DNA of 64,000 nt from Metabacillus endolithicus. GTDB taxonomy: Bacteria > Bacillota > Bacilli > Bacillales > Bacillaceae. The DNA lies in assembly GCF_023078335.1 (NCBI RefSeq), contig NZ_CP095550.1, forward strand, positions 3,268,001 through 3,332,000, written 5' to 3'. The number at the start of each line of letters is the position of its first letter. Position 1 is the first letter of the stretch. The position numbers and the translations under genes are program-made. A model generated the notes under the pieces. That model was given only the letters and a program-made list of their open reading frames with translations. It was not told the origin of the DNA and did no database searches. Shown piece after piece: positions 1 to 64,000 of this stretch.

Positions 1-512
1 GTGAGCTTTTACAAATGGAAGAGTTTGTGAACGAAATTCTTATTCTAGCAAATGCTCATCTTGGAACTAAACGTGAACAAAATAACATCATAGACCTCCT
101 TCAAGAGGTTTTACGTACAAATGAGGAGTTAAGCAGAATGCTTAATATTACTTTTTGTATCAAGTGTCATGCTAGCCTATCTATACCATGTGATTTAAAT
201 CAAGTTAAGCTTGTTTTTCAAAATTTGATTAGTAATGCAATTGAATCAATGCCAAAAGGTGGCATGATTCATATTGAGATTGGGATAGATGATGAACGAT
301 ATTTGTATATTGCGGTGGCTGATGAAGGTGTAGGCATTTCACCAGAACGAATTCCTACGCTTGGAGAACCTTTTTATTCTAATAAGGAAAAGGGTAGTGG
401 ACTTGGGCTGATGATAAGCTATAGAATCATCCAAAATCATAAGGGGAAAATCTTTTTTACTAGTGAACTTGGTAAAGGAACAACAGTTAAAATATTATTA
501 CCTTTAGAATAA
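1..512 (+). CDS. C-terminal part of a sensor histidine kinase (5' end outside window)
   Basis: The reading frame is open from base 3, so the gene is cut by the window edge. What remains is the end of the dimerisation region (LLQMEEFVNE, typical of sporulation-type kinases) and an ATP-binding domain: N box around NLISNAIESMPKGG, G1 box DEGVGIS, and G2 region EPFYSNKEKGSGLGL. It would use ATP to autophosphorylate a histidine lying upstream of the window. The last 100 residues closely resemble the end of the CheB-CheR-kinase fusion at 1185-4757, so the two are paralogous in this part. The substrate and sensory input cannot be seen. A strong terminator follows immediately. Confidence 0.9.
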   Translation, partial: ELLQMEEFVNEILILANAHLGTKREQNNIIDLLQEVLRTNEELSRMLNITFCIKCHASLSIPCDLNQVKLVFQNLISNAIESMPKGGMIHIEIGIDDERYLYIAVADEGVGISPERIPTLGEPFYSNKEKGSGLGLMISYRIIQNHKGKIFFTSELGKGTTVKILLPLE

Positions 513-514
513 AG

Positions 515-545
515 AAAAGGAGCGGAACCCCGCTCCTTTTTTATT
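515..545 (+). terminator. Rho-independent terminator of the kinase gene
   Basis: An 11-bp perfect stem (AAAAGGAGCGG / CCGCTCCTTTT) with a 4-base loop is followed by a T-rich tract. Confidence 0.9.
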
Positions 546-589
546 TTCTCATTCTTTTCGGAGTTCTTTCATAAGGAGTACTTAAAAAT

Positions 590-889
590 CTAAGTTGAAG
601 GGGTATCACTAAATAACTGATCAATTTTATGCGCTAATTCGAAATCTAATTTTGTCAAACCTCTGGCAGTCCAGGATGTATAGGTGATAAAAACAGCTTT
701 ATACTGAATTTCAATAAAAGGGTGATGATTTGCTTCCTCAGCGAGATGTCCTACCTTTGAAACAAAATCTATTCCGGCTAGATAATCCTTAAATACATAT
801 TTTCTAACTATAGAACGCTGATTTTTTAGCTTCCATTTAGGTAATGAAGAAAGCAGTTCCTCAATTTCATGGTCTGTCAATTGCCTCAA
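590..889 (-). CDS. phhB: Pterin-4a-carbinolamine dehydratase
   Basis: A roughly 100-residue protein of the PCD/DCoH family. It dehydrates 4a-hydroxytetrahydropterin formed by aromatic amino acid hydroxylases and recycles the cofactor. The family signature E-x-x-x-HHP is visible as EEANHHPFIEIQY in the middle of the chain, and the length is normal. A GTG at 895 lies only one base after the GGAGG, whereas the TTG at 889 sits at a good 7-base spacing, so TTG is the preferred start. No aromatic hydroxylase gene lies nearby in the window. It stands alone between a terminator and a divergent kinase gene. Confidence 0.88.
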   Translation of the reverse strand: MRQLTDHEIEELLSSLPKWKLKNQRSIVRKYVFKDYLAGIDFVSKVGHLAEEANHHPFIEIQYKAVFITYTSWTARGLTKLDFELAHKIDQLFSDTPST

Positions 890-1184
890 GTCCACACCTC
901 CTTTTCATCATGTAATACTATTTTCTCTAAACATATGACAATCCCTTCTAGTAGATATAACTAGATATTTGGTCGTAGTATAATATAGATAGAAAAAGGA
1001 AATGGAAATACATAAATGTATATCCTACCCTCTATAACTGTTATGATAGTAGAATGATAAAGTGGTAAAGTACTAAATTATGAAATTAATTTAACTTAAT
1101 TAAGTTTTTTTATTTGTTAATTAACAGGATATCAATTTATTGTTGTCGAATAGTTTATGGGGAATTGTTTAAGGAGGATACTAC

Positions 1185-4100
1185 ATGTCAAATGCATCAA
1201 ATGGGCAATTAGAAAAGGAACATGAAAAGGGTGATCTTGATACACCTTATGTTGTAGGAATTGGAGCCTCAGCTGGAGGTCTTGAAGCCATTGAGCAATT
1301 TTTCCAAAATATGAAATCTAACATAGATGCAGCATTTGTTGTTGTTCAACATTTATCTTCTAAGTATAAAAGCTTTATGCCGGAACTACTTGTAAAATAT
1401 ACTAATATGAAAGTTTTGGTGGCAAAGCAAGGACTGCAGGTTAATCCTAAAACTGTCTATTTATGCCCACCTAATCACTATATTACAATAAATAATCAAG
1501 GGCGAATACATTTAGAGACATATCATGAAAGTCAAGTAGTGAATTATCCTATAGATGCGTTCTTAACATCTATTTCTTTATATGCAAAAAAGAAAGCAAT
1601 TGGTGTGATCTTGTCTGGTAAAGGGACAGATGGAACAAAAGGGTTAAACGATATTCATGAAAGAAACGGACTTTGCATTGTTCAAAATGAAACGGCAAAG
1701 TATATGGATATGCCCGAAAGCGCAATCAAATCAGGTGTTGGAGACTATATCATTAATCCTTCAGTGATGCCTGAGCATATTCAAAATTATATAGAAACAA
1801 AGCTCGTGGAGTTTAAAGAAACAACATTAAAACAAGTGTTAATGATGATTCATAAAAAAAGTGGTATTGATTTTACCATGTATAAGAAAAACACTGTTAT
1901 CCGACGAATTGAACGTAGAATGAGTTTATTGGAAGAATCATTCCTTAATCTTGAAGACTATAAAAACTATTTGCTGGCAAACCCTAGGGAGATTCGTTAT
2001 CTTCAAGAAGATTTACTTATTGGTGTGACTCACTTTTTTAGGGATACTGATGCTTTTTACTATATGCAGCAGACACTTATTCCATCAATGGTTGATGAGA
2101 ACTTACAGCGTGGCCGAAATAAAATGAGAATATGGGTAGCAGGATGCTCATCAGGTCAAGAAGCATATTCTTTAGCTATTTTATTTAATGAAGAGCTAGA
2201 AAAACGAGAAAGTGATATGGATTTGCAAGTGTTCGCAACAGACATTGACCGTGATGCTGTTAAATTCGCAAGTCAGGTTTGCTATTCGGAGCAAATCGTA
2301 TCAATGATCCCAAAACATCTGCTAATTAAGTACTTTGATAAACAAGGCAGCGATTATCAGGTAAAAAGAGAAATTAGGCAAAAAATTGTATTTGCACCTC
2401 ATAATATGACGAAGGATTCTCCATTTGTTAATTTAGATATGATAAGTTGTAGAAATGTCATGATTTATTTTCAAACGGAGCTACAGCAAAGAGTGTTGTC
2501 ATTGTTTCACTTTGCACTAAAGGAGAAGGGCTATTTATTTTTAGGTCCAAGTGAAACAATCGGCAAACTCTCAAATCTTTTCTCCTCTGTTAATAGCAAG
2601 TGGAAAGTTTTTAGTAATCAGGTTTCTGATAACCAACATTTTTCCCAAGCATTACTAGCGCCTAAAGAGGTTTCTGGAGATAGTGAGAGAAGGGGTACGG
2701 AACATTTACGTGACACAAACAGGTTTCAACATCCTGATGAACTCTATTATTCACTTATGGACGATTTGTTACCTCCGTGTATTGTCATTAATGAGCATAA
2801 TGAAGTGATTCTTTCTTCCGGGAATGCAGGGGAATATTTAAACCTGCCAAAGGGAAAAGTTAATTATAATATTTTTAATATGGTTCCAACAAACCTATCT
2901 GTTGCCATTGGAACAGCCATAAAAAAGGTTCGTGAGGAATTAAGAGAAATTAAATATAAGAATCTTTTAATCAACAAAAATGAAAGCAAACAGGTAAAAT
3001 TAGTTGTTAAACCTTTAGAAAATGTAAGAAAGGGCTATGTTGCATTATTTATAAAAGACCATATGCCTGACTCTACTACAATAATTAAAGCTGATTCTAT
3101 GACATTTGATCAGGATTCTGCCTATAATCAAAGGATTTTTGACTTAGAGCAGGAGCTTTACTATACGAAGCAAAGTCTTCAGACAACAATTGAAGAATTA
3201 GAAACATCAAATGAAGAGCTTCAGTCAACGAATGAAGAATTAATTGCTGCAAATGAAGAACTTCAAAGTACAAATGAAGAAATGCAATCCGTTAATGAAG
3301 AATTAATTACAGTTAATTCTCAGTATGAAAAGAAAATTATTGAACTTACTGACCTTAACAATGATATGGACAACTTGTTAATTAACACCAATATCGCAAC
3401 CATTTTCTTAGATAAGAAATTAAATATTAAGCTTTATACTCCTGAAGTTATGAAACTTTTCCATGTGATTGATCGTGATATTGGACGTCCGATTTTTCAT
3501 ATATCACATCGACTAGAATGTGATACATTAATGGATGAAATCCAAGATGTGTTAATGACAACAAATTCAATAATAAAAGATTTACCTGCGAAAGATGGAA
3601 AGTGGTATAGTGTCAAAATCATGCCTTACCGCACTAGTGACAATATCGTGGATGGTATTGTGATGACATTTATTGATATCACAAAAATTAAGAAGGTAAA
3701 CCGAGAGCTTCAATTAAGTATGCAAGCTATTGAGCTTAGTCCGGCAAATACAGTATTTACAGACTTCCAAGGGAAAATAGAGTATGCGAATAGTAAATTT
3801 GCAGAACAACTTGGGTTAGAGGTTAAGGATTTAATCGGACGTAAGTTAAAAGATATCTATGCAGAATATTATATTGATAGTGATTTTGATTCTCATTGGA
3901 AAAAGGTGCGTGCTGGTGAAAAGTGGTCTGGTGAAATATCCTATACAGCTCGCGATGGAAAACAATATTGGGAAAATCTCGCATTAATACCTGTAGAAAA
4001 TGACGATCATGATGTTGTTCAGATTTTACGAGTTGGAGAAGATGTAACAAATAGAAAAAGCTCAGAGCAAATGCTAATTAAATCTGAAATGCTGTCAGCA

Positions 4101-4757
4101 ATTGGACAGTTGGCAGCTGGCATTGCGCATGAAATAAGAAATCCTCTCACTTCTTTAAGAGGCTTCCTACAGCTAATGATCCAAACCAACACATATCGTA
4201 AGGAATACGCTGAAGTAATGATGACTGAGTTTATCAGGCTAGAAGAGATCATTAATGAATTTTTAGTCCTATCCCGACCAAAGACAGCGGCTTTTCAGGA
4301 TGTAAATATTAATAAAATCATTCAAGATGTTTCAAAAATATGGGAAACTCAAGCCATTCTTAATGACGTTACAATCGAAACATATAATGATCCATTTATT
4401 TTTACCATCCAAGGAATTGAAAATGAGTTAAAGCAGGTTTTTATTAATATTGTGAAAAATGGAATTGAATCGATGGAAGGACGACCAGGAAATTTAAAGA
4501 TTGAAACACGTAAACTGGATAGTGGAGAGGTACTTATCCGCTTTGAAGATAAAGGAAAAGGTATTCCAAAGGAACAACTTGAAAAAATGGGACAGCCTTT
4601 CTACACAACAAAGGAAAAAGGAACAGGTTTAGGTTTAATGGTTAGCTTTAAGATTATTGAGAGTCATAATGGGAAAATCGTCTTTTCAAGTGAATTAGAT
4701 AAAGGCACAACAGTTGAAATTACGTTACCTTTATCTAACTCAGTCGAAGCGGTCTAA
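1185..4757 (+). CDS. CheB-CheR-PAS-histidine kinase fusion protein
   Basis: An 1190-residue cytoplasmic signalling protein. In order: a CheB-type methylesterase domain (about 20-205; GIGASAGG holds the candidate nucleophile Ser29, and SGKGTDG a catalytic Asp); a CheR-type methyltransferase (about 215-480; SAM loop VAGCSSGQEAYSL); a coiled coil rich in NEELQSTNEEL repeats (about 660-725); two PAS regions; a HisKA domain with His982 in AHEIRNPLTSL; and a HATPase domain ending in KGTGLGL. No receiver domain is present. The ATG has a good AAGGAGG. Its 3' end overlaps the opposing PAS gene by 18 bp. The output partner is unknown; the kinase end resembles Spo0-type kinases. No membrane segment is visible. 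Confidence 0.9.
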   Translation: MSNASNGQLEKEHEKGDLDTPYVVGIGASAGGLEAIEQFFQNMKSNIDAAFVVVQHLSSKYKSFMPELLVKYTNMKVLVAKQGLQVNPKTVYLCPPNHYITINNQGRIHLETYHESQVVNYPIDAFLTSISLYAKKKAIGVILSGKGTDGTKGLNDIHERNGLCIVQNETAKYMDMPESAIKSGVGDYIINPSVMPEHIQNYIETKLVEFKETTLKQVLMMIHKKSGIDFTMYKKNTVIRRIERRMSLLEESFLNLEDYKNYLLANPREIRYLQEDLLIGVTHFFRDTDAFYYMQQTLIPSMVDENLQRGRNKMRIWVAGCSSGQEAYSLAILFNEELEKRESDMDLQVFATDIDRDAVKFASQVCYSEQIVSMIPKHLLIKYFDKQGSDYQVKREIRQKIVFAPHNMTKDSPFVNLDMISCRNVMIYFQTELQQRVLSLFHFALKEKGYLFLGPSETIGKLSNLFSSVNSKWKVFSNQVSDNQHFSQALLAPKEVSGDSERRGTEHLRDTNRFQHPDELYYSLMDDLLPPCIVINEHNEVILSSGNAGEYLNLPKGKVNYNIFNMVPTNLSVAIGTAIKKVREELREIKYKNLLINKNESKQVKLVVKPLENVRKGYVALFIKDHMPDSTTIIKADSMTFDQDSAYNQRIFDLEQELYYTKQSLQTTIEELETSNEELQSTNEELIAANEELQSTNEEMQSVNEELITVNSQYEKKIIELTDLNNDMDNLLINTNIATIFLDKKLNIKLYTPEVMKLFHVIDRDIGRPIFHISHRLECDTLMDEIQDVLMTTNSIIKDLPAKDGKWYSVKIMPYRTSDNIVDGIVMTFIDITKIKKVNRELQLSMQAIELSPANTVFTDFQGKIEYANSKFAEQLGLEVKDLIGRKLKDIYAEYYIDSDFDSHWKKVRAGEKWSGEISYTARDGKQYWENLALIPVENDDHDVVQILRVGEDVTNRKSSEQMLIKSEMLSAIGQLAAGIAHEIRNPLTSLRGFLQLMIQTNTYRKEYAEVMMTEFIRLEEIINEFLVLSRPKTAAFQDVNINKIIQDVSKIWETQAILNDVTIETYNDPFIFTIQGIENELKQVFINIVKNGIESMEGRPGNLKIETRKLDSGEVLIRFEDKGKGIPKEQLEKMGQPFYTTKEKGTGLGLMVSFKIIESHNGKIVFSSELDKGTTVEITLPLSNSVEAV

Positions 4758-5375
4758 TAGAGGCATTAAAGTTAAATAAAAATCTATCGAAGAGCGCAGC
4801 TCATTTAATTCATCAATAATAACTTCATAGTGAGCACTTTTGCCACTTTCAATGATATCGGGGCGAAGGAGGCTGAGTAAATCCTGTATTTTCTCAAGCT
4901 TCCTTGGAAGGTCCTTCATATTATCAGATGAACTTATTAAATTATATATATCTGAATCTGTTAGAAACGGCTGAAACAATGAAATAATTTCTTTTCGATG
5001 ATGCTGTTCTAGTTGATTTTGGTCAGTCACTGTTAATTGTTCTCGAAGCATATTAACCTGGTGGCTGACTTTTTTTAGATTTTCCCTTAAAGGAATACTT
5101 ACCACATACAGTAACCCTTCATGATTTTGTTTAATGTGTAATTCGAATAATTCTAATGAATTTCCAATTGTGATCATATTAGCTTCAAATTTTTCCTTCT
5201 CCTTTGTGGATAGGAAATATTGGACTTTGTTTCGGCTTTCTTGATCAACAAGATCAAGGAAGTTTTTCGATTTAGAGAAAATTTGATGTGACATTAAAGA
5301 GGAATCGATCACATCAAGCTGTGAATTTAAAATAAAAACAGGTACAGGTACGTTTTCAAGAGCGTACATTTGCAC
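4740..5375 (-). CDS. PAS-domain protein paired with a cobalamin-binding protein
   Basis: A 211-residue soluble protein. The N-terminal 110 residues look like a PAS fold (VPVFILNSQLDVIDSS, then NFLDLVDQESR). The rest is predicted helical and polar, with no STAS, kinase or DNA-binding motif that I recognise. The segment NFLDLVD-x-ES[RK] is shared with the PAS-STAS protein at 63089-63832. Each gene directly follows a cobalamin-binding gene, so this is one half of a duplicated two-gene module. A GTG start at 5375 is 6 bases after AGAAGG; an ATG at 5369 is the alternative. Its 3' end overlaps the kinase fusion gene tail to tail. Function is inferred only as signal relay. Confidence 0.65.
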   Translation of the reverse strand: MQMYALENVPVPVFILNSQLDVIDSSLMSHQIFSKSKNFLDLVDQESRNKVQYFLSTKEKEKFEANMITIGNSLELFELHIKQNHEGLLYVVSIPLRENLKKVSHQVNMLREQLTVTDQNQLEQHHRKEIISLFQPFLTDSDIYNLISSSDNMKDLPRKLEKIQDLLSLLRPDIIESGKSAHYEVIIDELNELRSSIDFYLTLMPLLDRFD

Positions 5376-5394
5376 ACCACACCTTCTTCAAAAG

Positions 5395-6051
5395 TTAAGC
5401 TTCAATCCCAATAAGTTGGCTATTAATAAATGCCGTTAAGTTTTCCAGATTAGGAACAATGAGTGTTTGATTTGATATAAACTTTGATAAATCATATTTT
5501 TCTGCTAGTCTACTTCCGAGTATAATCGTTGGCTTATGATCTAACATCTCAAGTGTTTGAATGTATTCTGGTAGATTTTTCAGGTGATGTGAAACTGTTA
5601 CTGATAAACAAATCACATCAGGCTTAGATTTATTTGCATAGTAAATGGCATGTTGTAACGGTAAATTAGGACCTAAATATTTCACATTCCAAGAGTTTTG
5701 TTTAAAAATTGATGCTGCCATTTTTATTCCAACATAGTGCTCTTCACCTTCAATACAGAATAGCATAACCTGCTTTTGACTTCTTATCACTTGCTCATCA
5801 TTCTGGTCTAAGTGAAAATCGAGTTTTGTTAAAACATAATCAGCTGTTCCTGTAGCTAAATGTTCATCAGCAACACTTATTTCATCAATTTCCCATAGGT
5901 AACCTATATAATATAATGCTTCTTTTATCACATTTTCATAGATGTAGAGGGAGGTAAATCCTTCATGTAAAAGCTTCTCAATTAATTTAAATGAACTTAC
6001 AGTGTCACCAAGTAAAAGAAATTGAGCAAACTTTTTTGTTAAATCAGTCAT
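5395..6051 (-). CDS. CarH-like cobalamin-binding sensor protein without DNA-binding domain
   Basis: A 218-residue protein with a helical cap (1-85) and a Rossmann-type B12-binding domain (95-215). The cap contains W53 followed by nine residues and E63-H64, an exact match to the W-x9-EH motif of CarH-type adenosylcobalamin photoreceptors. EEHYVG (H105) fits the D/E-x-H-x-x-G motif that supplies the lower cobalt ligand, and SVTVS and LGS follow at expected places. CarH's MerR domain is absent. The start is the ATG after AAAGGA; an upstream in-frame ATG at 6114 has no better site. It is 19 bp upstream of the PAS gene, so the two are probably co-transcribed. Light or B12 sensing is inference. Confidence 0.75.
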   Translation of the reverse strand: MTDLTKKFAQFLLLGDTVSSFKLIEKLLHEGFTSLYIYENVIKEALYYIGYLWEIDEISVADEHLATGTADYVLTKLDFHLDQNDEQVIRSQKQVMLFCIEGEEHYVGIKMAASIFKQNSWNVKYLGPNLPLQHAIYYANKSKPDVICLSVTVSHHLKNLPEYIQTLEMLDHKPTIILGSRLAEKYDLSKFISNQTLIVPNLENLTAFINSQLIGIEA

Positions 6052-6114
6052 GCATGTCAATCCTTTCTGATTTAATCTACCTCCTATTATACTCTTTCCT
6101 TCATTGTTCTTCAT

Positions 6115-6597
6115 CTTTTAATAGGAAGAAAATAATGGTGAGTTTCGTTATAGTTTCGTAAAGTTATAAGACACAATAGGCTACAAAAGATCAGTTATAC
6201 TTTCCCTATTTTCGAGCCTCTTAAACTAAATTTTATAAAATAGAGTTGTGCGATTCTACATCTAATACCTTAATTAAAACTTATCGGGCTTAATTTGTGG
6301 CGAAAATGTGGACGTATTTAGATAAATTCCATAATTTGAAATATACATCTTTTCTCAATTTGTTTTTTGTGATACATTAATTATTGTAGTTGATAATCAA
6401 TCTCAACAGCTGTGAATCATAGATAAATACACGTTCTTTTTTTTATCATTTAATGATAATGATTATCATATGTTAATAAAGTGTGAAATGGCGGCTCTTG
6501 GTTTGTCATACTTGTATTACATATTTGCTAGATTCAACTTGGAATAATAATTGATTCAATTGTTGTACTAAGAATAAATAGGTTAAGAGGGTTTCAA
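6115..6597. other. 483-bp intergenic region, divergent promoters
   Basis: AT-rich spacer between the cobalamin-sensor operon and the iron-uptake operon. Apart from the Fur box listed separately, and a weaker partial match TGATAAT-C-AATCTCA at 6391-6405, I see no gene or RNA structure. Confidence 0.5.
6454..6468. promoter_or_regulatory. Fur box upstream of yclN
   Basis: TGATAAT-G-ATTATCA is an exact match to the Bacillus 7-1-7 Fur operator. It lies 130 bp before the start of the iron-siderophore permease gene, so iron repression of the whole transporter operon is expected. Confidence 0.88.
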
Positions 6598-7551
6598 ATG
6601 AGATTATGGATGCTAGGAATTGCAACTATCGTCCTGTCTTTTATTTCGCTTTTCATCGGAGCAATTGATATTACACCAATGGATTTGCTTAATTGGGATT
6701 CAGACGAAACACATATTTTCCTAATAAGCCGAGTTCCACGATTAATTGCCATTATTTTAGCGGGGGCAGGTATGAGTATTGCCGGCTTAATTATGCAGTC
6801 TTTAAGTCGAAATAAGTTTGTATCACCAACAACTGCTGGGACATTAGACGCAGCAAGGCTAGGTATTTTAATATCAATGCTATTTTTTACGAATGTCACA
6901 TATACCCAACAAGTTATTTTTAGTTTTGCTTTTGCGTTAGCTGGAACATTCGTATTTATGCAGATTTTGGATCGTATAAAATTTAAAGACGCTATTTTTG
7001 TCCCATTAATTGGAATTATGTATGGAAATATTTTATCTTCCATTACAACTTTTTTAGGGTACGAAGCTGATCTACTTCAAAACCTCTCTTCCTGGCTCAT
7101 GGGGAGCTTTACTTTGATTATTTCTGGTCGCTATGAACTTTTATATGTTAGTATTCCAGCTGTTATTTTAGCTTACATTTATGCAAATAAATTTACAGTA
7201 GCCGGAATGGGAGAAGATTTTGCGAAAAATCTAGGCTTAAGTTATAAGCTGATTCTAAATATTGGTCTTATTCTTGTTGCAATTATTTCGACAACAGTTG
7301 TTCTCACTGTGGGGGTTATTCCATTTTTGGGACTAATTGTACCAAATATTGTTTCTCTTTATTTAGGTGATAATTTGCGCAAAACAATACCGCATACCGC
7401 GGTATTAGGGGTTGTTTTCTTATTAATCTGTGATATTTTAGGGCGGATCATTATTCACCCTTATGAGATTCCAGTTAATGTAACAGTGGCAGTGATAGGC
7501 AGTGCGATCTTCTTAACGATGCTACTTAGGGGGAGAGCATATGCGAAATAG
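6598..7551 (+). CDS. yclN: Petrobactin-type iron-siderophore ABC permease YclN
   Basis: A 317-residue FecCD-family inner-membrane permease with eight or more hydrophobic helices. The sequence around LIMQSLSRNKFVSPTTAGT resembles YclN, one of the two permease subunits of the B. subtilis petrobactin importer. It should form a heterodimer with the product of the next gene and couple to the ATPase YclP. Its 3' end overlaps the next gene by 11 bp, consistent with translational coupling. The ATG follows a modest AAGAGGG. An exact Fur box lies upstream. Substrate identity is by homology only. Confidence 0.88.
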   Translation: MRLWMLGIATIVLSFISLFIGAIDITPMDLLNWDSDETHIFLISRVPRLIAIILAGAGMSIAGLIMQSLSRNKFVSPTTAGTLDAARLGILISMLFFTNVTYTQQVIFSFAFALAGTFVFMQILDRIKFKDAIFVPLIGIMYGNILSSITTFLGYEADLLQNLSSWLMGSFTLIISGRYELLYVSIPAVILAYIYANKFTVAGMGEDFAKNLGLSYKLILNIGLILVAIISTTVVLTVGVIPFLGLIVPNIVSLYLGDNLRKTIPHTAVLGVVFLLICDILGRIIIHPYEIPVNVTVAVIGSAIFLTMLLRGRAYAK

Positions 7552-8494
7552 TACAAAACTGATTTTATTGGCAGCTATAGCTATTGTATGTATCTTGTTT
7601 TATGGCTTTTATGATATAAAAGGGGGCTTTGATTACGCTTTTCCAAAGCGTATGCTCCGAGTTTCGGCGATGATTGTAACAGGTATTGCCATTTCTTATT
7701 CAACTGTTGTGTTCCAGACAATCACGCATAATCGAATTTTAACACCGTCTGTTATGGGACTTGATTCGATGTATCAAGTCGTACAAACATTAATTTACTT
7801 CTTTGCGGGATCTATGTCAGTTTGGGTGTTGAATAAATACTTAAACTTTGGCGCAGCAATTCTTGCAATGGTAGTGTTTGCCATGCTTTTATATCGTTTT
7901 TTGTTTAGAGCTGATAAGCATCCAATCTATTTTCTTCTATTAATAGGGATGATTATAGGTACACTTCTTGGAAGTTTGGTAACATTTCTACAAGTATTGA
8001 TTGATCCAGTTGAATATTTAAGTCTTCAAAGCCGTTTGTTTGCAACCTTTACTAACGTAAAGGCTGAGTTATTGTTTATCTCAATAGGTATTCTATTCTT
8101 TGCGTTTCTTTATGGCTACCTCATTATGGGGAAGTTGGATGTTATGTCACTTGGCCGGGAAAATGCTATGAACCTTGGTATAAACTATGACAGTATGGTT
8201 ATGAGGATTTTAATTTTATCTTCTGTTTTAATCGCAACATCTACAGCGCTTGTTGGACCAATTACATTTTTTGGACTAATTGTTGCAAATCTTTCCTATC
8301 AATATTTGGTCTCATATAAACACTCTATTCACATAATAGGTGCGAGTTTAATCAGTATTATTGCACTTGTTGGTGGACAATTCCTTGTGGAGCATATCTT
8401 TGAATTACGCACAACGTTAAGTGTTATTATTAACTTTATTGGTGGAATTTACTTTATTTATCTATTACTTAAGGAAAGTAGGGCAGCAGGATGA
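7541..8494 (+). CDS. yclO: Petrobactin-type iron-siderophore ABC permease YclO
   Basis: The second 317-residue FecCD-family permease of the operon, with about eight to nine membrane helices and the conserved region TFFGLIVANL near the cytoplasmic coupling loop. The family normally works as a pair, which matches the adjacent yclN. The gene starts inside the end of yclN and its own stop overlaps the ATP-binding gene by four bases (ATGA), so the three genes form a tightly coupled unit. Nothing in the sequence looks truncated. Confidence 0.87.
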   Translation: MRNSTKLILLAAIAIVCILFYGFYDIKGGFDYAFPKRMLRVSAMIVTGIAISYSTVVFQTITHNRILTPSVMGLDSMYQVVQTLIYFFAGSMSVWVLNKYLNFGAAILAMVVFAMLLYRFLFRADKHPIYFLLLIGMIIGTLLGSLVTFLQVLIDPVEYLSLQSRLFATFTNVKAELLFISIGILFFAFLYGYLIMGKLDVMSLGRENAMNLGINYDSMVMRILILSSVLIATSTALVGPITFFGLIVANLSYQYLVSYKHSIHIIGASLISIIALVGGQFLVEHIFELRTTLSVIINFIGGIYFIYLLLKESRAAG

Positions 8495-9258
8495 TAGAAA
8501 TCAAAGGATTAACAAAGCAATTTGGTAAAAAGCCTGTTGTAGAAGATGTTACTGTCACAATCGAGCCTGGAACTATTACATCGTTTATAGGGCCAAATGG
8601 TGCTGGTAAGTCAACTCTTCTTTCTATGGTGAGTCGCTTATTAGAAGCAGATACAGGTGAAGTACTACTAGATCAGAACAATGTGAAAAAGTGGAAGTCG
8701 TCAGAATTTGCAAAGAGAGTATCTATTTTAAGGCAAGCAAATCATCTTAATGTTCGATTAACAGTTCGTGAGCTTGTTGCGTTTGGACGCTATCCGTATT
8801 CAAAGGGGCGTTTAACAGCTGAAGATGAAACATTTGTTGATCAAGCAATTGATTATATGAATTTAGCAGATATGCAAGACAAATTTTTAGATGAATTATC
8901 AGGTGGTCAGAAACAACGTGCATTTATTGCAATGGTCATTGCTCAGGATACGGATTACGTCCTGCTTGATGAGCCTTTAAATAATCTGGATATGAAGCAT
9001 TCAGTTCAAATTATGAAAATATTACGCAGATTAGTAGATGAACTTGGAAAAACGGTTGTAATCGTTTTGCATGACATTAACTTTGCATCTGTTTATTCAG
9101 ATCGTATCGTTGCATTGAAAAATGGTAGATTAATGAAAAATGGGCCGACTCATGAAATCATTAATTCTGATGCCTTACGTGAAATTTATGATATGGATAT
9201 TCCTGTTCAAGAGCAGAATGGATGCAGGATTTGTGTTTATTTCAATTCACATACGTAA
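8491..9258 (+). CDS. yclP: Iron-siderophore ABC transporter ATP-binding protein YclP
   Basis: A 255-residue ABC ATPase energising the YclNO permease. Walker A is GPNGAGKST, the signature motif LSGGQKQR, and Walker B YVLLDEPLNNLD followed by an H-loop histidine in VLHDIN. Length is normal for FepC-type ATPases. Translation is coupled to yclO by the ATGA overlap. The binding protein gene follows after 217 bp and has its own Fur-controlled promoter, so permease and ATPase can be expressed separately from the binding protein. Confidence 0.92.
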   Translation: MIEIKGLTKQFGKKPVVEDVTVTIEPGTITSFIGPNGAGKSTLLSMVSRLLEADTGEVLLDQNNVKKWKSSEFAKRVSILRQANHLNVRLTVRELVAFGRYPYSKGRLTAEDETFVDQAIDYMNLADMQDKFLDELSGGQKQRAFIAMVIAQDTDYVLLDEPLNNLDMKHSVQIMKILRRLVDELGKTVVIVLHDINFASVYSDRIVALKNGRLMKNGPTHEIINSDALREIYDMDIPVQEQNGCRICVYFNSHT

Positions 9259-9286
9259 GACATAAAATTAATCATAAGCTACCTAG

Positions 9287-9305
9287 AGAAATCAATTAGA
9301 TTTCT
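9287..9305 (+). other. Possible attenuator hairpin between yclP and yclQ
   Basis: AGAAATC-AATTA-GATTTCT forms a 7-bp stem that extends with wobble pairs into flanking CC/GG. The downstream tract is only moderately T-rich, so this is a weak terminator or processing hairpin at best. Confidence 0.3.
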
Positions 9306-9380
9306 TTGGGTGTTGCTTCTGAATTTTTTCTATATTATTGAAATTTTAGAAATAAATACAAAATAAATATTGGAAAGTAG

Positions 9381-9445
9381 TTGACTTAAAAGAATTAATA
9401 GATCATAATGATAATCGTTATCAATGATAATGATAATCATTAACA
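9381..9445 (+). promoter_or_regulatory. yclQ promoter overlapped by tandem Fur boxes
   Basis: TTGACT (9381-9386), a 17-base spacer and CATAAT (9404-9409) make a good sigma-A promoter. From the -10 onward there are overlapping 7-1-7 Fur-like sites with one mismatch each: 9409-9423, 9425-9439 and 9431-9445. Fur bound here would block initiation. Confidence 0.8.
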
Positions 9446-9475
9446 ATATAAATTATAAGAGGGAGAGATACACAA

Positions 9476-10525
9476 ATGAAAAAGACAAATTTATTCATCG
9501 CATTGTTAGCAGCTATGGTATTAATGCTAGCTGCTTGTGGTTCTAACGAAGAAGCTTCAACAGAACCAGCGAAAAAAGAATCAACTGAAACAGCTGCAGC
9601 TGATGATCAAGCAGAAGAAACTGCAACTGGGGAAGAAGGTACTACTTATCCATTGACTGTATCTCCAACAGTTGCATCAGTTGAAGGTGAAGAGTCAGGT
9701 TCAATTAATTTTGAAGATGTAGAATTTGAAAGTATGCCTGAAAAAATTGCTGTATTCGATTATGGTTTCTTAGATACATTAGATGCATTAGGTGTTGAAG
9801 GAATTGTTGGGGTTGCGAAGGATTCTACTCTACCGGCTCACCTTGAAAAATATGCTTCTGATGAATATAAAAGTGTTGGTGGTTTAAAAGAGCCTTTACT
9901 TGAAGATATCGCTGAAATGGCTCCTGATGTTATCTTTATCTCAGGCCGTCAGTCAGCTTATTATGAAGAACTAAAAGAAATTGCTCCAGTTGTATTTGTT
10001 GGTACTTCTCAGGATGACTACTGGAACACATTCTTATCATCAGTAGATTTAGCAGCAAAAATGTTTGATAAGGAAGCAGAGGCTGAAGAATACCTTGCAA
10101 AATTTGATTCAGCTCTAGAAGAAATAAAAGCTTTAGCCGGAAACTATGAAACTTCACTAGTAACGATGTATAACGAAGGTAAATTAGCTGGATTCGCAAC
10201 AAATTCACGTTATGGTTACATTTATGACGTTTATGGATTTAAACCAGTAACAGAGGATATCGAATCTTCTTCTCATGGTTCTAATTTCGGATTTGAGGCA
10301 ATCTTAGAATTCAATCCACAAGTATTATTTGTTATTGACCGTACAGCAGCTGTTGGAGGAGAGTCTAATATTGATGCTGATATGGAAAATGATATTGTAA
10401 AGAAAACAGAAGCTTATAAAAATGGAAAAATTGTTTACTTAGATGGTCCACTATGGTATCTAAGTGGTGGAGGCTTACAATCTGAGCTTGCAAAAATTGA
10501 TGAAGTGTTAGCTGAATTAAAATAG
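9476..10525 (+). CDS. yclQ: Siderophore-binding lipoprotein YclQ
   Basis: A 349-residue extracellular substrate-binding protein of the FecB/YclQ family. A signal peptide ends in the lipobox LMLAACGS, so the mature protein is anchored by a lipidated Cys. A long acidic, Ala/Glu/Thr-rich linker (about 22-55) precedes the two-lobed binding domain, which carries FDYGFLDTLDALG and PDVIFISGRQ. It should capture ferric petrobactin-like catecholates and deliver them to YclNO. It has its own promoter under tandem Fur boxes and its own terminator. The linker makes it somewhat longer than the roughly 317-residue B. subtilis protein. Confidence 0.88.
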   Translation: MKKTNLFIALLAAMVLMLAACGSNEEASTEPAKKESTETAAADDQAEETATGEEGTTYPLTVSPTVASVEGEESGSINFEDVEFESMPEKIAVFDYGFLDTLDALGVEGIVGVAKDSTLPAHLEKYASDEYKSVGGLKEPLLEDIAEMAPDVIFISGRQSAYYEELKEIAPVVFVGTSQDDYWNTFLSSVDLAAKMFDKEAEAEEYLAKFDSALEEIKALAGNYETSLVTMYNEGKLAGFATNSRYGYIYDVYGFKPVTEDIESSSHGSNFGFEAILEFNPQVLFVIDRTAAVGGESNIDADMENDIVKKTEAYKNGKIVYLDGPLWYLSGGGLQSELAKIDEVLAELK

Positions 10526-10534
10526 TTGATAATG

Positions 10535-10587
10535 AAAAGGATTGTCTAAATTGGTAGTGAAAGCTACCTATAGACAGTCCTTTTTTG
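10535..10587 (+). terminator. Terminator of yclQ
   Basis: A stem pairing AAAAGGATTGTCTA with TAGACAGTCCTTTT, with an inner GGTAG/CTACC stem, runs into a T-run. Confidence 0.88.
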
Positions 10588-10666
10588 GTTTTCCTTAATT
10601 AATTAAACGTTTGTTTAATATATCCTTGGTAATATCATACTAGTAGAAAATACAATGGAGGCTTCA

Positions 10667-11247
10667 ATGAAAACACTTATTATTTTAGCACACCCTAGTA
10701 AGAATAGTTTTAATGCTTCCATTTCTTATGAGGTGGAAATGCACTTAACCAATAAAGGTCATGAGGTAAGAGTTCGTGATCTATATGCATTAAAGTTTAA
10801 TCCTGTTTTGGAGGAAGATAACCACACTAATTTTTCACAAAATAAAATAACAGAAGAAATGATAGAAGAACAAAAGAACATTTTGTGGGCAGAAAACCTT
10901 GTGTTTATTTATCCAACGTGGTGGTGTGGTATGCCAGCAATATTAAAGGGATATTTCGATCGAGTGTTTACAAATGGATTTGCATTCAGATATGAGCATT
11001 TAAAGGGTGCTGAAGGTTTACTCAAAGAAAAAAATGTGTTGTGTTTCAAACAACAAGTCAGACGGAGGATTTTATGAAGCCAAACCAGCTTATCTCATCA
11101 ATGGAAACTTCTATGGATGTGGGAATTCTAGATTATTGTGGAATAAATGTTATTACACACAAATTTTTTTATTCTGTTCCAAATGTAGACAAGGAAGCAA
11201 GAGAAAAAATGCTTAAGGAAGTAAAAAGTATTGTAGATATTTTATAA
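10667..11247 (+). pseudogene. Flavodoxin-fold NAD(P)H quinone reductase, frameshifted
   Basis: Two frames together encode a complete roughly 190-residue Flavodoxin_2 (NQO/KefF-like) oxidoreductase. The first frame gives TLIILAHPSKNSFNAS and YPTWWCGMPAILKGYFDRV, the FMN-contacting region. After about residue 123 the family sequence continues in the -1 frame as VVFQTTSQTEDF ... GILDYCGINV. The switch falls at a run of seven A (11028-11034); eight A would restore one frame. The start is the ATG at 10667, five bases after GGAGG, rather than the ATG at 10655. It could be an inactivated gene, phase variation at the A-run, or a base-calling error. Confidence 0.75.
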
Positions 11248-11331
11248 TTTATTAATTTTATCCAATCTACTAAGTCGCTTATTATAGCTATGCTTAACTA
11301 TGTTATAATTTTTATAACATTAAAGGAAAGC

Positions 11332-11922
11332 GTGGTAGTAATCGTGAAAAAGCTATCATATCTATTAATCGTTATAGGATTAGGAATCGTAGGCTATGCA
11401 GGATGGGAGATTTTTGATACTAAAATGCAAACATCGAACTCATTAGCTGAAGCGAAGTCTATTGTAGAATCACCGCCTGACAAAGAAATATATAAAGAAG
11501 AAGATGGTACCTTTAAACCGCCAATAGGTGAGGCGATTGGAATCCTGCATATCCCAAGATTAAATGCAGATTTACCTATCGTAGAAGGAACAGATCCTGA
11601 TGATCTCGAAAAAGGCGTCGGCCATTATAAGGGAAGCTATTATCCTGATGAAAATGGACAAATTGTTTTGTCTGGACATAGAGATACCGTGTTTCGTAAA
11701 GCCGGTGAGTTAGAAGTTGGCGATACATTTGAAGTTATAGTACCATATGGAAACTTTGAGTACGAAATTACCGAAACAAAAATCGTTGAAGCCGACGATT
11801 TAAGTATTATTACTCTTCAAAATGAGTATGAAGAGCTTTTAGTGACGACTTGCTATCCTTTTAGCTATGTTGGGAATGCTCCACAACGTTATATTATTTA
11901 TGCAAAAAAGAAAGAAGTATAA
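11332..11922 (+). CDS. yhcS: Class D sortase YhcS
   Basis: A membrane-anchored transpeptidase that attaches surface proteins to the wall. One N-terminal helix (LIVIGLGIVGYAGW) is followed by a sortase domain with catalytic His in SGHRDT, Cys in TTCYPF and Arg in PQRYIIYA. It is collinear with B. subtilis yhcS, since yhcT, yhcU, yhcV and yhcX follow downstream. A longer frame begins at 11290, but a TATAAT-like -10 (11304-11309) lies inside it. A GTG at 11332 after AAAGGAAAG is therefore preferred, with a GTG at 11344 as alternative. In B. subtilis this enzyme serves LPDTA-type substrates; no such substrate lies beside it here. Confidence 0.85.
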   Translation: MVVIVKKLSYLLIVIGLGIVGYAGWEIFDTKMQTSNSLAEAKSIVESPPDKEIYKEEDGTFKPPIGEAIGILHIPRLNADLPIVEGTDPDDLEKGVGHYKGSYYPDENGQIVLSGHRDTVFRKAGELEVGDTFEVIVPYGNFEYEITETKIVEADDLSIITLQNEYEELLVTTCYPFSYVGNAPQRYIIYAKKKEV

Positions 11923-11926
11923 GAAG

Positions 11927-11970
11927 AAACGATTTAGTATGTCATGCTGACTGTGCTAAATCGTTTTTTT
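11927..11970 (+). terminator. Terminator of yhcS
   Basis: AAACGATTTAG pairs with CTAAATCGTTT and is followed by T7. It also faces the end of tatC. Confidence 0.88.
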
Positions 11971-11982
11971 ATTGTAGGTGTT

Positions 11983-12714
11983 TTATGGTGCCAATTGCTC
12001 TGATTCAAGGATTAGTTTTTTTCGGTACACTATTTTTGATAATGTAACACTAAATTCATATAGAAGAACTAACGGTACAATAACCAGAATATCTGAAATG
12101 AAGTCTGGGGGGGTAATAAGTACCGAAACAACAATTAAGAAAAAATAAGAGATTTTTCTTGATTTTGCAAGCCTCTGTGGATTAATGATCCCAAGTCTCG
12201 TTAAAAACATAATAATAGCAGGCATTTCAAATAAAAGGCCAAAAGGGACGGTTAGATTAATCATGAATCTAAAATATTTATCCACTGTGAAAAATGTTTC
12301 GAACTGATCGCCAGCAAGTGATTGGAGAAAGGATAAGACAATTGGAAACAGCAGAAAATACCCAAATGCGATTCCTGAAATAAACAAAATGAAGATACCG
12401 GGAATAAAAGCTAATGTTACTTTTTGCTCTTCTTTTCTGAGACCAGGCTTAACAAAAAGCCAAATTTGAAATGCAGCAACAGGAATTGTGAATGTAATTG
12501 CACTGATTCCTGCAATAGCCATGTAGATCCATAGAATATCACCAGGACCTAAGATTGCTAGTTTATCATTTAGATCTTTTACTAAGAAATGATGAATATC
12601 TTGAACGAATAAGAAAGAGATGATGAGAAAAAGAAGAAATGAAGCTAAAGTAATAATTACCCTTTTTCTTAATTCACTTAAATGATCAACAACGTTCATT
12701 TCAGTAAGATCCAC
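11983..12714 (-). CDS. tatC: Twin-arginine translocase subunit TatC
   Basis: A 243-residue membrane protein with six hydrophobic helices, and the family region HLSELRKRVIIT near the N terminus. TatC recognises twin-arginine signal peptides and builds the export site with TatA for folded proteins. It is the last gene of a phoX-tatA-tatC operon, and the phoX product carries a Tat signal, so this is very likely a dedicated pair like TatAd-TatCd with PhoD in B. subtilis. A GTG start follows AAAGGGG. A hairpin lies between tatA and tatC. Confidence 0.93.
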   Translation of the reverse strand: MDLTEMNVVDHLSELRKRVIITLASFLLFLIISFLFVQDIHHFLVKDLNDKLAILGPGDILWIYMAIAGISAITFTIPVAAFQIWLFVKPGLRKEEQKVTLAFIPGIFILFISGIAFGYFLLFPIVLSFLQSLAGDQFETFFTVDKYFRFMINLTVPFGLLFEMPAIIMFLTRLGIINPQRLAKSRKISYFFLIVVSVLITPPDFISDILVIVPLVLLYEFSVTLSKIVYRKKLILESEQLAP

Positions 12715-12757
12715 TTTTTACAACCCCTTTCAGAAGCCTGTATTTAACGAATGATAA

Positions 12758-12790
12758 AGAAGTAAGCAGGTATGTGACCTGCCTACTTCT
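12758..12790 (-). other. Hairpin between tatA and tatC
   Basis: AGAAGTAAGCAGGT and ACCTGCCTACTTCT form a 14-bp stem with one mismatch and a 5-base loop. On the minus strand only a weak T tract follows. It could partly terminate transcription or protect the upstream phoX-tatA message. Confidence 0.6.
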
Positions 12791-12798
12791 ACTGTTTA

Positions 12799-13029
12799 TT
12801 AACTACCGGTTTTACTATTAGGTCGCTCAACAGCTTGTAGCTTTGAGTTTTCATCCGCTTTATCAGCTTCTTTGTTATCGCCATTAACTAGATCATTTGT
12901 GGCTTTTTTAAATTCCTTAAGAGTTGAACCAAAAGCTCGTCCAATTTCAGGAAGCTTTGAAGGTCCGAAAATAATTAGTGCAATGACTAGAATAAGAATT
13001 AATCCGGGAATACCAATATTTTGTAGCAT
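12799..13029 (-). CDS. tatA: Twin-arginine translocase subunit TatA
   Basis: A 76-residue protein with one N-terminal membrane helix ([15 protein letters not shown]), the hinge [14 protein letters not shown], and an amphipathic helix with a charged tail. This is the standard TatA architecture. It oligomerises to let folded Tat substrates through once TatC has bound the signal. It sits 20 bp after the phoX stop and before tatC. Only one TatA-like gene is present, so in this operon it probably serves both TatA and TatB roles, as in other Gram-positive minimal Tat systems. Confidence 0.93.
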
Positions 13030-13049
13030 CTATCTTCCTCCAATTATCA

Positions 13050-14486
13050 TTAGCTCAATTTTATTCCGTGACGCTCAAATGCTGCTGCTTCTAGAACAGA
13101 CATACCTTGTGCCTCGGCAGCCTTAGCAATTGTTTCTGAAAGTTTCGGTGCAAGGTTCGCAGGAGCAGCATAGGACATTTCTCTTGCGCGTGCTGCGTTT
13201 CTGCGTTGGAATGGTCCCCAAATAGCAAAGGTCATACCAGGATCTTGAATATTGACAAAAAGTGTGTTTCCATCTGGTGAGAAGATTGGTCCGGCAAATT
13301 CAGCATCATTGAAACGGTTTGCTGCAAAAGGATAAACCTTGCCTTCTGGAGTAATTCCCATAATGCGATCTTGTCCACTTCCATCTTCTACGAACCAAAG
13401 GTCACCCCAAGGAGTACAGCAGATATTATCTGGATATTCCATTTTTTGTGCATCATTTCCTTCATAGAAAAGCTCCAATGTATTAGTATGAGGAACGTAA
13501 CGGTAAACACGTCCAAGTTTCTTATCACCAGCAGAGGTATCATCAAACCAGAAAACACCCTCTTGGAAGAACGCACCCTCAAGTCTACTGAATTCGATGC
13601 AGTTTTGTTCCTTAGCTTCCTCGCGGCACCAATGAGGATCTACTTCCTTCCATACAAGCTTAAATGTTTGTCCTGTTTTAAAGCTGCTTGCTGATGGATC
13701 AGTTACAGCTTCAATTGCTGCTGCATATAGGGTACCGCCTTTTTGTAATGATCCTGGTTTTTGGCTTAAGTCATTAGGTATAAAACGATAGAGGTAGCTT
13801 GGGCTTGCATCTTCGGTTAAGTAAACATATCCTGTTGAAGGGTCGATCGCACAAGCTTCGTGAGAAAAGCGACCCATTTCCTTGATTGGCGTTTTTGATA
13901 AGTCGTTTTCTGGTTGAAGTGGGTCAACCTCAAATACATATCCGTGGCCTTCGGAACGGTTTTCTTCACATGTTAACCAAGTGCCCCAAGGCGTCGCTCC
14001 TCCTGCACAGTTTCGGATTGTTCCTGAAGATGTAACATATTCCTTCCTAACTTCGCGATTTGGGCCTACAACGAGAGCTGATGTCCCACCTTGAGCGTTA
14101 GGGTCATAAGGATTTTTCCCAAATGCTGGACCTCCTGATAACTCATGATTTCGAACAAGAATTGTTGTATTGTTCGGACCTTCAAATGCAGCCATTCCAT
14201 CGAATTTTCCAGGAATAACTGTTCCGTCTGTCATTAACTCGCCTTGTCTGGAAATAATTTTGTAATGAAAACCTCTAGGTAAATCAAGAATTCCATTTGG
14301 ATCTGGAAGTAAATCTCCATAACCACCAAATCCGGATGTAGGGTTTCCCTTTCCTTTAGCTTGGGTTGTTTTAGCACCTACAGATAGTAACCCTGTAGTT
14401 CCTAGAGACAATGCAACTGTACTCATTCCTCCAACCTTTAGAAAATCGCGACGATTCATACTTTTAAATTCTTTGTTTTCGGTCAT
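13050..14486 (-). CDS. phoX: PhoX-type (DUF839) Tat-exported phosphatase
   Basis: A roughly 478-residue secreted protein of the DUF839/PhoX family, alkaline phosphatases that use calcium and iron. The N-terminal twin-arginine signal NRRDFLKVGGM is followed by a hydrophobic stretch and an AKG-type cleavage region. Family regions LVRNHELSGGPAFG, CAGGATPWGTWLTCEEN and RFSHEACAIDPSTG are intact. The start is the ATG eight bases after GGGAGGG; the ATG at 14504 lacks a site. A tandem PhoP-box array lies just upstream, and tatA-tatC follow directly, so the operon makes a phosphate-starvation enzyme with its own exporter. Substrate is inferred. Confidence 0.85.
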   Translation of the reverse strand: MTENKEFKSMNRRDFLKVGGMSTVALSLGTTGLLSVGAKTTQAKGKGNPTSGFGGYGDLLPDPNGILDLPRGFHYKIISRQGELMTDGTVIPGKFDGMAAFEGPNNTTILVRNHELSGGPAFGKNPYDPNAQGGTSALVVGPNREVRKEYVTSSGTIRNCAGGATPWGTWLTCEENRSEGHGYVFEVDPLQPENDLSKTPIKEMGRFSHEACAIDPSTGYVYLTEDASPSYLYRFIPNDLSQKPGSLQKGGTLYAAAIEAVTDPSASSFKTGQTFKLVWKEVDPHWCREEAKEQNCIEFSRLEGAFFQEGVFWFDDTSAGDKKLGRVYRYVPHTNTLELFYEGNDAQKMEYPDNICCTPWGDLWFVEDGSGQDRIMGITPEGKVYPFAANRFNDAEFAGPIFSPDGNTLFVNIQDPGMTFAIWGPFQRRNAARAREMSYAAPANLAPKLSETIAKAAEAQGMSVLEAAAFERHGIKLS

Positions 14487-14556
14487 CTGAGATTCCCTCC
14501 CCATAATTTTGGAGTCAGTTCATTGTTGTGTGTCTATGTACAAACTATCAGTCTTA

Positions 14557-14584
14557 CGTAAACGGAATGTGAAAATTATGTAAA
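14557..14584 (-). promoter_or_regulatory. PhoP-box array upstream of phoX-tatA-tatC
   Basis: Read on the minus strand: TTTACA-5-TTCACA-5-TTTACG, three TT-N-ACA half-sites with exact 5-base spacers. This is the geometry of Bacillus PhoP operators. It lies 71-98 bp before the chosen phoX start. Confidence 0.82.
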
Positions 14585-14605
14585 TAATTGATGAATTCTG
14601 AAAAA

Positions 14606-14656
14606 TGGTAAAAAAGAACCGTATCTATACAAGTGTGTTGATTGTCATAGATACGG
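14606..14656 (-). terminator. Terminator of yhcT
   Basis: On the minus strand CCGTATCTAT pairs with ATAGATACGG and is followed by TTCTTTTTT. Confidence 0.85.
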
Positions 14657-14664
14657 CGGCCTAT

Positions 14665-15564
14665 TTATTTAGGTAATAAAGAGAGGATATCTTGTGGAAA
14701 CGTAGCTTCTACTTTAATAGATTTGTGTGAGATAGGATGAGTTAAAGATATCATTGCAGCATGCAAAGCCTGTCGTTGTAAGAGTTTTTTGTCTCCACCA
14801 TAAAGGGTATCTCCAATGATTGGATGACCTATTGAACTTAAATGAACGCGGATTTGATGAGTTCTTCCAGTTTCAAGTTGCAGTGATACAACGGACAAGT
14901 TTTTCTTTTGGTCATAATGTTCTGTGTGATAGTGTGTTACAGCACTTTGTCCCTTTGGTGAAACTCTTCTTCGAGTAGGATGATGGCGATCCTTGCCAAT
15001 AGGCTTTTTGATCACACCATTTGGTGGAGATAATCTCCCATTTACAATAGAAATATATGTGCGTTTAATCTTTTTAGTCTGAAGCTCTTGATCTAATAGA
15101 GAATGGGCTAAGTCATTCTTAGCAAAAACAACTGCACCAGAGGTATCTCTGTCAAGACGATGAATATGTCTTACTCTTATTTTTAGTCCACATGTTTGAT
15201 AATAGTAAGCTACCCCATTCGCCAAAGTGCCCCTTTGATTTGCCTCATTGGGATGTGTATCAATTCCAGCGGGTTTATTAACAATCAGTAGGTGATCATC
15301 TTCATAAAGAACCTCTATTGCATGATCCTCTGGTATGACTCCGTAATCTTCTTCCTTAAATATATGTAAGCATAATTGATCATCTTGGATGAGTTGATGA
15401 TTCACATCTGCTTTGTGATTATTTTTCATAATAGCTGATGTGTTGTTCCACTTTTGAATAAGTGCTTTTGAAGCACCAAGCTTTTGCGTTAATATGTGGA
15501 AAACAGTATTGTTTGCCCAGTCTACTGGGATGTCTATTTCGAGCCATTCACCGACACGTTTCAT
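14665..15564 (-). CDS. yhcT: RluA-family RNA pseudouridine synthase YhcT
   Basis: A 299-residue enzyme that isomerises uridine in RNA. An N-terminal S4-like region precedes the catalytic domain, whose HRLDRDTSG motif holds the catalytic Asp. VNKPAGI and TGRTHQIRVH are the usual family blocks. The frame opens at 15651, but the ATG at 15564, preceded by GGTGA, fits homologue starts (MKRVGEWLEI). Its place between yhcS and yhcU mirrors B. subtilis. The RNA site modified cannot be told from sequence. Confidence 0.88.
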   Translation of the reverse strand: MKRVGEWLEIDIPVDWANNTVFHILTQKLGASKALIQKWNNTSAIMKNNHKADVNHQLIQDDQLCLHIFKEEDYGVIPEDHAIEVLYEDDHLLIVNKPAGIDTHPNEANQRGTLANGVAYYYQTCGLKIRVRHIHRLDRDTSGAVVFAKNDLAHSLLDQELQTKKIKRTYISIVNGRLSPPNGVIKKPIGKDRHHPTRRRVSPKGQSAVTHYHTEHYDQKKNLSVVSLQLETGRTHQIRVHLSSIGHPIIGDTLYGGDKKLLQRQALHAAMISLTHPISHKSIKVEATFPQDILSLLPK

Positions 15565-15732
15565 GAAGGTCACCATTCCTTTATTGCATGTTTTGTGTAA
15601 AGAAAAGTATACAGAACAATGAATGGATGTACAATCTAGTTCCGGTAACACTTACCTCTAAAATGTTGTTATAGACTATGGTATGCTTATTACAGCTAAT
15701 AAAAGGTTAATAGGAGAAAAAGGGTGATATAA

Positions 15733-16137
15733 GTGAAGGTTGTTGTGGCGTCAACGGACGAGCAAGAAAACCACATAGCGGAGTTAGTTGAACAACTGTA
15801 TACCGAAATTTTTCCGAGGTTCTTTCCAGATGATGAAATTTTCGAGTTAAAAAAACTAAAAGTGCTTCAGCCGCAAGCATCTGATCAGGTATACAATGGG
15901 ACATTAAAGGATGCATTTCAAATTATTTCAAGCCTTCAAGCATTGATTGCCGTTCTTGACTTAATTAATGATTGTAAAGATGAAAAAGAATATGAAGAAA
16001 TGTTTGAGCGGAATAGCCAGAACTTAAATGAATATGGTTATTTCTTTCCTTTGTCCTTTTCTCAATTTAAACATGCTGAGAGTAGGGAAGGGAAATTTAG
16101 TCAATTCATTAAGCCGGCTAATCACTTCATGATCTAG
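15733..16137 (+). CDS. yhcU: YhcU-like conserved protein (DUF5365)
   Basis: A 134-residue soluble protein of unknown function, identified by size and position next to yhcT as in B. subtilis. It begins MKVVVASTDEQENHI and ends with a conserved-looking GKFSQFIKPANHFM. It has no membrane segment, catalytic motif or cysteine cluster. Translation starts at a GTG six bases after GGGTGA. It is transcribed divergently from yhcT and closed by a long bidirectional terminator. Confidence 0.75.
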   Translation: MKVVVASTDEQENHIAELVEQLYTEIFPRFFPDDEIFELKKLKVLQPQASDQVYNGTLKDAFQIISSLQALIAVLDLINDCKDEKEYEEMFERNSQNLNEYGYFFPLSFSQFKHAESREGKFSQFIKPANHFMI

Positions 16138-16144
16138 CTAGTTG

Positions 16145-16190
16145 AAAAAAGCACGGAATCACATTTGATGTGTGATTCCGTGCTTTTTTA
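16145..16190. terminator. Bidirectional terminator between yhcU and the thioredoxin gene
   Basis: AGCACGGAATCACA / TGTGATTCCGTGCT is a perfect 14-bp stem flanked by an A-run and a T-run, so it works on both strands. Confidence 0.92.
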
Positions 16191-16661
16191 TTACTCAGCT
16201 TTCCAATCATTTAATAATGAACGAAATGCCTCTTCTGTATTTGATCCTTCTGAACGTGCTACTTCTTTACCATCTTGATAATGAACAAGAGTAGGTGTTC
16301 CAGTTATATTGTATTGTTGCCATGCGTCTTCAAATTCTAATAAATTCAGTTGGTTGATCTCGACACCAACTTCATCTGCAATTGGCATTAATACAGGGGT
16401 AGTTGCTTTACAATGCTCACATAATGGGCTAAAAAAGTAGACAACTGTATCTTCTTTGTTTTCTAACTTCTTTTCCAATTCATCTGGAAGAATTATGTTT
16501 TGATAATTAGGGTCATCAAGCTGATCTATTGTTGCGGGATCGAGATCACTCTTTCCATACACATTTCCTTCAGCTTTTTGATTGTTTTGATATGTTGTAA
16601 CAAATGCTAGTCCACCAAAAAGAATTAAAATAACTGCACCAAAAATAAGAATTTTTTTCAT
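16191..16661 (-). CDS. Membrane-anchored thioredoxin-like protein (CEHC active site)
   Basis: A 156-residue thiol-disulfide oxidoreductase with an N-terminal membrane anchor (ILIFGAVILILFGGLAFV) and a thioredoxin fold outside the membrane. The redox motif is FFSPLCEHCKATTP, a CxxC with Glu-His between the cysteines, and the cis-proline loop is TGTPTLVHY. Its ATG follows the stop of bdbC by one base, so the pair is coupled. BdbC would reoxidise this protein, which would form disulfides in exported proteins. It takes the place of the DsbA-like BdbD of B. subtilis. Confidence 0.82.
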   Translation of the reverse strand: MKKILIFGAVILILFGGLAFVTTYQNNQKAEGNVYGKSDLDPATIDQLDDPNYQNIILPDELEKKLENKEDTVVYFFSPLCEHCKATTPVLMPIADEVGVEINQLNLLEFEDAWQQYNITGTPTLVHYQDGKEVARSEGSNTEEAFRSLLNDWKAE

Positions 16662-16662
16662 C

Positions 16663-17094
16663 TTATTTACCTGCTTTCTTTAGAATTAATAAGCTTGTAA
16701 TAAAAACAATTGTAAAACCGATTAGTGCTAAAAAAGGAATAGTCATAAAACCTAGCCAATTAATATACTCACCTGTACAAGGAACAATTCCGCATGAAAC
16801 AGAATTTTCTCCTAAAAATGGAACCTTTTGGACTCCATAATGATAAAGAGAGATACAGCCTCCAATTGCAGATAATATAAGTGTATAAAGAGCAATACCT
16901 GCATCCTTTTTATAAACACCAATTCCTAAAATAATAACTAAAGGATACATGAAAATTCGTTGATACCAACAAAGCTCACATGGAGTGTATTTTAATATTT
17001 CAGAGAAGTAAAGACTACCTAATGTAGCAATAAATGATGCCATCCATGCTATTGATAATAAATTTTCTACTTGTTTTTTAGTAGAGCTCGACAT
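16663..17094 (-). CDS. bdbC: DsbB-like disulfide-bond oxidoreductase BdbC
   Basis: A roughly 143-residue membrane protein with four helices. The first redox pair CELC sits in PCELCWYQRIFMYP, and the second pair is in CGIVPC. This is the BdbC/DsbB arrangement that passes electrons from an extracellular thiol oxidase to menaquinone. The start at 17094 follows GAGGG at 5 bases, whereas the ATG at 17106 has no site. It is the first gene of a two-gene operon with the thioredoxin-like partner. Confidence 0.9.
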   Translation of the reverse strand: MSSSTKKQVENLLSIAWMASFIATLGSLYFSEILKYTPCELCWYQRIFMYPLVIILGIGVYKKDAGIALYTLILSAIGGCISLYHYGVQKVPFLGENSVSCGIVPCTGEYINWLGFMTIPFLALIGFTIVFITSLLILKKAGK

Positions 17095-17329
17095 ATCATC
17101 CCTCATTCACTAATTTATGTACCATTAAATTATAAAGGCTTAGGTAATAGACTGTAAAAGAATTCAACAGAAAAAATGGAAGTAACAGGGTATTTTTTGA
17201 ATTTTCCTTGAATTCGAGGTATTTTTGTCCTATTTTTTGATTAATGTAAGATGGGTATTCATTATAAAAACTTCTAATTATAATTCCTTTTATCTAATCC
17301 ATACTAAATTTGAAAGGGAGGGATGAGTC

Positions 17330-17755
17330 TTGAATACAATTCAAGAGTGTATGACAACAAGTGTTGCAACTGTTTCATCTAATCAAACGATTAAAGAAGC
17401 AGCAGAGTTAATGAGTCAAAATAATGTTGGTTCTATTCCTGTTGTTGATAATGGTCAATTAAGAGGTATAATTACGGACCGTGACATTACTCTTCGCTCA
17501 ACTGCTGAGGGACTTGATAGCAATACATTAGTTTCTCAAGTCATGTCAACAAACCTTGTATCAGGTCACACGAGCATGTCAACTGAAGAAGCTGCAAAGG
17601 TAATGGCTCAACATCAAATCCGTCGACTTCCAATTGTTGAAAATAATCAATTAGTTGGGATTGTTGCATTAGGTGATTTGGCAACAAATCAAATGTCCGA
17701 TGAAGCAGCTGGACATGCCTTAACGAATATCTCTGAACCGAATAAAACAAATTAA
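17330..17755 (+). CDS. yhcV: Two-CBS-domain protein YhcV
   Basis: A 141-residue protein made of two CBS domains (about 8-60 and 72-125), each with the G-x-[IV]-[TA]-x-x-D-[IL] ending seen in GIITDRDITLR and GIVALGDLATN. CBS pairs bind adenosyl ligands and act as energy or metabolite sensors. The TTG start is eight bases after GGGAGG. It matches B. subtilis yhcV in size and position. There is no attached catalytic domain, so it probably regulates a partner that is not evident here. Confidence 0.87.
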   Translation: MNTIQECMTTSVATVSSNQTIKEAAELMSQNNVGSIPVVDNGQLRGIITDRDITLRSTAEGLDSNTLVSQVMSTNLVSGHTSMSTEEAAKVMAQHQIRRLPIVENNQLVGIVALGDLATNQMSDEAAGHALTNISEPNKTN

Positions 17756-17759
17756 GAAG

Positions 17760-17787
17760 AAAAGGCCGACTATGTTGGCCTTTTTTA
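17760..17787 (+). terminator. Terminator of yhcV
   Basis: AAAGGCC pairs with GGCCTTT across a 9-base loop, followed by T-run. Confidence 0.85.
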
Positions 17788-17936
17788 ATAGGGTTATGAA
17801 AAGGATCATCATATTCCGAATAAAGTATAAAATATTAAACATAAGCTAAAAAGATTAATTATGTTTTTAGAAAGAAAATAAAGGGTAATAGTTACTATTA
17901 GATATGTTCATGCAAATATAAAAAAGGAGTAACAAT

Positions 17937-19475
17937 ATGTCCGAAAAGCTAGATTTATCCAAATTCGAAAAGAAGATGATTATACGAAATATTGAGGAAA
18001 GTGACATAGATGCGATCATCAAGCTTCAATCGAAGTGCTTTCCTGGGATGGAGCCATGGAAAAGAGAACATTTAGAAAGTCATCTGGACCATTTTCCAGA
18101 TGGTCAATTCTGTGCTGAATTTGAAGGGAAAATCATCGGATCATGCTCGAGTTTATTATTGAATTTTGATGAATATGATGACCGACATACATGGGATGAC
18201 ATAACTGATAATGGTTATATCACGAACCATGATCCTGACGGCTATAATATGTATGGAATTGAAGTAATGGTACATCCCGATTACAGACGTATGAAAATTG
18301 GTCATCGTTTATATGAGGCAAGAAAAGATCTTGCAAGAAGATTAAATTTAAAAAGTATTATTATTGGTGGTAGAATTCCTAATTATTATAAATATGCTGA
18401 TGAACTTTCACCAAGAGAATATGTTCAGCAGGTTTCCTTACATAAAGTTTACGATCCTGTTTTGTCTTTTCAGTTATTAAATGAATTTACACTTATGAGG
18501 ATTAACCCAAATTATTTATCAGATGATTTGGCTTCATACCAATATGCAACTTTAATGGAATGGAATAATGTTGATTACCAGCCTAATACAAAACGTTTTT
18601 ATAAAACGTCAAATCCTGTCCGTATTTGTGTTGTCCAATACATGATGAAGCAAATTGATTCCTTTGAAGAATTTGCTAAGCAAGTAGAATATTACACAGA
18701 TGTAGCCTCAGATGCCGGCTCAGATTTTGCCGTGTTCCCTGAAATTTTCACTACTCAGCTTATGTCTTTCTTAAATGAACGATCACCTAGTAAAGCGATT
18801 CAACGGCTAACTGAATTTACAGAAGAGTATATTGAATTGTTCACTGAACTGGCTGTCAGGTACAATATAAACATTATCGGTGGATCACATGTAGTTGAAG
18901 AAGAAGGGCGAATTTATAATATTGCTTATCTCTTTAGACGTGATGGAACCATTGAGAAGCAATATAAGCTTCACATTACCCCAAACGAAAGAAAATGGTG
19001 GGGAATTAGTCGCGGAGATCAGGTTAAAGTTTTCAACACAGATTGTGGGAAAATTGCCATACAAATTTGCTATGATATCGAATTCCCTGAATTAGCGAGA
19101 ATTGCTACAGACAAAGGGGCAAAAATAATATTTACTCCTTTCTGTACAGAAGATCGTCAAGGCTACTTACGAGTTCGTTACTGTGCTCAAGCACGTGCAG
19201 TAGAAAATCAAATTTACACAGTTATTGCAGGTACAGTAGGAAATCTTCCGCAAACTGAAAACATGGATATTCAATATGCACAATCTGCCATCTTCGCACC
19301 TTCTGACTTTGAATTTGCTCGTGATGGAATTGTTGGTGAATGTAACCCGAATATTGAAATGGTCATTATTGGTGACGTTGACCTTGAGATATTAAGACGT
19401 CAACGCCAATCGGGAACAGTTAATCAATTGAAAGATAGAAGAAAAGATATTTATTCAATTAATTATAAGAAGTAA
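17937..19475 (+). CDS. yhcX: GNAT acetyltransferase-nitrilase fusion YhcX
   Basis: A 512-residue fusion. The first ~190 residues form a GNAT domain (IEVMVHPDYRRMKIGHRLY is the acetyl-CoA loop region, split here by family variation). The remainder is a carbon-nitrogen hydrolase with triad Glu in VFPEIF, Lys in KQYKLHI and Cys in IQICYDIEFPE. This fusion is conserved in Bacillus at the same place. The substrate is not established to my knowledge; an amidase-type activity is expected. ATG after AAGGAG; its own terminator follows. Confidence 0.87.
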   Translation: MSEKLDLSKFEKKMIIRNIEESDIDAIIKLQSKCFPGMEPWKREHLESHLDHFPDGQFCAEFEGKIIGSCSSLLLNFDEYDDRHTWDDITDNGYITNHDPDGYNMYGIEVMVHPDYRRMKIGHRLYEARKDLARRLNLKSIIIGGRIPNYYKYADELSPREYVQQVSLHKVYDPVLSFQLLNEFTLMRINPNYLSDDLASYQYATLMEWNNVDYQPNTKRFYKTSNPVRICVVQYMMKQIDSFEEFAKQVEYYTDVASDAGSDFAVFPEIFTTQLMSFLNERSPSKAIQRLTEFTEEYIELFTELAVRYNINIIGGSHVVEEEGRIYNIAYLFRRDGTIEKQYKLHITPNERKWWGISRGDQVKVFNTDCGKIAIQICYDIEFPELARIATDKGAKIIFTPFCTEDRQGYLRVRYCAQARAVENQIYTVIAGTVGNLPQTENMDIQYAQSAIFAPSDFEFARDGIVGECNPNIEMVIIGDVDLEILRRQRQSGTVNQLKDRRKDIYSINYKK

Positions 19476-19482
19476 TGAAAAG

Positions 19483-19511
19483 AAGCCAACTCACTTGGGT
19501 TGGCTTTTTTG
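19483..19511 (+). terminator. Terminator of yhcX
   Basis: AAGCCAAC pairs with GTTGGCTT and runs into T6. Confidence 0.85.
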
Positions 19512-19771
19512 GTATGTGTGTTTGGTTAATCATAAAATATTATTAGACAGAATCTGTCACAAAGGAAATATCGTAACAAAATATAAAACTTAAAAAACCT
19601 TTAGTTTTGTTAATTTTGACTTTAACGAAAGTTGTTTTACTATAACTCTAAAGGAATTTTTAAAGGAAATACTCGGAATTTGTAGAAATTCAATTATATC
19701 TAAGATATTTTTATATGCTAAAATATAAATGATTTTTACTAATTTTTGAAAAAAACTCCTGGGAGGTAAAA

Positions 19772-21517
19772 ATGAGCTGGGAACAAAACTATCAACGTTG
19801 GAATAATAAACAAGATTTAGATTCGGAACTAAAAAATCTTTTAATTAGTATGGAAGGTAATGAAAAGGCTTTAGAAGATTGCTTTTATAAAGATTTAGAA
19901 TTTGGTACAGGCGGTATGCGTGGTGAAATTGGACCAGGTACAAACCGTATGAATATATATACAGTGCGTAAAGCATCCGAAGGTTTAGCAACTTACATAG
20001 AAACATTTGGTGAGGAGGCAAAAAAACGAGGTGTAGCGATTGCTTACGACTCTCGTCATAAGTCACCAGAATTTGCAATGGAGGCTGCAAAAACATTAGC
20101 TTCTCATGGTATTCAAACATATGTATTTGAAGAATTGCGTCCAACTCCTGAGCTTTCATTTGCGGTTCGCCATTTACATGCTTTTTCGGGAATCGTTGTT
20201 ACAGCCAGCCACAATCCTCCAGAATATAACGGATATAAAGTGTATGGAGAAGATGGAGGTCAATTGCCACCGGCTGCAGCAGATACAGTTATTTCATATG
20301 TAAACAAAGTGGAAGATGAATTACTCATAAATGTAATAGATGAAGACGAGTTAAAAGCACAAGGTCTAATCAAAATGCTTGGTGAAGAAATAGACCAAGC
20401 TTATACAGAAAAATTAACGACTATCTCTGTCAATCCAGAGCTTTCTACAGAAGTAGATGTGAAGGTTGTGTTCACACCATTACATGGAACGGCTAATAAG
20501 CCGGTTAGAAGCGGTTTGAAGGCACTAGGATATCAAAATGTGACAGTTGTTAAGGAGCAGGAATTACCAGATCCAAACTTTTCGACTGTTAAATCTCCAA
20601 ATCCAGAGGAGCATGATGCCTTTACTTTAGCTATTAGAGACGGTGAATCCATCGATGCTGATGTTTTAATTGGGACAGACCCAGATGCAGATCGCCTTGG
20701 GGTTGCTGTGAAAAATAATGAAGGACAATATGTTGTGCTTACCGGAAATCAAACGGGTGCATTGCTTTTACATTATTTGCTTTCTCAGAAAAAAGACAAG
20801 GGAATACTTCCAAGTAACGGGGTTGTGTTGAAAACAATTGTTACTTCGGAAATTGGTCGCGATATTGCGAGTTCTTTCGGGCTTGATACAATTGATACTT
20901 TGACAGGCTTTAAATTCATTGGAGAAAAAATAAATGAATATGAGCGAACAGGTCAATATGAATTCCAATTTGGCTATGAAGAAAGCTATGGCTATTTAAT
21001 TGGTGATTTTGCACGTGATAAAGATGCAGTACAGGCGGCATTATTATCTGTTGAAGTAGCTGCTTTCTACAAGAAAAAGGGACTTACTTTGTATCAAGGT
21101 CTATTAGAAATTTTCAAAGAATATGGCTATTACAAAGAAGGCTTACAATCACTTACATTAAAAGGAAAAGAAGGAGCAGAGCAGATTCAAAGTATTCTTC
21201 AATCGTTTAGAACCAATCCTCCAACTGAAGTTGCTGGTAAGAAGATTGTTACTATTGAGGATTATAAATCAAGTGAACGTCAAAATGTTACTGCTGGCAC
21301 AACAGAAAAAATTAATTTACCAGGATCAAATGTATTAAAGTATATTCTTGAGGATAACTCTTGGTTCTGTGTTCGTCCATCTGGTACTGAGCCAAAAGCA
21401 AAGTTCTACTTCGGGGTTAAGTGTGAAACACTTGAGCAAAGTGAACAGCAATTAGCCACTTTAGAAGCTGGTGTAATGGAAAAAGTAAATGATTTAATTG
21501 CTACTCTTAGTAAGTAG
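19772..21517 (+). CDS. pgcA: Alpha-phosphoglucomutase
   Basis: A 581-residue phosphohexomutase interconverting glucose-6-phosphate and glucose-1-phosphate, which supplies UDP-glucose for glycolipids and wall teichoic acid. The four expected loops are present: phosphoserine loop [11 protein letters not shown], metal loop [10 protein letters not shown], sugar-binding region GYEESYGYL and phosphate loop PSGTEPK. Length is normal for PgcA. ATG is preceded by GGGAGG. It is a single-gene unit with its own terminator. Confidence 0.93.
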
Positions 21518-21521
21518 TCTT

Positions 21522-21556
21522 GAAGCGGTCAACATATGTTGTCCGCTTTTTTTACG
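21522..21556 (+). terminator. Terminator of pgcA
   Basis: AAGCGG-x-CAACATATGTTG-x-CCGCTT hairpin followed by T7. Confidence 0.87.
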
Positions 21557-21663
21557 TCAGTAATACTCCAATGGTCGTAGAAAAATTCATACAGATAGAG
21601 AAGGTCTTAATAGCATAGATATTGCTATAATAAACTCAAGAAAAGGAATATGGGAGAAGAGAC

Positions 21664-22788
21664 ATGAGGGGAAAAGATAATCGAATCCATGAGTTAAATA
21701 CATTAAAAACAATTGCAGAGAAACTAAACGAAGCAACAGATGTTGGGGAAATGTTGAGCGACGTGTTAAGAGAGTTACTCCATGTGACAGAGCTACCAAC
21801 CGGGTGGATCTTTTTAATAGATGAAAAAGGCCAATACGAATTAGCAGCTGATTATGCTTTGCCTGCCGGATTGACATGGGAGCAAAAGAAACCGATGTGT
21901 CAGGGAGGCTGCTGGTGTCTTGATCGGTATCAGGATGGACGGCTGAAGAAAGCTGTTAATATCATCACATGTAAGCGAATTGAGGAAGCGATAGAACAAA
22001 AATGGGGAGATACGATGGAAATTACACATCATGCAACAGTGCCTTTACGTGCAGGAAACGAAAAATTTGGTGTTCTAAATGTAGCCTCTCCTCATAAAAA
22101 GAAGTTTACAGATGAAGAGCTGGCATTGTTGGAGTCTGTTGCGTTTCAAATTGGTACAGCGATGAAACGAATACAGCTTGTTGAAAAAGAACGATCTCAT
22201 GCATTAACTGAAGAGAGAAATCGACTAGCTCAGGATTTACATGATTCAGTAAATCAGCTGTTATTTTCAATTATGTTAACAGCACGCGGAACAAAAGAGA
22301 TGACGGAACAAGAAGATGTAAAAGAAATGTTGACCTATATGCAGGAACTTTCTCAAGAAGCTTTAACAGAAATGAAAGGCCTCATCTGGCAACTTAGGCC
22401 TCAGGGATTAGAGAATGGCATAACAGCTGCATTATTCAATTATGCAAATGTACTTGGGCTAAAAATGGCGTGCAATATAGAAGGTGTTTGTACTCTACCA
22501 AATCACATAGAAGAAGAGTTATGGAGAATAGGGCAAGAGGCATTAAATAATTGTAAAAAGCATGCTGAAACGAATGAAATAAGCTTTGAATTAAGTAAAA
22601 CAGAATCTACTGTCATGATGGCCATAAAGGATAACGGAAGAGGTTTTCAATACGATGAGAGCCATTCAATTCCCTCATTAGGGCTAAAAGGAATGAGAGA
22701 ACGAGTAATTCGGTTAAAAGGGAACTTTTCATTACAAAGCACACTAGGCGTTGGCACGAAAATTGAAATTATTATTCCGTTAAAATGA
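21664..22788 (+). CDS. yhcY: GAF-domain NarL-type sensor histidine kinase YhcY
   Basis: A 374-residue soluble kinase. A GAF domain occupies about 15-170, with a Cys-containing loop PMCQGGCWCLD that could hold a ligand or cofactor. A HisKA_3 domain follows with the phosphorylated His in DLHDSVNQLL, then a short HATPase with DNGRGF and SLGLKGMRERV. It lacks membrane segments, so its input is cytoplasmic. It is 13 bp upstream of the response regulator gene, an arrangement collinear with B. subtilis yhcY-yhcZ-yhdA. The stimulus is unknown. Confidence 0.9.
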   Translation: MRGKDNRIHELNTLKTIAEKLNEATDVGEMLSDVLRELLHVTELPTGWIFLIDEKGQYELAADYALPAGLTWEQKKPMCQGGCWCLDRYQDGRLKKAVNIITCKRIEEAIEQKWGDTMEITHHATVPLRAGNEKFGVLNVASPHKKKFTDEELALLESVAFQIGTAMKRIQLVEKERSHALTEERNRLAQDLHDSVNQLLFSIMLTARGTKEMTEQEDVKEMLTYMQELSQEALTEMKGLIWQLRPQGLENGITAALFNYANVLGLKMACNIEGVCTLPNHIEEELWRIGQEALNNCKKHAETNEISFELSKTESTVMMAIKDNGRGFQYDESHSIPSLGLKGMRERVIRLKGNFSLQSTLGVGTKIEIIIPLK

Positions 22789-22801
22789 GGGGTATAGAAA
22801 A

Positions 22802-23449
22802 ATGACGAAAATAAAAGTGGTTATTGCAGATGATCATCATGTGGTTCGAAGAGGATTGCTCTTTTTTCTCAAAACGCAAAAAGATATAGAGATAATAGGT
22901 GAGGCGAAAAATGGTCAGGAAGCGGTGGACATGGTGATAAAGCTAAATCCTGATGTTGTTTTAATGGATCTATCCATGCCGATTATGGATGGAGTCATGG
23001 CAACGAAAGCAATTAGAGAGGCCGACAATGAAGTTAAAATTATTATTCTGACTAGTTATGCAGATCAAGATCATGTTATTCCTGCCATTCGCGCCGGAGC
23101 ATCTGGTTATCAATTAAAGGACATTGAGCCGGATGAACTTGTTCAAACAATACGAGATGTATTAAAAGGTGAAAGCAAGTTGCACCCAAAGGTAACGTCA
23201 CATGTTATGACGCATCTTTCCGGACAAAATTCAAATCAACATACAAAGCTCGATGAATTAACAAGAAGAGAGAAGGAAGTTTTGAACGAGCTTGCTAAAG
23301 GGAAAAGCAATAAAGAAATAGCCAGTGCTTTGTATATTACCGAAAAAACAGTTAAAACGCATATATCGAATATTCTTTCAAAGTTACAGCTTTCTGATCG
23401 GACTCAAGCAGCGATTTATGCTGTGAAAAATGGATACTTAAAGGAGTAG
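22802..23449 (+). CDS. yhcZ: LuxR/NarL-family response regulator YhcZ
   Basis: A 215-residue transcription factor with a receiver domain (acidic DD near the start, phospho-acceptor Asp in VVLMDLSMP, switch residues T and K in LTSYADQ and QLKDIE) and a C-terminal LuxR helix-turn-helix (LTRREKEVLNELAKGKSNK). It is the cognate partner of the kinase just upstream and is followed by yhdA after six bases. The three genes are probably one transcript, and yhdA is a plausible target. Confidence 0.92.
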   Translation: MTKIKVVIADDHHVVRRGLLFFLKTQKDIEIIGEAKNGQEAVDMVIKLNPDVVLMDLSMPIMDGVMATKAIREADNEVKIIILTSYADQDHVIPAIRAGASGYQLKDIEPDELVQTIRDVLKGESKLHPKVTSHVMTHLSGQNSNQHTKLDELTRREKEVLNELAKGKSNKEIASALYITEKTVKTHISNILSKLQLSDRTQAAIYAVKNGYLKE

Positions 23450-23977
<528 letters not shown>

Positions 23978-23983
23978 GTAATA

Positions 23984-24037
23984 GAAAAGACTGACTAAGG
24001 ATTGTATAGCCAATACGATCCTAGTCAGTCTTTTTTT
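23984..24037. terminator. Terminator of yhdA, long stem facing yhdB
   Basis: AAAAGACTGACTA...TAGTCAGTCTTTT with an inner AGGATTGTA/ATACGATCC arm forms a long stem, with T7 on the plus side. Confidence 0.88.
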
Positions 24038-24272
24038 ATTGTAAAAATTTTAATTCAGGTTCTTCCTCTACAGCGTGATCAATATATCTTAACAATGAAT
24101 AAAGCTGTTTTTCAACTTCTGTATAATCATGTTCAAAATTATAGGCATGTAGAAAATGCTCAATTTTTTTTGATAAAAAATCATCTTTTGTACGGACCAT
24201 AAGAATAAGCAAGTTATCCCATTGTGAACGATGTGTGTAATACAATGCTTTGTCATAATCTACACTGTTCAT
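24036..24272 (-). CDS. yhdB: YhdB-like small protein
   Basis: A 78-residue, acidic, helical protein of unknown function. Size and position next to yhdA agree with B. subtilis yhdB. It has no cysteine, signal peptide or membrane segment; notable patches are YYTHRSQWDNLLILMVRTKDD and the acidic end HAVEEEPELKFLQ. A GGAGG lies before the ATG. Conserved presence in Bacillus is from synteny only. Confidence 0.72.
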   Translation of the reverse strand: MNSVDYDKALYYTHRSQWDNLLILMVRTKDDFLSKKIEHFLHAYNFEHDYTEVEKQLYSLLRYIDHAVEEEPELKFLQ

Positions 24273-24433
24273 TTTTTATAATCCCTCCTTCTTAAGGAGA
24301 TAAGATTATTGTATGTGAAAAGTACTTTTTTTTACTGAGAAAAACTTGGTGTTGTTGTCATAGAGCCTATGGAAGTGATTACCCTTATAAAATGAAATCA
24401 ATGTGGAAACCTAAGGCGAAAAAGGGGGTGAAA

Positions 24434-25411
24434 ATGACGAAGAAAGTAATCATCTTTTTGGTTGTTTTCCTTATCGTACAGGATGTAAAAGCCGAAGAGC
24501 CTGAAATGTATACATATAATACAATGAAAACTCACATGTTAGAGCTTTCTAAACGATATGGGTTAGAAGTGAAAGAATTTGGACAATCGGAATTTGGACG
24601 AGACCTCCTTGCCATAAAAGTAGGTGAAGGAAAGAGGTCTATCTTGATAACAGGAAGTCATCACGGTCGTGAGTGGTTGTCAACACATATCATCATGAAA
24701 ATGATTAAGGAATATGCAAGTGCTTATCAACATAAGCAAACATTATTTGGGCATAATCCGAATATATTGGATGATGTATCAATATGGTTTGTCCCGATGG
24801 TTAACCCAGATGGAGTGACCATACAGCAGCAGGGAATTATTCACTTTCCATTTCTTCTTCAGGAAATATATGTAGATATAAATGAAGGGGAAAATAACTT
24901 TAAAAGGTGGAAAGCTAATGCCCTTGGGGTAGACTTAAATAGACAATATCCTGCTGGATGGGAGAATATTAAAGGTGATACAGCTTATGCTTCTTACTCT
25001 CACTATAAAGGAGAAAAACCCTTTGAAGCAAAAGAGACTAGGGCACTAGTGGATTTTACCGAAAAAATTCAGCCACTTACATCGGCTGCTTACCATACGT
25101 CTGGACGTGAACTTTATTGGTACTATTATAATGAGTTAAGCCATCTTCAAAGGGATTATCAATTAGTCGATATAATTGCCGAAAAAACAGGCTATAAAGT
25201 TTCTTATCCACCTTATGATGCAATTGGTGGTGGATATACAGATTGGTTTATTCAATCATATCAAAGACCTGCACTAACTATTGAACTTAGTTACCCAGTT
25301 GAAGAAACAAATCCTCCATTATCAGTGTTGCCTGAGGAATGGAAACGGAACAAAGAAGTAGGATTCATCATATGTAAATTTGCCAAAGAAGAACTGTTGG
25401 AAAAAGAATAA
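24434..25411 (+). CDS. Secreted M14-family zinc carboxypeptidase
   Basis: A 325-residue metallopeptidase. A signal peptide (VIIFLVVFLIVQDVKAEE) is followed by the M14 domain: zinc ligands H-x-x-E in SHHGREW and a later His in AAYHTSGRELYW, and catalytic Glu in TIELSYP. MVNPDGV and NRQYPAGW are the substrate-pocket blocks. It probably removes C-terminal residues from peptides or peptidoglycan stems outside the cell. The start is the ATG at 24434, three to eight bases after AAAGGGGGTG, not the ATG at 24392. It is followed by yhdC. Confidence 0.87.
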   Translation: MTKKVIIFLVVFLIVQDVKAEEPEMYTYNTMKTHMLELSKRYGLEVKEFGQSEFGRDLLAIKVGEGKRSILITGSHHGREWLSTHIIMKMIKEYASAYQHKQTLFGHNPNILDDVSIWFVPMVNPDGVTIQQQGIIHFPFLLQEIYVDINEGENNFKRWKANALGVDLNRQYPAGWENIKGDTAYASYSHYKGEKPFEAKETRALVDFTEKIQPLTSAAYHTSGRELYWYYYNELSHLQRDYQLVDIIAEKTGYKVSYPPYDAIGGGYTDWFIQSYQRPALTIELSYPVEETNPPLSVLPEEWKRNKEVGFIICKFAKEELLEKE

Positions 25412-25472
25412 CCTGTGAATATGAAAGGTGAAAAAGGGGACATTAATAAAAAATGTTCTGTGGAGGAAAAAA

Positions 25473-25823
25473 ATGAAGAAAAATTCTCTGTCTAAACTTT
25501 TGATTACATTTGTAGCATTATTTATTGTTATGTCAGCAGGAATGAAAGCATATGGTGAACCAAATCCTGATGAGACTGACTATAAAAAATGGAGTAGAAT
25601 TGCGGTTTCCTCGGTCAAAGAAAAATACCCAGATGCTGAACTAACTGATTATAAATATGTAGGACGGAAGAAAGTTAACGAAAATGAAACAAGGGATACA
25701 TTTCATATTAAATGTACTCAAAAAAACAGATCATTTATTGTAAAGGCTGATGTTGTGTTCAATCCAACAACTGGAAAGCTTATTACTGTTAATATAGAAG
25801 AACTTAGAGAAGGTGGACTTTAA
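25473..25823 (+). CDS. yhdC: Secreted DUF3889 protein (YhdC/YqzG-like)
   Basis: A 116-residue exported protein with a signal peptide (LLITFVALFIVMSAGMKAYG) and a compact domain containing KWSRIAVSSVKEKYP and DVVFNPTTGKLI. It belongs to the DUF3889 family with B. subtilis YhdC and YqzG; the function is unknown. The fold suggests a small beta-rich PepSY-like unit. The start at 25473 is five bases after GGAGG, and the frame upstream to 25428 is not used. It is transcribed after the carboxypeptidase and convergent with nsrR. Confidence 0.75.
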   Translation: MKKNSLSKLLITFVALFIVMSAGMKAYGEPNPDETDYKKWSRIAVSSVKEKYPDAELTDYKYVGRKKVNENETRDTFHIKCTQKNRSFIVKADVVFNPTTGKLITVNIEELREGGL

Positions 25824-25837
25824 TGGTCACCTTCTTC

Positions 25838-26278
25838 TTATTTATTTAATGAAAAGTAATGTAACAGAGCTGACTGGTTTTTGGCAACATCTGCTAATGT
25901 ATATTGATCCAATACTTCCAAGTATGCTTGAAGTGCTTTATTTAAAACATGTTTAAGTCCGCATGCTGGTGAAATAACACATTGGTTATTTTCTTTATCA
26001 AAGCATTCAACAAGATGAAAATCTTCCTCCGTTTTGCGGACAATTTCACCTATGTTTATTTCCTCAGGAGCTTTAGCTAACCGAATTCCTCCATTTCTGC
26101 CGCGAATTGTTTCAATTACATTCATTTTTCCGAGCTCATATGTTACCTTCATTAAATGGTTTTTAGAAATATTATAAATCTCCGCAATTTCTTTTATGTT
26201 AGAGAGTTCTTCCTTTGGTTTTGTTGCTAAATATACTAGGACTCTTAATGAGTAATCTGTGTAAAGAGTTAAGCGCAT
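25838..26278 (-). CDS. nsrR: Rrf2-family nitric-oxide-sensing repressor NsrR
   Basis: A 146-residue regulator. A winged helix (about 1-75; LTLYTDYSLRVLVYLA, NISKNHLMKV, IRGRNGGIRLAK) precedes a cluster-binding loop with three cysteines, ECFDKENNQCVISPACGLK. These match the [4Fe-4S] ligands of NsrR. Nitric oxide destroys the cluster and relieves repression. The adjacent divergent hmp gene is the classic target, and palindromes like NsrR sites lie in between. In B. subtilis nsrR (yhdE) is in the same neighbourhood but hmp is not. Confidence 0.92.
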   Translation of the reverse strand: MRLTLYTDYSLRVLVYLATKPKEELSNIKEIAEIYNISKNHLMKVTYELGKMNVIETIRGRNGGIRLAKAPEEINIGEIVRKTEEDFHLVECFDKENNQCVISPACGLKHVLNKALQAYLEVLDQYTLADVAKNQSALLHYFSLNK

Positions 26279-26391
26279 GTATATAACCTCACATCTTTTT
26301 AATGTAGAACTGAATGTAACTTGATTATATTGCTATATTATCACAACTTTATTTCTGTGCACGAAATATGTTCGAAAATGTGACAGCTTTT

Positions 26392-26466
26392 TAAAAGATG
26401 CATTTTAGATATTGATTTAAGAGTTAAGGGTGAACTATGATAAAGATGTATTTAAAATACTACTTT
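26392..26466 (+). promoter_or_regulatory. hmp promoter with two NsrR-like sites
   Basis: TTGATT (26412-26417), 18 bases, TATGAT (26436-26441). An AAGATGTATTT/AAAATAC palindrome starts right after the -10 (26443-26460), and a second AAGATGCATTTT-like copy (26395-26406) lies just upstream of the -35. Confidence 0.7.
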
Positions 26467-26479
26467 AGGGGTGGATAAA

Positions 26480-27700
26480 ATGTTATCCAATAAAACAATT
26501 GAAATTGTCAAATCAACAGCACCCGTTCTAGCTGACCGAGGAAAAGAGATTACCACGCATTTTTATAAGAGTTTATTTAAAGATTATCCTGAGCTATTAA
26601 ATATTTTTAACCATGCAAATCAAAAGCAAGGAAGACAGCAAGCCGCTCTAGCAAATACAGTATACGCAGCAGCTACATATATCGATCAATTAGAAGTACT
26701 TTTACCAGCTGTAAAGCAAATTGCTCATAAACATAGAAGCTTAAATGTAAAGAAGGAACATTATCCAATCGTAGGAGAATATTTATTAAAGGCAATCAAA
26801 GAGGTGTTAGGAGATGCTGCTTCACCAGATATAATTGAGGCATGGGGAGAAGCTTATCAAGTGATCGCTCAAGTATTTATTGATGTAGAGCAGGAAATGT
26901 ATGATCAAGCAAAAGAAGAAGCATGGGATGAATTCAAACCATTCCGTGTTGTAAATAAAGTGAAGGAAAGCTCACTTATTACCTCCTTTTACTTAGAGCC
27001 AGTTGATGGTTCAAAGGTTCCGAATTTTATTCCAGGGCAATATGTGACAGTCCGCCTTTCTATCCCAGGTGAGAAGTATCTATTTAACAGACAATACAGC
27101 TTATCCGATGCACCTGGTAAAAATACATTTAGAATTTCTGTTAAAAGAGAAAGAGATCATGTTAAAGAAGATGGCATGGTATCCAATTATCTGCATGATT
27201 TCATAAATGTGAATGATGAAATTGAATTAACAGCACCAGCAGGTGATTTTGTGCTGGAAAATCAAAAGAATCAAACAGTTCATTTAATTAGTGGTGGCGT
27301 TGGGATTACTCCAATGATGAGTATGTTAAATTATTTGGCTGATTCTCAGTCTGATAGAGAAATAACATTTATACATGCAGCAAAAAATGGGGAAGTGCAT
27401 GCATTTGCTGAAGAAACACAAAAAAGTATCCAATCTCTGCCTAATGCGAAGGAATGTATCATTTACGAAACACCGAATGAGCTAGACCTTAAGAATCAAA
27501 ACTTTATAGCGGAAGGCTATCTTAATGAAGAACTGCTAAATAAACTTATCGATAAAAATGGAGCTTTTTATATCTGTGGTCCGGTAGCCTTCATGAAAAA
27601 TGTGATTGAATATCTTGAGGATCTTGGTGTAAAAACAGAAAATATTCATTATGAATTTTTTGGTCCTTCTGTTAGTTTGAAGGATTATCAGAATGCTTAA
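26480..27700 (+). CDS. hmp: Flavohemoglobin (nitric oxide dioxygenase)
   Basis: A 406-residue protein that converts NO and O2 to nitrate using NAD(P)H. A globin domain fills about 1-140, with the proximal heme His in AHKHRSL. It is followed by an FAD domain (FNRQYSLSDAP, GMVSNYLHD) and an NAD domain (HLISGGVGITPMMSML, FYICGPVAFM). The ATG at 26480 is preceded by AGGGGTGG and matches homologue starts (MLSNKTIEIVKST); a GTG at 26471 is in frame upstream. Divergent from nsrR, which is its likely repressor. Confidence 0.95.
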   Translation: MLSNKTIEIVKSTAPVLADRGKEITTHFYKSLFKDYPELLNIFNHANQKQGRQQAALANTVYAAATYIDQLEVLLPAVKQIAHKHRSLNVKKEHYPIVGEYLLKAIKEVLGDAASPDIIEAWGEAYQVIAQVFIDVEQEMYDQAKEEAWDEFKPFRVVNKVKESSLITSFYLEPVDGSKVPNFIPGQYVTVRLSIPGEKYLFNRQYSLSDAPGKNTFRISVKRERDHVKEDGMVSNYLHDFINVNDEIELTAPAGDFVLENQKNQTVHLISGGVGITPMMSMLNYLADSQSDREITFIHAAKNGEVHAFAEETQKSIQSLPNAKECIIYETPNELDLKNQNFIAEGYLNEELLNKLIDKNGAFYICGPVAFMKNVIEYLEDLGVKTENIHYEFFGPSVSLKDYQNA

Positions 27701-27782
27701 AAATATGAAATAAAACAAACCCTTTCATGTTTTCCCTCTTAAGTACATACATTTAAGATAACAATAGCTTAGGGGGGAGACT

Positions 27783-29201
27783 ATGAAAGAAACTGATCAA
27801 AAGGCCCTGGAATATGCAATTTCAGAAATCACCGAGATTGCTAAAGGCTTTGGACTTGATTTTTATCCAATGAGATATGAAATTTGTCCTGCTGATATTA
27901 TTTATACATTTGGTGCTTACGGTATGCCAACGAGATTTTCACACTGGAGCTTTGGTAAGCAATTTCATAAAATGAAGCTTCAATATGATTTAGGATTAAG
28001 TAAAATCTATGAGCTTGTCATAAACTCAGACCCATGCTATGCCTTCCTATTAGATACGAACTCCCTTATTCAGAACAAGTTAATTGTTGCCCACGTTTTA
28101 GCTCATTGTGACTTCTTTAAAAATAATTCTCGATTTAGCAATACAAAAAGGGAAATGGTTGAGAGTATGTCAGCCACTGCAGAACGAATTAAACAATACG
28201 AAATTTTATACGGTAGACATGAGGTTGAGACATTTTTAGATGCAGTTCTTTCCATCCAGGAGCATATTGATCCATCGCTTGTTCGGCCGAAACTCTCGTG
28301 GACAATTGATGATATTGAATTTGATGAGACGGAAGAGGATAAAGCAGCAACACCTTATGATGACCTATGGAATCTTGATAAAAAGCAAGAGAAAAAGATT
28401 GTCTCTAAAAAGAAAAGAAAGAAGCTTCCGCCATCTCCCGAAAAAGACATTCTTTTATTCATTGAAGAATATAGCCGGGAGTTAGAAGATTGGCAGCGTG
28501 ATATTTTAACAATGATGCGTGAAGAAATGCTTTATTTTTGGCCCCAATTAGAAACGAAAATCATGAACGAAGGCTGGGCTTCGTATTGGCATCAGCGTAT
28601 TATTCGAGAACTGGATCTTACTTCTGATGAAGCAGTTGAGTTCGCGAAGCTGAATGCTGGTGTTGTGCAGCCATCAAAAACGAGTATTAATCCATATTAT
28701 CTTGGCTTGAAAATCTTTGAAGATATAGAAGAACGCTATAATAATCCAACAGAAGAAATGAAAATGTTTGGTGCAAAGCCAGGCTCAGGTCGAGAAAAAA
28801 TGTTTGAGGTTCGTGAAGTAGAATCAGATATCTCCTTTATCCGCAATTACTTAACAAAGGATCTCGTGTTAAGAGAAGATATGTATCTTTTCCAAAAGCA
28901 AGGACGCGATTATAAAATTGTCGATAAAGAGTGGGAAGGAGTCCGTGATCAACTAGTTAGTATGCGGGTGAACGGCGGATTCCCTTATATTACAGTTAAC
29001 GATGGAGATTACTTAAAAAACAACGAACTTTACCTAAAGCATTGGTTTGAGGATATTGAGCTTGATTTAAAATATCTAGAGAAAGTTCTTCCATATGTGT
29101 ACCAGCTTTGGGGTAGACCAGTGCATATGGAAAGTGTTTTAGAAGGAAAAGCTGTATTGTTTTCTTATGATGGGAAGAGCGTGTCGAGGAAGTATTTATA
29201 G
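27783..29201 (+). CDS. spoVR: SpoVR family protein
   Basis: A 472-residue soluble protein matching the length of B. subtilis SpoVR, which is needed for normal spore cortex formation. Recognisable blocks include [41 protein letters not shown] and [12 protein letters not shown]. The biochemical role is unknown; His, Glu and Cys in the first and third blocks look like a metal site. It is a monocistronic unit with a strong site (GGGGGGA) and its own terminator, next to two other sporulation-type genes. Confidence 0.92.
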
Positions 29202-29205
29202 AGTG

Positions 29206-29240
29206 AAAAAGTCACTGGAAAGTACCAGTGACTTTTCTTA
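29206..29240 (+). terminator. Terminator of spoVR
   Basis: AAAAGTCACTGG pairs with CCAGTGACTTTT with a 6-base loop. Confidence 0.9.
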
Positions 29241-29368
29241 TTGTATTCTTTTTGCACGGCCTATAGATAATCTCGACTTATTATTTAAAAAGATGAACAA
29301 AGATAAAATAATCTTCAAATCTAACCGATATATAAAGTAATAGGTTATTACTTTGATAGAGGAAAAAT

Positions 29369-30349
29369 ATGAATGAACTAAGTACCAAAACATTAAAGTT
29401 ATTATTACTTACCGCATTAGTACTGTTTTTAGGGTTGTTAACAGTAATTTTCTTCCTTTATGAAAAGGAGGAACCCCGAATAAAAAAAGGAAGTAAAAGT
29501 GGGGAGTTAAGTTCAAAGGTGAATTCCAACTCTTTAAATAGCTCAAAATTTATGAGTAATAGTTCTTCAGAGGTATCAACTGAACTTGTACCGAATGTTG
29601 ATTCACTTGAACAGGACGCAGAGCTAATTCAAGAAAAGATTGATTTATTGAACGAAATGGAAATAAAAAGGCCAGAAATCAAACAGAAAGAGTTTCACAG
29701 TACATTTGGAAGAAGAATAGTCTTTATCTATTTTTCTCATACTAGAGAATCTTTTTTACCTTATTTTAAAAAAGGAACTGCCCCAGAGAGTGCTTACCAT
29801 TCCAAAGTAAATATATCACTGGTTGGAAACAGATTAGGAGATTCCTTGAGAAGCAATGGTATTTGGAATGATGTTAGTCAAGTAGATATAGTAAATATGT
29901 TAAATAGCCGCAACTTAACATTTGGTCGTTCTTATCAAATGTCCAGGGAGGTTGTTGTAAATGAATTGCGTGAAAATAGAGATTTAGAAATGGCATTCGA
30001 TATTCATCGTGATTCATTGCCAAGAGAACATTCAACAATTGACATTGGTGGAGAATCACTTGCCAAAGTTTCGTTTGTAATTGGGAGTGGGCATGAAAAT
30101 TATAAGAAAAATTTAGATTTTACGAATGGTATTCATGAAGTTATTGAGAAGAAATATCCTGGTCTTTCTAGAGGAGTCATCATTAAAGGTAAGTCTCAAG
30201 GTAATGGTGTCTATAATCAAGATTTACTACCTAATAGCGTTATTGTTGAAATAGGTGGTGTAGAAAATAATCTTGAAGAACTTTATCGGAGTGCTGATAT
30301 TTTAGGGAACGCTATAAGTGAATATTATTGGGATAAAGTGCATGAATAG
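29369..30349 (+). CDS. SpoIIP-family peptidoglycan hydrolase, paralogue 1
   Basis: A 326-residue protein with an N-terminal membrane helix (LLLLTALVLFLGLLTVIFFL), a Ser/Asn-rich spacer and a SpoIIP domain from about 110. Conserved blocks are IYFSHTRESFLP (His and Glu), AFDIHRDS, LSRGVIIKGKSQGNGVYNQD and IVEIGGVENN. SpoIIP cuts glycan strands and stem peptides during engulfment. This copy is shorter than canonical SpoIIP and is followed by a second copy, so it may be a specialised paralogue; the main spoIIP normally sits next to gpr, which is not in this window. Confidence 0.85.
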   Translation: MNELSTKTLKLLLLTALVLFLGLLTVIFFLYEKEEPRIKKGSKSGELSSKVNSNSLNSSKFMSNSSSEVSTELVPNVDSLEQDAELIQEKIDLLNEMEIKRPEIKQKEFHSTFGRRIVFIYFSHTRESFLPYFKKGTAPESAYHSKVNISLVGNRLGDSLRSNGIWNDVSQVDIVNMLNSRNLTFGRSYQMSREVVVNELRENRDLEMAFDIHRDSLPREHSTIDIGGESLAKVSFVIGSGHENYKKNLDFTNGIHEVIEKKYPGLSRGVIIKGKSQGNGVYNQDLLPNSVIVEIGGVENNLEELYRSADILGNAISEYYWDKVHE

Positions 30350-30383
30350 TACTGTAACATTTGTAATATATTTTTAGCCATTC

Positions 30384-30422
30384 AACCCCTTACTTCTTCA
30401 TATTATGGAGAAGAAAGGGGTT
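30384..30422 (+). promoter_or_regulatory. Hairpin sequestering the ribosome-binding site of the second spoIIP-like gene
   Basis: AACCCCTT-a-CTTCTTC pairs with GAGAAG-a-AAGGGGTT (one internal mismatch). The 3' arm contains AAAGGGG, the apparent Shine-Dalgarno of the gene starting at 30431. No T-run follows, so it is unlikely to be a simple terminator. Confidence 0.6.
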
Positions 30423-30430
30423 GTCCTATT

Positions 30431-31591
30431 ATGAAAAGATCAGCAAATCAACCAAAATATCTCTCTTCTTTTATAGTAGCGTTGATCATTATGTATCTAC
30501 TAATCGGGACTATTATTTTTATGAATTTAAAAATTGACTCAGTTGTTTTGCAAAAATCTATTAATAATTTATACAGTAAAGACCTTTTTGCACATTTTCT
30601 TCGAGCAGAAAATCATTATTTTTATCCTAAAGAGACAGATGAATTGTTCACACTTTCAAATGCTACTAAAGTGGCAATTCAACTTGCAACCAGTGTAAAA
30701 CCCACAGATGCAAGAACATTCTTAGGGAATGAACTACCAGGGTTAAGACTATATGATACGGAAATCATTATTGCAGGAGAAGGAACAGATTTAACCACGT
30801 TGCCATACGAGTCTTCTCCTCCGACAGAGGTTTTGCTAGAAGAAAGGAAAGTAGCTGAGGAGAAATTAAAGCAGACTGAAAGTAATTCATCTGAGGATAA
30901 TACCCAATTTTCACCTCCACAGAAGAAAACAGTCTATATTTATCAAACACATAGTTGGGAATCATTTTTACCCTTACTGGAAGATGCACAAGTTCCAAAT
31001 GACGCAATCAGTAATGATGAGAGGGCAAATGTAATAGGGTTAGGAAAACGAATGAGTCTAAACTTGCTAAATAAAGGTATAGGTGTTGTTCATGACACGA
31101 CCAATATGACCAAAACTTTGAATGAAAAAGGAATGAGATCAACTAGAGCATATTCTGTATCTGGTAATCTTGTCGAAGCTGCCGTGTCAGAAAAAGAAAA
31201 TGAGTTAATCTATTTTATTGATATCCATCGTGATTCTGCCAGAAAAAATCTAACCACGAAAAACATTAATGGGCAAGATTACGCAAGATTATACTTCGTG
31301 GTTGGTAAGGAACACAATAAATATTTAGAAAATCTTGATACTGCAAAAGAGCTCCATAATAGACTAGAGGCAAAGTATCCTGGTATAAGTAGAGGTGTAT
31401 TCCTCAAAACAAAAAGTGAAGGAAACGGTGTTTATAACCAAGATGTTTCAAATAAGGCGATGCTTATTGAAATTGGTGGTGTAGATAATGATCTTAATGA
31501 ATTGTATCGTTCCGTCGATGCATTTACAGAGGTCTTTTCAGAGTACTATTGGGAATTAAGTGAAGCAAAAGAGGTAAATGGTAATGGGTAA
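30431..31591 (+). CDS. SpoIIP-family peptidoglycan hydrolase, paralogue 2
   Basis: A 386-residue membrane-anchored protein with one N-terminal helix (FIVALIIMYLLIGTIIFM), a stalk and a C-terminal SpoIIP domain. The same catalytic blocks as its neighbour are present: IYQTHSWESFLP, YFIDIHRDS, KSEGNGVYNQD and IEIGGVDND. It is closer to canonical SpoIIP in length and in its stalk (NELPGLRLYDTEI). Its ribosome site is buried in a hairpin. The stop overlaps the start of a 54-residue membrane protein. Which copy acts in engulfment is unknown. Confidence 0.88.
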   Translation: MKRSANQPKYLSSFIVALIIMYLLIGTIIFMNLKIDSVVLQKSINNLYSKDLFAHFLRAENHYFYPKETDELFTLSNATKVAIQLATSVKPTDARTFLGNELPGLRLYDTEIIIAGEGTDLTTLPYESSPPTEVLLEERKVAEEKLKQTESNSSEDNTQFSPPQKKTVYIYQTHSWESFLPLLEDAQVPNDAISNDERANVIGLGKRMSLNLLNKGIGVVHDTTNMTKTLNEKGMRSTRAYSVSGNLVEAAVSEKENELIYFIDIHRDSARKNLTTKNINGQDYARLYFVVGKEHNKYLENLDTAKELHNRLEAKYPGISRGVFLKTKSEGNGVYNQDVSNKAMLIEIGGVDNDLNELYRSVDAFTEVFSEYYWELSEAKEVNGNG

Positions 31592-31748
31592 ATTATTTCC
31601 GACATCATTAAAATGGTTGTTATTCACTTTTGCTTCAAGTGTACTATCTATATACCTTAATGGAATTTCTATCATTACGCTTTCAGTCTTTTTAACTGGT
31701 TTTATCTTTTCAATTGGATATCCTTATAAAGATCAATTATCCAATTAG
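31584..31748 (+). CDS. 54-residue membrane protein coupled to spoIIP-like gene
   Basis: The ATG lies inside the last codons of the preceding gene (8-base overlap), the mark of translational coupling. The product begins MGKLFPTSLKWLLF, has two hydrophobic stretches separated by YLNGISI, and ends GYPYKDQLSN. I do not recognise a family. Coupling to a SpoIIP-like hydrolase suggests a membrane partner or regulator, which is inference. Too short for usual ORF cut-offs. Confidence 0.6.
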   Translation: MGKLFPTSLKWLLFTFASSVLSIYLNGISIITLSVFLTGFIFSIGYPYKDQLSN

Positions 31749-31846
31749 ATCCTGAATACTTGAAATTTTCCCTGTGAAAGAATACTGCCTTCATAAATTC
31801 TGCACATATTTGTACTAAGCTAATAAAGGTAGGGAAAGGGGGGAAT

Positions 31847-32578
31847 GTGTACATTTTCATCAGCAAAATAAGCTCATGGCTAAGCCAACCATTTTTTAAT
31901 ATGGCAAATGCACTAGAAGGATTTCCGATTGCATTTGCGCTTGTGTTGGGGATTGTAGGTGCACTGGCTCCATGTCAATTTGTAGCAAATGTAAGTGCAG
32001 TCACTCTATACTGTAATCGTTCTCTGCAAAGTAGAATCGTATGGAAAGATATTTTAGGGTTTATTTTTGGGAAGATTGTTGCCTTTTCCCTTTTAGGGAT
32101 ATTGATTTGGTTTTTAGGTAGGGAAATTGAAGGTGTTCTCATCATGTATTTTCCATGGTTACGGAAACTAATGGGTCCTCTTTTGATCATCGTAGGATTG
32201 GTTATGATTGGCGTCATTAAATTGAGAGGTATCTTTAGATTGGTAAAACAATCTGAAGATAAGCAACTCGAAAGACCATTTGCTTCCTTCCTATTAGGAT
32301 TTAGTTTCTCGCTTGCCTTCTGTCCTACAATGTTTGTATTGTATTTTGTAACCTTAATGCCAGTTGTTTTGTCCAGTTCCTATGGTTTTATTTTGCCGAC
32401 TTTGTTTGCAATCGGCACTGTTTTACCATTAATTATTACGATTTTCCTCATATGGTATTTAGGAGCAAGTGGAGCTTTATTAAGGATGGGTAGAAAGCTT
32501 GGTACCCTCATCCAAAAGGCTGCTGGTGTTTTCATGGTCCTAGTAGGGATACTTGATTTCATTATCTATTGGTCTTAA
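31847..32578 (+). CDS. CcdA/DsbD-like or TauE-like multi-helix membrane protein
   Basis: A 243-residue protein with six or more hydrophobic helices. Two internally related segments each carry a Cys at a helix start: GIVGALAPCQFVANVSAV and SFSLAFCPTMFVLY. This is the pattern of the DsbD transmembrane domain/CcdA superfamily, which moves reducing equivalents across the membrane; sulfite-exporter-like proteins share the fold. The GTG start follows GGGGGG; the overlapping ATG is out of frame and stops at once. It sits directly upstream of a CopZ-like chaperone, so a role in copper or thiol homeostasis is plausible. Confidence 0.75.
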   Translation: MYIFISKISSWLSQPFFNMANALEGFPIAFALVLGIVGALAPCQFVANVSAVTLYCNRSLQSRIVWKDILGFIFGKIVAFSLLGILIWFLGREIEGVLIMYFPWLRKLMGPLLIIVGLVMIGVIKLRGIFRLVKQSEDKQLERPFASFLLGFSFSLAFCPTMFVLYFVTLMPVVLSSSYGFILPTLFAIGTVLPLIITIFLIWYLGASGALLRMGRKLGTLIQKAAGVFMVLVGILDFIIYWS

Positions 32579-32669
32579 TAAAAAGGTCCATGTTACATAA
32601 GATATTAATTTGTTTAGATTCTTTTTTTTAGAGGAAAATAAATAGGTATTAAAAAAGGGGAGAAAAGTG

Positions 32670-32876
32670 ATGGGAAAAGTAACGATAAAAGTAAAAGGAA
32701 TGTCTTGTGGACATTGTGTAAGTTCAATAGAAGGAAGTGTTGGCAAGTTAACTGGAGTTCAATCAGTAAAAGTGAATCTAAGTTCTGGAGAAGTTGATCT
32801 AGAATTTGATCCTTCAGTGGTTCATTTAAATGATATTAAGGAAACGATTGATGATCAAGGTTATGATGTTGAATAG
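32670..32876 (+). CDS. copZ: CopZ-like heavy-metal-associated (HMA) copper chaperone
   Basis: A 68-residue single HMA domain with the metal-binding loop KGMSCGHCVSSIEG (MxCxxC). It would bind Cu(I) and pass it to P-type ATPases or other acceptors. The ATG at 32670 is seven bases after GGGGAG. No copper ATPase is in the window, unlike the usual copZ-copA operon. The neighbours (CcdA-like protein, multicopper-oxidase homologue, YdhK) still indicate copper handling. A terminator follows. Confidence 0.88.
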   Translation: MGKVTIKVKGMSCGHCVSSIEGSVGKLTGVQSVKVNLSSGEVDLEFDPSVVHLNDIKETIDDQGYDVE

Positions 32877-32884
32877 GTTTAAGG

Positions 32885-32911
32885 TAACGAGCTGATTGCT
32901 CGTTATTTTTA
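32885..32911 (+). terminator. Terminator of copZ
   Basis: AACGAGC pairs with GCTCGTT, followed by ATTTTT. Confidence 0.85.
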
Positions 32912-33010
32912 TTGATTTTAAGTATAAATATTTCTAAAATACATTCTCATAATAGAGTAATTCCTTACATAAGTTTTAGTAATGGACAAAACTAAATGGG
33001 GGAAATGTGG

Positions 33011-33910
33011 ATGGATTGGGAAAGTAGATTAATGATGCCAAATGGAGTGAAGGCACCATATCAAAAAGCTGGTAACACACGATACTATAAATTAATAGCT
33101 CAGCCTTCAAAACATAAAATTTTAGAGCAAATAACAGTCGATGGGCTTGGTTTTAATGGCTCGATACCAGGACCTCTCCTTATATTTAAGCAAGGAGAGA
33201 TGGTTCAAATTGAATTAGAGAATCGTTTAGATAAACCAACGTCACTGCATGTACATGGATTATCAAAACCTGTTTCTCAGGATGGAATTCCTGAAATTGA
33301 ACCTACTCCATCAATTAAACCAGGAGAATCATACGTCTATCAATTTCCAGCATGGCAAGCAGGCACATTCTTTTATCATGCTGGAGATCCATCACAAATT
33401 CCACAGGGGTTATTAGGGCCTTTTATTGTGTTGCCTAATAAGAACAGATTAACAGGCGGAGAAATTCCTTTTCGAGATTATGTATTAGTTTTACAACAAT
33501 GGGATATACCCCAGGAAGAATTAGGTGAAATTAAACCAGGTGTATATAAGCCTAAGAAGTTTGACACAAACCCAAACTTTTTTACAATTAATGGGAAGTC
33601 ATTTCCTGATACAAAAGGATTACAAACGAAATATGGAGAGAAAATCAGGATACGTTTCATTAATAAATCTAGTGCTGCACATTCTATGCATGTACATGGA
33701 CATGACTTTCAAGTAGTTAGTGTAAATGGGTTTCCTCGTTATCAAATGTTTGATGATACAATAAATGTTGCCTCTGGACAACGAATAGATATCGAGTTTA
33801 TGTCTACTAATCCTGGCACATTCCCAATAAACGGCACAAAAACATTTCATCAAACAAATAACGGAAAAACACCAGGTGGTATGATTACTAAATTAATTTA
33901 TAACCAATGA
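33011..33910 (+). CDS. Two-cupredoxin multicopper-oxidase homologue lacking the type 1 copper cysteine
   Basis: A 299-residue protein with two cupredoxin domains and no signal peptide. Copper motifs SLHVHG, FFYHAG and HSMHVHGHDF are present. The C-terminal HCHxxxH motif of laccases is replaced: the equivalent stretch reads INGTKTFHQTNNG, aligned with the usual FHCHKPHHVTNNG. The protein contains no cysteine at all. It therefore lacks the type 1 copper ligand and one trinuclear-site His pair, and should not act as a normal oxidase. Copper binding or sequestration is possible. The ATG at 33011 is seven bases after GGGGGA; ATGs at 32996 and 33005 are alternatives. Confidence 0.8.
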   Translation: MDWESRLMMPNGVKAPYQKAGNTRYYKLIAQPSKHKILEQITVDGLGFNGSIPGPLLIFKQGEMVQIELENRLDKPTSLHVHGLSKPVSQDGIPEIEPTPSIKPGESYVYQFPAWQAGTFFYHAGDPSQIPQGLLGPFIVLPNKNRLTGGEIPFRDYVLVLQQWDIPQEELGEIKPGVYKPKKFDTNPNFFTINGKSFPDTKGLQTKYGEKIRIRFINKSSAAHSMHVHGHDFQVVSVNGFPRYQMFDDTINVASGQRIDIEFMSTNPGTFPINGTKTFHQTNNGKTPGGMITKLIYNQ

Positions 33911-33913
33911 GGG

Positions 33914-33960
33914 AGAAACGCAGCAAGTAGAAATTTCTACTTGCTGCGTTTATTATTTTT
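33914..33960 (+). terminator. Terminator of the multicopper-oxidase-like gene
   Basis: A perfect 18-bp inverted repeat (AAACGCAGCAAGTAGAAA and its complement) is followed by TATTATTTTT. Confidence 0.92.
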
Positions 33961-34077
33961 ACATAATTGAAATCAATATTGCATACTTTCTGCAAAATCT
34001 TTTGCTATCTTTTTAATAGGCACCCAATACTGTTTTTTAGACTAACTTATTTTAATTATGGTTGAGGAGTAAATAAG

Positions 34078-34650
34078 ATGAGAAAAAAACTGGGAATAGG
34101 TATTGCAACACTAACTTTAGCTATTTCTTTATCAGCATGTTCAAGCAATGATGATAAAACGAATGAAGAGAAAAATTCAAGTTCCGAACACAATACGGAA
34201 ATGGATCATTCTGAGATGAATCATTCAGGTTCTGGTGAAATTCCAGAAGGATTAAAAGAAGATGAAAATCCAACTTATAAAGTTGGAAGTCAAGCCATTC
34301 TTGAAACAGATCACATGGAAGGTATGAAGGGTGCGGAAGCTACAATTATTGGGGCGTATCATACAAATGTTTATGTTGTTACTTATACCCCAACAACTGG
34401 AGGAGAAAAGGTAGAAGATCATAAATGGGTCATTCATGAAGAAATTGAAAATGCAGGAGATCAACCATTTGAACCAGGAACAGAGGTTGTGTTAAACACA
34501 GATCATATGGAAGGTATGAAAGGATCAACAGCTGTTGTAGACTCAGTTGAAGAAACGACTGTATATATGGTTGACTACACACCAACAACTGGTGGTGAGG
34601 ATGTGAAAAACCATAAGTGGGTGACGGAGAGTGAATTGTCATCACAGTAG
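34078..34650 (+). CDS. ydhK: YdhK-family (DUF1541) lipoprotein
   Basis: A 190-residue lipoprotein with signal peptide and lipobox SLSACSS, a short Met/His/Asp-rich segment (MDHSEMNHSGSG) able to bind metal, then two tandem DUF1541 repeats. Each repeat holds TDHMEGMKG and TYTPTTGG or DYTPTTGG (about 75-130 and 140-187). DUF1541 proteins are often near copper-resistance genes. The biochemical role is not established; surface copper binding is likely. Monocistronic, with its own terminator. Confidence 0.87.
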   Translation: MRKKLGIGIATLTLAISLSACSSNDDKTNEEKNSSSEHNTEMDHSEMNHSGSGEIPEGLKEDENPTYKVGSQAILETDHMEGMKGAEATIIGAYHTNVYVVTYTPTTGGEKVEDHKWVIHEEIENAGDQPFEPGTEVVLNTDHMEGMKGSTAVVDSVEETTVYMVDYTPTTGGEDVKNHKWVTESELSSQ

Positions 34651-34673
34651 GCATGTGGGGTCTTAAAATAAAG

Positions 34674-34706
34674 AAAAGAACTTGATTAATCCAAGTTCTT
34701 TTTTTT
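34674..34706. terminator. Terminator between ydhK and the convergent lipoprotein gene
   Basis: AAAAGAACTTG pairs with CAAGTTCTTTT, followed by T-run. Confidence 0.87.
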
Positions 34707-34719
34707 GTGTAAATTATTG

Positions 34720-35691
34720 CTATGATTGTATCTTGCCCTTACTTACTAAAGTAGTCCATGATTGACCATGATCTTTTGTTTGATAAATATCACTCTCGTA
34801 AGTAACCACAGTTATCACTTCTTCTTTTTCTGGATGAGATGAAATATACATCACGGGATTTTGTCCGTTCACTTCTTTTGGAAGAGGTATCGCTTCTTCT
34901 TTTAAATCACTTAGTTCTTGTTTATAAAGCGATACCTTATCTCCTTTTAAAGTAAAATAAAGTAAGGATTTTTCTCTAAATTCAACACTTGTAACTGGTT
35001 GAGATTGTGATGAAAGGGAGAACGAATCACCATAATCGTTTGAAATGAATAAACCTTGATCTGTGGATATTGCAACAATATTCGCTTTGGCAGGGTGAGT
35101 GGCTATATTACCTATATTGTAAAATGAAAGCCCCTGCGTCTTACTTTGTGCCCAGTTTTCACCTTCATCTTCAGAGTAATAAAATCCACTATTTAATCTT
35201 GAATTTTTAGATTCATTAATCACATAAATAATATGACTGTTGTAGCCTGCTGCTAAATAATGAAAGTCTGTTTCACCATAAAAAGCAAGTTTATTTAATG
35301 TTTTTCCCTCGTCAGTACTTTTTATAATACCAAGAGGATTCTTTAATTCAGATCCATTCTCAGGATGTCCACTTGAATAGAAGCCTATATCAGTTGCTTG
35401 AAAACCCATGTAGTCATGCTTGTTTTCAGTAATTTTAGACCATTTTTCGTTTGAGAATCTTAATAAACCATCGTGTGAAGCTAGATACAATTTATCTTCA
35501 TTTCCTACATAACCAATACCGTGTATATGGTCAATTTTTTCATCTTTTATTTCTTTATAAATCACTTCATTATCATCTTTTTCATCTGTAAGAATTTCTG
35601 TATCATTATCCTTAGTTTTTTCATTTGCCCCTAGTGAACAGGCAGTTAGTAAATTACATAATAGAAAAAGTGAGAATAATTTCTTTATCAT
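34720..35691 (-). CDS. Sortilin/BNR-like lipoprotein (F510_1955-type glycosylhydrolase family)
   Basis: A 323-residue lipoprotein (lipobox LLTACSLG) with a beta-propeller-like body. Asp-box type repeats appear as STDEGKT, SEDEGENW, SNDYGDSF and TKDHGQSW, and HIHGIGY lies near the start. The family is annotated as glycosylhydrolase-like on fold alone; enzymatic activity is unproven. The start at 35691 follows GGGAGG at 7 bases. It is downstream of the kinase-regulator pair on the same strand, so it is probably a target or accessory of that system, in a copper-gene context. Confidence 0.75.
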   Translation of the reverse strand: MIKKLFSLFLLCNLLTACSLGANEKTKDNDTEILTDEKDDNEVIYKEIKDEKIDHIHGIGYVGNEDKLYLASHDGLLRFSNEKWSKITENKHDYMGFQATDIGFYSSGHPENGSELKNPLGIIKSTDEGKTLNKLAFYGETDFHYLAAGYNSHIIYVINESKNSRLNSGFYYSEDEGENWAQSKTQGLSFYNIGNIATHPAKANIVAISTDQGLFISNDYGDSFSLSSQSQPVTSVEFREKSLLYFTLKGDKVSLYKQELSDLKEEAIPLPKEVNGQNPVMYISSHPEKEEVITVVTYESDIYQTKDHGQSWTTLVSKGKIQS

Positions 35692-35715
35692 AATAGTACC
35701 TCCCATTTTAATTGG

Positions 35716-36401
35716 TTAATTACTAGAAGCCCATTTATAGCCTACTCCCCAAACTGTTTTTAAATATTTTTCTACTGGGAAGTTAGCTTGTCGTAGCTTT
35801 TCTCTCATGTTCCGTATATGAGAATCAATGGTACGATCTTCTGTTTCAGCCTTTAGCCCCCATATGGTTGAGAGTAAATGTTCTCGAGAAAATACTTTAT
35901 TTTGGTTTTCCAGAAACAATCCAAGTAATGCATATTCCTTTGGTGTAAGTACAATTTCTTTCTCCTGAAATGTGACTTGATATGTAGATTGATTTATTAA
36001 TAATCCTTCAAATTTGATAATTTCCTCAGACTTAGTGGTCCTACTAGTTCTTCTCATAATCGCTTCTATACGGCTAACAACTCCTCTTCATTAAATGGTT
36101 TGACCAGATAATCATCAGCACCTTTTTTTAATCCTTTAACGATATCTTCCTTTTCACTTCTTGCTGTTAACATGATGATTGGTACATCAGAGTTTTCTCT
36201 TATTTTTTCACAGGTTGTCCATCCGTCCATTTCAGGCATCATGATATCCAGGATCACAATATCGACTTTTTGGTGTCGTAAAAGTTCTAAGCCTTCAGGA
36301 CCAGAATTCTTCTTAAAACACGTATATCCATAAGGTTCTATATATAAGGATAATAAATTGAGCATTCTTTGCTCATCATCTATTAACAAAATTGTTGTCA
36401 T
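35716..36401 (-). pseudogene. OmpR-family response regulator, single-base frameshift
   Basis: Two adjacent frames together make one complete regulator. The receiver half (36401-36066) has LLIDDEQRM, phospho-acceptor Asp in IVILDIMMPEMDG, and ends LVKPFNEEELLA. The DNA-binding half (36057-35716) is a Trans_reg_C winged helix with LTPKEYALLGLFLENQ and TVWGVGYKW. Between them the sequence reads GCCGTATAG; adding one C gives LARIEAIMRRTSR, the normal linker. The break is at about 36071-36074. It is the cognate regulator of the kinase gene that overlaps its start. True inactivation or base error cannot be separated here. Confidence 0.8.
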
Positions 36402-37758
36402 CATAAAATCCTTTCAGTGTAATTTTAAAGCATGTTCCTTTATTTAACTGGCTTTCAACTGTAATGTTTCCACCGTGAGCACCTACTATTTCTTTTACTA
36501 TGGATAATCCTAACCCGTAACCTCCTGTTAATCTTGAACGTGATTTTTCAACTCTATATAAACGATCAAAGATATATGGTAAATCTTCATCAGGTATCCC
36601 TATGCCTTGGTCTTTAACAATTATGTTTACGAAATTATTTTCATTTGTTATTTCTATTTGAGTCAATGAATTCATTTCAGAATATTTTAAAGAGTTATCC
36701 AATAAATTTAATAAGATTTGCTCAAACCTAGTTGGATCAATATCTACAACAGCTTCAGTTTTACATGTGAATTCAAGTTTTACTCCTTTACTTTTGAAAG
36801 CTGGCTTCATTTTTTGAAAAATGGAATTCATAAAGGAGCAAATATTTATCTTTTCTTTTGAGATAGGAAAAGTATTTTGATCCATTTTTGCTAAATCAAA
36901 CAGTTCTTTAAGCAGGTCACCAACATGGTTGGATTCTTCATAAATGATGTCTAAATAATTTAGCCGTTCCTTCTCTGATATATTTTCTCTTCTAGCAATA
37001 TCTGTATAGCCTTTAATGTAGGTAAGTGGAGTACGTAGTTCATGAGAAATACTGGCTAAAAACTCGGTTCTCTCTTTTTTTAGATAGTTTAAGTCGTTTG
37101 CAAGTGTTTGGATAGAAGTTGATAACTCACCAATTTCATCTTTTGAAGCCTTTGGTAAAGAAACTGAAAAATCACCATTGCTTATTTTTCTTGTAGCTTC
37201 CTTCATTGATATCAATGGTTTTGTAAGAGCTTTTGATAAAAAGAATATGGTAATCAACATGAAAAATAAAATGAGCACTGAAGCCAAAATAAAATGTTCA
37301 TTTAATCGTGAAATGAAATGTTGAATTTGGTCTGTACTTTTGAACATATAAACATAACCAATATGTCCGTTTGGTGTTTTAAATGAGGAAACCGTAGAAA
37401 TATATGGTGTGTTTTGCCAATCTGATTGTAGGATTAGACCTTCATTTAGTGCTTCTAGGTCAAGAATATTTCTTGTTAATATCTTGTCCATCTCAGCATC
37501 TATTTGTTTAGATGATATCTTAATTTTCCCAATATCATCAGTTATGACTACTTCTGTTTCAGTTTCTGTCTCCATAACTTGAATATGATGTAATGTTGTT
37601 TCATCGTATGAAATTTCCAAAACATCACTATGACTATTTCCTCGTGATTTTAATGACTCCAATTCTTCATTAACAAGAGAATGCACAACATTGCGATGTA
37701 AGAAAAACATAGAAGATGCTTCAATAATAAAAATACAGATAAAAAACCAAAGCCTCAA
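36376..37758 (-). CDS. Membrane sensor histidine kinase, possible frameshift at its start
   Basis: A roughly 460-residue kinase: first membrane helix at the N terminus, an extracytoplasmic domain of about 130 residues, a second helix (ILASVLILFFMLITIFFLS), HAMP, HisKA with His in SISHELRTPLTYIKG, and HATPase with DQGIGIPDEDL and GYGLGLSI. The frame begins at a TTG without a clear ribosome site. An ATG at 37777 with AAGGTG upstream encodes MKISIKL in another frame and would join as MKISIKLRLWFF if one base were removed. The 3' end overlaps the regulator gene. The stimulus may be copper-related, from context only. Confidence 0.82.
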   Translation of the reverse strand: MRLWFFICIFIIEASSMFFLHRNVVHSLVNEELESLKSRGNSHSDVLEISYDETTLHHIQVMETETETEVVITDDIGKIKISSKQIDAEMDKILTRNILDLEALNEGLILQSDWQNTPYISTVSSFKTPNGHIGYVYMFKSTDQIQHFISRLNEHFILASVLILFFMLITIFFLSKALTKPLISMKEATRKISNGDFSVSLPKASKDEIGELSTSIQTLANDLNYLKKERTEFLASISHELRTPLTYIKGYTDIARRENISEKERLNYLDIIYEESNHVGDLLKELFDLAKMDQNTFPISKEKINICSFMNSIFQKMKPAFKSKGVKLEFTCKTEAVVDIDPTRFEQILLNLLDNSLKYSEMNSLTQIEITNENNFVNIIVKDQGIGIPDEDLPYIFDRLYRVEKSRSRLTGGYGLGLSIVKEIVGAHGGNITVESQLNKGTCFKITLKGFYDDNNFVNR

Positions 37759-37932
37759 GTTTGATTGAAATTTTCATAAACTACACCTTTTTATCGTTAT
37801 AAGAGTATTGTAATAAGAAATTGTTGAGAAAATATGCAGATTTGGTGTAACTAATGAAATACAGTAAAATGCAAACTTTCTCCACATTTTTTTATTATCA
37901 TGAAAAAAACCTTTGTTTTAGAGGTGGTATAA

Positions 37933-38232
37933 ATGCAATTAACACTAACTAAATCGGGACAAGTTTATCTTCCAAATTGTATCAGAAAAGAGCTAAATCT
38001 CGAAGCAGGTGATAACATCTATATTTTTGTAGATAATAAAGCAATTATCTTGGCAAAAGAAGCATGTGAAAAAGAAAATCAATGCATACTCAGCAATAGG
38101 GGGACACTCCATATTCCTGTTGAGATAAGAAGAATTTGTAAAATAACATCTGCCCTGAAGTTTAACGTAATTCGAAACATTGAAGATAAGAGAATTGTTT
38201 TAAGTAAAGGCGAATACGAAACTGAAGGATAA
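37933..38232 (+). CDS. Protein of two tandem AbrB-fold (swapped-hairpin) units
   Basis: A 99-residue protein. Two copies of the AbrB/MazE/SpoVT motif lie in one chain: LTKSGQVYLPNCIRKELNL (about 4-22) and LSNRGTLHIPVEIRRICKI (about 53-71), each followed by a hairpin ending in IILAKE or IVLSKG. Usual AbrB proteins have one unit and dimerise; this could fold as a pseudo-dimer. DNA binding is expected but targets are unknown. It is divergent from the kinase operon. ATG after GAGGTGG. Confidence 0.75.
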   Translation: MQLTLTKSGQVYLPNCIRKELNLEAGDNIYIFVDNKAIILAKEACEKENQCILSNRGTLHIPVEIRRICKITSALKFNVIRNIEDKRIVLSKGEYETEG

Positions 38233-38291
38233 ATTGAAAATAATTGTGGATAATACTCTTGTAAAAAAAGATAATAAAGGAGAGTTTTTGT

Positions 38292-38453
38292 ATGAACAAA
38301 GCAGATCTTCAAGAATGTATTTCAGAATGCGAAAGTGCATTATCTCATTTAAATAATGCAATTGGTAAAGCACATGAGCAATCAAAACAAAGAATGCAAC
38401 ATGCTGTAAAAGACTTAGAAGAATGTATTGCAGAATGTCGAAGCCTCCTTTAA
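38292..38453 (+). CDS. 53-residue cysteine-pair helical protein
   Basis: Starts MNKADLQECISECESAL and ends ECIAECRSLL, so two Cys-x3-Cys pairs lie at either end of a predicted helical hairpin rich in His, Gln and Asn. A strong AAAGGAGAG precedes the ATG and a terminator follows, so it is very probably expressed. Cys-x3-Cys on helices is the pattern of metal-binding four-helix Csp proteins, one of which lies 650 bp away on the other strand. I do not recognise a named family. Confidence 0.7.
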   Translation: MNKADLQECISECESALSHLNNAIGKAHEQSKQRMQHAVKDLEECIAECRSLL

Positions 38454-38455
38454 AA

Positions 38456-38486
38456 ACTAAAAAACCTCCAATTGGAGGTCTTTTAG
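38456..38486. terminator. Terminator after the 53-residue protein
   Basis: AACCTCC-AATT-GGAGGT stem with TTTTAG after it and AAAA before it. Confidence 0.8.
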
Positions 38487-38496
38487 TAAGATAGTT

Positions 38497-38949
38497 TTAT
38501 TCTTCATCTTCTAGCTCCTCAATTAATTTCTTCATTTCATCTATTTCTTTACGTTGAGCTTTAATAATTCCATCTGCTAGTTCCCTTACTCTGGGGTCAG
38601 ATATTTTTGCACGTTCACTAGTTAATATCGCAATGGAATGATGGGGAATCATGGCTTCCATATAGTCGGTATCATCCACGTATGCTTGACTTCGTAATAA
38701 GAAAAGTGAAAGCGAGAAAACAAGAACACTAACAATTGCAATCCCGATATTTACTTTTCTGTTTTTTAGCATACGGTACATAAACCCTAACATAATAATA
38801 GTCATCGAAGCCCCCATTAACAGAGCCATATAAAGCCTTGATTCGCTAAAAAAGACATGATCTAGACTGTAAGTGCTTAAATATTTAAATACAAACATGA
38901 CAATAGTTGAGGTGATGATCATCCCAGCAAATTTAAAGTATTGTTTCAT
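38497..38949 (-). CDS. DUF305-type membrane protein
   Basis: A roughly 150-residue protein with about three N-terminal helices and a soluble C-terminal DUF305-like segment, DTDYMEAMIPHHSIAILTSE, carrying the conserved M-x-x-H-H. The end is strongly charged (EEMKK-type coiled helix and EELEDEE). DUF305 proteins are common in copper-resistance loci and are probably metal-binding. The start at 38949 is eight bases after AAAGGAG; a GTG at 38955 is too close to it. Confidence 0.8.
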   Translation of the reverse strand: MKQYFKFAGMIITSTIVMFVFKYLSTYSLDHVFFSESRLYMALLMGASMTIIMLGFMYRMLKNRKVNIGIAIVSVLVFSLSLFLLRSQAYVDDTDYMEAMIPHHSIAILTSERAKISDPRVRELADGIIKAQRKEIDEMKKLIEELEDEE

Positions 38950-39099
38950 AATCACGACTCCTTTCTTGACTATTTACATAGTGTTTTTCCCAATTAGTAA
39001 CCAAGTATTCGTACATTCTTATTAATCAGAATATAGATTAAAGAGCAAAGCAAACAATGCTCTGCTCATGAAGATAAACAGTTGTTATTCATATTCTTG

Positions 39100-39428
39100 T
39101 TATGAAGCCATTTCGCGACATGCTTCTGCACACCTAAAACAAGATTCAGCACATTTTGTGCAATGTTCATGCTCATGTTGTTCACACTCTTTTCCGCATG
39201 CCTCACATATTTCAGCACACAGTTTACAAATTTGCTCAGCAAATGCCTATTGGTTTGCATCGCTTTTGCTGCAAAACTACAAATATCTGCACATTCTCTG
39301 TCTAGACGAATGCAGTTTGTCATCATCCCTATATTTTCTTCTTTAAGGCATGCACTATAACAAACATTACAAGCCTCCATGCATTCTAAGCATGCTTGGA
39401 TACATTCTTTATATTGTTGATTAAACAT
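39100..39428 (-). pseudogene. Four-helix-bundle copper storage protein (Csp/DUF326), frameshifted
   Basis: The first 60 residues are typical: YKECIQACLECMEAC, CYSACLKEENIG, RLDRECADICSFAAKAM. After MQTN the annotated frame loses its cysteines. The neighbouring frame instead reads AFAEQICKLCAEIC, ACGKECEQHEHEHCTKC and FRCAEACREMAS, then stops at 39100, exactly the family's C-terminal half. One missing base near 39246-39248 explains it. Intact, the protein would line a four-helix core with Cys and hold many Cu(I) ions. Good GGAGG before the ATG. Confidence 0.85.
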
Positions 39429-39662
39429 ATCGAATACCTCCTAATTTTTTTCATTATTAATAGTACCCGTCCAATACAAAAAATAACGCAATTCTAACAA
39501 ACTCCTTAGAATCTGCATATTTTATGAAAGAACACTAACATAAAAAAACTTTCCAAAATTGAAGGCTGGCTTCTTATATTTTTGACAAACTTAAGTACTT
39601 GCACGAGAGCTTATTAATAAAGCATATGATAAGTTGAAATCGGTACAAGAGGAGGGAAAATC

Positions 39663-40580
39663 ATGCATTCATATAGTTATATTTATCCATATGATCCATA
39701 CTATATTAGATATTATAGTGCTACAAATAACACTCAACTTTTAATGGATATCCAAAAAGCTATAAACGCAGAATATAGTGCGATTTACTGTTATGAAAAA
39801 TTGGCTAAGCTTGCACCTAAACAGAATGAAAAGGAGCGAATACTTGAGATACAAAAAGACGAGAGACAGCACCTTGAGGAGTTTAGTGGGATTTATAAAA
39901 ATTTAACAGGTATGCAGCCATCCTATAAAATTATTGAAGAATGTCCGGATACGTATAGAGAAGGCATAGAATTTGCTTTTAAGGATGAGCAGGAAGCGGT
40001 CGATTTTTATTTAGATATTGCAGATCAAGCTCAAGATCCTTTTATTAAAGAAAGATTTCGTCGAGCAGCAGCAGATGAGCAGAATCACGCTATTTGGTTT
40101 TTGTTTTTTTTATCAAAAAGACAAAATGTACGAAAAAGCACTCGACAAGTTGAAAACTATGGAGCAAAAGGAGCTCTCAGTGCACCTACACTGACCATAC
40201 CCGATATGTTAACTTATGCTCTTCAAGATGAATATTTAGCACAGGCAAGGTATGATGATATTTTAGGGAAATTTGGTTATATACGCACTTTTGCACGAAT
40301 TAAAGAAGCTGAATTGAGACATATAAGTGCACTATTACCACTTTTTAATCGTTATCAGTTGAGTATTCCTGAAGACGTTTCAAATTTATATGTAACAACT
40401 CCCCAAAATGTTAAGGCGGCTTATTCCGCTGGAGTTCAAGGAGAAATTGACAATATTTCAATGTATGAGAAATTTCTCTCACAAAATATACCTAATGATG
40501 TGAAAGTAGTCTTTTCCCAGCTACGAAATGCTTCCTTAAATCATCTCGAGGCTTTTAAAAGGGGCCTAGAAAGAAATTAA
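39663..40580 (+). CDS. Double ferritin-like (rubrerythrin plus DUF2202-type) protein
   Basis: A 305-residue protein with a Tyr-rich N terminus (MHSYSYIYPYDPYYIRYY) and two four-helix ferritin-like units. Unit 1 (about 28-155) has NAEYSAIYCYE, DERQHLEEF, FKDEQEAVDFY and DEQNHAIWF, giving the E/ExxH di-iron ligand pattern. Unit 2 (about 185-303) has QDEYLAQARYDDIL, EAELRHISALL, GEIDNISMYE and SLNHLEAF, like DUF2202 proteins. Both sites look complete. Role in iron, copper or peroxide handling is inferred. Strong GGAGGG before the ATG. Confidence 0.82.
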   Translation: MHSYSYIYPYDPYYIRYYSATNNTQLLMDIQKAINAEYSAIYCYEKLAKLAPKQNEKERILEIQKDERQHLEEFSGIYKNLTGMQPSYKIIEECPDTYREGIEFAFKDEQEAVDFYLDIADQAQDPFIKERFRRAAADEQNHAIWFLFFLSKRQNVRKSTRQVENYGAKGALSAPTLTIPDMLTYALQDEYLAQARYDDILGKFGYIRTFARIKEAELRHISALLPLFNRYQLSIPEDVSNLYVTTPQNVKAAYSAGVQGEIDNISMYEKFLSQNIPNDVKVVFSQLRNASLNHLEAFKRGLERN

Positions 40581-40593
40581 GAGATTTTAGCAG

Positions 40594-40640
40594 GAAAAGT
40601 ATAATAGGAAGAGTTGCTTCTCCTTTATACTTTTCTTTTA
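40594..40640 (+). terminator. Terminator of the ferritin-like gene
   Basis: AAAAGTATAA...TTATACTTTT with an inner AGGA/TCCT arm, followed by CTTTT. Confidence 0.8.
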
Positions 40641-40865
40641 AAAAAGAATGACTTCAGAGTTCATTGAATTGAGAAGCCATACCACATCAAAGGCATCTTG
40701 CCTAGTTAAAGCTTTGTTCTCCTGAAAACGAGGTTTATTTAGTTTTCATCACCGCATGAGATTTTTTATACTTTCAAGCAGTGGAGTTTTTATCCATCTT
40801 CTTAAATTTGCAGTAGTTGTAGCACCTGCTACTTTTCCCCAATAATAACTTTTTATCCATTTAAT
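40638..40865 (-). pseudogene. Decayed small gene with two adjacent in-frame TGA codons
   Basis: On the minus strand a single frame reads KSYYWGKVAGATTTANLRRW, then IKTPLLESIKNLMR, two TGA codons, KLNKPRFQENKALTRQDAF and DVVWLLNSMN before a TAA. The composition looks protein-like on both sides of the double stop. An AAGGGGTG with an ATG lies at the 5' end, but the ATG (40860) is in another frame; losing one A would join it. The second half resembles the end of domains such as SLH repeats only loosely. Probably a dead gene. Confidence 0.45.
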
Positions 40866-40913
40866 TCACCCCTTTTCATTTATACCTATACCCGTACACA
40901 CATAAATAAGCAA

Positions 40914-40931
40914 TTGTGATAAATATCACAA
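40914..40931. promoter_or_regulatory. FNR/CRP-type palindrome upstream of yrk cluster 1
   Basis: TTGTGATAAATATCACAA contains TGTGA-N6-TCACA, the exact consensus of Bacillus Fnr boxes. It is about 130 bp before the yrkF start, so oxygen-responsive control is possible. Confidence 0.6.
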
Positions 40932-40998
40932 GTAATAGATATTAATGGAAAAAAGAAAGAGACATATTAAAATATTCTAAACAAATTCTAATATTGAC

Positions 40999-41024
40999 TC
41001 GTATGCTTATCTTAGAGCGTACGA
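40999..41024. promoter_or_regulatory. Inverted repeat in the yrkF-1 leader
   Basis: TCGTATGCT and AGCGTACGA form 9-bp arms with one mismatch around an 8-base centre, directly after a TTGACT (40994-40999). It may be an operator or a leader hairpin; I cannot assign a regulator. Confidence 0.45.
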
Positions 41025-41062
41025 TGGTCAAGCAATAATAAAGTTGGATAGGAGGGACTTGG

Positions 41063-41638
41063 ATGCAAGTAACAGTTAATAAAATTTTGGATGCTAAAGG
41101 GTTAGCTTGTCCTATGCCTATTGTAAAAACAAAAAAGGAAATGACCGCACTTGACCCGGGACAGGTTATGGAAATACAAGCTACTGATAAAGGATCAACA
41201 GCTGATCTTAGAGCTTGGGCAGATAGCACTGGTAACCAATATTTAGGCACAATTGAAGAAGGGGATGTTCTTAAACATTACCTACGAAAGGCTAGTGCTG
41301 AGGAAGAGAAATCCGAATCGAAGCACCCCGACGTGGCAAATTTAGAAGAATTGCTAAATCGCCTTAATGGAAGTGAAAAGATAACGATTTTAGATGTCAG
41401 AGAACCAGCTGAATATGCTTTTGGTCATATTCCAGGATCTATTAATATACCTCTTGGAGAACTAGAAGAGCGATTTGAAGAATTAAGTAATGATGCCGAA
41501 GATCTCCATATTATCTGTAGAACTGGTAGTCGTAGTGATTTTGCTGCCCAAAAGCTTACAGAAAAAGGTTTTAAAAATGTGAAAAATGTAGAACCAGGTA
41601 TGAAGGATTGGCATGGTCCTATTGATAAAACTCATTAA
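41063..41638 (+). CDS. yrkF: TusA-rhodanese fusion sulfurtransferase (YrkF-type), copy 1
   Basis: A 191-residue two-domain persulfide carrier. The TusA domain (1-80) has the persulfidated Cys in KGLACPMPIVKTKK, and the rhodanese domain (about 95-188) has active-site loop IICRTGSRSDF. It would shuttle sulfane sulfur between low-molecular thiols, DsrE-like proteins and the dioxygenase YrkH. It heads a tightly packed yrkF-yrkE-yrkH-yrkI-yrkJ operon. A second copy lies at 46935. ATG after GGAGGG. Confidence 0.9.
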   Translation: MQVTVNKILDAKGLACPMPIVKTKKEMTALDPGQVMEIQATDKGSTADLRAWADSTGNQYLGTIEEGDVLKHYLRKASAEEEKSESKHPDVANLEELLNRLNGSEKITILDVREPAEYAFGHIPGSINIPLGELEERFEELSNDAEDLHIICRTGSRSDFAAQKLTEKGFKNVKNVEPGMKDWHGPIDKTH

Positions 41639-41650
41639 GGAGGAAGAAAT

Positions 41651-42040
41651 ATGAAAGTAGCTATTATTGCAGCAAATGGTGGCATGTTTGATGCATATAA
41701 GGTTTTCAATATTGCTACTGCGGCAGCTGCTACAGATGCGGAAGTAGGGATTTTTTTTACTTTTGAAGGTTTAAATTTAATTCATAAAGAAGCATATAAA
41801 AACTTACCAATGCCAGCTGGTACAGAACATTTTCAAGAAGGCTTTAAAAAAGCAAATGTTCCACCGGTTGAAGAGCTTGTTTCAATGGCAAGTGAAATGG
41901 GTGTAAAAATGATTGCATGTCAAATGACAATGGATGTTATGAGCTTAGAAAAAGAACAATTTATAGAAGGCATTGATGTAGGTGGAGCTGTAACATTTTT
42001 AACTTTTGCAAAAGATGCAGATGTTACATTAACTTTTTAA
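41651..42040 (+). CDS. yrkE: DsrE/DsrF-like sulfur carrier (YrkE-type), copy 1
   Basis: A 129-residue DsrE-family protein. The conserved Cys is in MIACQMTMDVMSL, equivalent to the persulfide-carrying Cys of this family, and the N-terminal strand is VAIIAANGGMFDAYK. It probably takes sulfane sulfur from TusA-type partners. Shorter than the second copy at 45683 (159 residues), which has an extra helical insert. Twelve bases separate it from yrkF. Confidence 0.87.
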   Translation: MKVAIIAANGGMFDAYKVFNIATAAAATDAEVGIFFTFEGLNLIHKEAYKNLPMPAGTEHFQEGFKKANVPPVEELVSMASEMGVKMIACQMTMDVMSLEKEQFIEGIDVGGAVTFLTFAKDADVTLTF

Positions 42041-42087
42041 ATCAATATGGAATCAACATGTTGTTTTAATAGATGGGAGGTTAAACT

Positions 42088-43224
42088 ATGGCTATTGAAA
42101 CAGATGTTAAAACAATTACGGTAAAAGAGTTAGCAAAAAAGGTCATCAATCATGAGGATGTATTTATTATAGATGCCCGTAATACTGATGATTTTGACGA
42201 TTGGAAAATAGAGGGAAAAAACGTCGAAATTATGAATGCTCCTTATTTTGAATTATTAGAGGGAGTCGATTCTATCGTAGATAAGTTGCCAAAAAGTAAG
42301 GAAATTTATGTTGTGTGTGCAAAAGGTGGATCTTCAGAGTTTGTCGCACAGCAAATTGCAGAGGCTGGATTTACGGATGTTTATTCCGTAGCGGGTGGTA
42401 TGAAGGCTTGGAGTGAGCATTTAGAGCCCATCAAGATTGGTGTTTTAAAAGATGGAGGAGAGCTTTACCAGTTTGTACGTATAGGTAAAGGATGTTTATC
42501 TTATTTGGTTATATCAAACGGAGAGGGAGCGATGATTGATACGAATCGCATGCTAGATCCGTACGAATCGGTTCTTAAAAAACAAGATGTTAAGCTGACT
42601 CATGTATTCGATACACATCTACATGCGGATCATATTTCAGGGGGAAGAAAGCTTGCAGATAAATTTGATGCAAAGTATTACCTTCCCCCAAAGGATGCAA
42701 ACGAGGTTACATTCAATTACGAAGAAATAAATGACGGGGATGAATACACGGTTGGTCAGACAACGATTAAAGTCATCTATTCTCCAGGACATACGATTGG
42801 TAGTACATCTTTCATTATTGATGATCAGTATTTATTGACGGGAGATATTTTATTTATTGATTCAATTGGTCGCCCAGATTTAGCAGGGAAAGCTGAGGAC
42901 TGGGTTGGTGATTTAAGAACCACATTATATAAGCGTTACAAAGAGCTTGCAGATGAGTTATTAGTCTTGCCAGCACATTACATGGGTATCGAAGAAATGA
43001 ATAATGATGGAAGTGTTTCTGAAAAACTGGGTACGTTATATAAAAAAAACCATGGGTTAAATATTACGGATGAAAGTGAATTTAGAAAAACGGTAACTGA
43101 AAATCTTCCTCCGCAACCTAACTCATATCAAGAAATAAGAGAAACAAATATGGGGAAAATTACCCCAGAAGAGGAGCAACAACGTGAGATGGAGATAGGA
43201 CCAAATCGCTGTGCAGTACGTTAA
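42088..43224 (+). CDS. yrkH: Rhodanese-persulfide dioxygenase fusion (YrkH-type), copy 1
   Basis: A 378-residue enzyme with an N-terminal rhodanese (about 10-112; Cys77 in [10 protein letters not shown]) and a metallo-beta-lactamase persulfide dioxygenase (about 120-375; [43 protein letters not shown]). It should oxidise glutathione- or bacillithiol-persulfide to sulfite, with the rhodanese domain feeding or releasing sulfur. The domain order differs from S. aureus CstB, where the dioxygenase comes first. It ends in GPNRCAVR, a Cys also conserved in copy 2. Confidence 0.9.
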
Positions 43225-43238
43225 GGAGGACCCTGTTA

Positions 43239-43466
43239 ATGGATGCAAATAAAGTATTAGATTGCAAGGGACTGGCATGTCCTATGCCAATCGTTAAAAC
43301 AAAAAAAGAAATGGATACCTTAAGTTCAGGTGAAGTTCTTGAAGTTCATGCAACAGATAAAGGTGCAAAGAACGATTTAACAGCATGGGCAGAATCAGGT
43401 GGGCATCAATTAGTAAAAGATGAAGAAGACAATGGTGTCTTCAAATTTTGGTTAAAAAAAGGGTAA
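43239..43466 (+). CDS. yrkI: TusA-family sulfur carrier (YrkI-type), copy 1
   Basis: A 75-residue TusA protein with the persulfide Cys in CKGLACPMPIVKTKK and the typical ATDKGAKNDL. It passes sulfane sulfur between the rhodanese/DsrE proteins of the operon. It is 14 bases after yrkH with a strong AAGGAGG. Nearly the same sequence recurs at 45408 and as the N-terminal domains of both YrkF proteins, giving four TusA domains in 6.5 kb. Confidence 0.92.
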   Translation: MDANKVLDCKGLACPMPIVKTKKEMDTLSSGEVLEVHATDKGAKNDLTAWAESGGHQLVKDEEDNGVFKFWLKKG

Positions 43467-43523
43467 TTTTTGAGGAAGGATACTTTAGGGTTATCCTTCC
43501 TTATTGAATGGAGGAGAATGGCT

Positions 43524-44306
43524 ATGGATTTTTTCTTTATTATAGTTATCTTTTTAATAGGATTTGTTGGCTCCTTTATTTCAGGAATGGTTGGTGTGGG
43601 TGGTTCCATCATTAATTTTCCGATGCTATTATACATTCCCCCGTTATTTGGAATGATTGCTTTTACTGCACACGAAGTTTCCGGCATTACTGCCTTTCAA
43701 GTTTTTTTTGCCTCAATAAGTGGTGTGTGGACCTATCGAAAAGGTGGATACTTAAATAAACAGCTAATTTTGTTTATGGGAGGATCTATTCTAATAGGTA
43801 GCTTTATTGGAAGCTATGGATCAAGAATTATGACAGAAGGTGGGATAAATATAGTATATGGGGTATTGGCTCTCATTGCTGTTGTGATGATGTTTATCCC
43901 TAAAAAAGGTGTAGATGACATCCCATTTGATCAAGTGACATTCAACAAATGGCTTGCAGCATCTCTTGCATTAGTAGTTGGGATTGGCGCAGGGATTGTT
44001 GGAGCTGCAGGTGCATTTATTCTTGTACCAATTATGCTTGTTGTATTGAAAATTCCAACGAGAATGACGATTGCTACTTCCTTAGCGATCACATTCATTT
44101 CCTCTCTTGGAGCAACAGTTGGGAAAATTACAACGGGTCAAGTTCAGTACTTTCCAGCATTCATTATGGTCATTGCTAGCTTAATCGCGTCACCTCTTGG
44201 TGCTAATACTGGGAAAAAAATAAATACCAAAATCCTACAATGGATCCTGGCATTATTAATATTAGGAACATCTATTAAAATTTGGTCAGATATTTTATTT
44301 AACTAA
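43524..44306 (+). CDS. yrkJ: TauE/SafE-family sulfite/sulfur exporter (YrkJ-type), copy 1
   Basis: A 260-residue membrane protein with about eight helices in two related halves ([14 protein letters not shown] and [18 protein letters not shown]). It probably exports sulfite or thiosulfate produced by YrkH. The frame opens at 43470, but the ATG at 43524 is nine bases after GGAGG and matches the start of copy 2 (48743). The last 8 bp overlap a small gene on the other strand. Confidence 0.88.
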
Positions 44307-44475
44307 TTTTTTTACTTTCTATATATGTTTCAAGAGCAGGATGAAACTCTTTTTTGAAATGATTCTCTGGACATGTTTTTATAACAATATTGCTTAAGAA
44401 GTTTGTTTTTGTCGTAATCAACTGTTTATGGCATGTAGGACATTTTTCAGTAAATAATGATTTTAGAAAACCCAA
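44299..44475 (-). CDS. Small CPTC zinc-ribbon-like protein
   Basis: A roughly 58-residue protein with [10 protein letters not shown] and a second Cys/His part ([14 protein letters not shown]), resembling a small zinc-binding knuckle. The TTG at 44475 is eight bases after AGAGGTGG; a GTG at 44487 overlaps that site. No family recognised. It is antisense and tail-overlapping with yrkJ-1 and may be a regulator or structural protein; function unknown. Confidence 0.5.
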
Positions 44476-44589
44476 TATAAGTTCCACCTCTTTTAAGTCA
44501 TTAATTCACATTGATATACTTGGTATTATACAGAAGAATTATAGAAAACTCAATCAAGTTAGAAACTAAGATAAATGAATATTAAGCTG

Positions 44590-44618
44590 TTGACAATATA
44601 CCCTAGGTGGTATATTAT
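44590..44618 (+). promoter_or_regulatory. Promoter with CstR-like operator in its spacer (site A)
   Basis: TTGACA (44590-44595), 17 bases, TATTAT (44613-44618). The spacer holds ATATACC-CTAGGT-GGTATAT, a perfect 7-bp-arm palindrome of the CsoR/CstR type, ideally placed to repress the rhodanese-cstR unit. Confidence 0.8.
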
Positions 44619-44666
44619 GAGTCTTGTAAGTTGTTCCTTGCTACAAATTAGGGAGGAGCTAGTAAC

Positions 44667-45048
44667 ATGAATATCTTAAGTATATGTGTGTTAATAAGTA
44701 TCATGTATTTCTTATTATTTAGGTATTATCCTATTTATGGACTACATGATATTGATAGGAAAGATATTGAGATAAATAATCAATTTGTGATAGATATAAG
44801 GGATTATACCGAAGCCTACAAGGATCCGCTAGGTTCAGGAATAAATATTCCTATTGCACATCTTAAAAGATACTATAGTGAAATTCCTAAGAAAGACTTA
44901 GTAGTCGTTGCCTCAAATTGCATGGAAAGAAATGTTGGGGTTCGAATCCTTCGTAAGAAGGAACTTTAAGGTTATTGGCTATACAATTCCTTCCCAAAAG
45001 AAAACAATAATAAAGGGAAAACAAATAAGCAAAGAAAGGTATTGTTAA
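44667..45048 (+). pseudogene. Membrane-anchored rhodanese-like protein, frameshifted
   Basis: An N-terminal helix (ILSICVLISIMYFLLFRY) followed by a rhodanese-like domain similar in layout to the gene at 46211. Family features VIDIRDYTEAY and INIPIAHLKRYY are present, and the Cys in VVASNCMERNVG sits near the active-loop position but in a divergent loop. The frame stops at 44969 after LRKKEL. Removing one G at 44960-44961 continues it as NFKVIGYTIPSQKK to a stop at 45046-45048, just before cstR. So it is either truncated by one base or wrongly read. Confidence 0.65.
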
Positions 45049-45062
45049 ATGGGGGTTAGAAT

Positions 45063-45326
45063 ATGGAGTATAATGATCAAATGAAAAATAGAGTAAAGCG
45101 AATTGAGGGACAACTTAGAGGTATTTTAAGAATGATGGAAGAAGGAAAAGATTGTAAGGAAGTTATTACGCAGTTGTCTGCAGCAAGAACGGCAATTGAT
45201 CGAACAATAGGCGTAGTTGTTAGTTCAAATTTAGTAGAATGTGTTCGAAACGCTGAAGAAACTGGAGAACACAGTACAGAGGAATTAGTGAAAGAAGCAG
45301 TAAATCTACTGGTTAAAAGTCGATAA
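45063..45326 (+). CDS. cstR: CsoR-family persulfide-sensing repressor CstR (YrkD-type)
   Basis: An 87-residue DUF156 helical repressor. Cys in GKDCKEVI and Cys in NLVECVRN correspond to the two sensor cysteines. The His that copper-sensing CsoR has three residues before the second Cys is Asn here, so copper sensing is unlikely and persulfide sensing (CstR) is indicated. It would leave DNA when the cysteines form a di- or trisulfide bridge. It is placed among its likely targets; five matching operators occur between 44.6 and 47.5 kb. The first yrk cluster has no repressor of its own. Confidence 0.9.
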   Translation: MEYNDQMKNRVKRIEGQLRGILRMMEEGKDCKEVITQLSAARTAIDRTIGVVVSSNLVECVRNAEETGEHSTEELVKEAVNLLVKSR

Positions 45327-45333
45327 ATAATGG

Positions 45334-45377
45334 TTGACACCCACTTTTATTTATACTAATATATACCCGTAGGGGTA
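45334..45377 (+). promoter_or_regulatory. Promoter with CstR-like operator over the start site (site B)
   Basis: TTGACA (45334-45339), 17 bases, TAATAT (45357-45362), then TACCC-GTA-GGGGTA (45364-45377) right after the -10. It controls the tusA gene at 45408. Confidence 0.8.
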
Positions 45378-45407
45378 ATGGTAATTAAAAATTAGGAGGA
45401 TTAATCA

Positions 45408-45635
45408 ATGAATATAGATAAAGTATTAGATGCAAAAGGTTTAGCATGTCCAATGCCAATCGTAAAAACAAAAAAGGCAATGAATGAGTTAGAATCTGGT
45501 CAAATATTAGAGATTCATGTTACAGATAAAGGTGCAAAAAATGATTTAAATGCTTGGGCTAAGTCTGGTGGTCATGAGTTTTTAAAGCATGTAGAAGAGG
45601 ATCAATACTTAAAATTTTGGATTAAAAAAGGATAA
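45408..45635 (+). CDS. yrkI: TusA-family sulfur carrier (YrkI-type), copy 2
   Basis: A 75-residue TusA protein, with persulfide Cys in AKGLACPMPIVKTKK and VTDKGAKNDLNAW. It is very similar to copy 1 at 43239. Here it follows cstR rather than yrkH, so the gene order was rearranged after duplication. Strong GGAGG. It has its own CstR-type promoter directly upstream. Confidence 0.92.
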   Translation: MNIDKVLDAKGLACPMPIVKTKKAMNELESGQILEIHVTDKGAKNDLNAWAKSGGHEFLKHVEEDQYLKFWIKKG

Positions 45636-45654
45636 AAAAATTTAAAGAATTATA

Positions 45655-45668
45655 TACCCATAGGGGTA
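45655..45668 (+). promoter_or_regulatory. CstR-like operator before dsrE copy 2 (site C)
   Basis: TATATACCCATAGGGGTA: arms TACCC and GGGTA match sites A and B. It lies in the 47-bp gap between tusA and the dsrE-like gene; no clear separate -35/-10 is seen. Confidence 0.7.
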
Positions 45669-45682
45669 GAGGGGGAACTACT

Positions 45683-46162
45683 GTGACAGAAAAGAAAAAA
45701 ACAACGATCGTATTATTCAGTGGAGATTATGACAAAGCAATGGCCGCTTATATTATTGCGAATGGTGCAGCTGCTTATGATCATGAAGTAACAATTTTTC
45801 ATACATTTTGGGGGTTAAATGCCCTTCGTAAAGATGAAACTATCCAAGTGAAGAAAAGTTTTATGGAAAAGATGTTTGGCAAAATGATGCCTAGAGGCGC
45901 AGAAAAAATGGGATTGTCTAAAATGAATTTTGCTGGCTTCGGCCCAAAAATGATCAAAGATGTTATGAAGAAGCACAATGCATTGCCTCTTTCAAATTTA
46001 ATTGAAATGGCACAAGAACAAGATGTGAAACTAGTAGCATGTACGATGACAATGGATTTGCTCGGTCTTAAAGAAGAAGAACTATTAGACAAGATTGATT
46101 ATGCAGGTGTTGCAGCATATCTAGCAGATGCAGAGAACGGAAATGTAAATCTATTCATCTAA
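45683..46162 (+). CDS. yrkE: DsrE-like sulfur carrier (YrkE-type), copy 2
   Basis: A 159-residue DsrE-family protein starting at a GTG after GAGGGGG. Conserved Cys in LVACTMTMDLLGL. Between the nucleotide-like fold halves it has a basic Met-rich insert (MEKMFGKMMPRGAEKMG) missing from copy 1. Probably a persulfide relay protein with a different partner surface. It is preceded by a CstR-like operator and followed by a small hairpin and a rhodanese gene. Confidence 0.87.
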   Translation: MTEKKKTTIVLFSGDYDKAMAAYIIANGAAAYDHEVTIFHTFWGLNALRKDETIQVKKSFMEKMFGKMMPRGAEKMGLSKMNFAGFGPKMIKDVMKKHNALPLSNLIEMAQEQDVKLVACTMTMDLLGLKEEELLDKIDYAGVAAYLADAENGNVNLFI

Positions 46163-46168
46163 GTTAAT

Positions 46169-46184
46169 AGGGGAATACTCCCCT
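46169..46184 (+). other. GC-rich hairpin between dsrE-2 and rhodanese gene
   Basis: AGGGG-AATACT-CCCCT. The arms are the reverse order of the CstR operator (G-run first). It could be a weak terminator, processing hairpin or variant operator. Confidence 0.35.
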
Positions 46185-46210
46185 AAGTATGTATGTAGGG
46201 AGGAAATTCA

Positions 46211-46573
46211 ATGGAATACATGAACTATATCGTTATGGCTCTTTTCGTATTTTTTATCCTGAACAGGATCATCCCTGCTAAAGGGGTAAGACATATCTCA
46301 ACGGTTGAATTAAAGAATGAATTAAAAGATAAAAATAAGCAGTTTGTTGATGTGAGAACACCTGGTGAATTTTCTGGGAATCGCATTAAAGAATTTAAAA
46401 ATATCCCTCTTCATGAACTCAGTCAAAAAGCCGAGAATGAATTATCTAAAGACAAAGAAGTTATTGTGATTTGTCAAAGTGGTATGCGAAGTCAAAAGGC
46501 TAGTAAAACGTTGAAAAAATTAGGATTCACCAATGTAACAAATGTAAAAGGCGGTATGAGTGCTTGGAGATAA
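46211..46573 (+). CDS. Membrane-anchored single-domain rhodanese
   Basis: A 120-residue sulfurtransferase with an N-terminal helix (YIVMALFVFFILNRII) and a rhodanese domain whose active loop is VICQSGMRSQKA. It should hold a persulfide on that Cys at the inner membrane face. It is 15 bp upstream of a soluble rhodanese, so the two are co-expressed. It is related in layout to the damaged gene at 44667. Good GGGAGG. Confidence 0.88.
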   Translation: MEYMNYIVMALFVFFILNRIIPAKGVRHISTVELKNELKDKNKQFVDVRTPGEFSGNRIKEFKNIPLHELSQKAENELSKDKEVIVICQSGMRSQKASKTLKKLGFTNVTNVKGGMSAWR

Positions 46574-46588
46574 AAGGAGGCTACTAAA

Positions 46589-46885
46589 ATGAAACAATTT
46601 ACGGCAAAAGAAGTAGAAATCATGTTAACTCAAGGTCAAAGTGTGAACATCATTGACGTGAGAGAAGTGGAAGAGGTGGAAGCTGGTAAGATTCCTGGTT
46701 CTATTCATATTCCATTAGGGTTATTGGAATTTCGTATGAATGAACTGGATAAGTCAAAAGAGTATATATTGGTTTGTCGATCAGGTGGTAGAAGTGGTCG
46801 TGCATATCAGTTCTTAGAAAACCAAGGATTTAATGTGACTAATATGACCGGTGGAATGCTTGACTGGGAAGGCGAGACAAACTAA
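46589..46885 (+). CDS. Soluble single-domain rhodanese
   Basis: A 98-residue rhodanese (GlpE/PspE type) with active loop LVCRSGGRSGRA and CH2A-like IIDVREVEEVEAGKIPGS. It probably donates or accepts sulfane sulfur within this persulfide cluster. AAAAGGAGG precedes the ATG. It has no counterpart in cluster 1, so cluster 2 is the more elaborate copy with four rhodanese domains plus those in YrkF and YrkH. Confidence 0.9.
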   Translation: MKQFTAKEVEIMLTQGQSVNIIDVREVEEVEAGKIPGSIHIPLGLLEFRMNELDKSKEYILVCRSGGRSGRAYQFLENQGFNVTNMTGGMLDWEGETN

Positions 46886-46903
46886 TTTTTTTATATAAAA
46901 ATA

Positions 46904-46917
46904 TACCCCATTGGGTA
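46904..46917 (+). promoter_or_regulatory. CstR-like operator before yrkF copy 2 (site D)
   Basis: ATATACCCC-ATT-GGGTA: TACCC/GGGTA arms as in the other sites, ending just before the AAAGGAG of yrkF-2. Confidence 0.7.
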
Positions 46918-46934
46918 AAAGGAGAATTTTCTAT

Positions 46935-47510
46935 ATGAATTCATTAAGAACAGATTTATTTGTGGATGCAAAAGGGTTAGCATGTCCAATGCCAATAGTA
47001 AGAACAAAAAAAGCAATGAATGAAATCGAAGCGGGGCAGGTTTTAGAGGTTCAAGCTACAGATAAAGGATCAAAGGCTGATATCCAAGCATGGGCAAAAA
47101 GTTCTGGTCATCAATATCTTGGTACGCTGGAAGAAGGGGATGTTCTTAAACATTACCTACGTAAATCTTCAAATGACGATACGATAGAAAAAAAACATCC
47201 ACATGTAACAAGTAATGAAGAACTAGAGAAAAAGCTAGAAGCAAGAGAAAACATTGTTGTGCTAGATGTAAGAGAATCAGCTGAACATGCATTTAACCAT
47301 ATTCCAAACGCAATCTCTATTCCGTTAGGTGAATTGGAAGACCGTGTAAGCGAATTGGATCAACATGATGAAATCTATGTTGTGTGTCGTACTGGAAGCC
47401 GCAGTGATCTCGCATCTCAAAAATTAGCTAGTAAAGGTTTCGTTAAGGTTAATAATGTAGTGCCTGGTATGAGTGAATGGTCTGGGGTTACTTCCACCTT
47501 AACTCAGTAA
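46935..47510 (+). CDS. yrkF: TusA-rhodanese fusion sulfurtransferase (YrkF-type), copy 2
   Basis: A 191-residue fusion like copy 1: TusA domain with Cys in AKGLACPMPIVRTKK, then rhodanese with loop VVCRTGSRSDL. The segment LEEGDVLKHYLRK joining the domains is also shared, so the copies are recent enough to align along their length. The frame opens at a TTG at 46911 inside the operator; the ATG at 46935, ten bases after AAAGGAG, is the true start. Confidence 0.9.
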   Translation: MNSLRTDLFVDAKGLACPMPIVRTKKAMNEIEAGQVLEVQATDKGSKADIQAWAKSSGHQYLGTLEEGDVLKHYLRKSSNDDTIEKKHPHVTSNEELEKKLEARENIVVLDVRESAEHAFNHIPNAISIPLGELEDRVSELDQHDEIYVVCRTGSRSDLASQKLASKGFVKVNNVVPGMSEWSGVTSTLTQ

Positions 47511-47533
47511 TAATATTTTTTTGAAATTCAATA

Positions 47534-47547
47534 TACCATAGGGGGTA
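47534..47547 (+). promoter_or_regulatory. CstR-like operator overlapping the yrkH-2 ribosome site (site E)
   Basis: ATATACC-ATA-GGGGGTA. The G-run of the right arm is also the only Shine-Dalgarno candidate for the ATG at 47554, so operator and ribosome site coincide. Confidence 0.65.
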
Positions 47548-47553
47548 ATGTAG

Positions 47554-48681
47554 ATGGCAGTTAAAGCGATGACTTCAAAAGAAGTAACAAAAAAGATTTT
47601 TAATAAAGAGGCATTATTTATTCTTGATGTTCGTAATGAAGGTGACTTTCAAGATTGGAAGATTGAAGGAGAAAACTTTAATTATCTAAACATTCCATAT
47701 TTCGATTTACTAGATGGTGTTGAAGGAATTTTAGAAAGTTTACCTTCTGGTAAAGAAGTGGTAGTTGTGTGTGCGAAAGAAGGCTCTTCCGTTATGGTAG
47801 CAGAAATGCTTTCAGAAGAGGGGCTCGATGTTTCTTACTTAGAAGGCGGTATGAAGGCTTGGAGCGAACACTTAGAGCCAGTGAAAATTGGAAACCTAAA
47901 AGATGGCGGCGAAATCTATCAGTTTGTTCGTATTGGAAAAGGCTGTTTATCATATATGGTTGTTTCAGATGGAGAAGCGGCAATCATTGATGCAACTCGT
48001 ATGACTTCTACCTATCTGAACTTTGCAAAAGAAATGAATGCAACAATTACTCATGTATTTGACACTCATCTTCATGCGGATCACATTTCAGGTGGTCGAG
48101 TCATTGCGGAGAATACTGGTGCAACATACTGGTTGCCACCAAAGGATGCAACAGAGGTAACTTTCAAATATAGTCCGCTAGAAGGTGGCAATACAATGAC
48201 AATCGGAAACACAGCTATTGATATTCATGCAATATATTCACCAGGGCACACAATTGGCTCAACATCATTTGTTGTTGACTCATCATACTTGTTATCAGGA
48301 GATATTCTCTTTATTGATTCCATTGGAAGACCAGATTTAGCAGGGATGGCTGAAGATTGGGTAGCAGATTTAAGAGAGAGTTTATATTCACGCTATCGTG
48401 AACTCTCAGAGGAGTTAATTGTTTTACCAGCTCATTTTATGATCATTGATGAGTTAAATGAAGATGGAAGTGTATCAGAAAAATTAGGAACTTTATTTGC
48501 GGAAAATCATGGTTTAAACATTGAAGATGAAAATGAGTTTAGGAAGCTAGTAACAGAGAACTTACCGCCACAACCAAATGCATATCAAGAAATCCGTGAA
48601 ACAAATATGGGGAAGATCACTCCAGATGAAGAAAAACAACGTGAAATGGAAATTGGACCTAACCGTTGTGCGGTTCGTTAA
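47554..48681 (+). CDS. yrkH: Rhodanese-persulfide dioxygenase fusion (YrkH-type), copy 2
   Basis: A 375-residue enzyme parallel to copy 1: rhodanese with Cys73 in VVCAKEGSS, and persulfide dioxygenase with [36 protein letters not shown] and LPAHFMI. The glycine pair of the rhodanese loop is altered (KEG versus KGG). The C-terminal third, ending GPNRCAVR, is almost the same in both. It should oxidise low-molecular persulfides to sulfite. Followed by a terminator-like hairpin before yrkJ. Confidence 0.9.
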
Positions 48682-48693
48682 AGGCCTAAACAT

Positions 48694-48724
48694 AAAGGGA
48701 ACCTAATGGAAGGTTCCCTTTTCT
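48694..48724 (+). terminator. Terminator or attenuator between yrkH-2 and yrkJ-2
   Basis: AAAGGGAACCT pairs with AGGTTCCCTTT, followed by TCT. The short T tract suggests partial termination before the exporter gene. Confidence 0.7.
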
Positions 48725-48742
48725 AAATGGGAGGTAACAAAC

Positions 48743-49519
48743 ATGGATATGGCTTTTATTATAACGATCTTTTTAATCGGTTTTGTAGGCTCTTATATTT
48801 CAGGTATGCTAGGAATTGGTGGTTCTATTATTAAATATCCAATGCTATTATACATCCCACCTTTATTTGGGTTAGCAGCATTTAGTGCTCATGAAGTGTC
48901 AGGTATTAGTGCTGTCCAGGTATTTTTTGCGACAATCGGTGGTGTTTGGGCATATCGAAAAGGTGGATATTTAAATAGAACACTTATTACTTATATGGGA
49001 GCCAGTATATTAATAGGTAGCTTCATCGGTGGTTATGGTTCTAAATTAATGTCTGAAGGAGGCATTAATCTGATTTATGGAATATTAGCTTTAGTTGCTG
49101 CAGTGATGATGTTTATTCCTAAAAAGGGAATTGACGATATACCACTAGATCAAGTGAAATTTAACAAGTGGCTCTCAGCTATCCTAGCCTTAATCGTAGG
49201 GTTAGGGGCAGGAATCGTAGGTGCAGCAGGAGCATTTTTGCTCGTGCCAATTATGTTAGTTGTATTAAAAATTCCAACTCGTATGACAATTGCTTCATCC
49301 CTAGCTATTACATTTATTTCTTCTATTGGTGCAACTGTAGGAAAAATAACTACTGGGCAAGTTGATTACGGTCCAGCAGCAATTATGGTTATAGCTAGTT
49401 TGATTGCATCACCACTAGGAGCAATCGCAGGTAAGAAGGTAAATACAAAAGTTTTACAAGTAATTCTGGCATTATTAATCTTTGCAACTGCTATTAAAAT
49501 TTGGATGGATATTATTTAA
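48743..49519 (+). CDS. yrkJ: TauE/SafE-family sulfite/sulfur exporter (YrkJ-type), copy 2
   Basis: A 258-residue eight-helix membrane protein nearly collinear with copy 1; [18 protein letters not shown] and [17 protein letters not shown] mark the two halves. It is expected to remove sulfite or a related product of YrkH. GGGAGG nine bases before the ATG. A T-rich terminator closes cluster 2. Confidence 0.88.
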
Positions 49520-49541
49520 AAGATATATAGATTATGAAGCG

Positions 49542-49577
49542 ATACGGTTCAAAGGGATATTGAACCGTATTTTTTAG
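49542..49577 (+). terminator. Terminator of yrk cluster 2
   Basis: ATACGGTTCA pairs with TGAACCGTAT, followed by T6. Confidence 0.88.
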
Positions 49578-49615
49578 ATTCAGTTGTGTAATATAAAATA
49601 AACAAAGTTTTTTCA

Positions 49616-49644
49616 TTGAACATATAAGCGAATTATTATATATT
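49616..49644 (+). promoter_or_regulatory. Promoter of arsR-arsB-arsC
   Basis: TTGAAC (49616-49621), 17 bases, TATATT (49639-49644), 33 bp before the arsR start. The AT-rich segment around it (CATATAAGCG, TATTGATATACGG) may hold the ArsR site, but no clear palindrome is visible. Confidence 0.6.
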
Positions 49645-49677
49645 GATATACGGATGAAGTTTAGGGGGGAATGTTTG

Positions 49678-50019
49678 TTGGAAAGTACAATTGAACTAGA
49701 GAAAACAGCATCAATTCTGAAACTACTGGGTGATAAAACACGATTAACAATGGTGAAAATGTTAGATTCAAATGATTGCTGTGTTTGTGAGTTTGTGGCT
49801 ATTTTTAACACTAGTCAGCCAGCTATTAGTCAGCACCTACGAAAATTGAAAGATGCAAACATTGTGAAAGAGTCGAGAAGAGGTCAGTGGATTATATATT
49901 CTTTGAATAAAGATAGTGACTATTATCCAGTCATTCAAAGCCTGCTTCAACACCTTCCAAATCAAGATTATCGTATTAAAGAATTAGAAGAACAAGGACT
50001 ACGCATCACATGTGAATGA
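49678..50019 (+). CDS. arsR: ArsR-family repressor, copy 1
   Basis: A roughly 113-residue winged-helix repressor. The metal site CCVCEF at the start of the recognition region is the typical As(III)-binding Cys motif, and the HTH is NTSQPAISQHLRKL. It should repress arsB-arsC until arsenite binds. The frame opens at 49654; the TTG at 49678 after AGGGGGG fits homologue starts better. It is not closely related to the second ArsR at 52291. Fourteen bases separate it from arsB. Confidence 0.88.
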   Translation: MESTIELEKTASILKLLGDKTRLTMVKMLDSNDCCVCEFVAIFNTSQPAISQHLRKLKDANIVKESRRGQWIIYSLNKDSDYYPVIQSLLQHLPNQDYRIKELEEQGLRITCE

Positions 50020-50033
50020 ATGGAGGGTAACGA

Positions 50034-51332
50034 ATGACATCAGTATTTTTTGCATCCCTTATCTTTTTGATCACACTTACTCTGGTTATATGGCAGCCGA
50101 AAGGACTATCTATTGGTTGGTCTGCATGCGGTGGTGCTGTTTTAGCACTACTTGTGGGTGTTGTAGATTTTAAAGATGTGTTGGATGTTACATCTATTGT
50201 CTGGAACGCAACTTTAGCGTTTATTGCTATTATCATTATTTCTCTTATTTTAGATGAAATTGGTTTCTTTGAGTGGGCAGCTTTACATATGGCAAGAGCA
50301 GCTCGTGGAAACGGGGTAAAGATGTTTATTTATGTAAGTATTTTAGGGGCAATTGTTGCAGCTTTTTTCGCGAACGATGGAGCTGCCTTAATTTTGACAC
50401 CAATTGTTCTTGCGATGGTCAGAAATTTAAACTTTAGTGAAAAAATGGTCTTTCCATTTATCATTGCTAGTGGATTTATTGCAGATACAACATCGCTTCC
50501 GTTAGTTGTTAGTAATTTAGTAAACATTGTATCAGCAGACTTTTTCGGAATTGGATTTGTTGAATTTGCATCTCGAATGATTATTCCTAACTTTTTCTCA
50601 TTAGGTGCAAGTATTTTCGTTTTATTTCTTTTCTTCCGGAACAGTATTCCGAGAGACTATGACCTATCACAATTGAAAAAACCTGTAGATGCCATTCGAG
50701 ATGAACAAATGTTCAAGTTATCTTGGATTGTGTTGGGGATCTTACTCGTTGGATATTTCGCAAGTGAGTTTATTGGAATTCCTGTATCTATTATTGCAGG
50801 CATAATAGCGATTTTCTTTTTACTTATGGCTAAAAGAAGTTCTGCGGTTAACACAAAAACTGTAATAAAAGGTGCCCCGTGGGCAATTGTGTTTTTCTCA
50901 ATTGGTATGTATGTAGTGGTTTATAGTTTGCGAAATGTTGGATTAACCGATGTTCTAGCAGATTTAATTCAAGCAACAGCTGACCAAGGCTTATTTGCTG
51001 CAACAATAGGTATGGGCTTTATTGCTGCGGTCTTATCCTCTATTATGAACAACATGCCTACGGTTATGATTGATGCATTAGCCATTTCAGATACAAATAC
51101 ATCAGGTGTCATAAGAGAAGCACTTATCTATGCTAATGTCATCGGATCTGACTTAGGCCCTAAGATTACGCCGATTGGATCACTTGCTACTTTGTTATGG
51201 TTGCATGTTTTATCTTTAAAAGGTGTGAAAATCTCTTGGGGGACTTACTTTAAAACAGGAATAATCTTAACCATTCCAACATTGTTTATTACACTTGTTG
51301 GCTTATATATCTGGTTACTTATCATCCATTAA
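50034..51332 (+). CDS. arsB: Arsenite efflux permease ArsB
   Basis: A 432-residue membrane protein of the ArsB family with about 11-12 helices. Family blocks are [35 protein letters not shown] and the C-terminal [12 protein letters not shown] / [19 protein letters not shown]. It expels arsenite using the proton motive force. It lies between arsR and arsC in the standard order with GGAGGG before the ATG. Length is normal. Confidence 0.94.
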
Positions 51333-51356
51333 TTTACTTGAAAAGGAGCAATTATC

Positions 51357-51776
51357 ATGTCTAAAAAAACAATCTACTTCTTATGTACTGGAAATTCTTG
51401 CAGAAGCCAAATGGCAGAAGGCTGGGCAAAAAAACACTTAGGTGATGAGTGGGAAGTAAAAAGTGCAGGTTTAGAAGCACATGGCTTAAATCCGAATGCT
51501 GTGAAAGCAATGAATGAGGTTGATATTGATATTTCAAATCAAACATCTGATGTGATCGATCCTGAAATCTTAAACAGTGCTGATTTAATTGTTACATTAT
51601 GTGGTCATGCTGCAGATCATTGTCCTGTAACACCTCCACACATTAAACGTGTACATTGGGGATTTGATGACCCAGCAAAGGCGGAGGGAACAGAGGAGGA
51701 GAAATGGGCATTCTTCCAGCGTGTTCGTGATGAAATAGATGAAAGAATTGAGCGATTTTCAAAAACTGGAGAATAA
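51357..51776 (+). CDS. arsC: Thioredoxin-coupled arsenate reductase ArsC
   Basis: A 139-residue low-molecular-weight-phosphatase-like arsenate reductase. The P-loop is [13 protein letters not shown], and the two redox cysteines are in [11 protein letters not shown]. It reduces arsenate to arsenite via a Cys relay regenerated by thioredoxin, giving ArsB its substrate. Last gene of the arsR-arsB-arsC unit, with AAGGAG before the ATG. Confidence 0.95.
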
Positions 51777-51784
51777 TAACAAAG

Positions 51785-51814
51785 AAAAAGCCGTGATATT
51801 CTCGGCTTTTTCTT
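51785..51814. terminator. Bidirectional terminator between the two ars units
   Basis: AAAAAGCCG...CGGCTTTTT, T-rich on both strands; it separates the convergent arsC and arsI. Confidence 0.85.
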
Positions 51815-51822
51815 ATAGCTTA

Positions 51823-52218
51823 TTAACCACAACAAGTATGAATAGTGTCTACTTCAGTATCTTCTTTCGTTAAGAAAAACTCCCATTCGTGTCCATCGGG
51901 ATCAGTGATCCAAAATTTATCTTGCCTTGCATAACAACATGTTGTATCGCTCTCACTCCGCGAGAAAAAACCTTCCTTTTCAAGCCTTTCTTTATGCTTA
52001 TTTAACTCATCTGTACTGAATAGTTGGAACCCAAAATGATTTATATGATTACCCTCAACATGTTCTACTGGTCGTAACGTAAAGTTTAATCCTGGATCTT
52101 TTAATAAAAACTTCACATAATCTTGTTTTACCTTTACAGGTTTTGTTCCAAATAGCTTAGAATAAAAGCCAAGGGAAGCATCTAATTTTGTTACATTTAA
52201 ACCAATATGAATATTCAT
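51823..52218 (-). CDS. arsI: ArsI-type C-As lyase (VOC fold)
   Basis: A 131-residue glyoxalase/VOC protein. HIGLNV at the N terminus, HFGFQ in the middle and EWEFF near the end supply the His-His-Glu iron site. The vicinal Cys pair in TTCCYARQDKFW is the substrate-binding signature of ArsI, which splits the carbon-arsenic bond of trivalent organoarsenicals. The C terminus HTCCG adds another Cys pair. Downstream of arsR-2 with an ArsR-like box between. CadI-type proteins share this fold, so a different substrate is possible. Confidence 0.85.
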   Translation of the reverse strand: MNIHIGLNVTKLDASLGFYSKLFGTKPVKVKQDYVKFLLKDPGLNFTLRPVEHVEGNHINHFGFQLFSTDELNKHKERLEKEGFFSRSESDTTCCYARQDKFWITDPDGHEWEFFLTKEDTEVDTIHTCCG

Positions 52219-52254
52219 TTAAATCCTCCTACAACAAATTAATTTGATTTATTT

Positions 52255-52270
52255 ATCAAAAAAAATTGAT
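52255..52270. promoter_or_regulatory. ArsR-like box between arsR-2 and arsI
   Basis: ATCAA-AAAAAA-TTGAT. It has the same ATCAA/TTGAT arms as the two boxes at the arsR-2 promoter. Confidence 0.55.
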
Positions 52271-52290
52271 TTATAATACAAAAATTTTTA

Positions 52291-52614
52291 TCAGCATGTA
52301 GGTCTGAATAGACAACATAGCTCTGCTGATAAAAGGTGATTCACTTCATCGAGATTGAGTTTGTAAAAATTAAATGTACCTCTTGTGTCTTTTAAGATGA
52401 GGTTAGCATCTAAAAGTATTTTTAAATGATACGACAGCTTTGATTGTGTCATATTTACCATTGGTGCGAGATCATTAACGTTAATTTCACCTTTTTGTGT
52501 AAGAAGGTTCATGATTTGTAGTCTCTTTTTATCTGCAATTGCTTTGAATTTTCCCTCGTACATTTCAAAGATTTTTTCTAAAGAAACATCTTGCAAGTTT
52601 ATTTCTTCTTTCAT
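52291..52614 (-). CDS. arsR: ArsR-family repressor, copy 2
   Basis: A 107-residue repressor of the B. subtilis ArsR type (KFKAIADKKRLQIM, TQSKLSYHLKILLDANLI). Here the usual Cys in the HTH region is absent (GEINVNDLAPMV), and the cysteines are at the C terminus instead (ELCCLFRPTC), so arsenite would be sensed by a C-terminal Cys cluster. It heads an arsR-arsI unit transcribed toward arsC. Its promoter is flanked by two ATCAA/TTGAT boxes. Confidence 0.87.
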   Translation of the reverse strand: MKEEINLQDVSLEKIFEMYEGKFKAIADKKRLQIMNLLTQKGEINVNDLAPMVNMTQSKLSYHLKILLDANLILKDTRGTFNFYKLNLDEVNHLLSAELCCLFRPTC

Positions 52615-52631
52615 GGTAACACCTTTTCTAC

Positions 52632-52705
52632 ATCAATTTTTTTTGATGTTTTAACTATATATCCAAAATTTACATCTGTCAATATTATTAATCAAAAAAA
52701 TTGAT
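52632..52705 (-). promoter_or_regulatory. arsR-2 promoter between two ArsR-like boxes
   Basis: On the minus strand: TTGACA (52682-52677), 17 bases, TATAGT (52659-52654). Boxes ATCAA-n6-TTGAT at 52632-52647 and ATCAA-n5-TTGAT at 52691-52705 flank it on both sides, a classic looping or double-block layout. Confidence 0.78.
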
Positions 52706-52949
52706 ATTAAGATTCTACCCTATATAGTGGATAAGGTTTTTGTAATGGTTCATTGTCAGGACGATTATGCTACTAAACTGAAATTGGTGTTATGGGATCA
52801 ATTAGCATTAAGAGTAGCTTTGTTAGATACATAGAGAATATAAAATGATTTCCTCAAGTTACCTACAATTATTTTTATCTGCCTTGTCTCTGTTTATTAT
52901 GAACATGTTAAAATTAGCATGGAACGTAGAATAAATGGAGGCCAATAAT
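52706..52949. other. 244-bp spacer without clear gene
   Basis: No convincing gene; a 29-codon frame from about 52745 lacks a ribosome site. It must contain the promoter of the following lipoprotein gene, but no strong -35/-10 pair stands out. Confidence 0.4.
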
Positions 52950-53435
52950 ATGAAAAGATATAATAAATTAATTATGATGTTTTTAATAGGAAGCCTTATA
53001 ACAGGGTGTTCAAACACTGATCATGAAGAAAATCATGAAGATCATGAACAACATAGCACACTTTCTGATATTCGAGAGGAAACAGAAAGGATAGATGTTT
53101 TACCAGCATTTTTAGCTGACAAACCAGAGGATATGCAAACAATCTACAAAGCTTCAGCAGCACATCGTGAATTATTGGAAAATATCCCATGTTACTGTGG
53201 ATGTGGAGAAACAGCAAATCATAAAAATAACTATGATTGTTTTGTATTTGAAAATAAGGAAGACGGCACAATTGTTTGGGATGATCATGGAACAAAGTGT
53301 GGTGTTTGTTTAGAAATTGCTGCTCAATCTATAGTTGATTATCAGAATGGAAAAACAGTGAAAGAGATACGATCAAAAATTGATAATATGTATAAAGAAG
53401 GCTACGCTAAGCCAACTCCTACACCTGAAGTATGA
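52950..53435 (+). CDS. PCYCGC-motif lipoprotein
   Basis: A 161-residue lipoprotein with signal peptide and lipobox LITGCSN, a His/Glu/Asp-rich stretch (DHEENHEDHEQH) and the family motif IPCYCGCGE followed by DCFVF and KCGVCLE. Six cysteines in the last two thirds suggest metal or redox chemistry outside the cell. PCYCGC proteins are of unknown function. The start at 52950 is eight bases after GGAGG; the ATG at 52935 contains that site. Confidence 0.85.
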   Translation: MKRYNKLIMMFLIGSLITGCSNTDHEENHEDHEQHSTLSDIREETERIDVLPAFLADKPEDMQTIYKASAAHRELLENIPCYCGCGETANHKNNYDCFVFENKEDGTIVWDDHGTKCGVCLEIAAQSIVDYQNGKTVKEIRSKIDNMYKEGYAKPTPTPEV

Positions 53436-53509
53436 TTGAATTTTTGATTACAAAGGAATGTTTCTCTTCCTTTCTCTCATATACTCTAAGAAGGTGAGGA
53501 GGGAGTAAT

Positions 53510-54022
53510 ATGAGAATACCTGCAGCTGATTTAGGCCTGATGGCGCAACATCTTGCTACACACGAGGGTGTTATCCATCAATTCAAACAGGATTATATGA
53601 TCGTACAAAATCCATCACTAAAAAAGGTGCTCTATACATCGATTACTGTTATGAGAAATCATGTTCGAGTCATGCTTGCCCTTATTGACCCCAATCAAAC
53701 AGGTCCGAAACATCTTCCAGATCTTCATGAGCAGCAGCAGATGAGTTTTGCGCATGTAACATTAACGGAAGAGGAAAAGAAAATTGCTCTAAAGGCTAGA
53801 TCAACTTCTAAATCTATGGCTAATAATAATTTTAGTTCTGCCCTTATGATGAAAAAAGCAAATGCAAGACAAACACATATAGAGATGGCTCTTCAGCAAT
53901 CAAAGCTACAAGGGATGTATGATTCAATTATTCAACAAGCAGGTGGAGAGTTTACTCCGAAAGCGACAAGCAAGGAGCAGCTTCTAACTGTGCAGAACTA
54001 TTTACATGTATTGAATGAGTAA
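53510..54022 (+). CDS. Probable CotF-like spore coat / ferritin-like protein
   Basis: A 170-residue helical protein (LMAQHLATHEGVIHQFKQDY, VMRNHVRVMLALIDPNQ, MKKANARQTHIEMALQQSK). The pattern of helices with regularly spaced His and Glu and the soluble, Gln/Met-rich composition resemble CotF-related coat proteins of spore formers. I cannot place it in a named family with certainty. Its own GGAGG and a bidirectional terminator make it a single-gene unit. Confidence 0.5.
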   Translation: MRIPAADLGLMAQHLATHEGVIHQFKQDYMIVQNPSLKKVLYTSITVMRNHVRVMLALIDPNQTGPKHLPDLHEQQQMSFAHVTLTEEEKKIALKARSTSKSMANNNFSSALMMKKANARQTHIEMALQQSKLQGMYDSIIQQAGGEFTPKATSKEQLLTVQNYLHVLNE

Positions 54023-54030
54023 ACGTTACG

Positions 54031-54072
54031 TAAAAGAGCTAACAAGGCTTTGATCTTGTTAGCTCTTTTATG
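54031..54072. terminator. Bidirectional terminator
   Basis: AAAAGAGCTAACAAG pairs with CTTGTTAGCTCTTTT; it serves both the coat-like gene and the convergent HAD gene. Confidence 0.9.
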
Positions 54073-54933
54073 TTATTTAGCTTCTAAAATATATTTATTA
54101 ATAGCATGGGCAACACCATTTTCATTGTTCGTAAGTGTGACAACATCAGCCATTTCTTTAACAGCTGGATCACCGTTCCCCATGGCAATTGATAAGCCAG
54201 CTGTTTCAAGCATAGGAACATCGTTGAAATTATCTCCAATTGCTACTGTATTTTCGATTGGGATGTTAAAATATTCAGCCATTACTCGGATTCCGTTACC
54301 TTTATGGCCGTTTGTATCCATAATTTCAATGTTAAACGGACCAGACGTTGTAATCGAAATTCCTTCAAATTTTTCTAATGAAGAAATGAGCTCTTCTTTC
54401 CCAGAGATAGTTGGGATAAAGAACTTTTGAATAGTAAGATCCTCAATTGCTAATACCGCGCCAAGCTCATCAAATATTTTAATACTATCAGATTCTTTTG
54501 GTTGCTCTGTCATAAGCTTATATTCTTTAGAAGTTAAATGATTTAAAACTTCTTGATTTTTATCGAGGAATGAAATCATTCTTTCGGACCATGTTGAAGC
54601 AACAAAAATCCCTTTATTACTATAAATTTTGAATGGATATTCTTTTTGGTTAAGGACTTCTGCTACATTTTTGACAATATCTTTGTTTATTGATATTTGA
54701 CTTAATAGTTTTCCATCAGCGATAACCATTGTGCCATTACTTCCGGCAACAGGGCATTGTAGAGGAGTTTTATCAATTACCGTCTTAATATCTTCCGGTG
54801 CACGACCTGAACAAATCATAACAATGTGACCTGCTTGTTGAGCAGTTTGAATGGCTTGAATGTTTTCTGCTGAAATATCAATATTAGACGATAATAATGT
54901 TCCATCAAGATCAATCGCAATTAATTTCTTCAT
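54073..54933 (-). CDS. Cof-type HAD-superfamily phosphatase
   Basis: A 286-residue Cof/YxeH-type hydrolase. Motif I is IDLDGTLL (nucleophile Asp), motif II CSGRAPE, the Lys of motif III lies before the C-terminal block, and motif IV is AIGDNFNDVPML. A type IIb cap lies between about 85 and 200. These enzymes dephosphorylate sugar phosphates or cofactors such as FMN and PLP. The exact substrate cannot be read from sequence. AAGGAG before the ATG. Confidence 0.88.
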   Translation of the reverse strand: MKKLIAIDLDGTLLSSNIDISAENIQAIQTAQQAGHIVMICSGRAPEDIKTVIDKTPLQCPVAGSNGTMVIADGKLLSQISINKDIVKNVAEVLNQKEYPFKIYSNKGIFVASTWSERMISFLDKNQEVLNHLTSKEYKLMTEQPKESDSIKIFDELGAVLAIEDLTIQKFFIPTISGKEELISSLEKFEGISITTSGPFNIEIMDTNGHKGNGIRVMAEYFNIPIENTVAIGDNFNDVPMLETAGLSIAMGNGDPAVKEMADVVTLTNNENGVAHAINKYILEAK

Positions 54934-55137
54934 ATTGTTTCTCCTTTGCTTTATCTTTAATTATGTATGTAGGATCTAGTATTAACTCAATTATTTATTA
55001 TGACATATTTTCATTCAAATCATGAGAAAAACGTTTGAAAAGATAATAAAATTTAAAATATCTAATGATTTCTTTTTCTTTTATTGAAAAAAAGATATAC
55101 TTGCACATAGAAGAAAGTACATATTGGAGGGGTAAGT

Positions 55138-56121
55138 ATGGTTCGATTCGGTATTATCGGAACAAATTGGATTACAGAAAGTTTTATCCAAGCTGCAAAA
55201 AAAGTAGAAGGTTTTTCTTTAACAGCTGTATACTCAAGAACAACTGAAAAAGCAAAGGATTTTGCAGACAAACACCATGCTGAGCATATTTTTACAGATT
55301 TAGAGGAATTCGCAGGCAGTGACACATTTGATGCGGTGTACATTGCTAGTCCAAATTCACTTCATGCTTCTCAAGCCATTCTATGTATGGAAAAAGGTAA
55401 GCATGTTTTATGTGAAAAGCCTATAGCTTCTAACAGTAATGAAGTGAATGCTATGATTAAGGTTGCTAATGAGTATAATGTTGTCTTAATGGAGGCATTA
55501 AAAACAACTTTATTACCAAATTTCTTAGCTATAAAAGAAAACTTACATAAGATTGGAAAAGTAAGACGTTATTTTGCAAGCTACTGCCAATATTCTTCAC
55601 GCTATGATAAATATAAAGAAGGTACTGTTCTAAATGCCTTTAAGCCGGAGTTCTCAAATGGTTCTGTAATGGATATTGGAATTTATTGTATATATCCTGC
55701 TATTACTTTATTTGGAGAACCAAAGGAAATTAAAGCTTCAGGCTATATGCTTGGGTCAGGTGTTGATGGTGAAGGAAGTATCCTGCTCACATATGATGAA
55801 ATGGATGCCGTCATCATGTATTCAAAAATTACAAATTCATATATACCTTCCGAAATCCAAGGAGAAAATGGGAGTATCATAATTGATAAAATTCATACAC
55901 CTGAGAGTGTAAAGATTCAATATAAGGATGGAACTGTGGAGGATCTTACACAACCTCAAGATACTGAAAGCATGTATTATGAAGCGAAAGAATTTATTGA
56001 ACTTGTTACTCAGAGTAAGCATCAATCCGAAATAAATTCTCATCAAAACTCTTTAATAACAGCTACAGTAATTGAAGCTGCTCGTAAACAAATTGGCTTA
56101 GTTTATCCAGCTGATAAATAA
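55138..56121 (+). CDS. Gfo/Idh/MocA-family oxidoreductase
   Basis: A 327-residue NAD(P)-dependent dehydrogenase. The N-terminal Rossmann fold has GIIGTNWITESF and IASPNSLHASQAILCMEKGKHVLCEKPIA (shown here only as family region; the catalytic Lys is in CEKPIA). A C-terminal alpha/beta domain has SNGSVMDIGIYCIYPA with the His/Asp-type substrate site. It probably oxidises a sugar or cyclitol. Single-gene unit with strong TTGGAGGGG; followed by a bidirectional terminator. Confidence 0.88.
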   Translation: MVRFGIIGTNWITESFIQAAKKVEGFSLTAVYSRTTEKAKDFADKHHAEHIFTDLEEFAGSDTFDAVYIASPNSLHASQAILCMEKGKHVLCEKPIASNSNEVNAMIKVANEYNVVLMEALKTTLLPNFLAIKENLHKIGKVRRYFASYCQYSSRYDKYKEGTVLNAFKPEFSNGSVMDIGIYCIYPAITLFGEPKEIKASGYMLGSGVDGEGSILLTYDEMDAVIMYSKITNSYIPSEIQGENGSIIIDKIHTPESVKIQYKDGTVEDLTQPQDTESMYYEAKEFIELVTQSKHQSEINSHQNSLITATVIEAARKQIGLVYPADK

Positions 56122-56126
56122 TAAAA

Positions 56127-56166
56127 AAAGGGTCGGTTCCCAACAAAGGGAACTGACCCATTTTTT
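56127..56166. terminator. Bidirectional terminator
   Basis: GGGTCGGTTCCC pairs with GGGAACTGACCC (one wobble), with an A-run before and T6 after. Confidence 0.92.
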
Positions 56167-56175
56167 CATTTAGCA

Positions 56176-57867
56176 TTAATAAGGATCGGCTTCGTGGCTT
56201 TTCTTTACAGCATCTTTTGTTGCTTCATTTGCAGCTAATGAACCTAATCCACCTTGGCCATATTTTGACTGACCTGCTTCACGGCCTGGAACCTCTCCCA
56301 TGCTCATTTCCTTCATTTCTTTCACTTTCATTTCAATACCTTCCTTTACACGGCGGCCATAATCTTCGTCAGCTTGTGTAAAGTGTTCAATCATCGCATC
56401 TTGAATTTTCTTATTACATGCTGCAAGTGCTTCAGAAAGGTTTTTAATTAATTCATCGCGCTCCCAATCTTCAAAGCTACGATATGTGTCACCAGCTTGA
56501 CCATAGTTGTTAGGTCGATCAATTGGTGCACTCATTGCCGCTGCATTATAAGTTGGTTGGTGAGGCGCACGTCCTTCTTTACTTGCTTCCTTAAACCCGC
56601 CCAGCATTGAGGGCTCATAGTTAATATGAGGATTATCTCCAGACTCTTTCGGGTCGCGCACATCCATTTGTCCGCGTTGCTGATTTGTACGAACTGGCGC
56701 TTTAGGTGCATTTACAGGTAATTTTAGATAATTTGCTCCAACACGATAGCGTTGTGTATCGGAGTAGGAGAAGGTGCGACCTTGTAGCATTTTATCATCA
56801 GAGAAGTCCATGCCATCAACAAGAACCCCTGTACCAAAAGCAGCTTGTTCAATCTCAGCGTGAAAGTCCACTGGATTACGGTCTAGTACCATACGTCCAA
56901 CAGGTAGCCATGGGAACTTATCCTCTGGCCAAAGCTTTGTATCATCAAGAGGATCAAAATCTAGTTCAGAATGGTAATCATCCTCCATGATTTGAACAAA
57001 AAGCTCCCATTCTGGATAATCCTCGCGCTCGATCGCTTCATATAAATCTTGTGTTGCATGCCCAACATTTTTCGCTTGAATAGAGTCAGCTTCTTCTTGG
57101 GTTAAATTACGGATACCTTGCTTTGGCTCCCAATGATATTTGACCAAAACAGCTTTCCCCTCAGCATTAACCCACTTATATGTATTAACACCAGATCCCT
57201 GCATATGACGGTATGTAGCTGGAATGCCCCATGGCGAGAATAGGAAAGTGATCATATGTGTTGCTTCAGGTGTACGAGAAACGAAGTCAAACATACGCTC
57301 TGGGTTCGGAACGTTTGAAGCCGGATCTGCTTTAAAAGCATGAATCATATCAGGGAACTTCATTGCATCACGAATAAAGAAAATTTTAAGGTTGTTCCCA
57401 ACAAGATCCCAGTTTCCTTCTTCAGTATACATTTTAACGGCAAAGCCGCGTGGATCACGTGCTGTTTCAGGCGAATCCTTAGCTCCTGCTACAGTAGAGA
57501 AACGAACCATTAACGGTGTTTTCTTTCCAACACCAGAAAATACTTTTGCACGAGTATACTTTTCAACAGGCTCATCGCCAACTTTTCCATACGTTTCAAA
57601 ATATCCAAATGCACCAGATCCTCGTGCGTGTACAACACGCTCTGGTACCTCTTCACGATCAAAATGTGAAATTTTTTCAATGAAATGATAATTCTCAAGA
57701 GTGGCAGGACCACGGTCACCGATCGTACGAATATTTTGATTATCCATAACAGGATGACCTTGGCGGGTTGTTAATGTTTCATCTTGTTCATTTCCAGATT
57801 TGCTATTATCTAATGATTCATCATTTGAAGCACTAAATTCTTCATTATATGAATGATCCTTTTTCAA
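56176..57867 (-). CDS. Monofunctional heme catalase (KatX-like)
   Basis: A 563-residue catalase that disproportionates hydrogen peroxide. A polar N-terminal extension (about 1-50) precedes the core: catalytic His in [13 protein letters not shown], Asn region [20 protein letters not shown] and proximal heme Tyr in [12 protein letters not shown]. The tail is Gly/Lys-rich. Size and tail agree with the spore catalase KatX rather than vegetative KatA, but this is tentative. Translation starts at a TTG seven bases after GGAGG. A large palindrome lies upstream. Confidence 0.87.
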
Positions 57868-57953
57868 TGGTCAGCCTCCTAAATAGTAAATAAATCAACA
57901 TAATCATTTATTTGCTAAAGCTACCAAAAATATACAAGAGATATTAAAATTTG

Positions 57954-57998
57954 TATGATCTAAATCAATAGAGTAATCGTACTCTTATTAAGATCATA
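57954..57998. promoter_or_regulatory. 45-bp imperfect palindrome in the catalase-sigma intergenic region
   Basis: The outer arms TATGATCT and AGATCATA are perfect, as are the inner arms AGAGTA-ATCG-TACTCT (57970-57985); AT-rich segments between them nearly match. It does not fit the PerR box. It lies midway between divergent genes, 87 bp before the catalase start. Confidence 0.6.
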
Positions 57999-58068
57999 AA
58001 AGCACAATATCTATTAAGCAAATCTGATAATATGCTATTCTTAGAAAAACAACATAAAGGAGATTCAT

Positions 58069-58629
58069 ATGATCGAGAAGGATGATGCATCGTTATATGC
58101 TAAAGCTGCCAATAAAGATCGCATTGCTTTTGAACAGTTATATGATCGTTATGAAAAACTTGTTTATTCTTTTGCTTATCGAATAACGAAGGATACGACC
58201 TTGTCAGAGGAGATTATCCAGGATGTTTTTATGAAGCTGTGGAATGGAACAAATCTTTATGATGAGAAAAAAGGAAAATTCTCTTCATGGCTTCTAACGA
58301 TCACAAGAAATAAAGCAATTGACGAAATTAGAAAACGCCAGAGACATACGCATGAAGAAGTAATTGAGAAAGACTCATTAGTTGTTGATGAAGCCTCTAC
58401 AGAGCGAAAGATAGAACAGAAAGAACAACGAGAAAAAATCCAACAGGCCATGTCAAATCTTAAAATAGAACAAAAGCAAATTATTGAATTATTTTACTTT
58501 AAAGGATTAAGTCAGCAAAAGATAGCAGACCAGTGTGAGATTCCGCTGGGAACTGTTAAGGGCAGGATTCGGATTGCATTAAAACACTTAAAAAACATGC
58601 TAGGTAAGGAAGGGAGGGACATCACATGA
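58069..58629 (+). CDS. ECF-type RNA polymerase sigma factor
   Basis: A 186-residue sigma factor with region 2 (FEQLYDRYEKLVYSFAYRIT, QDVFMKLWNG) and region 4 (IIELFYFKGLSQQKIADQ, GTVKGRIRIALKHL). It directs RNA polymerase to a dedicated regulon. The downstream gene overlaps by four bases and encodes a membrane anti-sigma factor with a RskA domain, so this belongs to the SigK/RskA-type group. The target promoter motif is unknown; autoregulation is likely. AAAGGAG before the ATG. Confidence 0.9.
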   Translation: MIEKDDASLYAKAANKDRIAFEQLYDRYEKLVYSFAYRITKDTTLSEEIIQDVFMKLWNGTNLYDEKKGKFSSWLLTITRNKAIDEIRKRQRHTHEEVIEKDSLVVDEASTERKIEQKEQREKIQQAMSNLKIEQKQIIELFYFKGLSQQKIADQCEIPLGTVKGRIRIALKHLKNMLGKEGRDIT

Positions 58630-59360
58630 CAAATGAACAGTGTATCTCTTTAATTGATTATTACAATCGAACATTATCAGATGAGGAATTAGAGGAATTT
58701 GAATCCCATTTAGAAAGTTGTTCGACTTGTAAGCAAGAGTTGGAAGAGTTAATGAGTTTAACGGAAGAATTACCTTACCTTTCTGAACAAATTGATGTTC
58801 CAAAAGGAATGAAAGCAAGAGTTCTTGAGAATATATATGCCGAGAGTAAGGTAATTGAAGATAGTCATGAAAAAGATTCAGAACAGAAAGCAGTAGAACT
58901 GAAAAAGAAAAGCGGAAGATCAAGATTCTTAATTCCAACAATTGCTGCTGCTTTATTATTATCACTAGCCACGAATGTTTATTTATATAAGGAAGTGACC
59001 CAAAATTCTAAAAGTGAGGAGCTCATGCCAACATCTCAGGTAACGTTACTACCTCCAGATGCTCAGGGGGATGGCATCGCAATTGCCTCTCTTTTATCAG
59101 CAGCTGGTCAGAAGTCGATTCTCCTACAAGCATCTAACTTACCAAAGCTCCAGGATGATGATGTTTATCAACTATGGGTTATTGAAGGAGGGCAGCCTTA
59201 TCCTGCCGGAGCCTTTCAAACGAATGATTCTGGTCAAGGTACATTAACATATTCATTAGAGGGACTTGAAGGAGACTGGGACACAATAGCCATTACAGTG
59301 GAACAAGAGCCAGATTTACCAACTCCACAAGGAGAGATTGTTTTAGCTGGCGGTATTTAG
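58626..59360 (+). CDS. RskA-type zinc-binding membrane anti-sigma factor
   Basis: A 244-residue protein with an N-terminal zinc anti-sigma motif (HLESCSTCKQEL), one membrane helix (LIPTIAAALLLSLATNVYLY, about 100-120) and an extracytoplasmic anti-sigma-K domain (about 140-243; DDDVYQLWVIEGGQPYPAG, TVEQEPDLPTPQGEIV). It should hold the ECF sigma factor at the membrane until proteolysis or a redox signal frees it. The ATGA overlap with the sigma gene ensures matched synthesis. Confidence 0.9.
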   Translation: MTNEQCISLIDYYNRTLSDEELEEFESHLESCSTCKQELEELMSLTEELPYLSEQIDVPKGMKARVLENIYAESKVIEDSHEKDSEQKAVELKKKSGRSRFLIPTIAAALLLSLATNVYLYKEVTQNSKSEELMPTSQVTLLPPDAQGDGIAIASLLSAAGQKSILLQASNLPKLQDDDVYQLWVIEGGQPYPAGAFQTNDSGQGTLTYSLEGLEGDWDTIAITVEQEPDLPTPQGEIVLAGGI

Positions 59361-59451
59361 GAAGCTGAATTCTCCTTTTCTAAAGGTATCTTTTTTCATT
59401 TTTTAGCAAACAATAATTGGTGAAAAATGCTATGTAAAGGGGGATTTTAGA

Positions 59452-59580
59452 ATGGCTAAAAGAGACAGTCATAAAAATCAGCAAGAGAAAATGAAAAAAG
59501 CAAGTGATGCGATTAACACCGATAAAGATTTTGGAAATGATCCGGCTGAAAGAAATCACAACGAAAAAAGATCTAAATGA
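59452..59580 (+). CDS. 42-residue basic hydrophilic peptide
   Basis: Starts MAKRDSHKNQQEKMKK and ends ERNHNEKRSK. It is rich in Lys, Asn, Asp and Gln with no hydrophobic segment, a composition seen in small acid-soluble or other minor spore proteins. AAAGGGGG eight bases before the ATG and a terminator right after the stop support expression. No family recognised. It lies between the anti-sigma gene and the tandem repeat array. Confidence 0.65.
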   Translation: MAKRDSHKNQQEKMKKASDAINTDKDFGNDPAERNHNEKRSK

Positions 59581-59587
59581 TTAAGAA

Positions 59588-59624
59588 GGAGGACTGTCCC
59601 GGATATTAGGGACAGTCTTTTTAT
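59588..59624 (+). terminator. Terminator of the 42-residue gene
   Basis: GACTGTCCC pairs with GGGACAGTC (8-base loop), followed by T5. Confidence 0.9.
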
Positions 59625-59699
59625 ATAAAGCTAATCGGAATATAAATGTTCTCTCTGAGGCTGTGAAGAAAATACTTGTCTCGATACGGAGGGGATCGG

Positions 59700-60640
59700 T
59701 AGAGAAACCAGTGGAAGGAGTAAGATTCAGTTCGATTCTTGAGGAGTCGGGACAGAAACCAGTGGAAGGAGTAAGATTCAGTCTCGATTCTTGAGGAATC
59801 GGGACAGAAATCAGTGCAAGGAGTAAGATCCAGTCTCGATTCTTGAGGAATGGGGACAGAAACCAGTGGAAGGAGTAAGATTCAGTCTCGATTCTTGAGG
59901 AATGGGGACAGAAACCAGTGGAAGGAGTAAGATTCAGTCTCGATTCTTGAGGAATCGGGACAGAAACCAGTGCAAGGAACAAGATTGAGTCCCGATACAG
60001 GAAGAATCGAGACAAGAACCAGTGCAAGGAGTAAGATTCAGTCCCGATACAAGGAGAATCGAGACAAGAACCGGTGCGAGGAACAAGATTCAGTCTCGAT
60101 ACAAGGAGAATCGAGACAAGAACCAGTGCAAGGAGTAAGATGCAGTCTCGATACAAGGAGAATTGAGACAAGAACCAGTGCAAGGAGTAAGATTCAGTCC
60201 CGATACAAGGAGAATCGAGACAAGAACCAGTGCGAGGAACAAGATTCAGTCTCGATTCTTGAGGAATGGGGACAGAAACCAGTGCAAGGAACAAGATCCA
60301 GTCTCGATTCTTGAGGAATCGGGACAGAAACCAGTGCAAGGAACAAGATTGAGTCCCGATACAGGAAGAATCGAGACAAGAACCGGTGCAAGGAACAAGA
60401 TTGAGTCCCGATACAGGAAGAATCGAGACAAGAACCAGTGCAAGGAGTAAGATTCAGTCCCGATACAAGGAGAATCGAGACAAGAACCGGTGCGAGGAAC
60501 AAGATTCAGTCCCGATACAGGAAGAATCGAGACAAGAACAGTGCAAGGAACAAGATTCAGTCCCGATACAAGGAGAATCGAGACAAGAACCGGTGCGAGA
60601 ATCAAGATCCAGTCTCTCAATACAAGGAGAATCAAGACAG
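59700..60640. repeat. Array of 18 tandem 52-bp repeats, each with an internal hairpin
   Basis: Copies begin (at ACCAGTG or variants) at 59707, 59758, 59810, 59862 and then every 52 bp to 60538, with the last at 60589. Two steps are 51 bp. Units are of two kinds: those with CGATTCTTGAGGAAT and those with CGATACAAGGAGAAT. In both, GTCTCGAT or GTCCCGAT pairs with ATCGGGAC or ATCGAGAC to form an 8-10 bp stem. Unlike CRISPR there is no constant/variable division. Long open frames cross the array on both strands but lack ribosome sites. Function unknown. Confidence 0.93.
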
Positions 60641-60890
60641 AAATCATCTCCCAGAAGAAGTTGTGTCCTGATACAAGCTAAACCAGAATAGAAAAGGTCT
60701 TCACAAAAAAACGAGACTGAACCAACCTCATATCCATGTCCTCATTTAGACTCAAGACCCTAAAAGATCAATAAGTTAGTCTAAATTCTGCCCTTTACCC
60801 AAAAAACTTAAAACTTTTTTTAAAAAAAGTGATCCATTTAAATTTCCCTTTCGTTAGCTTAGTAGAAAACCAGAAAGGGGAAATTAAAAA
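60641..60890. other. 250-bp spacer before the surface protein gene
   Basis: AT-rich after the last repeat, with A/T homopolymer runs (TTTTTTTAAAAAAAG at about 60815). No gene seen; it must hold the promoter of the surface protein. Confidence 0.4.
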
Positions 60891-62249
60891 ATGAATCTTA
60901 AAAAATCACTTCTAGCAGTACCATTAAGTTTATCGTTATTAGTACCAGTACAAGGAGCTTTTGCGCAGGATCATTCTAGTCATTCTGCAATGATGACAGC
61001 TCCATCAGTAGAAACTCCAGCAGTGGAACTAAGAACAACCTTGGGCCATCTGCTTAGTGAACACGCATATCTCGCTGTAGAGGTAATGAGAAATGGTGCC
61101 TTGGGGACAAAGGACTTTGAAGCATCAGTCGGGGCATTAAATGCAAATACTGAGGACTTATCGAAAGCAATTACATCTGTGTATGGAGATGAAGCAGGTC
61201 AGCAGTTTAAACAAATGTGGGAAGAACATATCGGCTTCTTTGTTGATTATGTAACAGCTACTGGAGAAAATGATGAAGAGAAAAAAGAAGAAGCTTTAAA
61301 GAATTTAGATACTTACCGTGAAAAATTCTCTCAATTTCTTGAAACAGCAACCGGTGAACGATTAGAGGCAGGTAGTTTGGCAGATGGATTACAAATGCAT
61401 GTTAATCAGCTTGTAGGTGCATTTGATTTTTACTTAGCAAAAGATTATGAGAAAGCTTATGAATATGAAAGAGAAGCAATTAATCATATGCATATGGTTG
61501 CTAAAGGTCTATCAAATGCCATAGCAGATCAATATCCAGACAAATTTGAGGAAACAAAGGCAGTAACACCTGCAGCAGATCTTAGAGCAACTTTAAATCA
61601 TTTATTAACGGAGCATGCAGGATTGGCTGTCGTCGCTATGCAACAAGGAGCAGACGGTGCTAATGATTTTGAAGCAGCTGCAAATGCCTTAAATGCAAAT
61701 ACAGAAGATTTAACTGCAGCTATCTCATCTGTTTATGGAGCTGAAGCAGGAGAACAGTTCAAGAAAATGTGGTCAGATCATATCGGCTTCTTTGTTGAAT
61801 ATGTAAAAGCAACAGGTGCTGGTGATGAGAAAGCAAAAGCACAGGCTTTAGAAAAACTAGATGGTTATAGAGGAGAATTTTCAAAATTCTTAGAAACGGC
61901 AACCGAAGGACGTTTACAATCTGACGCTCTTGCAGATGGATTACAAATGCATGTTGATCAGCTTATTGCTGCATTTGATTCATATGTAGCTGGAGATTAT
62001 GAGAAAGCATATGAAGATGTTCGCGATGCATATGCACATATGTTAAATCCTGCAAAAGGTTTATCGGCTGCATTTGTTGATCAATTCCCTGAAAAATTTA
62101 AGTCCATGATGCCTGAAGAAATGCCTAAAACAGGTATGGGTGGAACAGCAAATAGCATGAACGCCGCAGACTTTGCTGCATATGGGCTAGTGCTTGCTAT
62201 TATTGTTAGTCTTGGCCTTGTTATTCGAAAAAGATTTGCGCAGAATTAA
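60891..62249 (+). CDS. Cell-wall-anchored surface protein with two tandem helical domains and MPKTG signal
   Basis: A 452-residue exported protein. The signal peptide ends VQGAFAQD. Two homologous ~170-residue helical domains follow (about 42-220 and 228-402), each with RTTLGHLLSEH or RATLNHLLTEH, LNANTEDL, MWEEHIGFFV or MWSDHIGFFV and ADGLQMHV. The end has MPKTGMGG, a hydrophobic helix (FAAYGLVLAIIVSLGLVI) and RKRFAQ, a sortase sorting signal with Met in place of Leu. A class F sortase gene follows. His/Met-rich start and paired His suggest metal binding; function unknown. Confidence 0.85.
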   Translation: MNLKKSLLAVPLSLSLLVPVQGAFAQDHSSHSAMMTAPSVETPAVELRTTLGHLLSEHAYLAVEVMRNGALGTKDFEASVGALNANTEDLSKAITSVYGDEAGQQFKQMWEEHIGFFVDYVTATGENDEEKKEEALKNLDTYREKFSQFLETATGERLEAGSLADGLQMHVNQLVGAFDFYLAKDYEKAYEYEREAINHMHMVAKGLSNAIADQYPDKFEETKAVTPAADLRATLNHLLTEHAGLAVVAMQQGADGANDFEAAANALNANTEDLTAAISSVYGAEAGEQFKKMWSDHIGFFVEYVKATGAGDEKAKAQALEKLDGYRGEFSKFLETATEGRLQSDALADGLQMHVDQLIAAFDSYVAGDYEKAYEDVRDAYAHMLNPAKGLSAAFVDQFPEKFKSMMPEEMPKTGMGGTANSMNAADFAAYGLVLAIIVSLGLVIRKRFAQN

Positions 62250-62260
62250 AAGGAAATTAA

Positions 62261-62296
62261 CACGGTTTCATAATTTGCGGAACCGTGATTTTTTAA
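62261..62296 (+). terminator. Terminator between surface protein and sortase genes
   Basis: CACGGTTTC pairs with GGAACCGTG, followed by ATTTTTT; read-through would carry transcription into the sortase gene. Confidence 0.8.
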
Positions 62297-62313
62297 AAAT
62301 TGAGGTGTATGCA

Positions 62314-62958
62314 ATGAAATGCATTTACCTATTTGCCTTCCTCAGCATATTCATTGTTGGCTGCCAAGGGGCTCAGAGTGTTAATGAAGAAATGGGATCG
62401 CACACCGAAACAATACAGACAACTGCAGAATCAGAACAGAAAATAACCCATCAGGACCAAAGTGACGAGATTGATAGTCCGATTATAAAAGACAATAGAG
62501 AAGGAATCATACCATTCAAAGTTAGTATACCTTCTATTAATGTGAGTGCCGACATTGAAAAGGTAGGCTTACTTGATAATGGCCAAATGGGTGTTCCAGA
62601 AAAATTTGAACAGGTTGGATGGTATAAAGAAGGCGTATTACCAGGTGAGCAAGGTAATGCCGTGTTAGCAGGTCATGTGGATAGTAAAACAGGTCCGGCT
62701 ATTTTTTATCATCTTTATAAACTAGAGGTTGGAGATGAAGTTCATGTCATGAATGAAGATGGAGAGAAACTTACTTTTATTGTTTACGATAAGAAGAGTT
62801 TTGACACTGAATCTGCACCTGTAGAAAAAATATTTGGTTATTCTTACCGAAGTAATTTAAATCTTATTACATGTACAGGTGATTTTAATCGGGAAAAAGG
62901 GACGCATGAGGAAAGGTTAGTAGTATATACGGAATTAGCTAAAGTAGAGAAGCAATAA
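62314..62958 (+). CDS. srtF: Class F sortase with lipoprotein signal
   Basis: A 214-residue sortase. A lipobox FIVGCQG follows a short signal, so the enzyme is tethered by lipid rather than by a membrane helix. After a polar stalk (about 22-65) the sortase barrel has catalytic His in VLAGHVDSK, Cys in LITCTGDF and Arg in HEERLVVYT. It should act on the MPKTG protein encoded just upstream. The start at 62314 is six bases after GAGGTG. The frame open from 62194 is not used. Confidence 0.87.
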   Translation: MKCIYLFAFLSIFIVGCQGAQSVNEEMGSHTETIQTTAESEQKITHQDQSDEIDSPIIKDNREGIIPFKVSIPSINVSADIEKVGLLDNGQMGVPEKFEQVGWYKEGVLPGEQGNAVLAGHVDSKTGPAIFYHLYKLEVGDEVHVMNEDGEKLTFIVYDKKSFDTESAPVEKIFGYSYRSNLNLITCTGDFNREKGTHEERLVVYTELAKVEKQ

Positions 62959-62964
62959 TTTCTT

Positions 62965-63007
62965 ATAAATAAAGCTCTAACCATAAGTGGTTAGAGCTTC
63001 ATTTATA
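62965..63007. terminator. Terminator of srtF
   Basis: GCTCTAACCA-TAAG-TGGTTAGAGC with outer ATAAAT/ATTTAT arms. Confidence 0.85.
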
Positions 63008-63088
63008 AGAATTCTAAATTATATTAATATCAATCGTCATATAATCTATTTAATAAAGCTATGATTTTTGATAAGTACCTGTTGTAGT

Positions 63089-63832
63089 TTACACAATAAA
63101 CGTTTTAATAGCTTCATGTAGATCTTTCATATACGAAGTACCTGCTTTAATACCTAATGTATTGATTAATCTAGCATGAGAAGGGGATAAACCAATCATG
63201 TAAGAATCTGTTCCCATTAACTTTAACTCAGAAACTAGTGTTTTGAATGTTTGAACACCCTCTTTCTTTATCTCCCCAATTCCATGAAAATCGAATAAAA
63301 CACGTTCTACTTGATTTTGGGAAACCTCGGATAACAAACGAATATGATTTAATCTAATCATATTCTCATTTAATTCGCCAAACAACGGAACAAGAACAAG
63401 CCCTTTTGTTAGACATATAAAAGGTGCTGATAATTCGATGATTTTTGTAAGAGATTGTTCAAGCTGCTCTTTCTTTTCTAACAATTCGAAGTTCGTTTCA
63501 GAAAGTCGTTTTCGATGAAGCTCCACAGTGTCCACGAGAGTTTGAATTTGGTTGTCTTGTTCTATACAGATTAAATGGCCTTGACTGTACTCCCAGTTCA
63601 CCTTAATTTGAAAAAGAGCATAAGGTGATTTTTGAGTTTTCATGACAATCTCTGTTGTGATGAGCTTTTCTGAAAGTAAAGATTGAGCTTTTCTCTTGCT
63701 TTCAATATCAACTAAATCTAAGAAGTTCAATGCTTCACCAAAGAGTTCGGAAGCGAAGTCAGAAGCTTCTAATATATTAAACTCTTGATCAATAGTGAAA
63801 TAAGGAAGCGGGATGTGTTTAATTGTAAGCAT
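63089..63832 (-). CDS. PAS-STAS (RsbR-like) protein paired with a cobalamin sensor
   Basis: A 247-residue soluble protein. An N-terminal PAS-like domain (about 1-105; IPLPYFTIDQEFNILEASDF, NFLDLVDIESKRK) is joined by a coiled coil (ETNFELLEKKEQLEQSL) to a STAS domain (about 140-245; ELSAPFICLTKGLVLVPLFG, LFDFHGIGEIKKEG). RsbR-type proteins have Ser/Thr after the D-x motif for phosphorylation; here it is His (DFHG), so the phospho-switch looks altered. The ATG at 63832 is eight bases after GGAGTG and five bases after the stop of the cobalamin gene. The frame open to 63871 overlaps that gene. Confidence 0.8.
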   Translation of the reverse strand: MLTIKHIPLPYFTIDQEFNILEASDFASELFGEALNFLDLVDIESKRKAQSLLSEKLITTEIVMKTQKSPYALFQIKVNWEYSQGHLICIEQDNQIQTLVDTVELHRKRLSETNFELLEKKEQLEQSLTKIIELSAPFICLTKGLVLVPLFGELNENMIRLNHIRLLSEVSQNQVERVLFDFHGIGEIKKEGVQTFKTLVSELKLMGTDSYMIGLSPSHARLINTLGIKAGTSYMKDLHEAIKTFIV

Positions 63833-63837
63833 GAAAA

Positions 63838-64000
63838 TTACACTCCTTGTATTGAATGTTGCGCGAGCCATCCTTGAAGTTCTGTTAGAGATGGAAATAA
63901 TTTTGTTTTGCTAGAGCAGTGCGAGGTAAAGTCATATGTTGATAGTAGACGACCTCCAACGATAACAGTAGGTTTATGTGGAAGATCCTCTAAGACGTTT
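63838..64000 (-). CDS. C-terminal end of a second cobalamin-binding protein (cut by window end)
   Basis: The last 53 codons of a minus-strand gene whose start lies beyond the window. The visible sequence NVLEDLPHKPTVIVGGRLLS matches EMLDHKPTIILGSRLAEKYD near the end of the CarH-like protein at 5395-6051. VIVGGR is the GG part of the B12-binding fold. Its stop is five bases before the PAS-STAS start, so the genes are translationally coupled, like the pair at 4740-6051. Confidence 0.75.
   Translation of the reverse strand, partial: NVLEDLPHKPTVIVGGRLLSTYDFTSHCSSKTKLFPSLTELQGWLAQHSIQGV

Follow-up and report, generated by a model that had tools for sequence, protein, structure and literature searches.

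Several described systems resemble parts of the locus reported here. CarH/LitR regulators combine B12-binding domains with the Trp, Glu-His and lower-ligand His of an AdoCbl pocket, and in the light state of CarH the upper ligand is His132 (PMC10442372). The light state of the photocobilin SasPcob is water/hydroxide-ligated and is reached without a bis-His switch; photocobilins are also reported to act through protein contact in standalone form, the authors concluding this from mixtures with a separate enzyme domain (PMC10979010). A published signature of light-responsive cobalamin-binding domains (SignatureFinder) comprises GxxW, EH, GxxH and GxxxP (PMC11796333). In Rhodobacter, AerR/PpaA is a standalone B12 domain that lacks a DNA-binding part and targets a PAS-containing regulator, CrtJ/PpsR; AerR has been modelled on the long helix that follows a PAS domain of CrtJ (PMC9144470). 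Finally, clusters of globin, B12-binding protein and heme oxygenase have already been described: in BBAG-2/photoglobin clusters, a phycobiliprotein/photoglobin-related globin is encoded beside a B12-binding protein, and heme oxygenase genes are clustered with them or lie elsewhere in the genome (PMC10151467).

Here, we analyzed a stretch of 64,000 nucleotides from Metabacillus endolithicus (the window), in which a standalone B12-binding protein, a PAS protein and a CheB-CheR fusion kinase are encoded side by side. The relevant features are the following.

1185..4757, plus strand: CheB-CheR-PAS-PAS-HisKA-HATPase fusion kinase, 1190 aa, with His box AHEIRNP (Pfam; His box by reading)
4740..4757, no strand: tail-to-tail overlap of 18 bases between the kinase gene and the PAS-stub gene (table of open reading frames, sequence)
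4740..5375, minus strand: PAS protein with a degenerate DHp-like stub, 209-211 aa (open frame, predicted fold, hhalign)
5395..6051, minus strand: standalone B12-binding protein, AdoCbl photoreceptor-type by homology, 218 aa (translation, Pfam, conservation)
6201..6226, minus strand: GTTTAA-N14-GGGAAA, a SigB-like promoter sequence preceding the B12 gene (pattern scan, weak evidence)
63089..63871, minus strand: PAS-STAS protein, 260 aa, the paralogous partner (Pfam STAS; locus L071)
63838..64000, minus strand: start of the paralogous B12 gene (216 aa), which continues beyond the right edge of the window to about 64488 (locus L071)

The B12 gene starts at ATG 6051, which matches the residue where close relatives begin; the open frame reaches 6114. 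A previous sequence-only reading had singled out W53, E63, H64 and H105 and had noted a missing MerR domain, and both observations were confirmed. All four residues are present in the translated 218-residue protein (minus-strand codons 5893-5895 for W53, 5860-5865 for E63-H64 and 5737-5739 for H105), and Pfam found B12-binding_2 (PF02607) at residues 6-74 and B12-binding (PF02310) at 95-179 with no other domain, the chain beginning in the B12 cap and stopping after the Rossmann domain. The light-response signature was complete (G50xxW53, E63H64, G102xxH105 and G127xxxP131), as it was in 16 of 20 distinct B12 proteins paired with the same kind of partner (stub type, see below), and W-x9-EH was retained in nearly every member of the family. 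The best fold matches of the predicted model were light-responsive B12 domains, and solved AerR (7te2) was among the fold matches. Because the two domains were badly placed relative to each other in this model (rmsd 9-10 A), the orientation of W53, E63, H64 and H105 toward cobalamin was judged by homology. A cobalamin adenosyltransferase, split over two frames, is also encoded in the genome. The Pfam domains are shared with ordinary corrinoid methyl-transfer proteins (MtaC/MttC-like), and NCBIfam corrinoid-protein models gave weak matches (best 30.4 and 29.3 bits); however, these scores are far under the respective cut-offs of 370 and 215, the near-universal W-x9-EH argues against such a role, and a by-eye reading of the neighboring open frames recognized no such methyltransferase, which makes a methyl-transfer protein extremely improbable.

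With regard to the class of the B12 protein, its closest solved sequences were CtMerR (8jbs, E 1.2e-14) and SasPcob (8j2w, E 3.1e-14), followed by Thermus CarH (2.5e-07), whereas AerR was absent from the 13 solved-sequence matches. Besides lacking a MerR domain, the protein differs from CarH/LitR in scoring only 56.9 bits with the NCBIfam CarH equivalog model (cut-off 400) and in having no equivalent of His132. The residue after W53 is Glu, and among the matches listed this position was occupied by Glu in 129, Gln in four, Leu in one and His in none of 134 family members. Because His132 is missing, and SasPcob likewise does without a bis-His switch, the pocket is photocobilin-like. Thus, the earlier label 'CarH-like' should be replaced: judged from sequence, the protein is best placed as photocobilin/AerR-like rather than CarH-like. 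It shares with the photocobilins (SasPcob, AbDPcob; PDB 8j2w, 8j2x, 8j2y) both B12 domains, in which W, EH and His align, and all four signature motifs, and SasPcob also has no His directly after the Trp. In contrast to photocobilins, no biliverdin-binding globin is present in the same chain, a homologous small globin being a separate gene at another locus of the genome, and a PAS protein takes the place of a fused enzyme as output. The protein also resembles AerR/PpaA in being a standalone B12 domain without a DNA-binding domain; however, CrtJ is a DNA-binding PAS protein, whereas the partner in the window combines PAS with a pseudo-DHp stub near a CheB-CheR kinase.

It should be noted that binding of AdoCbl by the signature residues is independent of which signal matters in the cell, and that the response of CarH depends on both light and oxygen (PMC10442372). 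What the B12 protein senses may therefore be not light but B12 itself, through its form or supply (AdoCbl being present or missing), or else redox state or oxygen, with signaling by the same PAS-stub/kinase route, and SigB-like sites upstream of some members (see below) hint at a stress regulon. We consider this rather unlikely, given that TaCarH, CtMerR, SasPcob and AbDPcob, all of which bear the signature, responded to green light, whereas HaAI-2E, which lacks it, bound neither AdoCbl nor methylcobalamin (PMC11796333), and that the bilin-type globin gene found in many relatives would not be expected with a protein that senses B12 only.

To characterize the family, 137 B12 open reading frames were collected, namely the best matches listed from a search of the order Bacillales (397 genomes) together with those of relatives; this is a non-random sample in which two loci were fetched twice (L069/L190 and L070/L184), leaving 135 distinct ones. 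The search of 60 relatives gave matches in 52, MetH-like and CarH-like ones included. A partner was defined as a match at E 1e-4 to a profile from an alignment of PAS partners (A2). Among the matches listed, a PAS-type partner was encoded directly downstream of 130 of the 137 B12 genes, often overlapping them; the gene pair that the sequence-only reading had proposed to look for is thus present in other genomes. Together with the PAS fold of the partner, this pairing is a further likeness to the AerR/PpaA type. The partners listed comprised 89 PAS-STAS proteins, 17 PAS-histidine kinases, 22 PAS proteins with a short stub (the kind found in the window) and two truncated ones, STAS and kinase kinds being assigned with profiles grown from few seeds and Pfam being run on three such partners and that of the window. 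The remaining seven of the 137 loci listed had no partner, and all seven carried a globin gene upstream. In a tree of 134 B12 proteins (one truncated row was left out), the kinase-linked side (36) was separated from the rest (98; STAS-linked, partnerless and truncated) with modest support (83/73), and 18 of 19 stub-type rows, that of the window among them, formed one group (99/86). Partner kind followed this tree (two changes for stub versus a shuffled mean of 18.1; two for kinase versus 16.3), and the distances of B12 and PAS proteins were correlated (r 0.74 for 125 pairs, 0.91 when restricted to stub pairs). At the level of the phylum (E 1e-45), 3 of 398 genomes contained a match, each belonging to the same class, and a search of plasmids found only relatives below 60% identity (36 records).

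The PAS-stub gene begins 19 bases downstream of the B12 gene, with an open frame from GTG 5375 and an in-frame ATG at 5369. The PAS protein expected next in the operon is therefore in place, but it is not PAS alone, since a DHp-like stub follows. As Pfam, NCBIfam and PHROGs provided no usable domain name for the partner, its PAS assignment rests on structure prediction, in which a PAS fold was found; a helix (residues 98-115, low-confidence in the model) follows the PAS domain, the same order as in CrtJ. Neither a phosphoacceptor His box nor an ATPase domain was detected (Pfam HisKA and HATPase negative, tail read), and Pfam found no STAS domain. A stub profile, built without locus L082, was compared by hhalign with the DHp region of the PAS-kinase partners and matched it with a probability of 87.8 (E 3.3e-06). 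The stub thus resembles the DHp hairpin of a histidine kinase from which the phosphoacceptor and ATPase domain have been lost. Its match to the DHp of the neighboring kinases themselves was weak (hhalign probability 18.9), and the idea of a mimic of the neighboring kinase's very own DHp was dropped.

The tail-to-tail overlap with the kinase gene recorded in the sequence-only reading was recovered as 18 bases. Among the matches listed, an open reading frame matching CheB-CheR adjoined 21 of 22 stub-type loci (19 of 20 without loci fetched twice) and none of the 115 other loci, the search covering, for most loci, some 3.5 kb to either side. All 21 neighbors matched the CheR part and were placed on the opposite strand, tail to tail, the distance between gene ends ranging from -30 to +310 bases. 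Of these neighbors, 17 matched the kinase part; CheB was seen in seven, with 11 of the remaining frames running off the fetched stretch. At three loci of one genus, the neighbor was a protein of 328-350 aa with CheR only (Pfam CheR in the one scanned), and at L175 the kinase part was matched weakly or not at all. CheR is therefore the constant element of the stub-type neighborhood, as it was always matched while the kinase or CheB part was not. The one stub-type locus without a CheR neighbor (L082) represents a separate decay inside the kinase side of the tree. The 21 loci were spread over eight families, and their two nearest upstream genes were alike only within a family; because these genes differ between families, the stub and CheR genes form a retained cassette.

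On the basis of these results, the two proposals of the sequence-only reading about signaling can be graded. Signaling of the B12 subunit through contact with the PAS protein of the same operon is probable, considering the lack of a DNA-binding domain and the frequency of the downstream PAS partner, and the nearly exclusive CheR-domain neighborhood of stub-type loci makes the CheB-CheR kinase a likely target. On the other hand, the B12 gene was gone or damaged in four relatives in which stub and kinase were still present (an internal TAA in G003, two TGA in G019, gene missing in G005, H105Q and G127C in the protein of G006). Since these relatives keep the unit, it does not always need the B12 protein, and the link between stub and kinase can outlast the sensor. 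Such decay, along with a stub that has no His box or ATPase, could also mean that the module is what is left of an older sensor kinase: the stub would be a histidine kinase on its way out, and the B12 protein would retain little function. However, the stub protein is 70-74% identical to its counterparts in three other species and has invariant blocks in its tail, the unit persists over eight families and most distinct stub-type members keep the complete B12 signature, so that we regard a decaying remnant as very improbable.

Starting from the computed homology, signature, PAS fold, pairing and cassette conservation, we infer that the B12 protein binds AdoCbl and responds to light, and propose, with about even confidence, that it is a photoreceptor subunit acting via its PAS-stub partner on the CheB-CheR kinase. 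The B12/PAS-stub pair would form the input module, in which AdoCbl would be held between the helix cap and the Rossmann domain; H105 would lie beneath the cobalt, and W53, E63 and H64 would surround the adenosyl group. On exposure to green light, this group would be cleaved off, and the cap and the assembly state would change in the manner of photocobilins, without the bis-His switch of CarH. Partner contact and kinase control would then follow: the cap change would be read by the PAS domain and the subsequent helix, and the stub may relay the signal to the tail-to-tail CheB-CheR-PAS-kinase by docking on its DHp or CheR domain.

The genome of the window carries the stub pair, the STAS pair and a CarH-type gene (309 aa, near position 776591 of contig G000:C1). 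Over its STAS part, the paralogous PAS-STAS protein resembles the LOV-STAS protein YtvA and RsbR-type proteins (NCBIfam YtvA model, E 7.4e-15, 55.2 bits versus a cut-off of 250); in the window's own pair, the partner has no STAS domain, and a separate B12 protein, not a flavin, would provide the input. Genes with STAS domains at G000:C1:2852033-2854556 are arranged like an rsbR-rsbS-rsbV operon, an inferred assignment. Taken with the SigB-like site of the B12 gene and the STAS output of the paralogous pair, this operon raises the possibility that the module acts elsewhere than on the CheB-CheR kinase, for example on the sigma-B stressosome. We find this improbable, given the missing STAS domain and the almost perfect tie of the stub kind to a CheR-domain neighbor, and retain the kinase as the likely target. 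The SigB-like pattern, applied to six partner classes, was found upstream of 6 of 20 stub-type genes (p 1.6e-4) and 4 of 17 genes of the kinase kind (p 0.005) versus 21 of 546 control genes; against the same controls, B12 genes of the STAS kind without hmo (4 of 38, p 0.07) and with hmo (2 of 51, p 0.60) followed, and partnerless (0 of 7) and truncated (0 of 2) genes had no such pattern. The site and the stressosome-like operon are, at most, suggestive of a stress setting.

A globin-like gene (∼120 aa) and/or an ABM gene (∼101 aa) was present in the fetched stretch at 68 of the 137 loci listed, and among these matches the globin lay directly upstream of the B12 gene in 57. Such loci look like a photocobilin divided over several proteins. 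The globin profile had matches to phycocyanin (E 0.006) and, in SasPcob, to the globin at the C-terminus (E 3e-4), and one of three members scanned had a Pfam Phycobilisome match above cut-off (4.3e-05). Pfam ABM was found in both ABM proteins scanned; these putative heme monooxygenases match the solved heme-degrading enzymes IsdI, IsdG and HmoB, as well as NCBIfam heme-degradation models below their cut-offs. Compared with BBAG-2/photoglobin clusters, the heme enzyme here is IsdG/HmoB-like (ABM fold), the cluster ends in a PAS-STAS gene, and linkage to the B12 gene occurs in many relatives but not in the genome of the window. In that genome, globin and ABM genes lie together at another locus (L205, 7052-7767; photoglobin-like gene at G000:C1:1547069-1547419, with the ABM-type gene beside it). 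Across 397 genomes, globin was present in 148 of 171 genomes with a standalone B12 match (E below 1e-44) versus 12 of 226 without one (Fisher 7e-68, the genomes not being independent); thresholds of 1e-44 and 1e-50 separated standalone B12 from CarH, and the B12 alignment used (A1) contains the CarH of this genome. Two genomes whose only standalone B12 match is of the stub type (G040, G045) still carry the globin-ABM pair, and a third (G053) has the stub-type B12 gene and no globin. The globin of the window's genome may work with the window's B12 protein.

Among the literature matches listed, we found no description of the B12-PAS-stub-CheB-CheR cassette or of an operon with heme enzyme, globin, B12 and PAS/STAS genes in this order. 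Schneider's 2022 photoglobin survey reportedly covers photoglobin-B12 associations in many bacteria, and parts of the split arrangement may for that reason be in print. The unit of B12, PAS-stub and CheR-side genes suggests an undescribed route by which a light or B12 signal is passed to a kinase. If true, this would be a new class of output for B12 photoreceptors, with control of a kinase or CheR via a pseudo-DHp adaptor; it would give CheB-CheR fusion kinases a sensory input, extend the inputs of Bacillus relatives to green (perhaps red) light and offer natural, separable parts for optogenetics. As a broader and tentative hypothesis, somewhat short of even confidence, Bacillus relatives may possess an exchangeable light system of separate proteins, in which an AdoCbl receptor plugs into PAS adaptors of varied output and, in the stub branch, a pseudo-DHp adaptor controls the CheB-CheR-PAS-kinase and couples it to light or B12 state. 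With three kinds of PAS output on one B12 receptor family, the link between receptor and output could be tested by swapping parts between paralogues. Under the exchangeable-system hypothesis, the AdoCbl receptor would in many species be joined by a heme monooxygenase and by a bilin globin acting in trans.

Other scans of the window yielded minor observations. A sigma-70 scan remained at the level of shuffled sequence (11 sites versus a mean of 9.8), one terminator-like site was seen versus a shuffled mean of 0.9, and Rfam had no match at 4600-11000. The transport genes at 6598-10525, which were considered for B12 import, resemble what we take to be an iron-siderophore set.

Sequences of full-length PAS-histidine kinase partners of B12 proteins were read, and in 11 out of 17 the phosphoacceptor His box was missing (loci L083, L147, L159, L160, L163, L168, L170, L179, L180, L181 and L196). 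Judged by these sequences, the partners lacking the box form a predicted pseudokinase series. In the window, the CheB-CheR kinase stands in tandem with a second histidine kinase, whose counterpart in two relatives (L069 and L077) has a GAF-PAS-HK architecture. A paralogous B12 gene pair was also found at the right window edge, and the STAS part of its partner matched the YtvA family model with a score below the model cut-off.

15-512, + strand: second histidine kinase, C-terminal part
63089-64000, continuing to ~64488 in the genome's contig (G000:C1): paralogous B12 protein and PAS-STAS partner

Four same-genus relatives (G003, G005, G006 and G019; loci L183, L077, L070 and L084) have kept the genes for the PAS-stub protein and the CheB-CheR kinase, and their B12 gene is damaged, absent or without the cobalt-ligand His. 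As a side observation, an Ilyobacter plasmid (L220 4536-6579) encodes a longer cobalamin-dependent protein, and a GGDEF gene overlaps the end of its gene; this is a similar pairing with a different output.

Two neighboring genes in the window's own genome have homologs that, in many relatives, immediately precede the B12 gene on its upstream side.

G000:C1:1547051-1547766 (L205 7052-7767): IsdG/HmoB-like ABM protein and phycobilisome-like small globin

Four genomes (G109, G191, G216 and G307), all from a single genus (g63), contained the small globin and no B12-protein match at E 1e-25; the globin might have another partner there.

Several open frames appeared to be interrupted.

10655-11077, + strand: oxidoreductase-like frame, 140 aa
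G000:C1:787765-788255 and G000:C1:3467269-3467808: entry for cobalamin adenosyltransferase and MetH-like frame

The first is shortened compared with 196 aa in a relative (L068 7012-7602), reflecting either an assembly frameshift or a broken gene. The adenosyltransferase, ~11 kb from the CarH-type gene, is split over two overlapping frames, and the MetH-like frame has 588 aa versus ~1150 in relatives; both could possibly result from sequencing frameshifts in this assembly.
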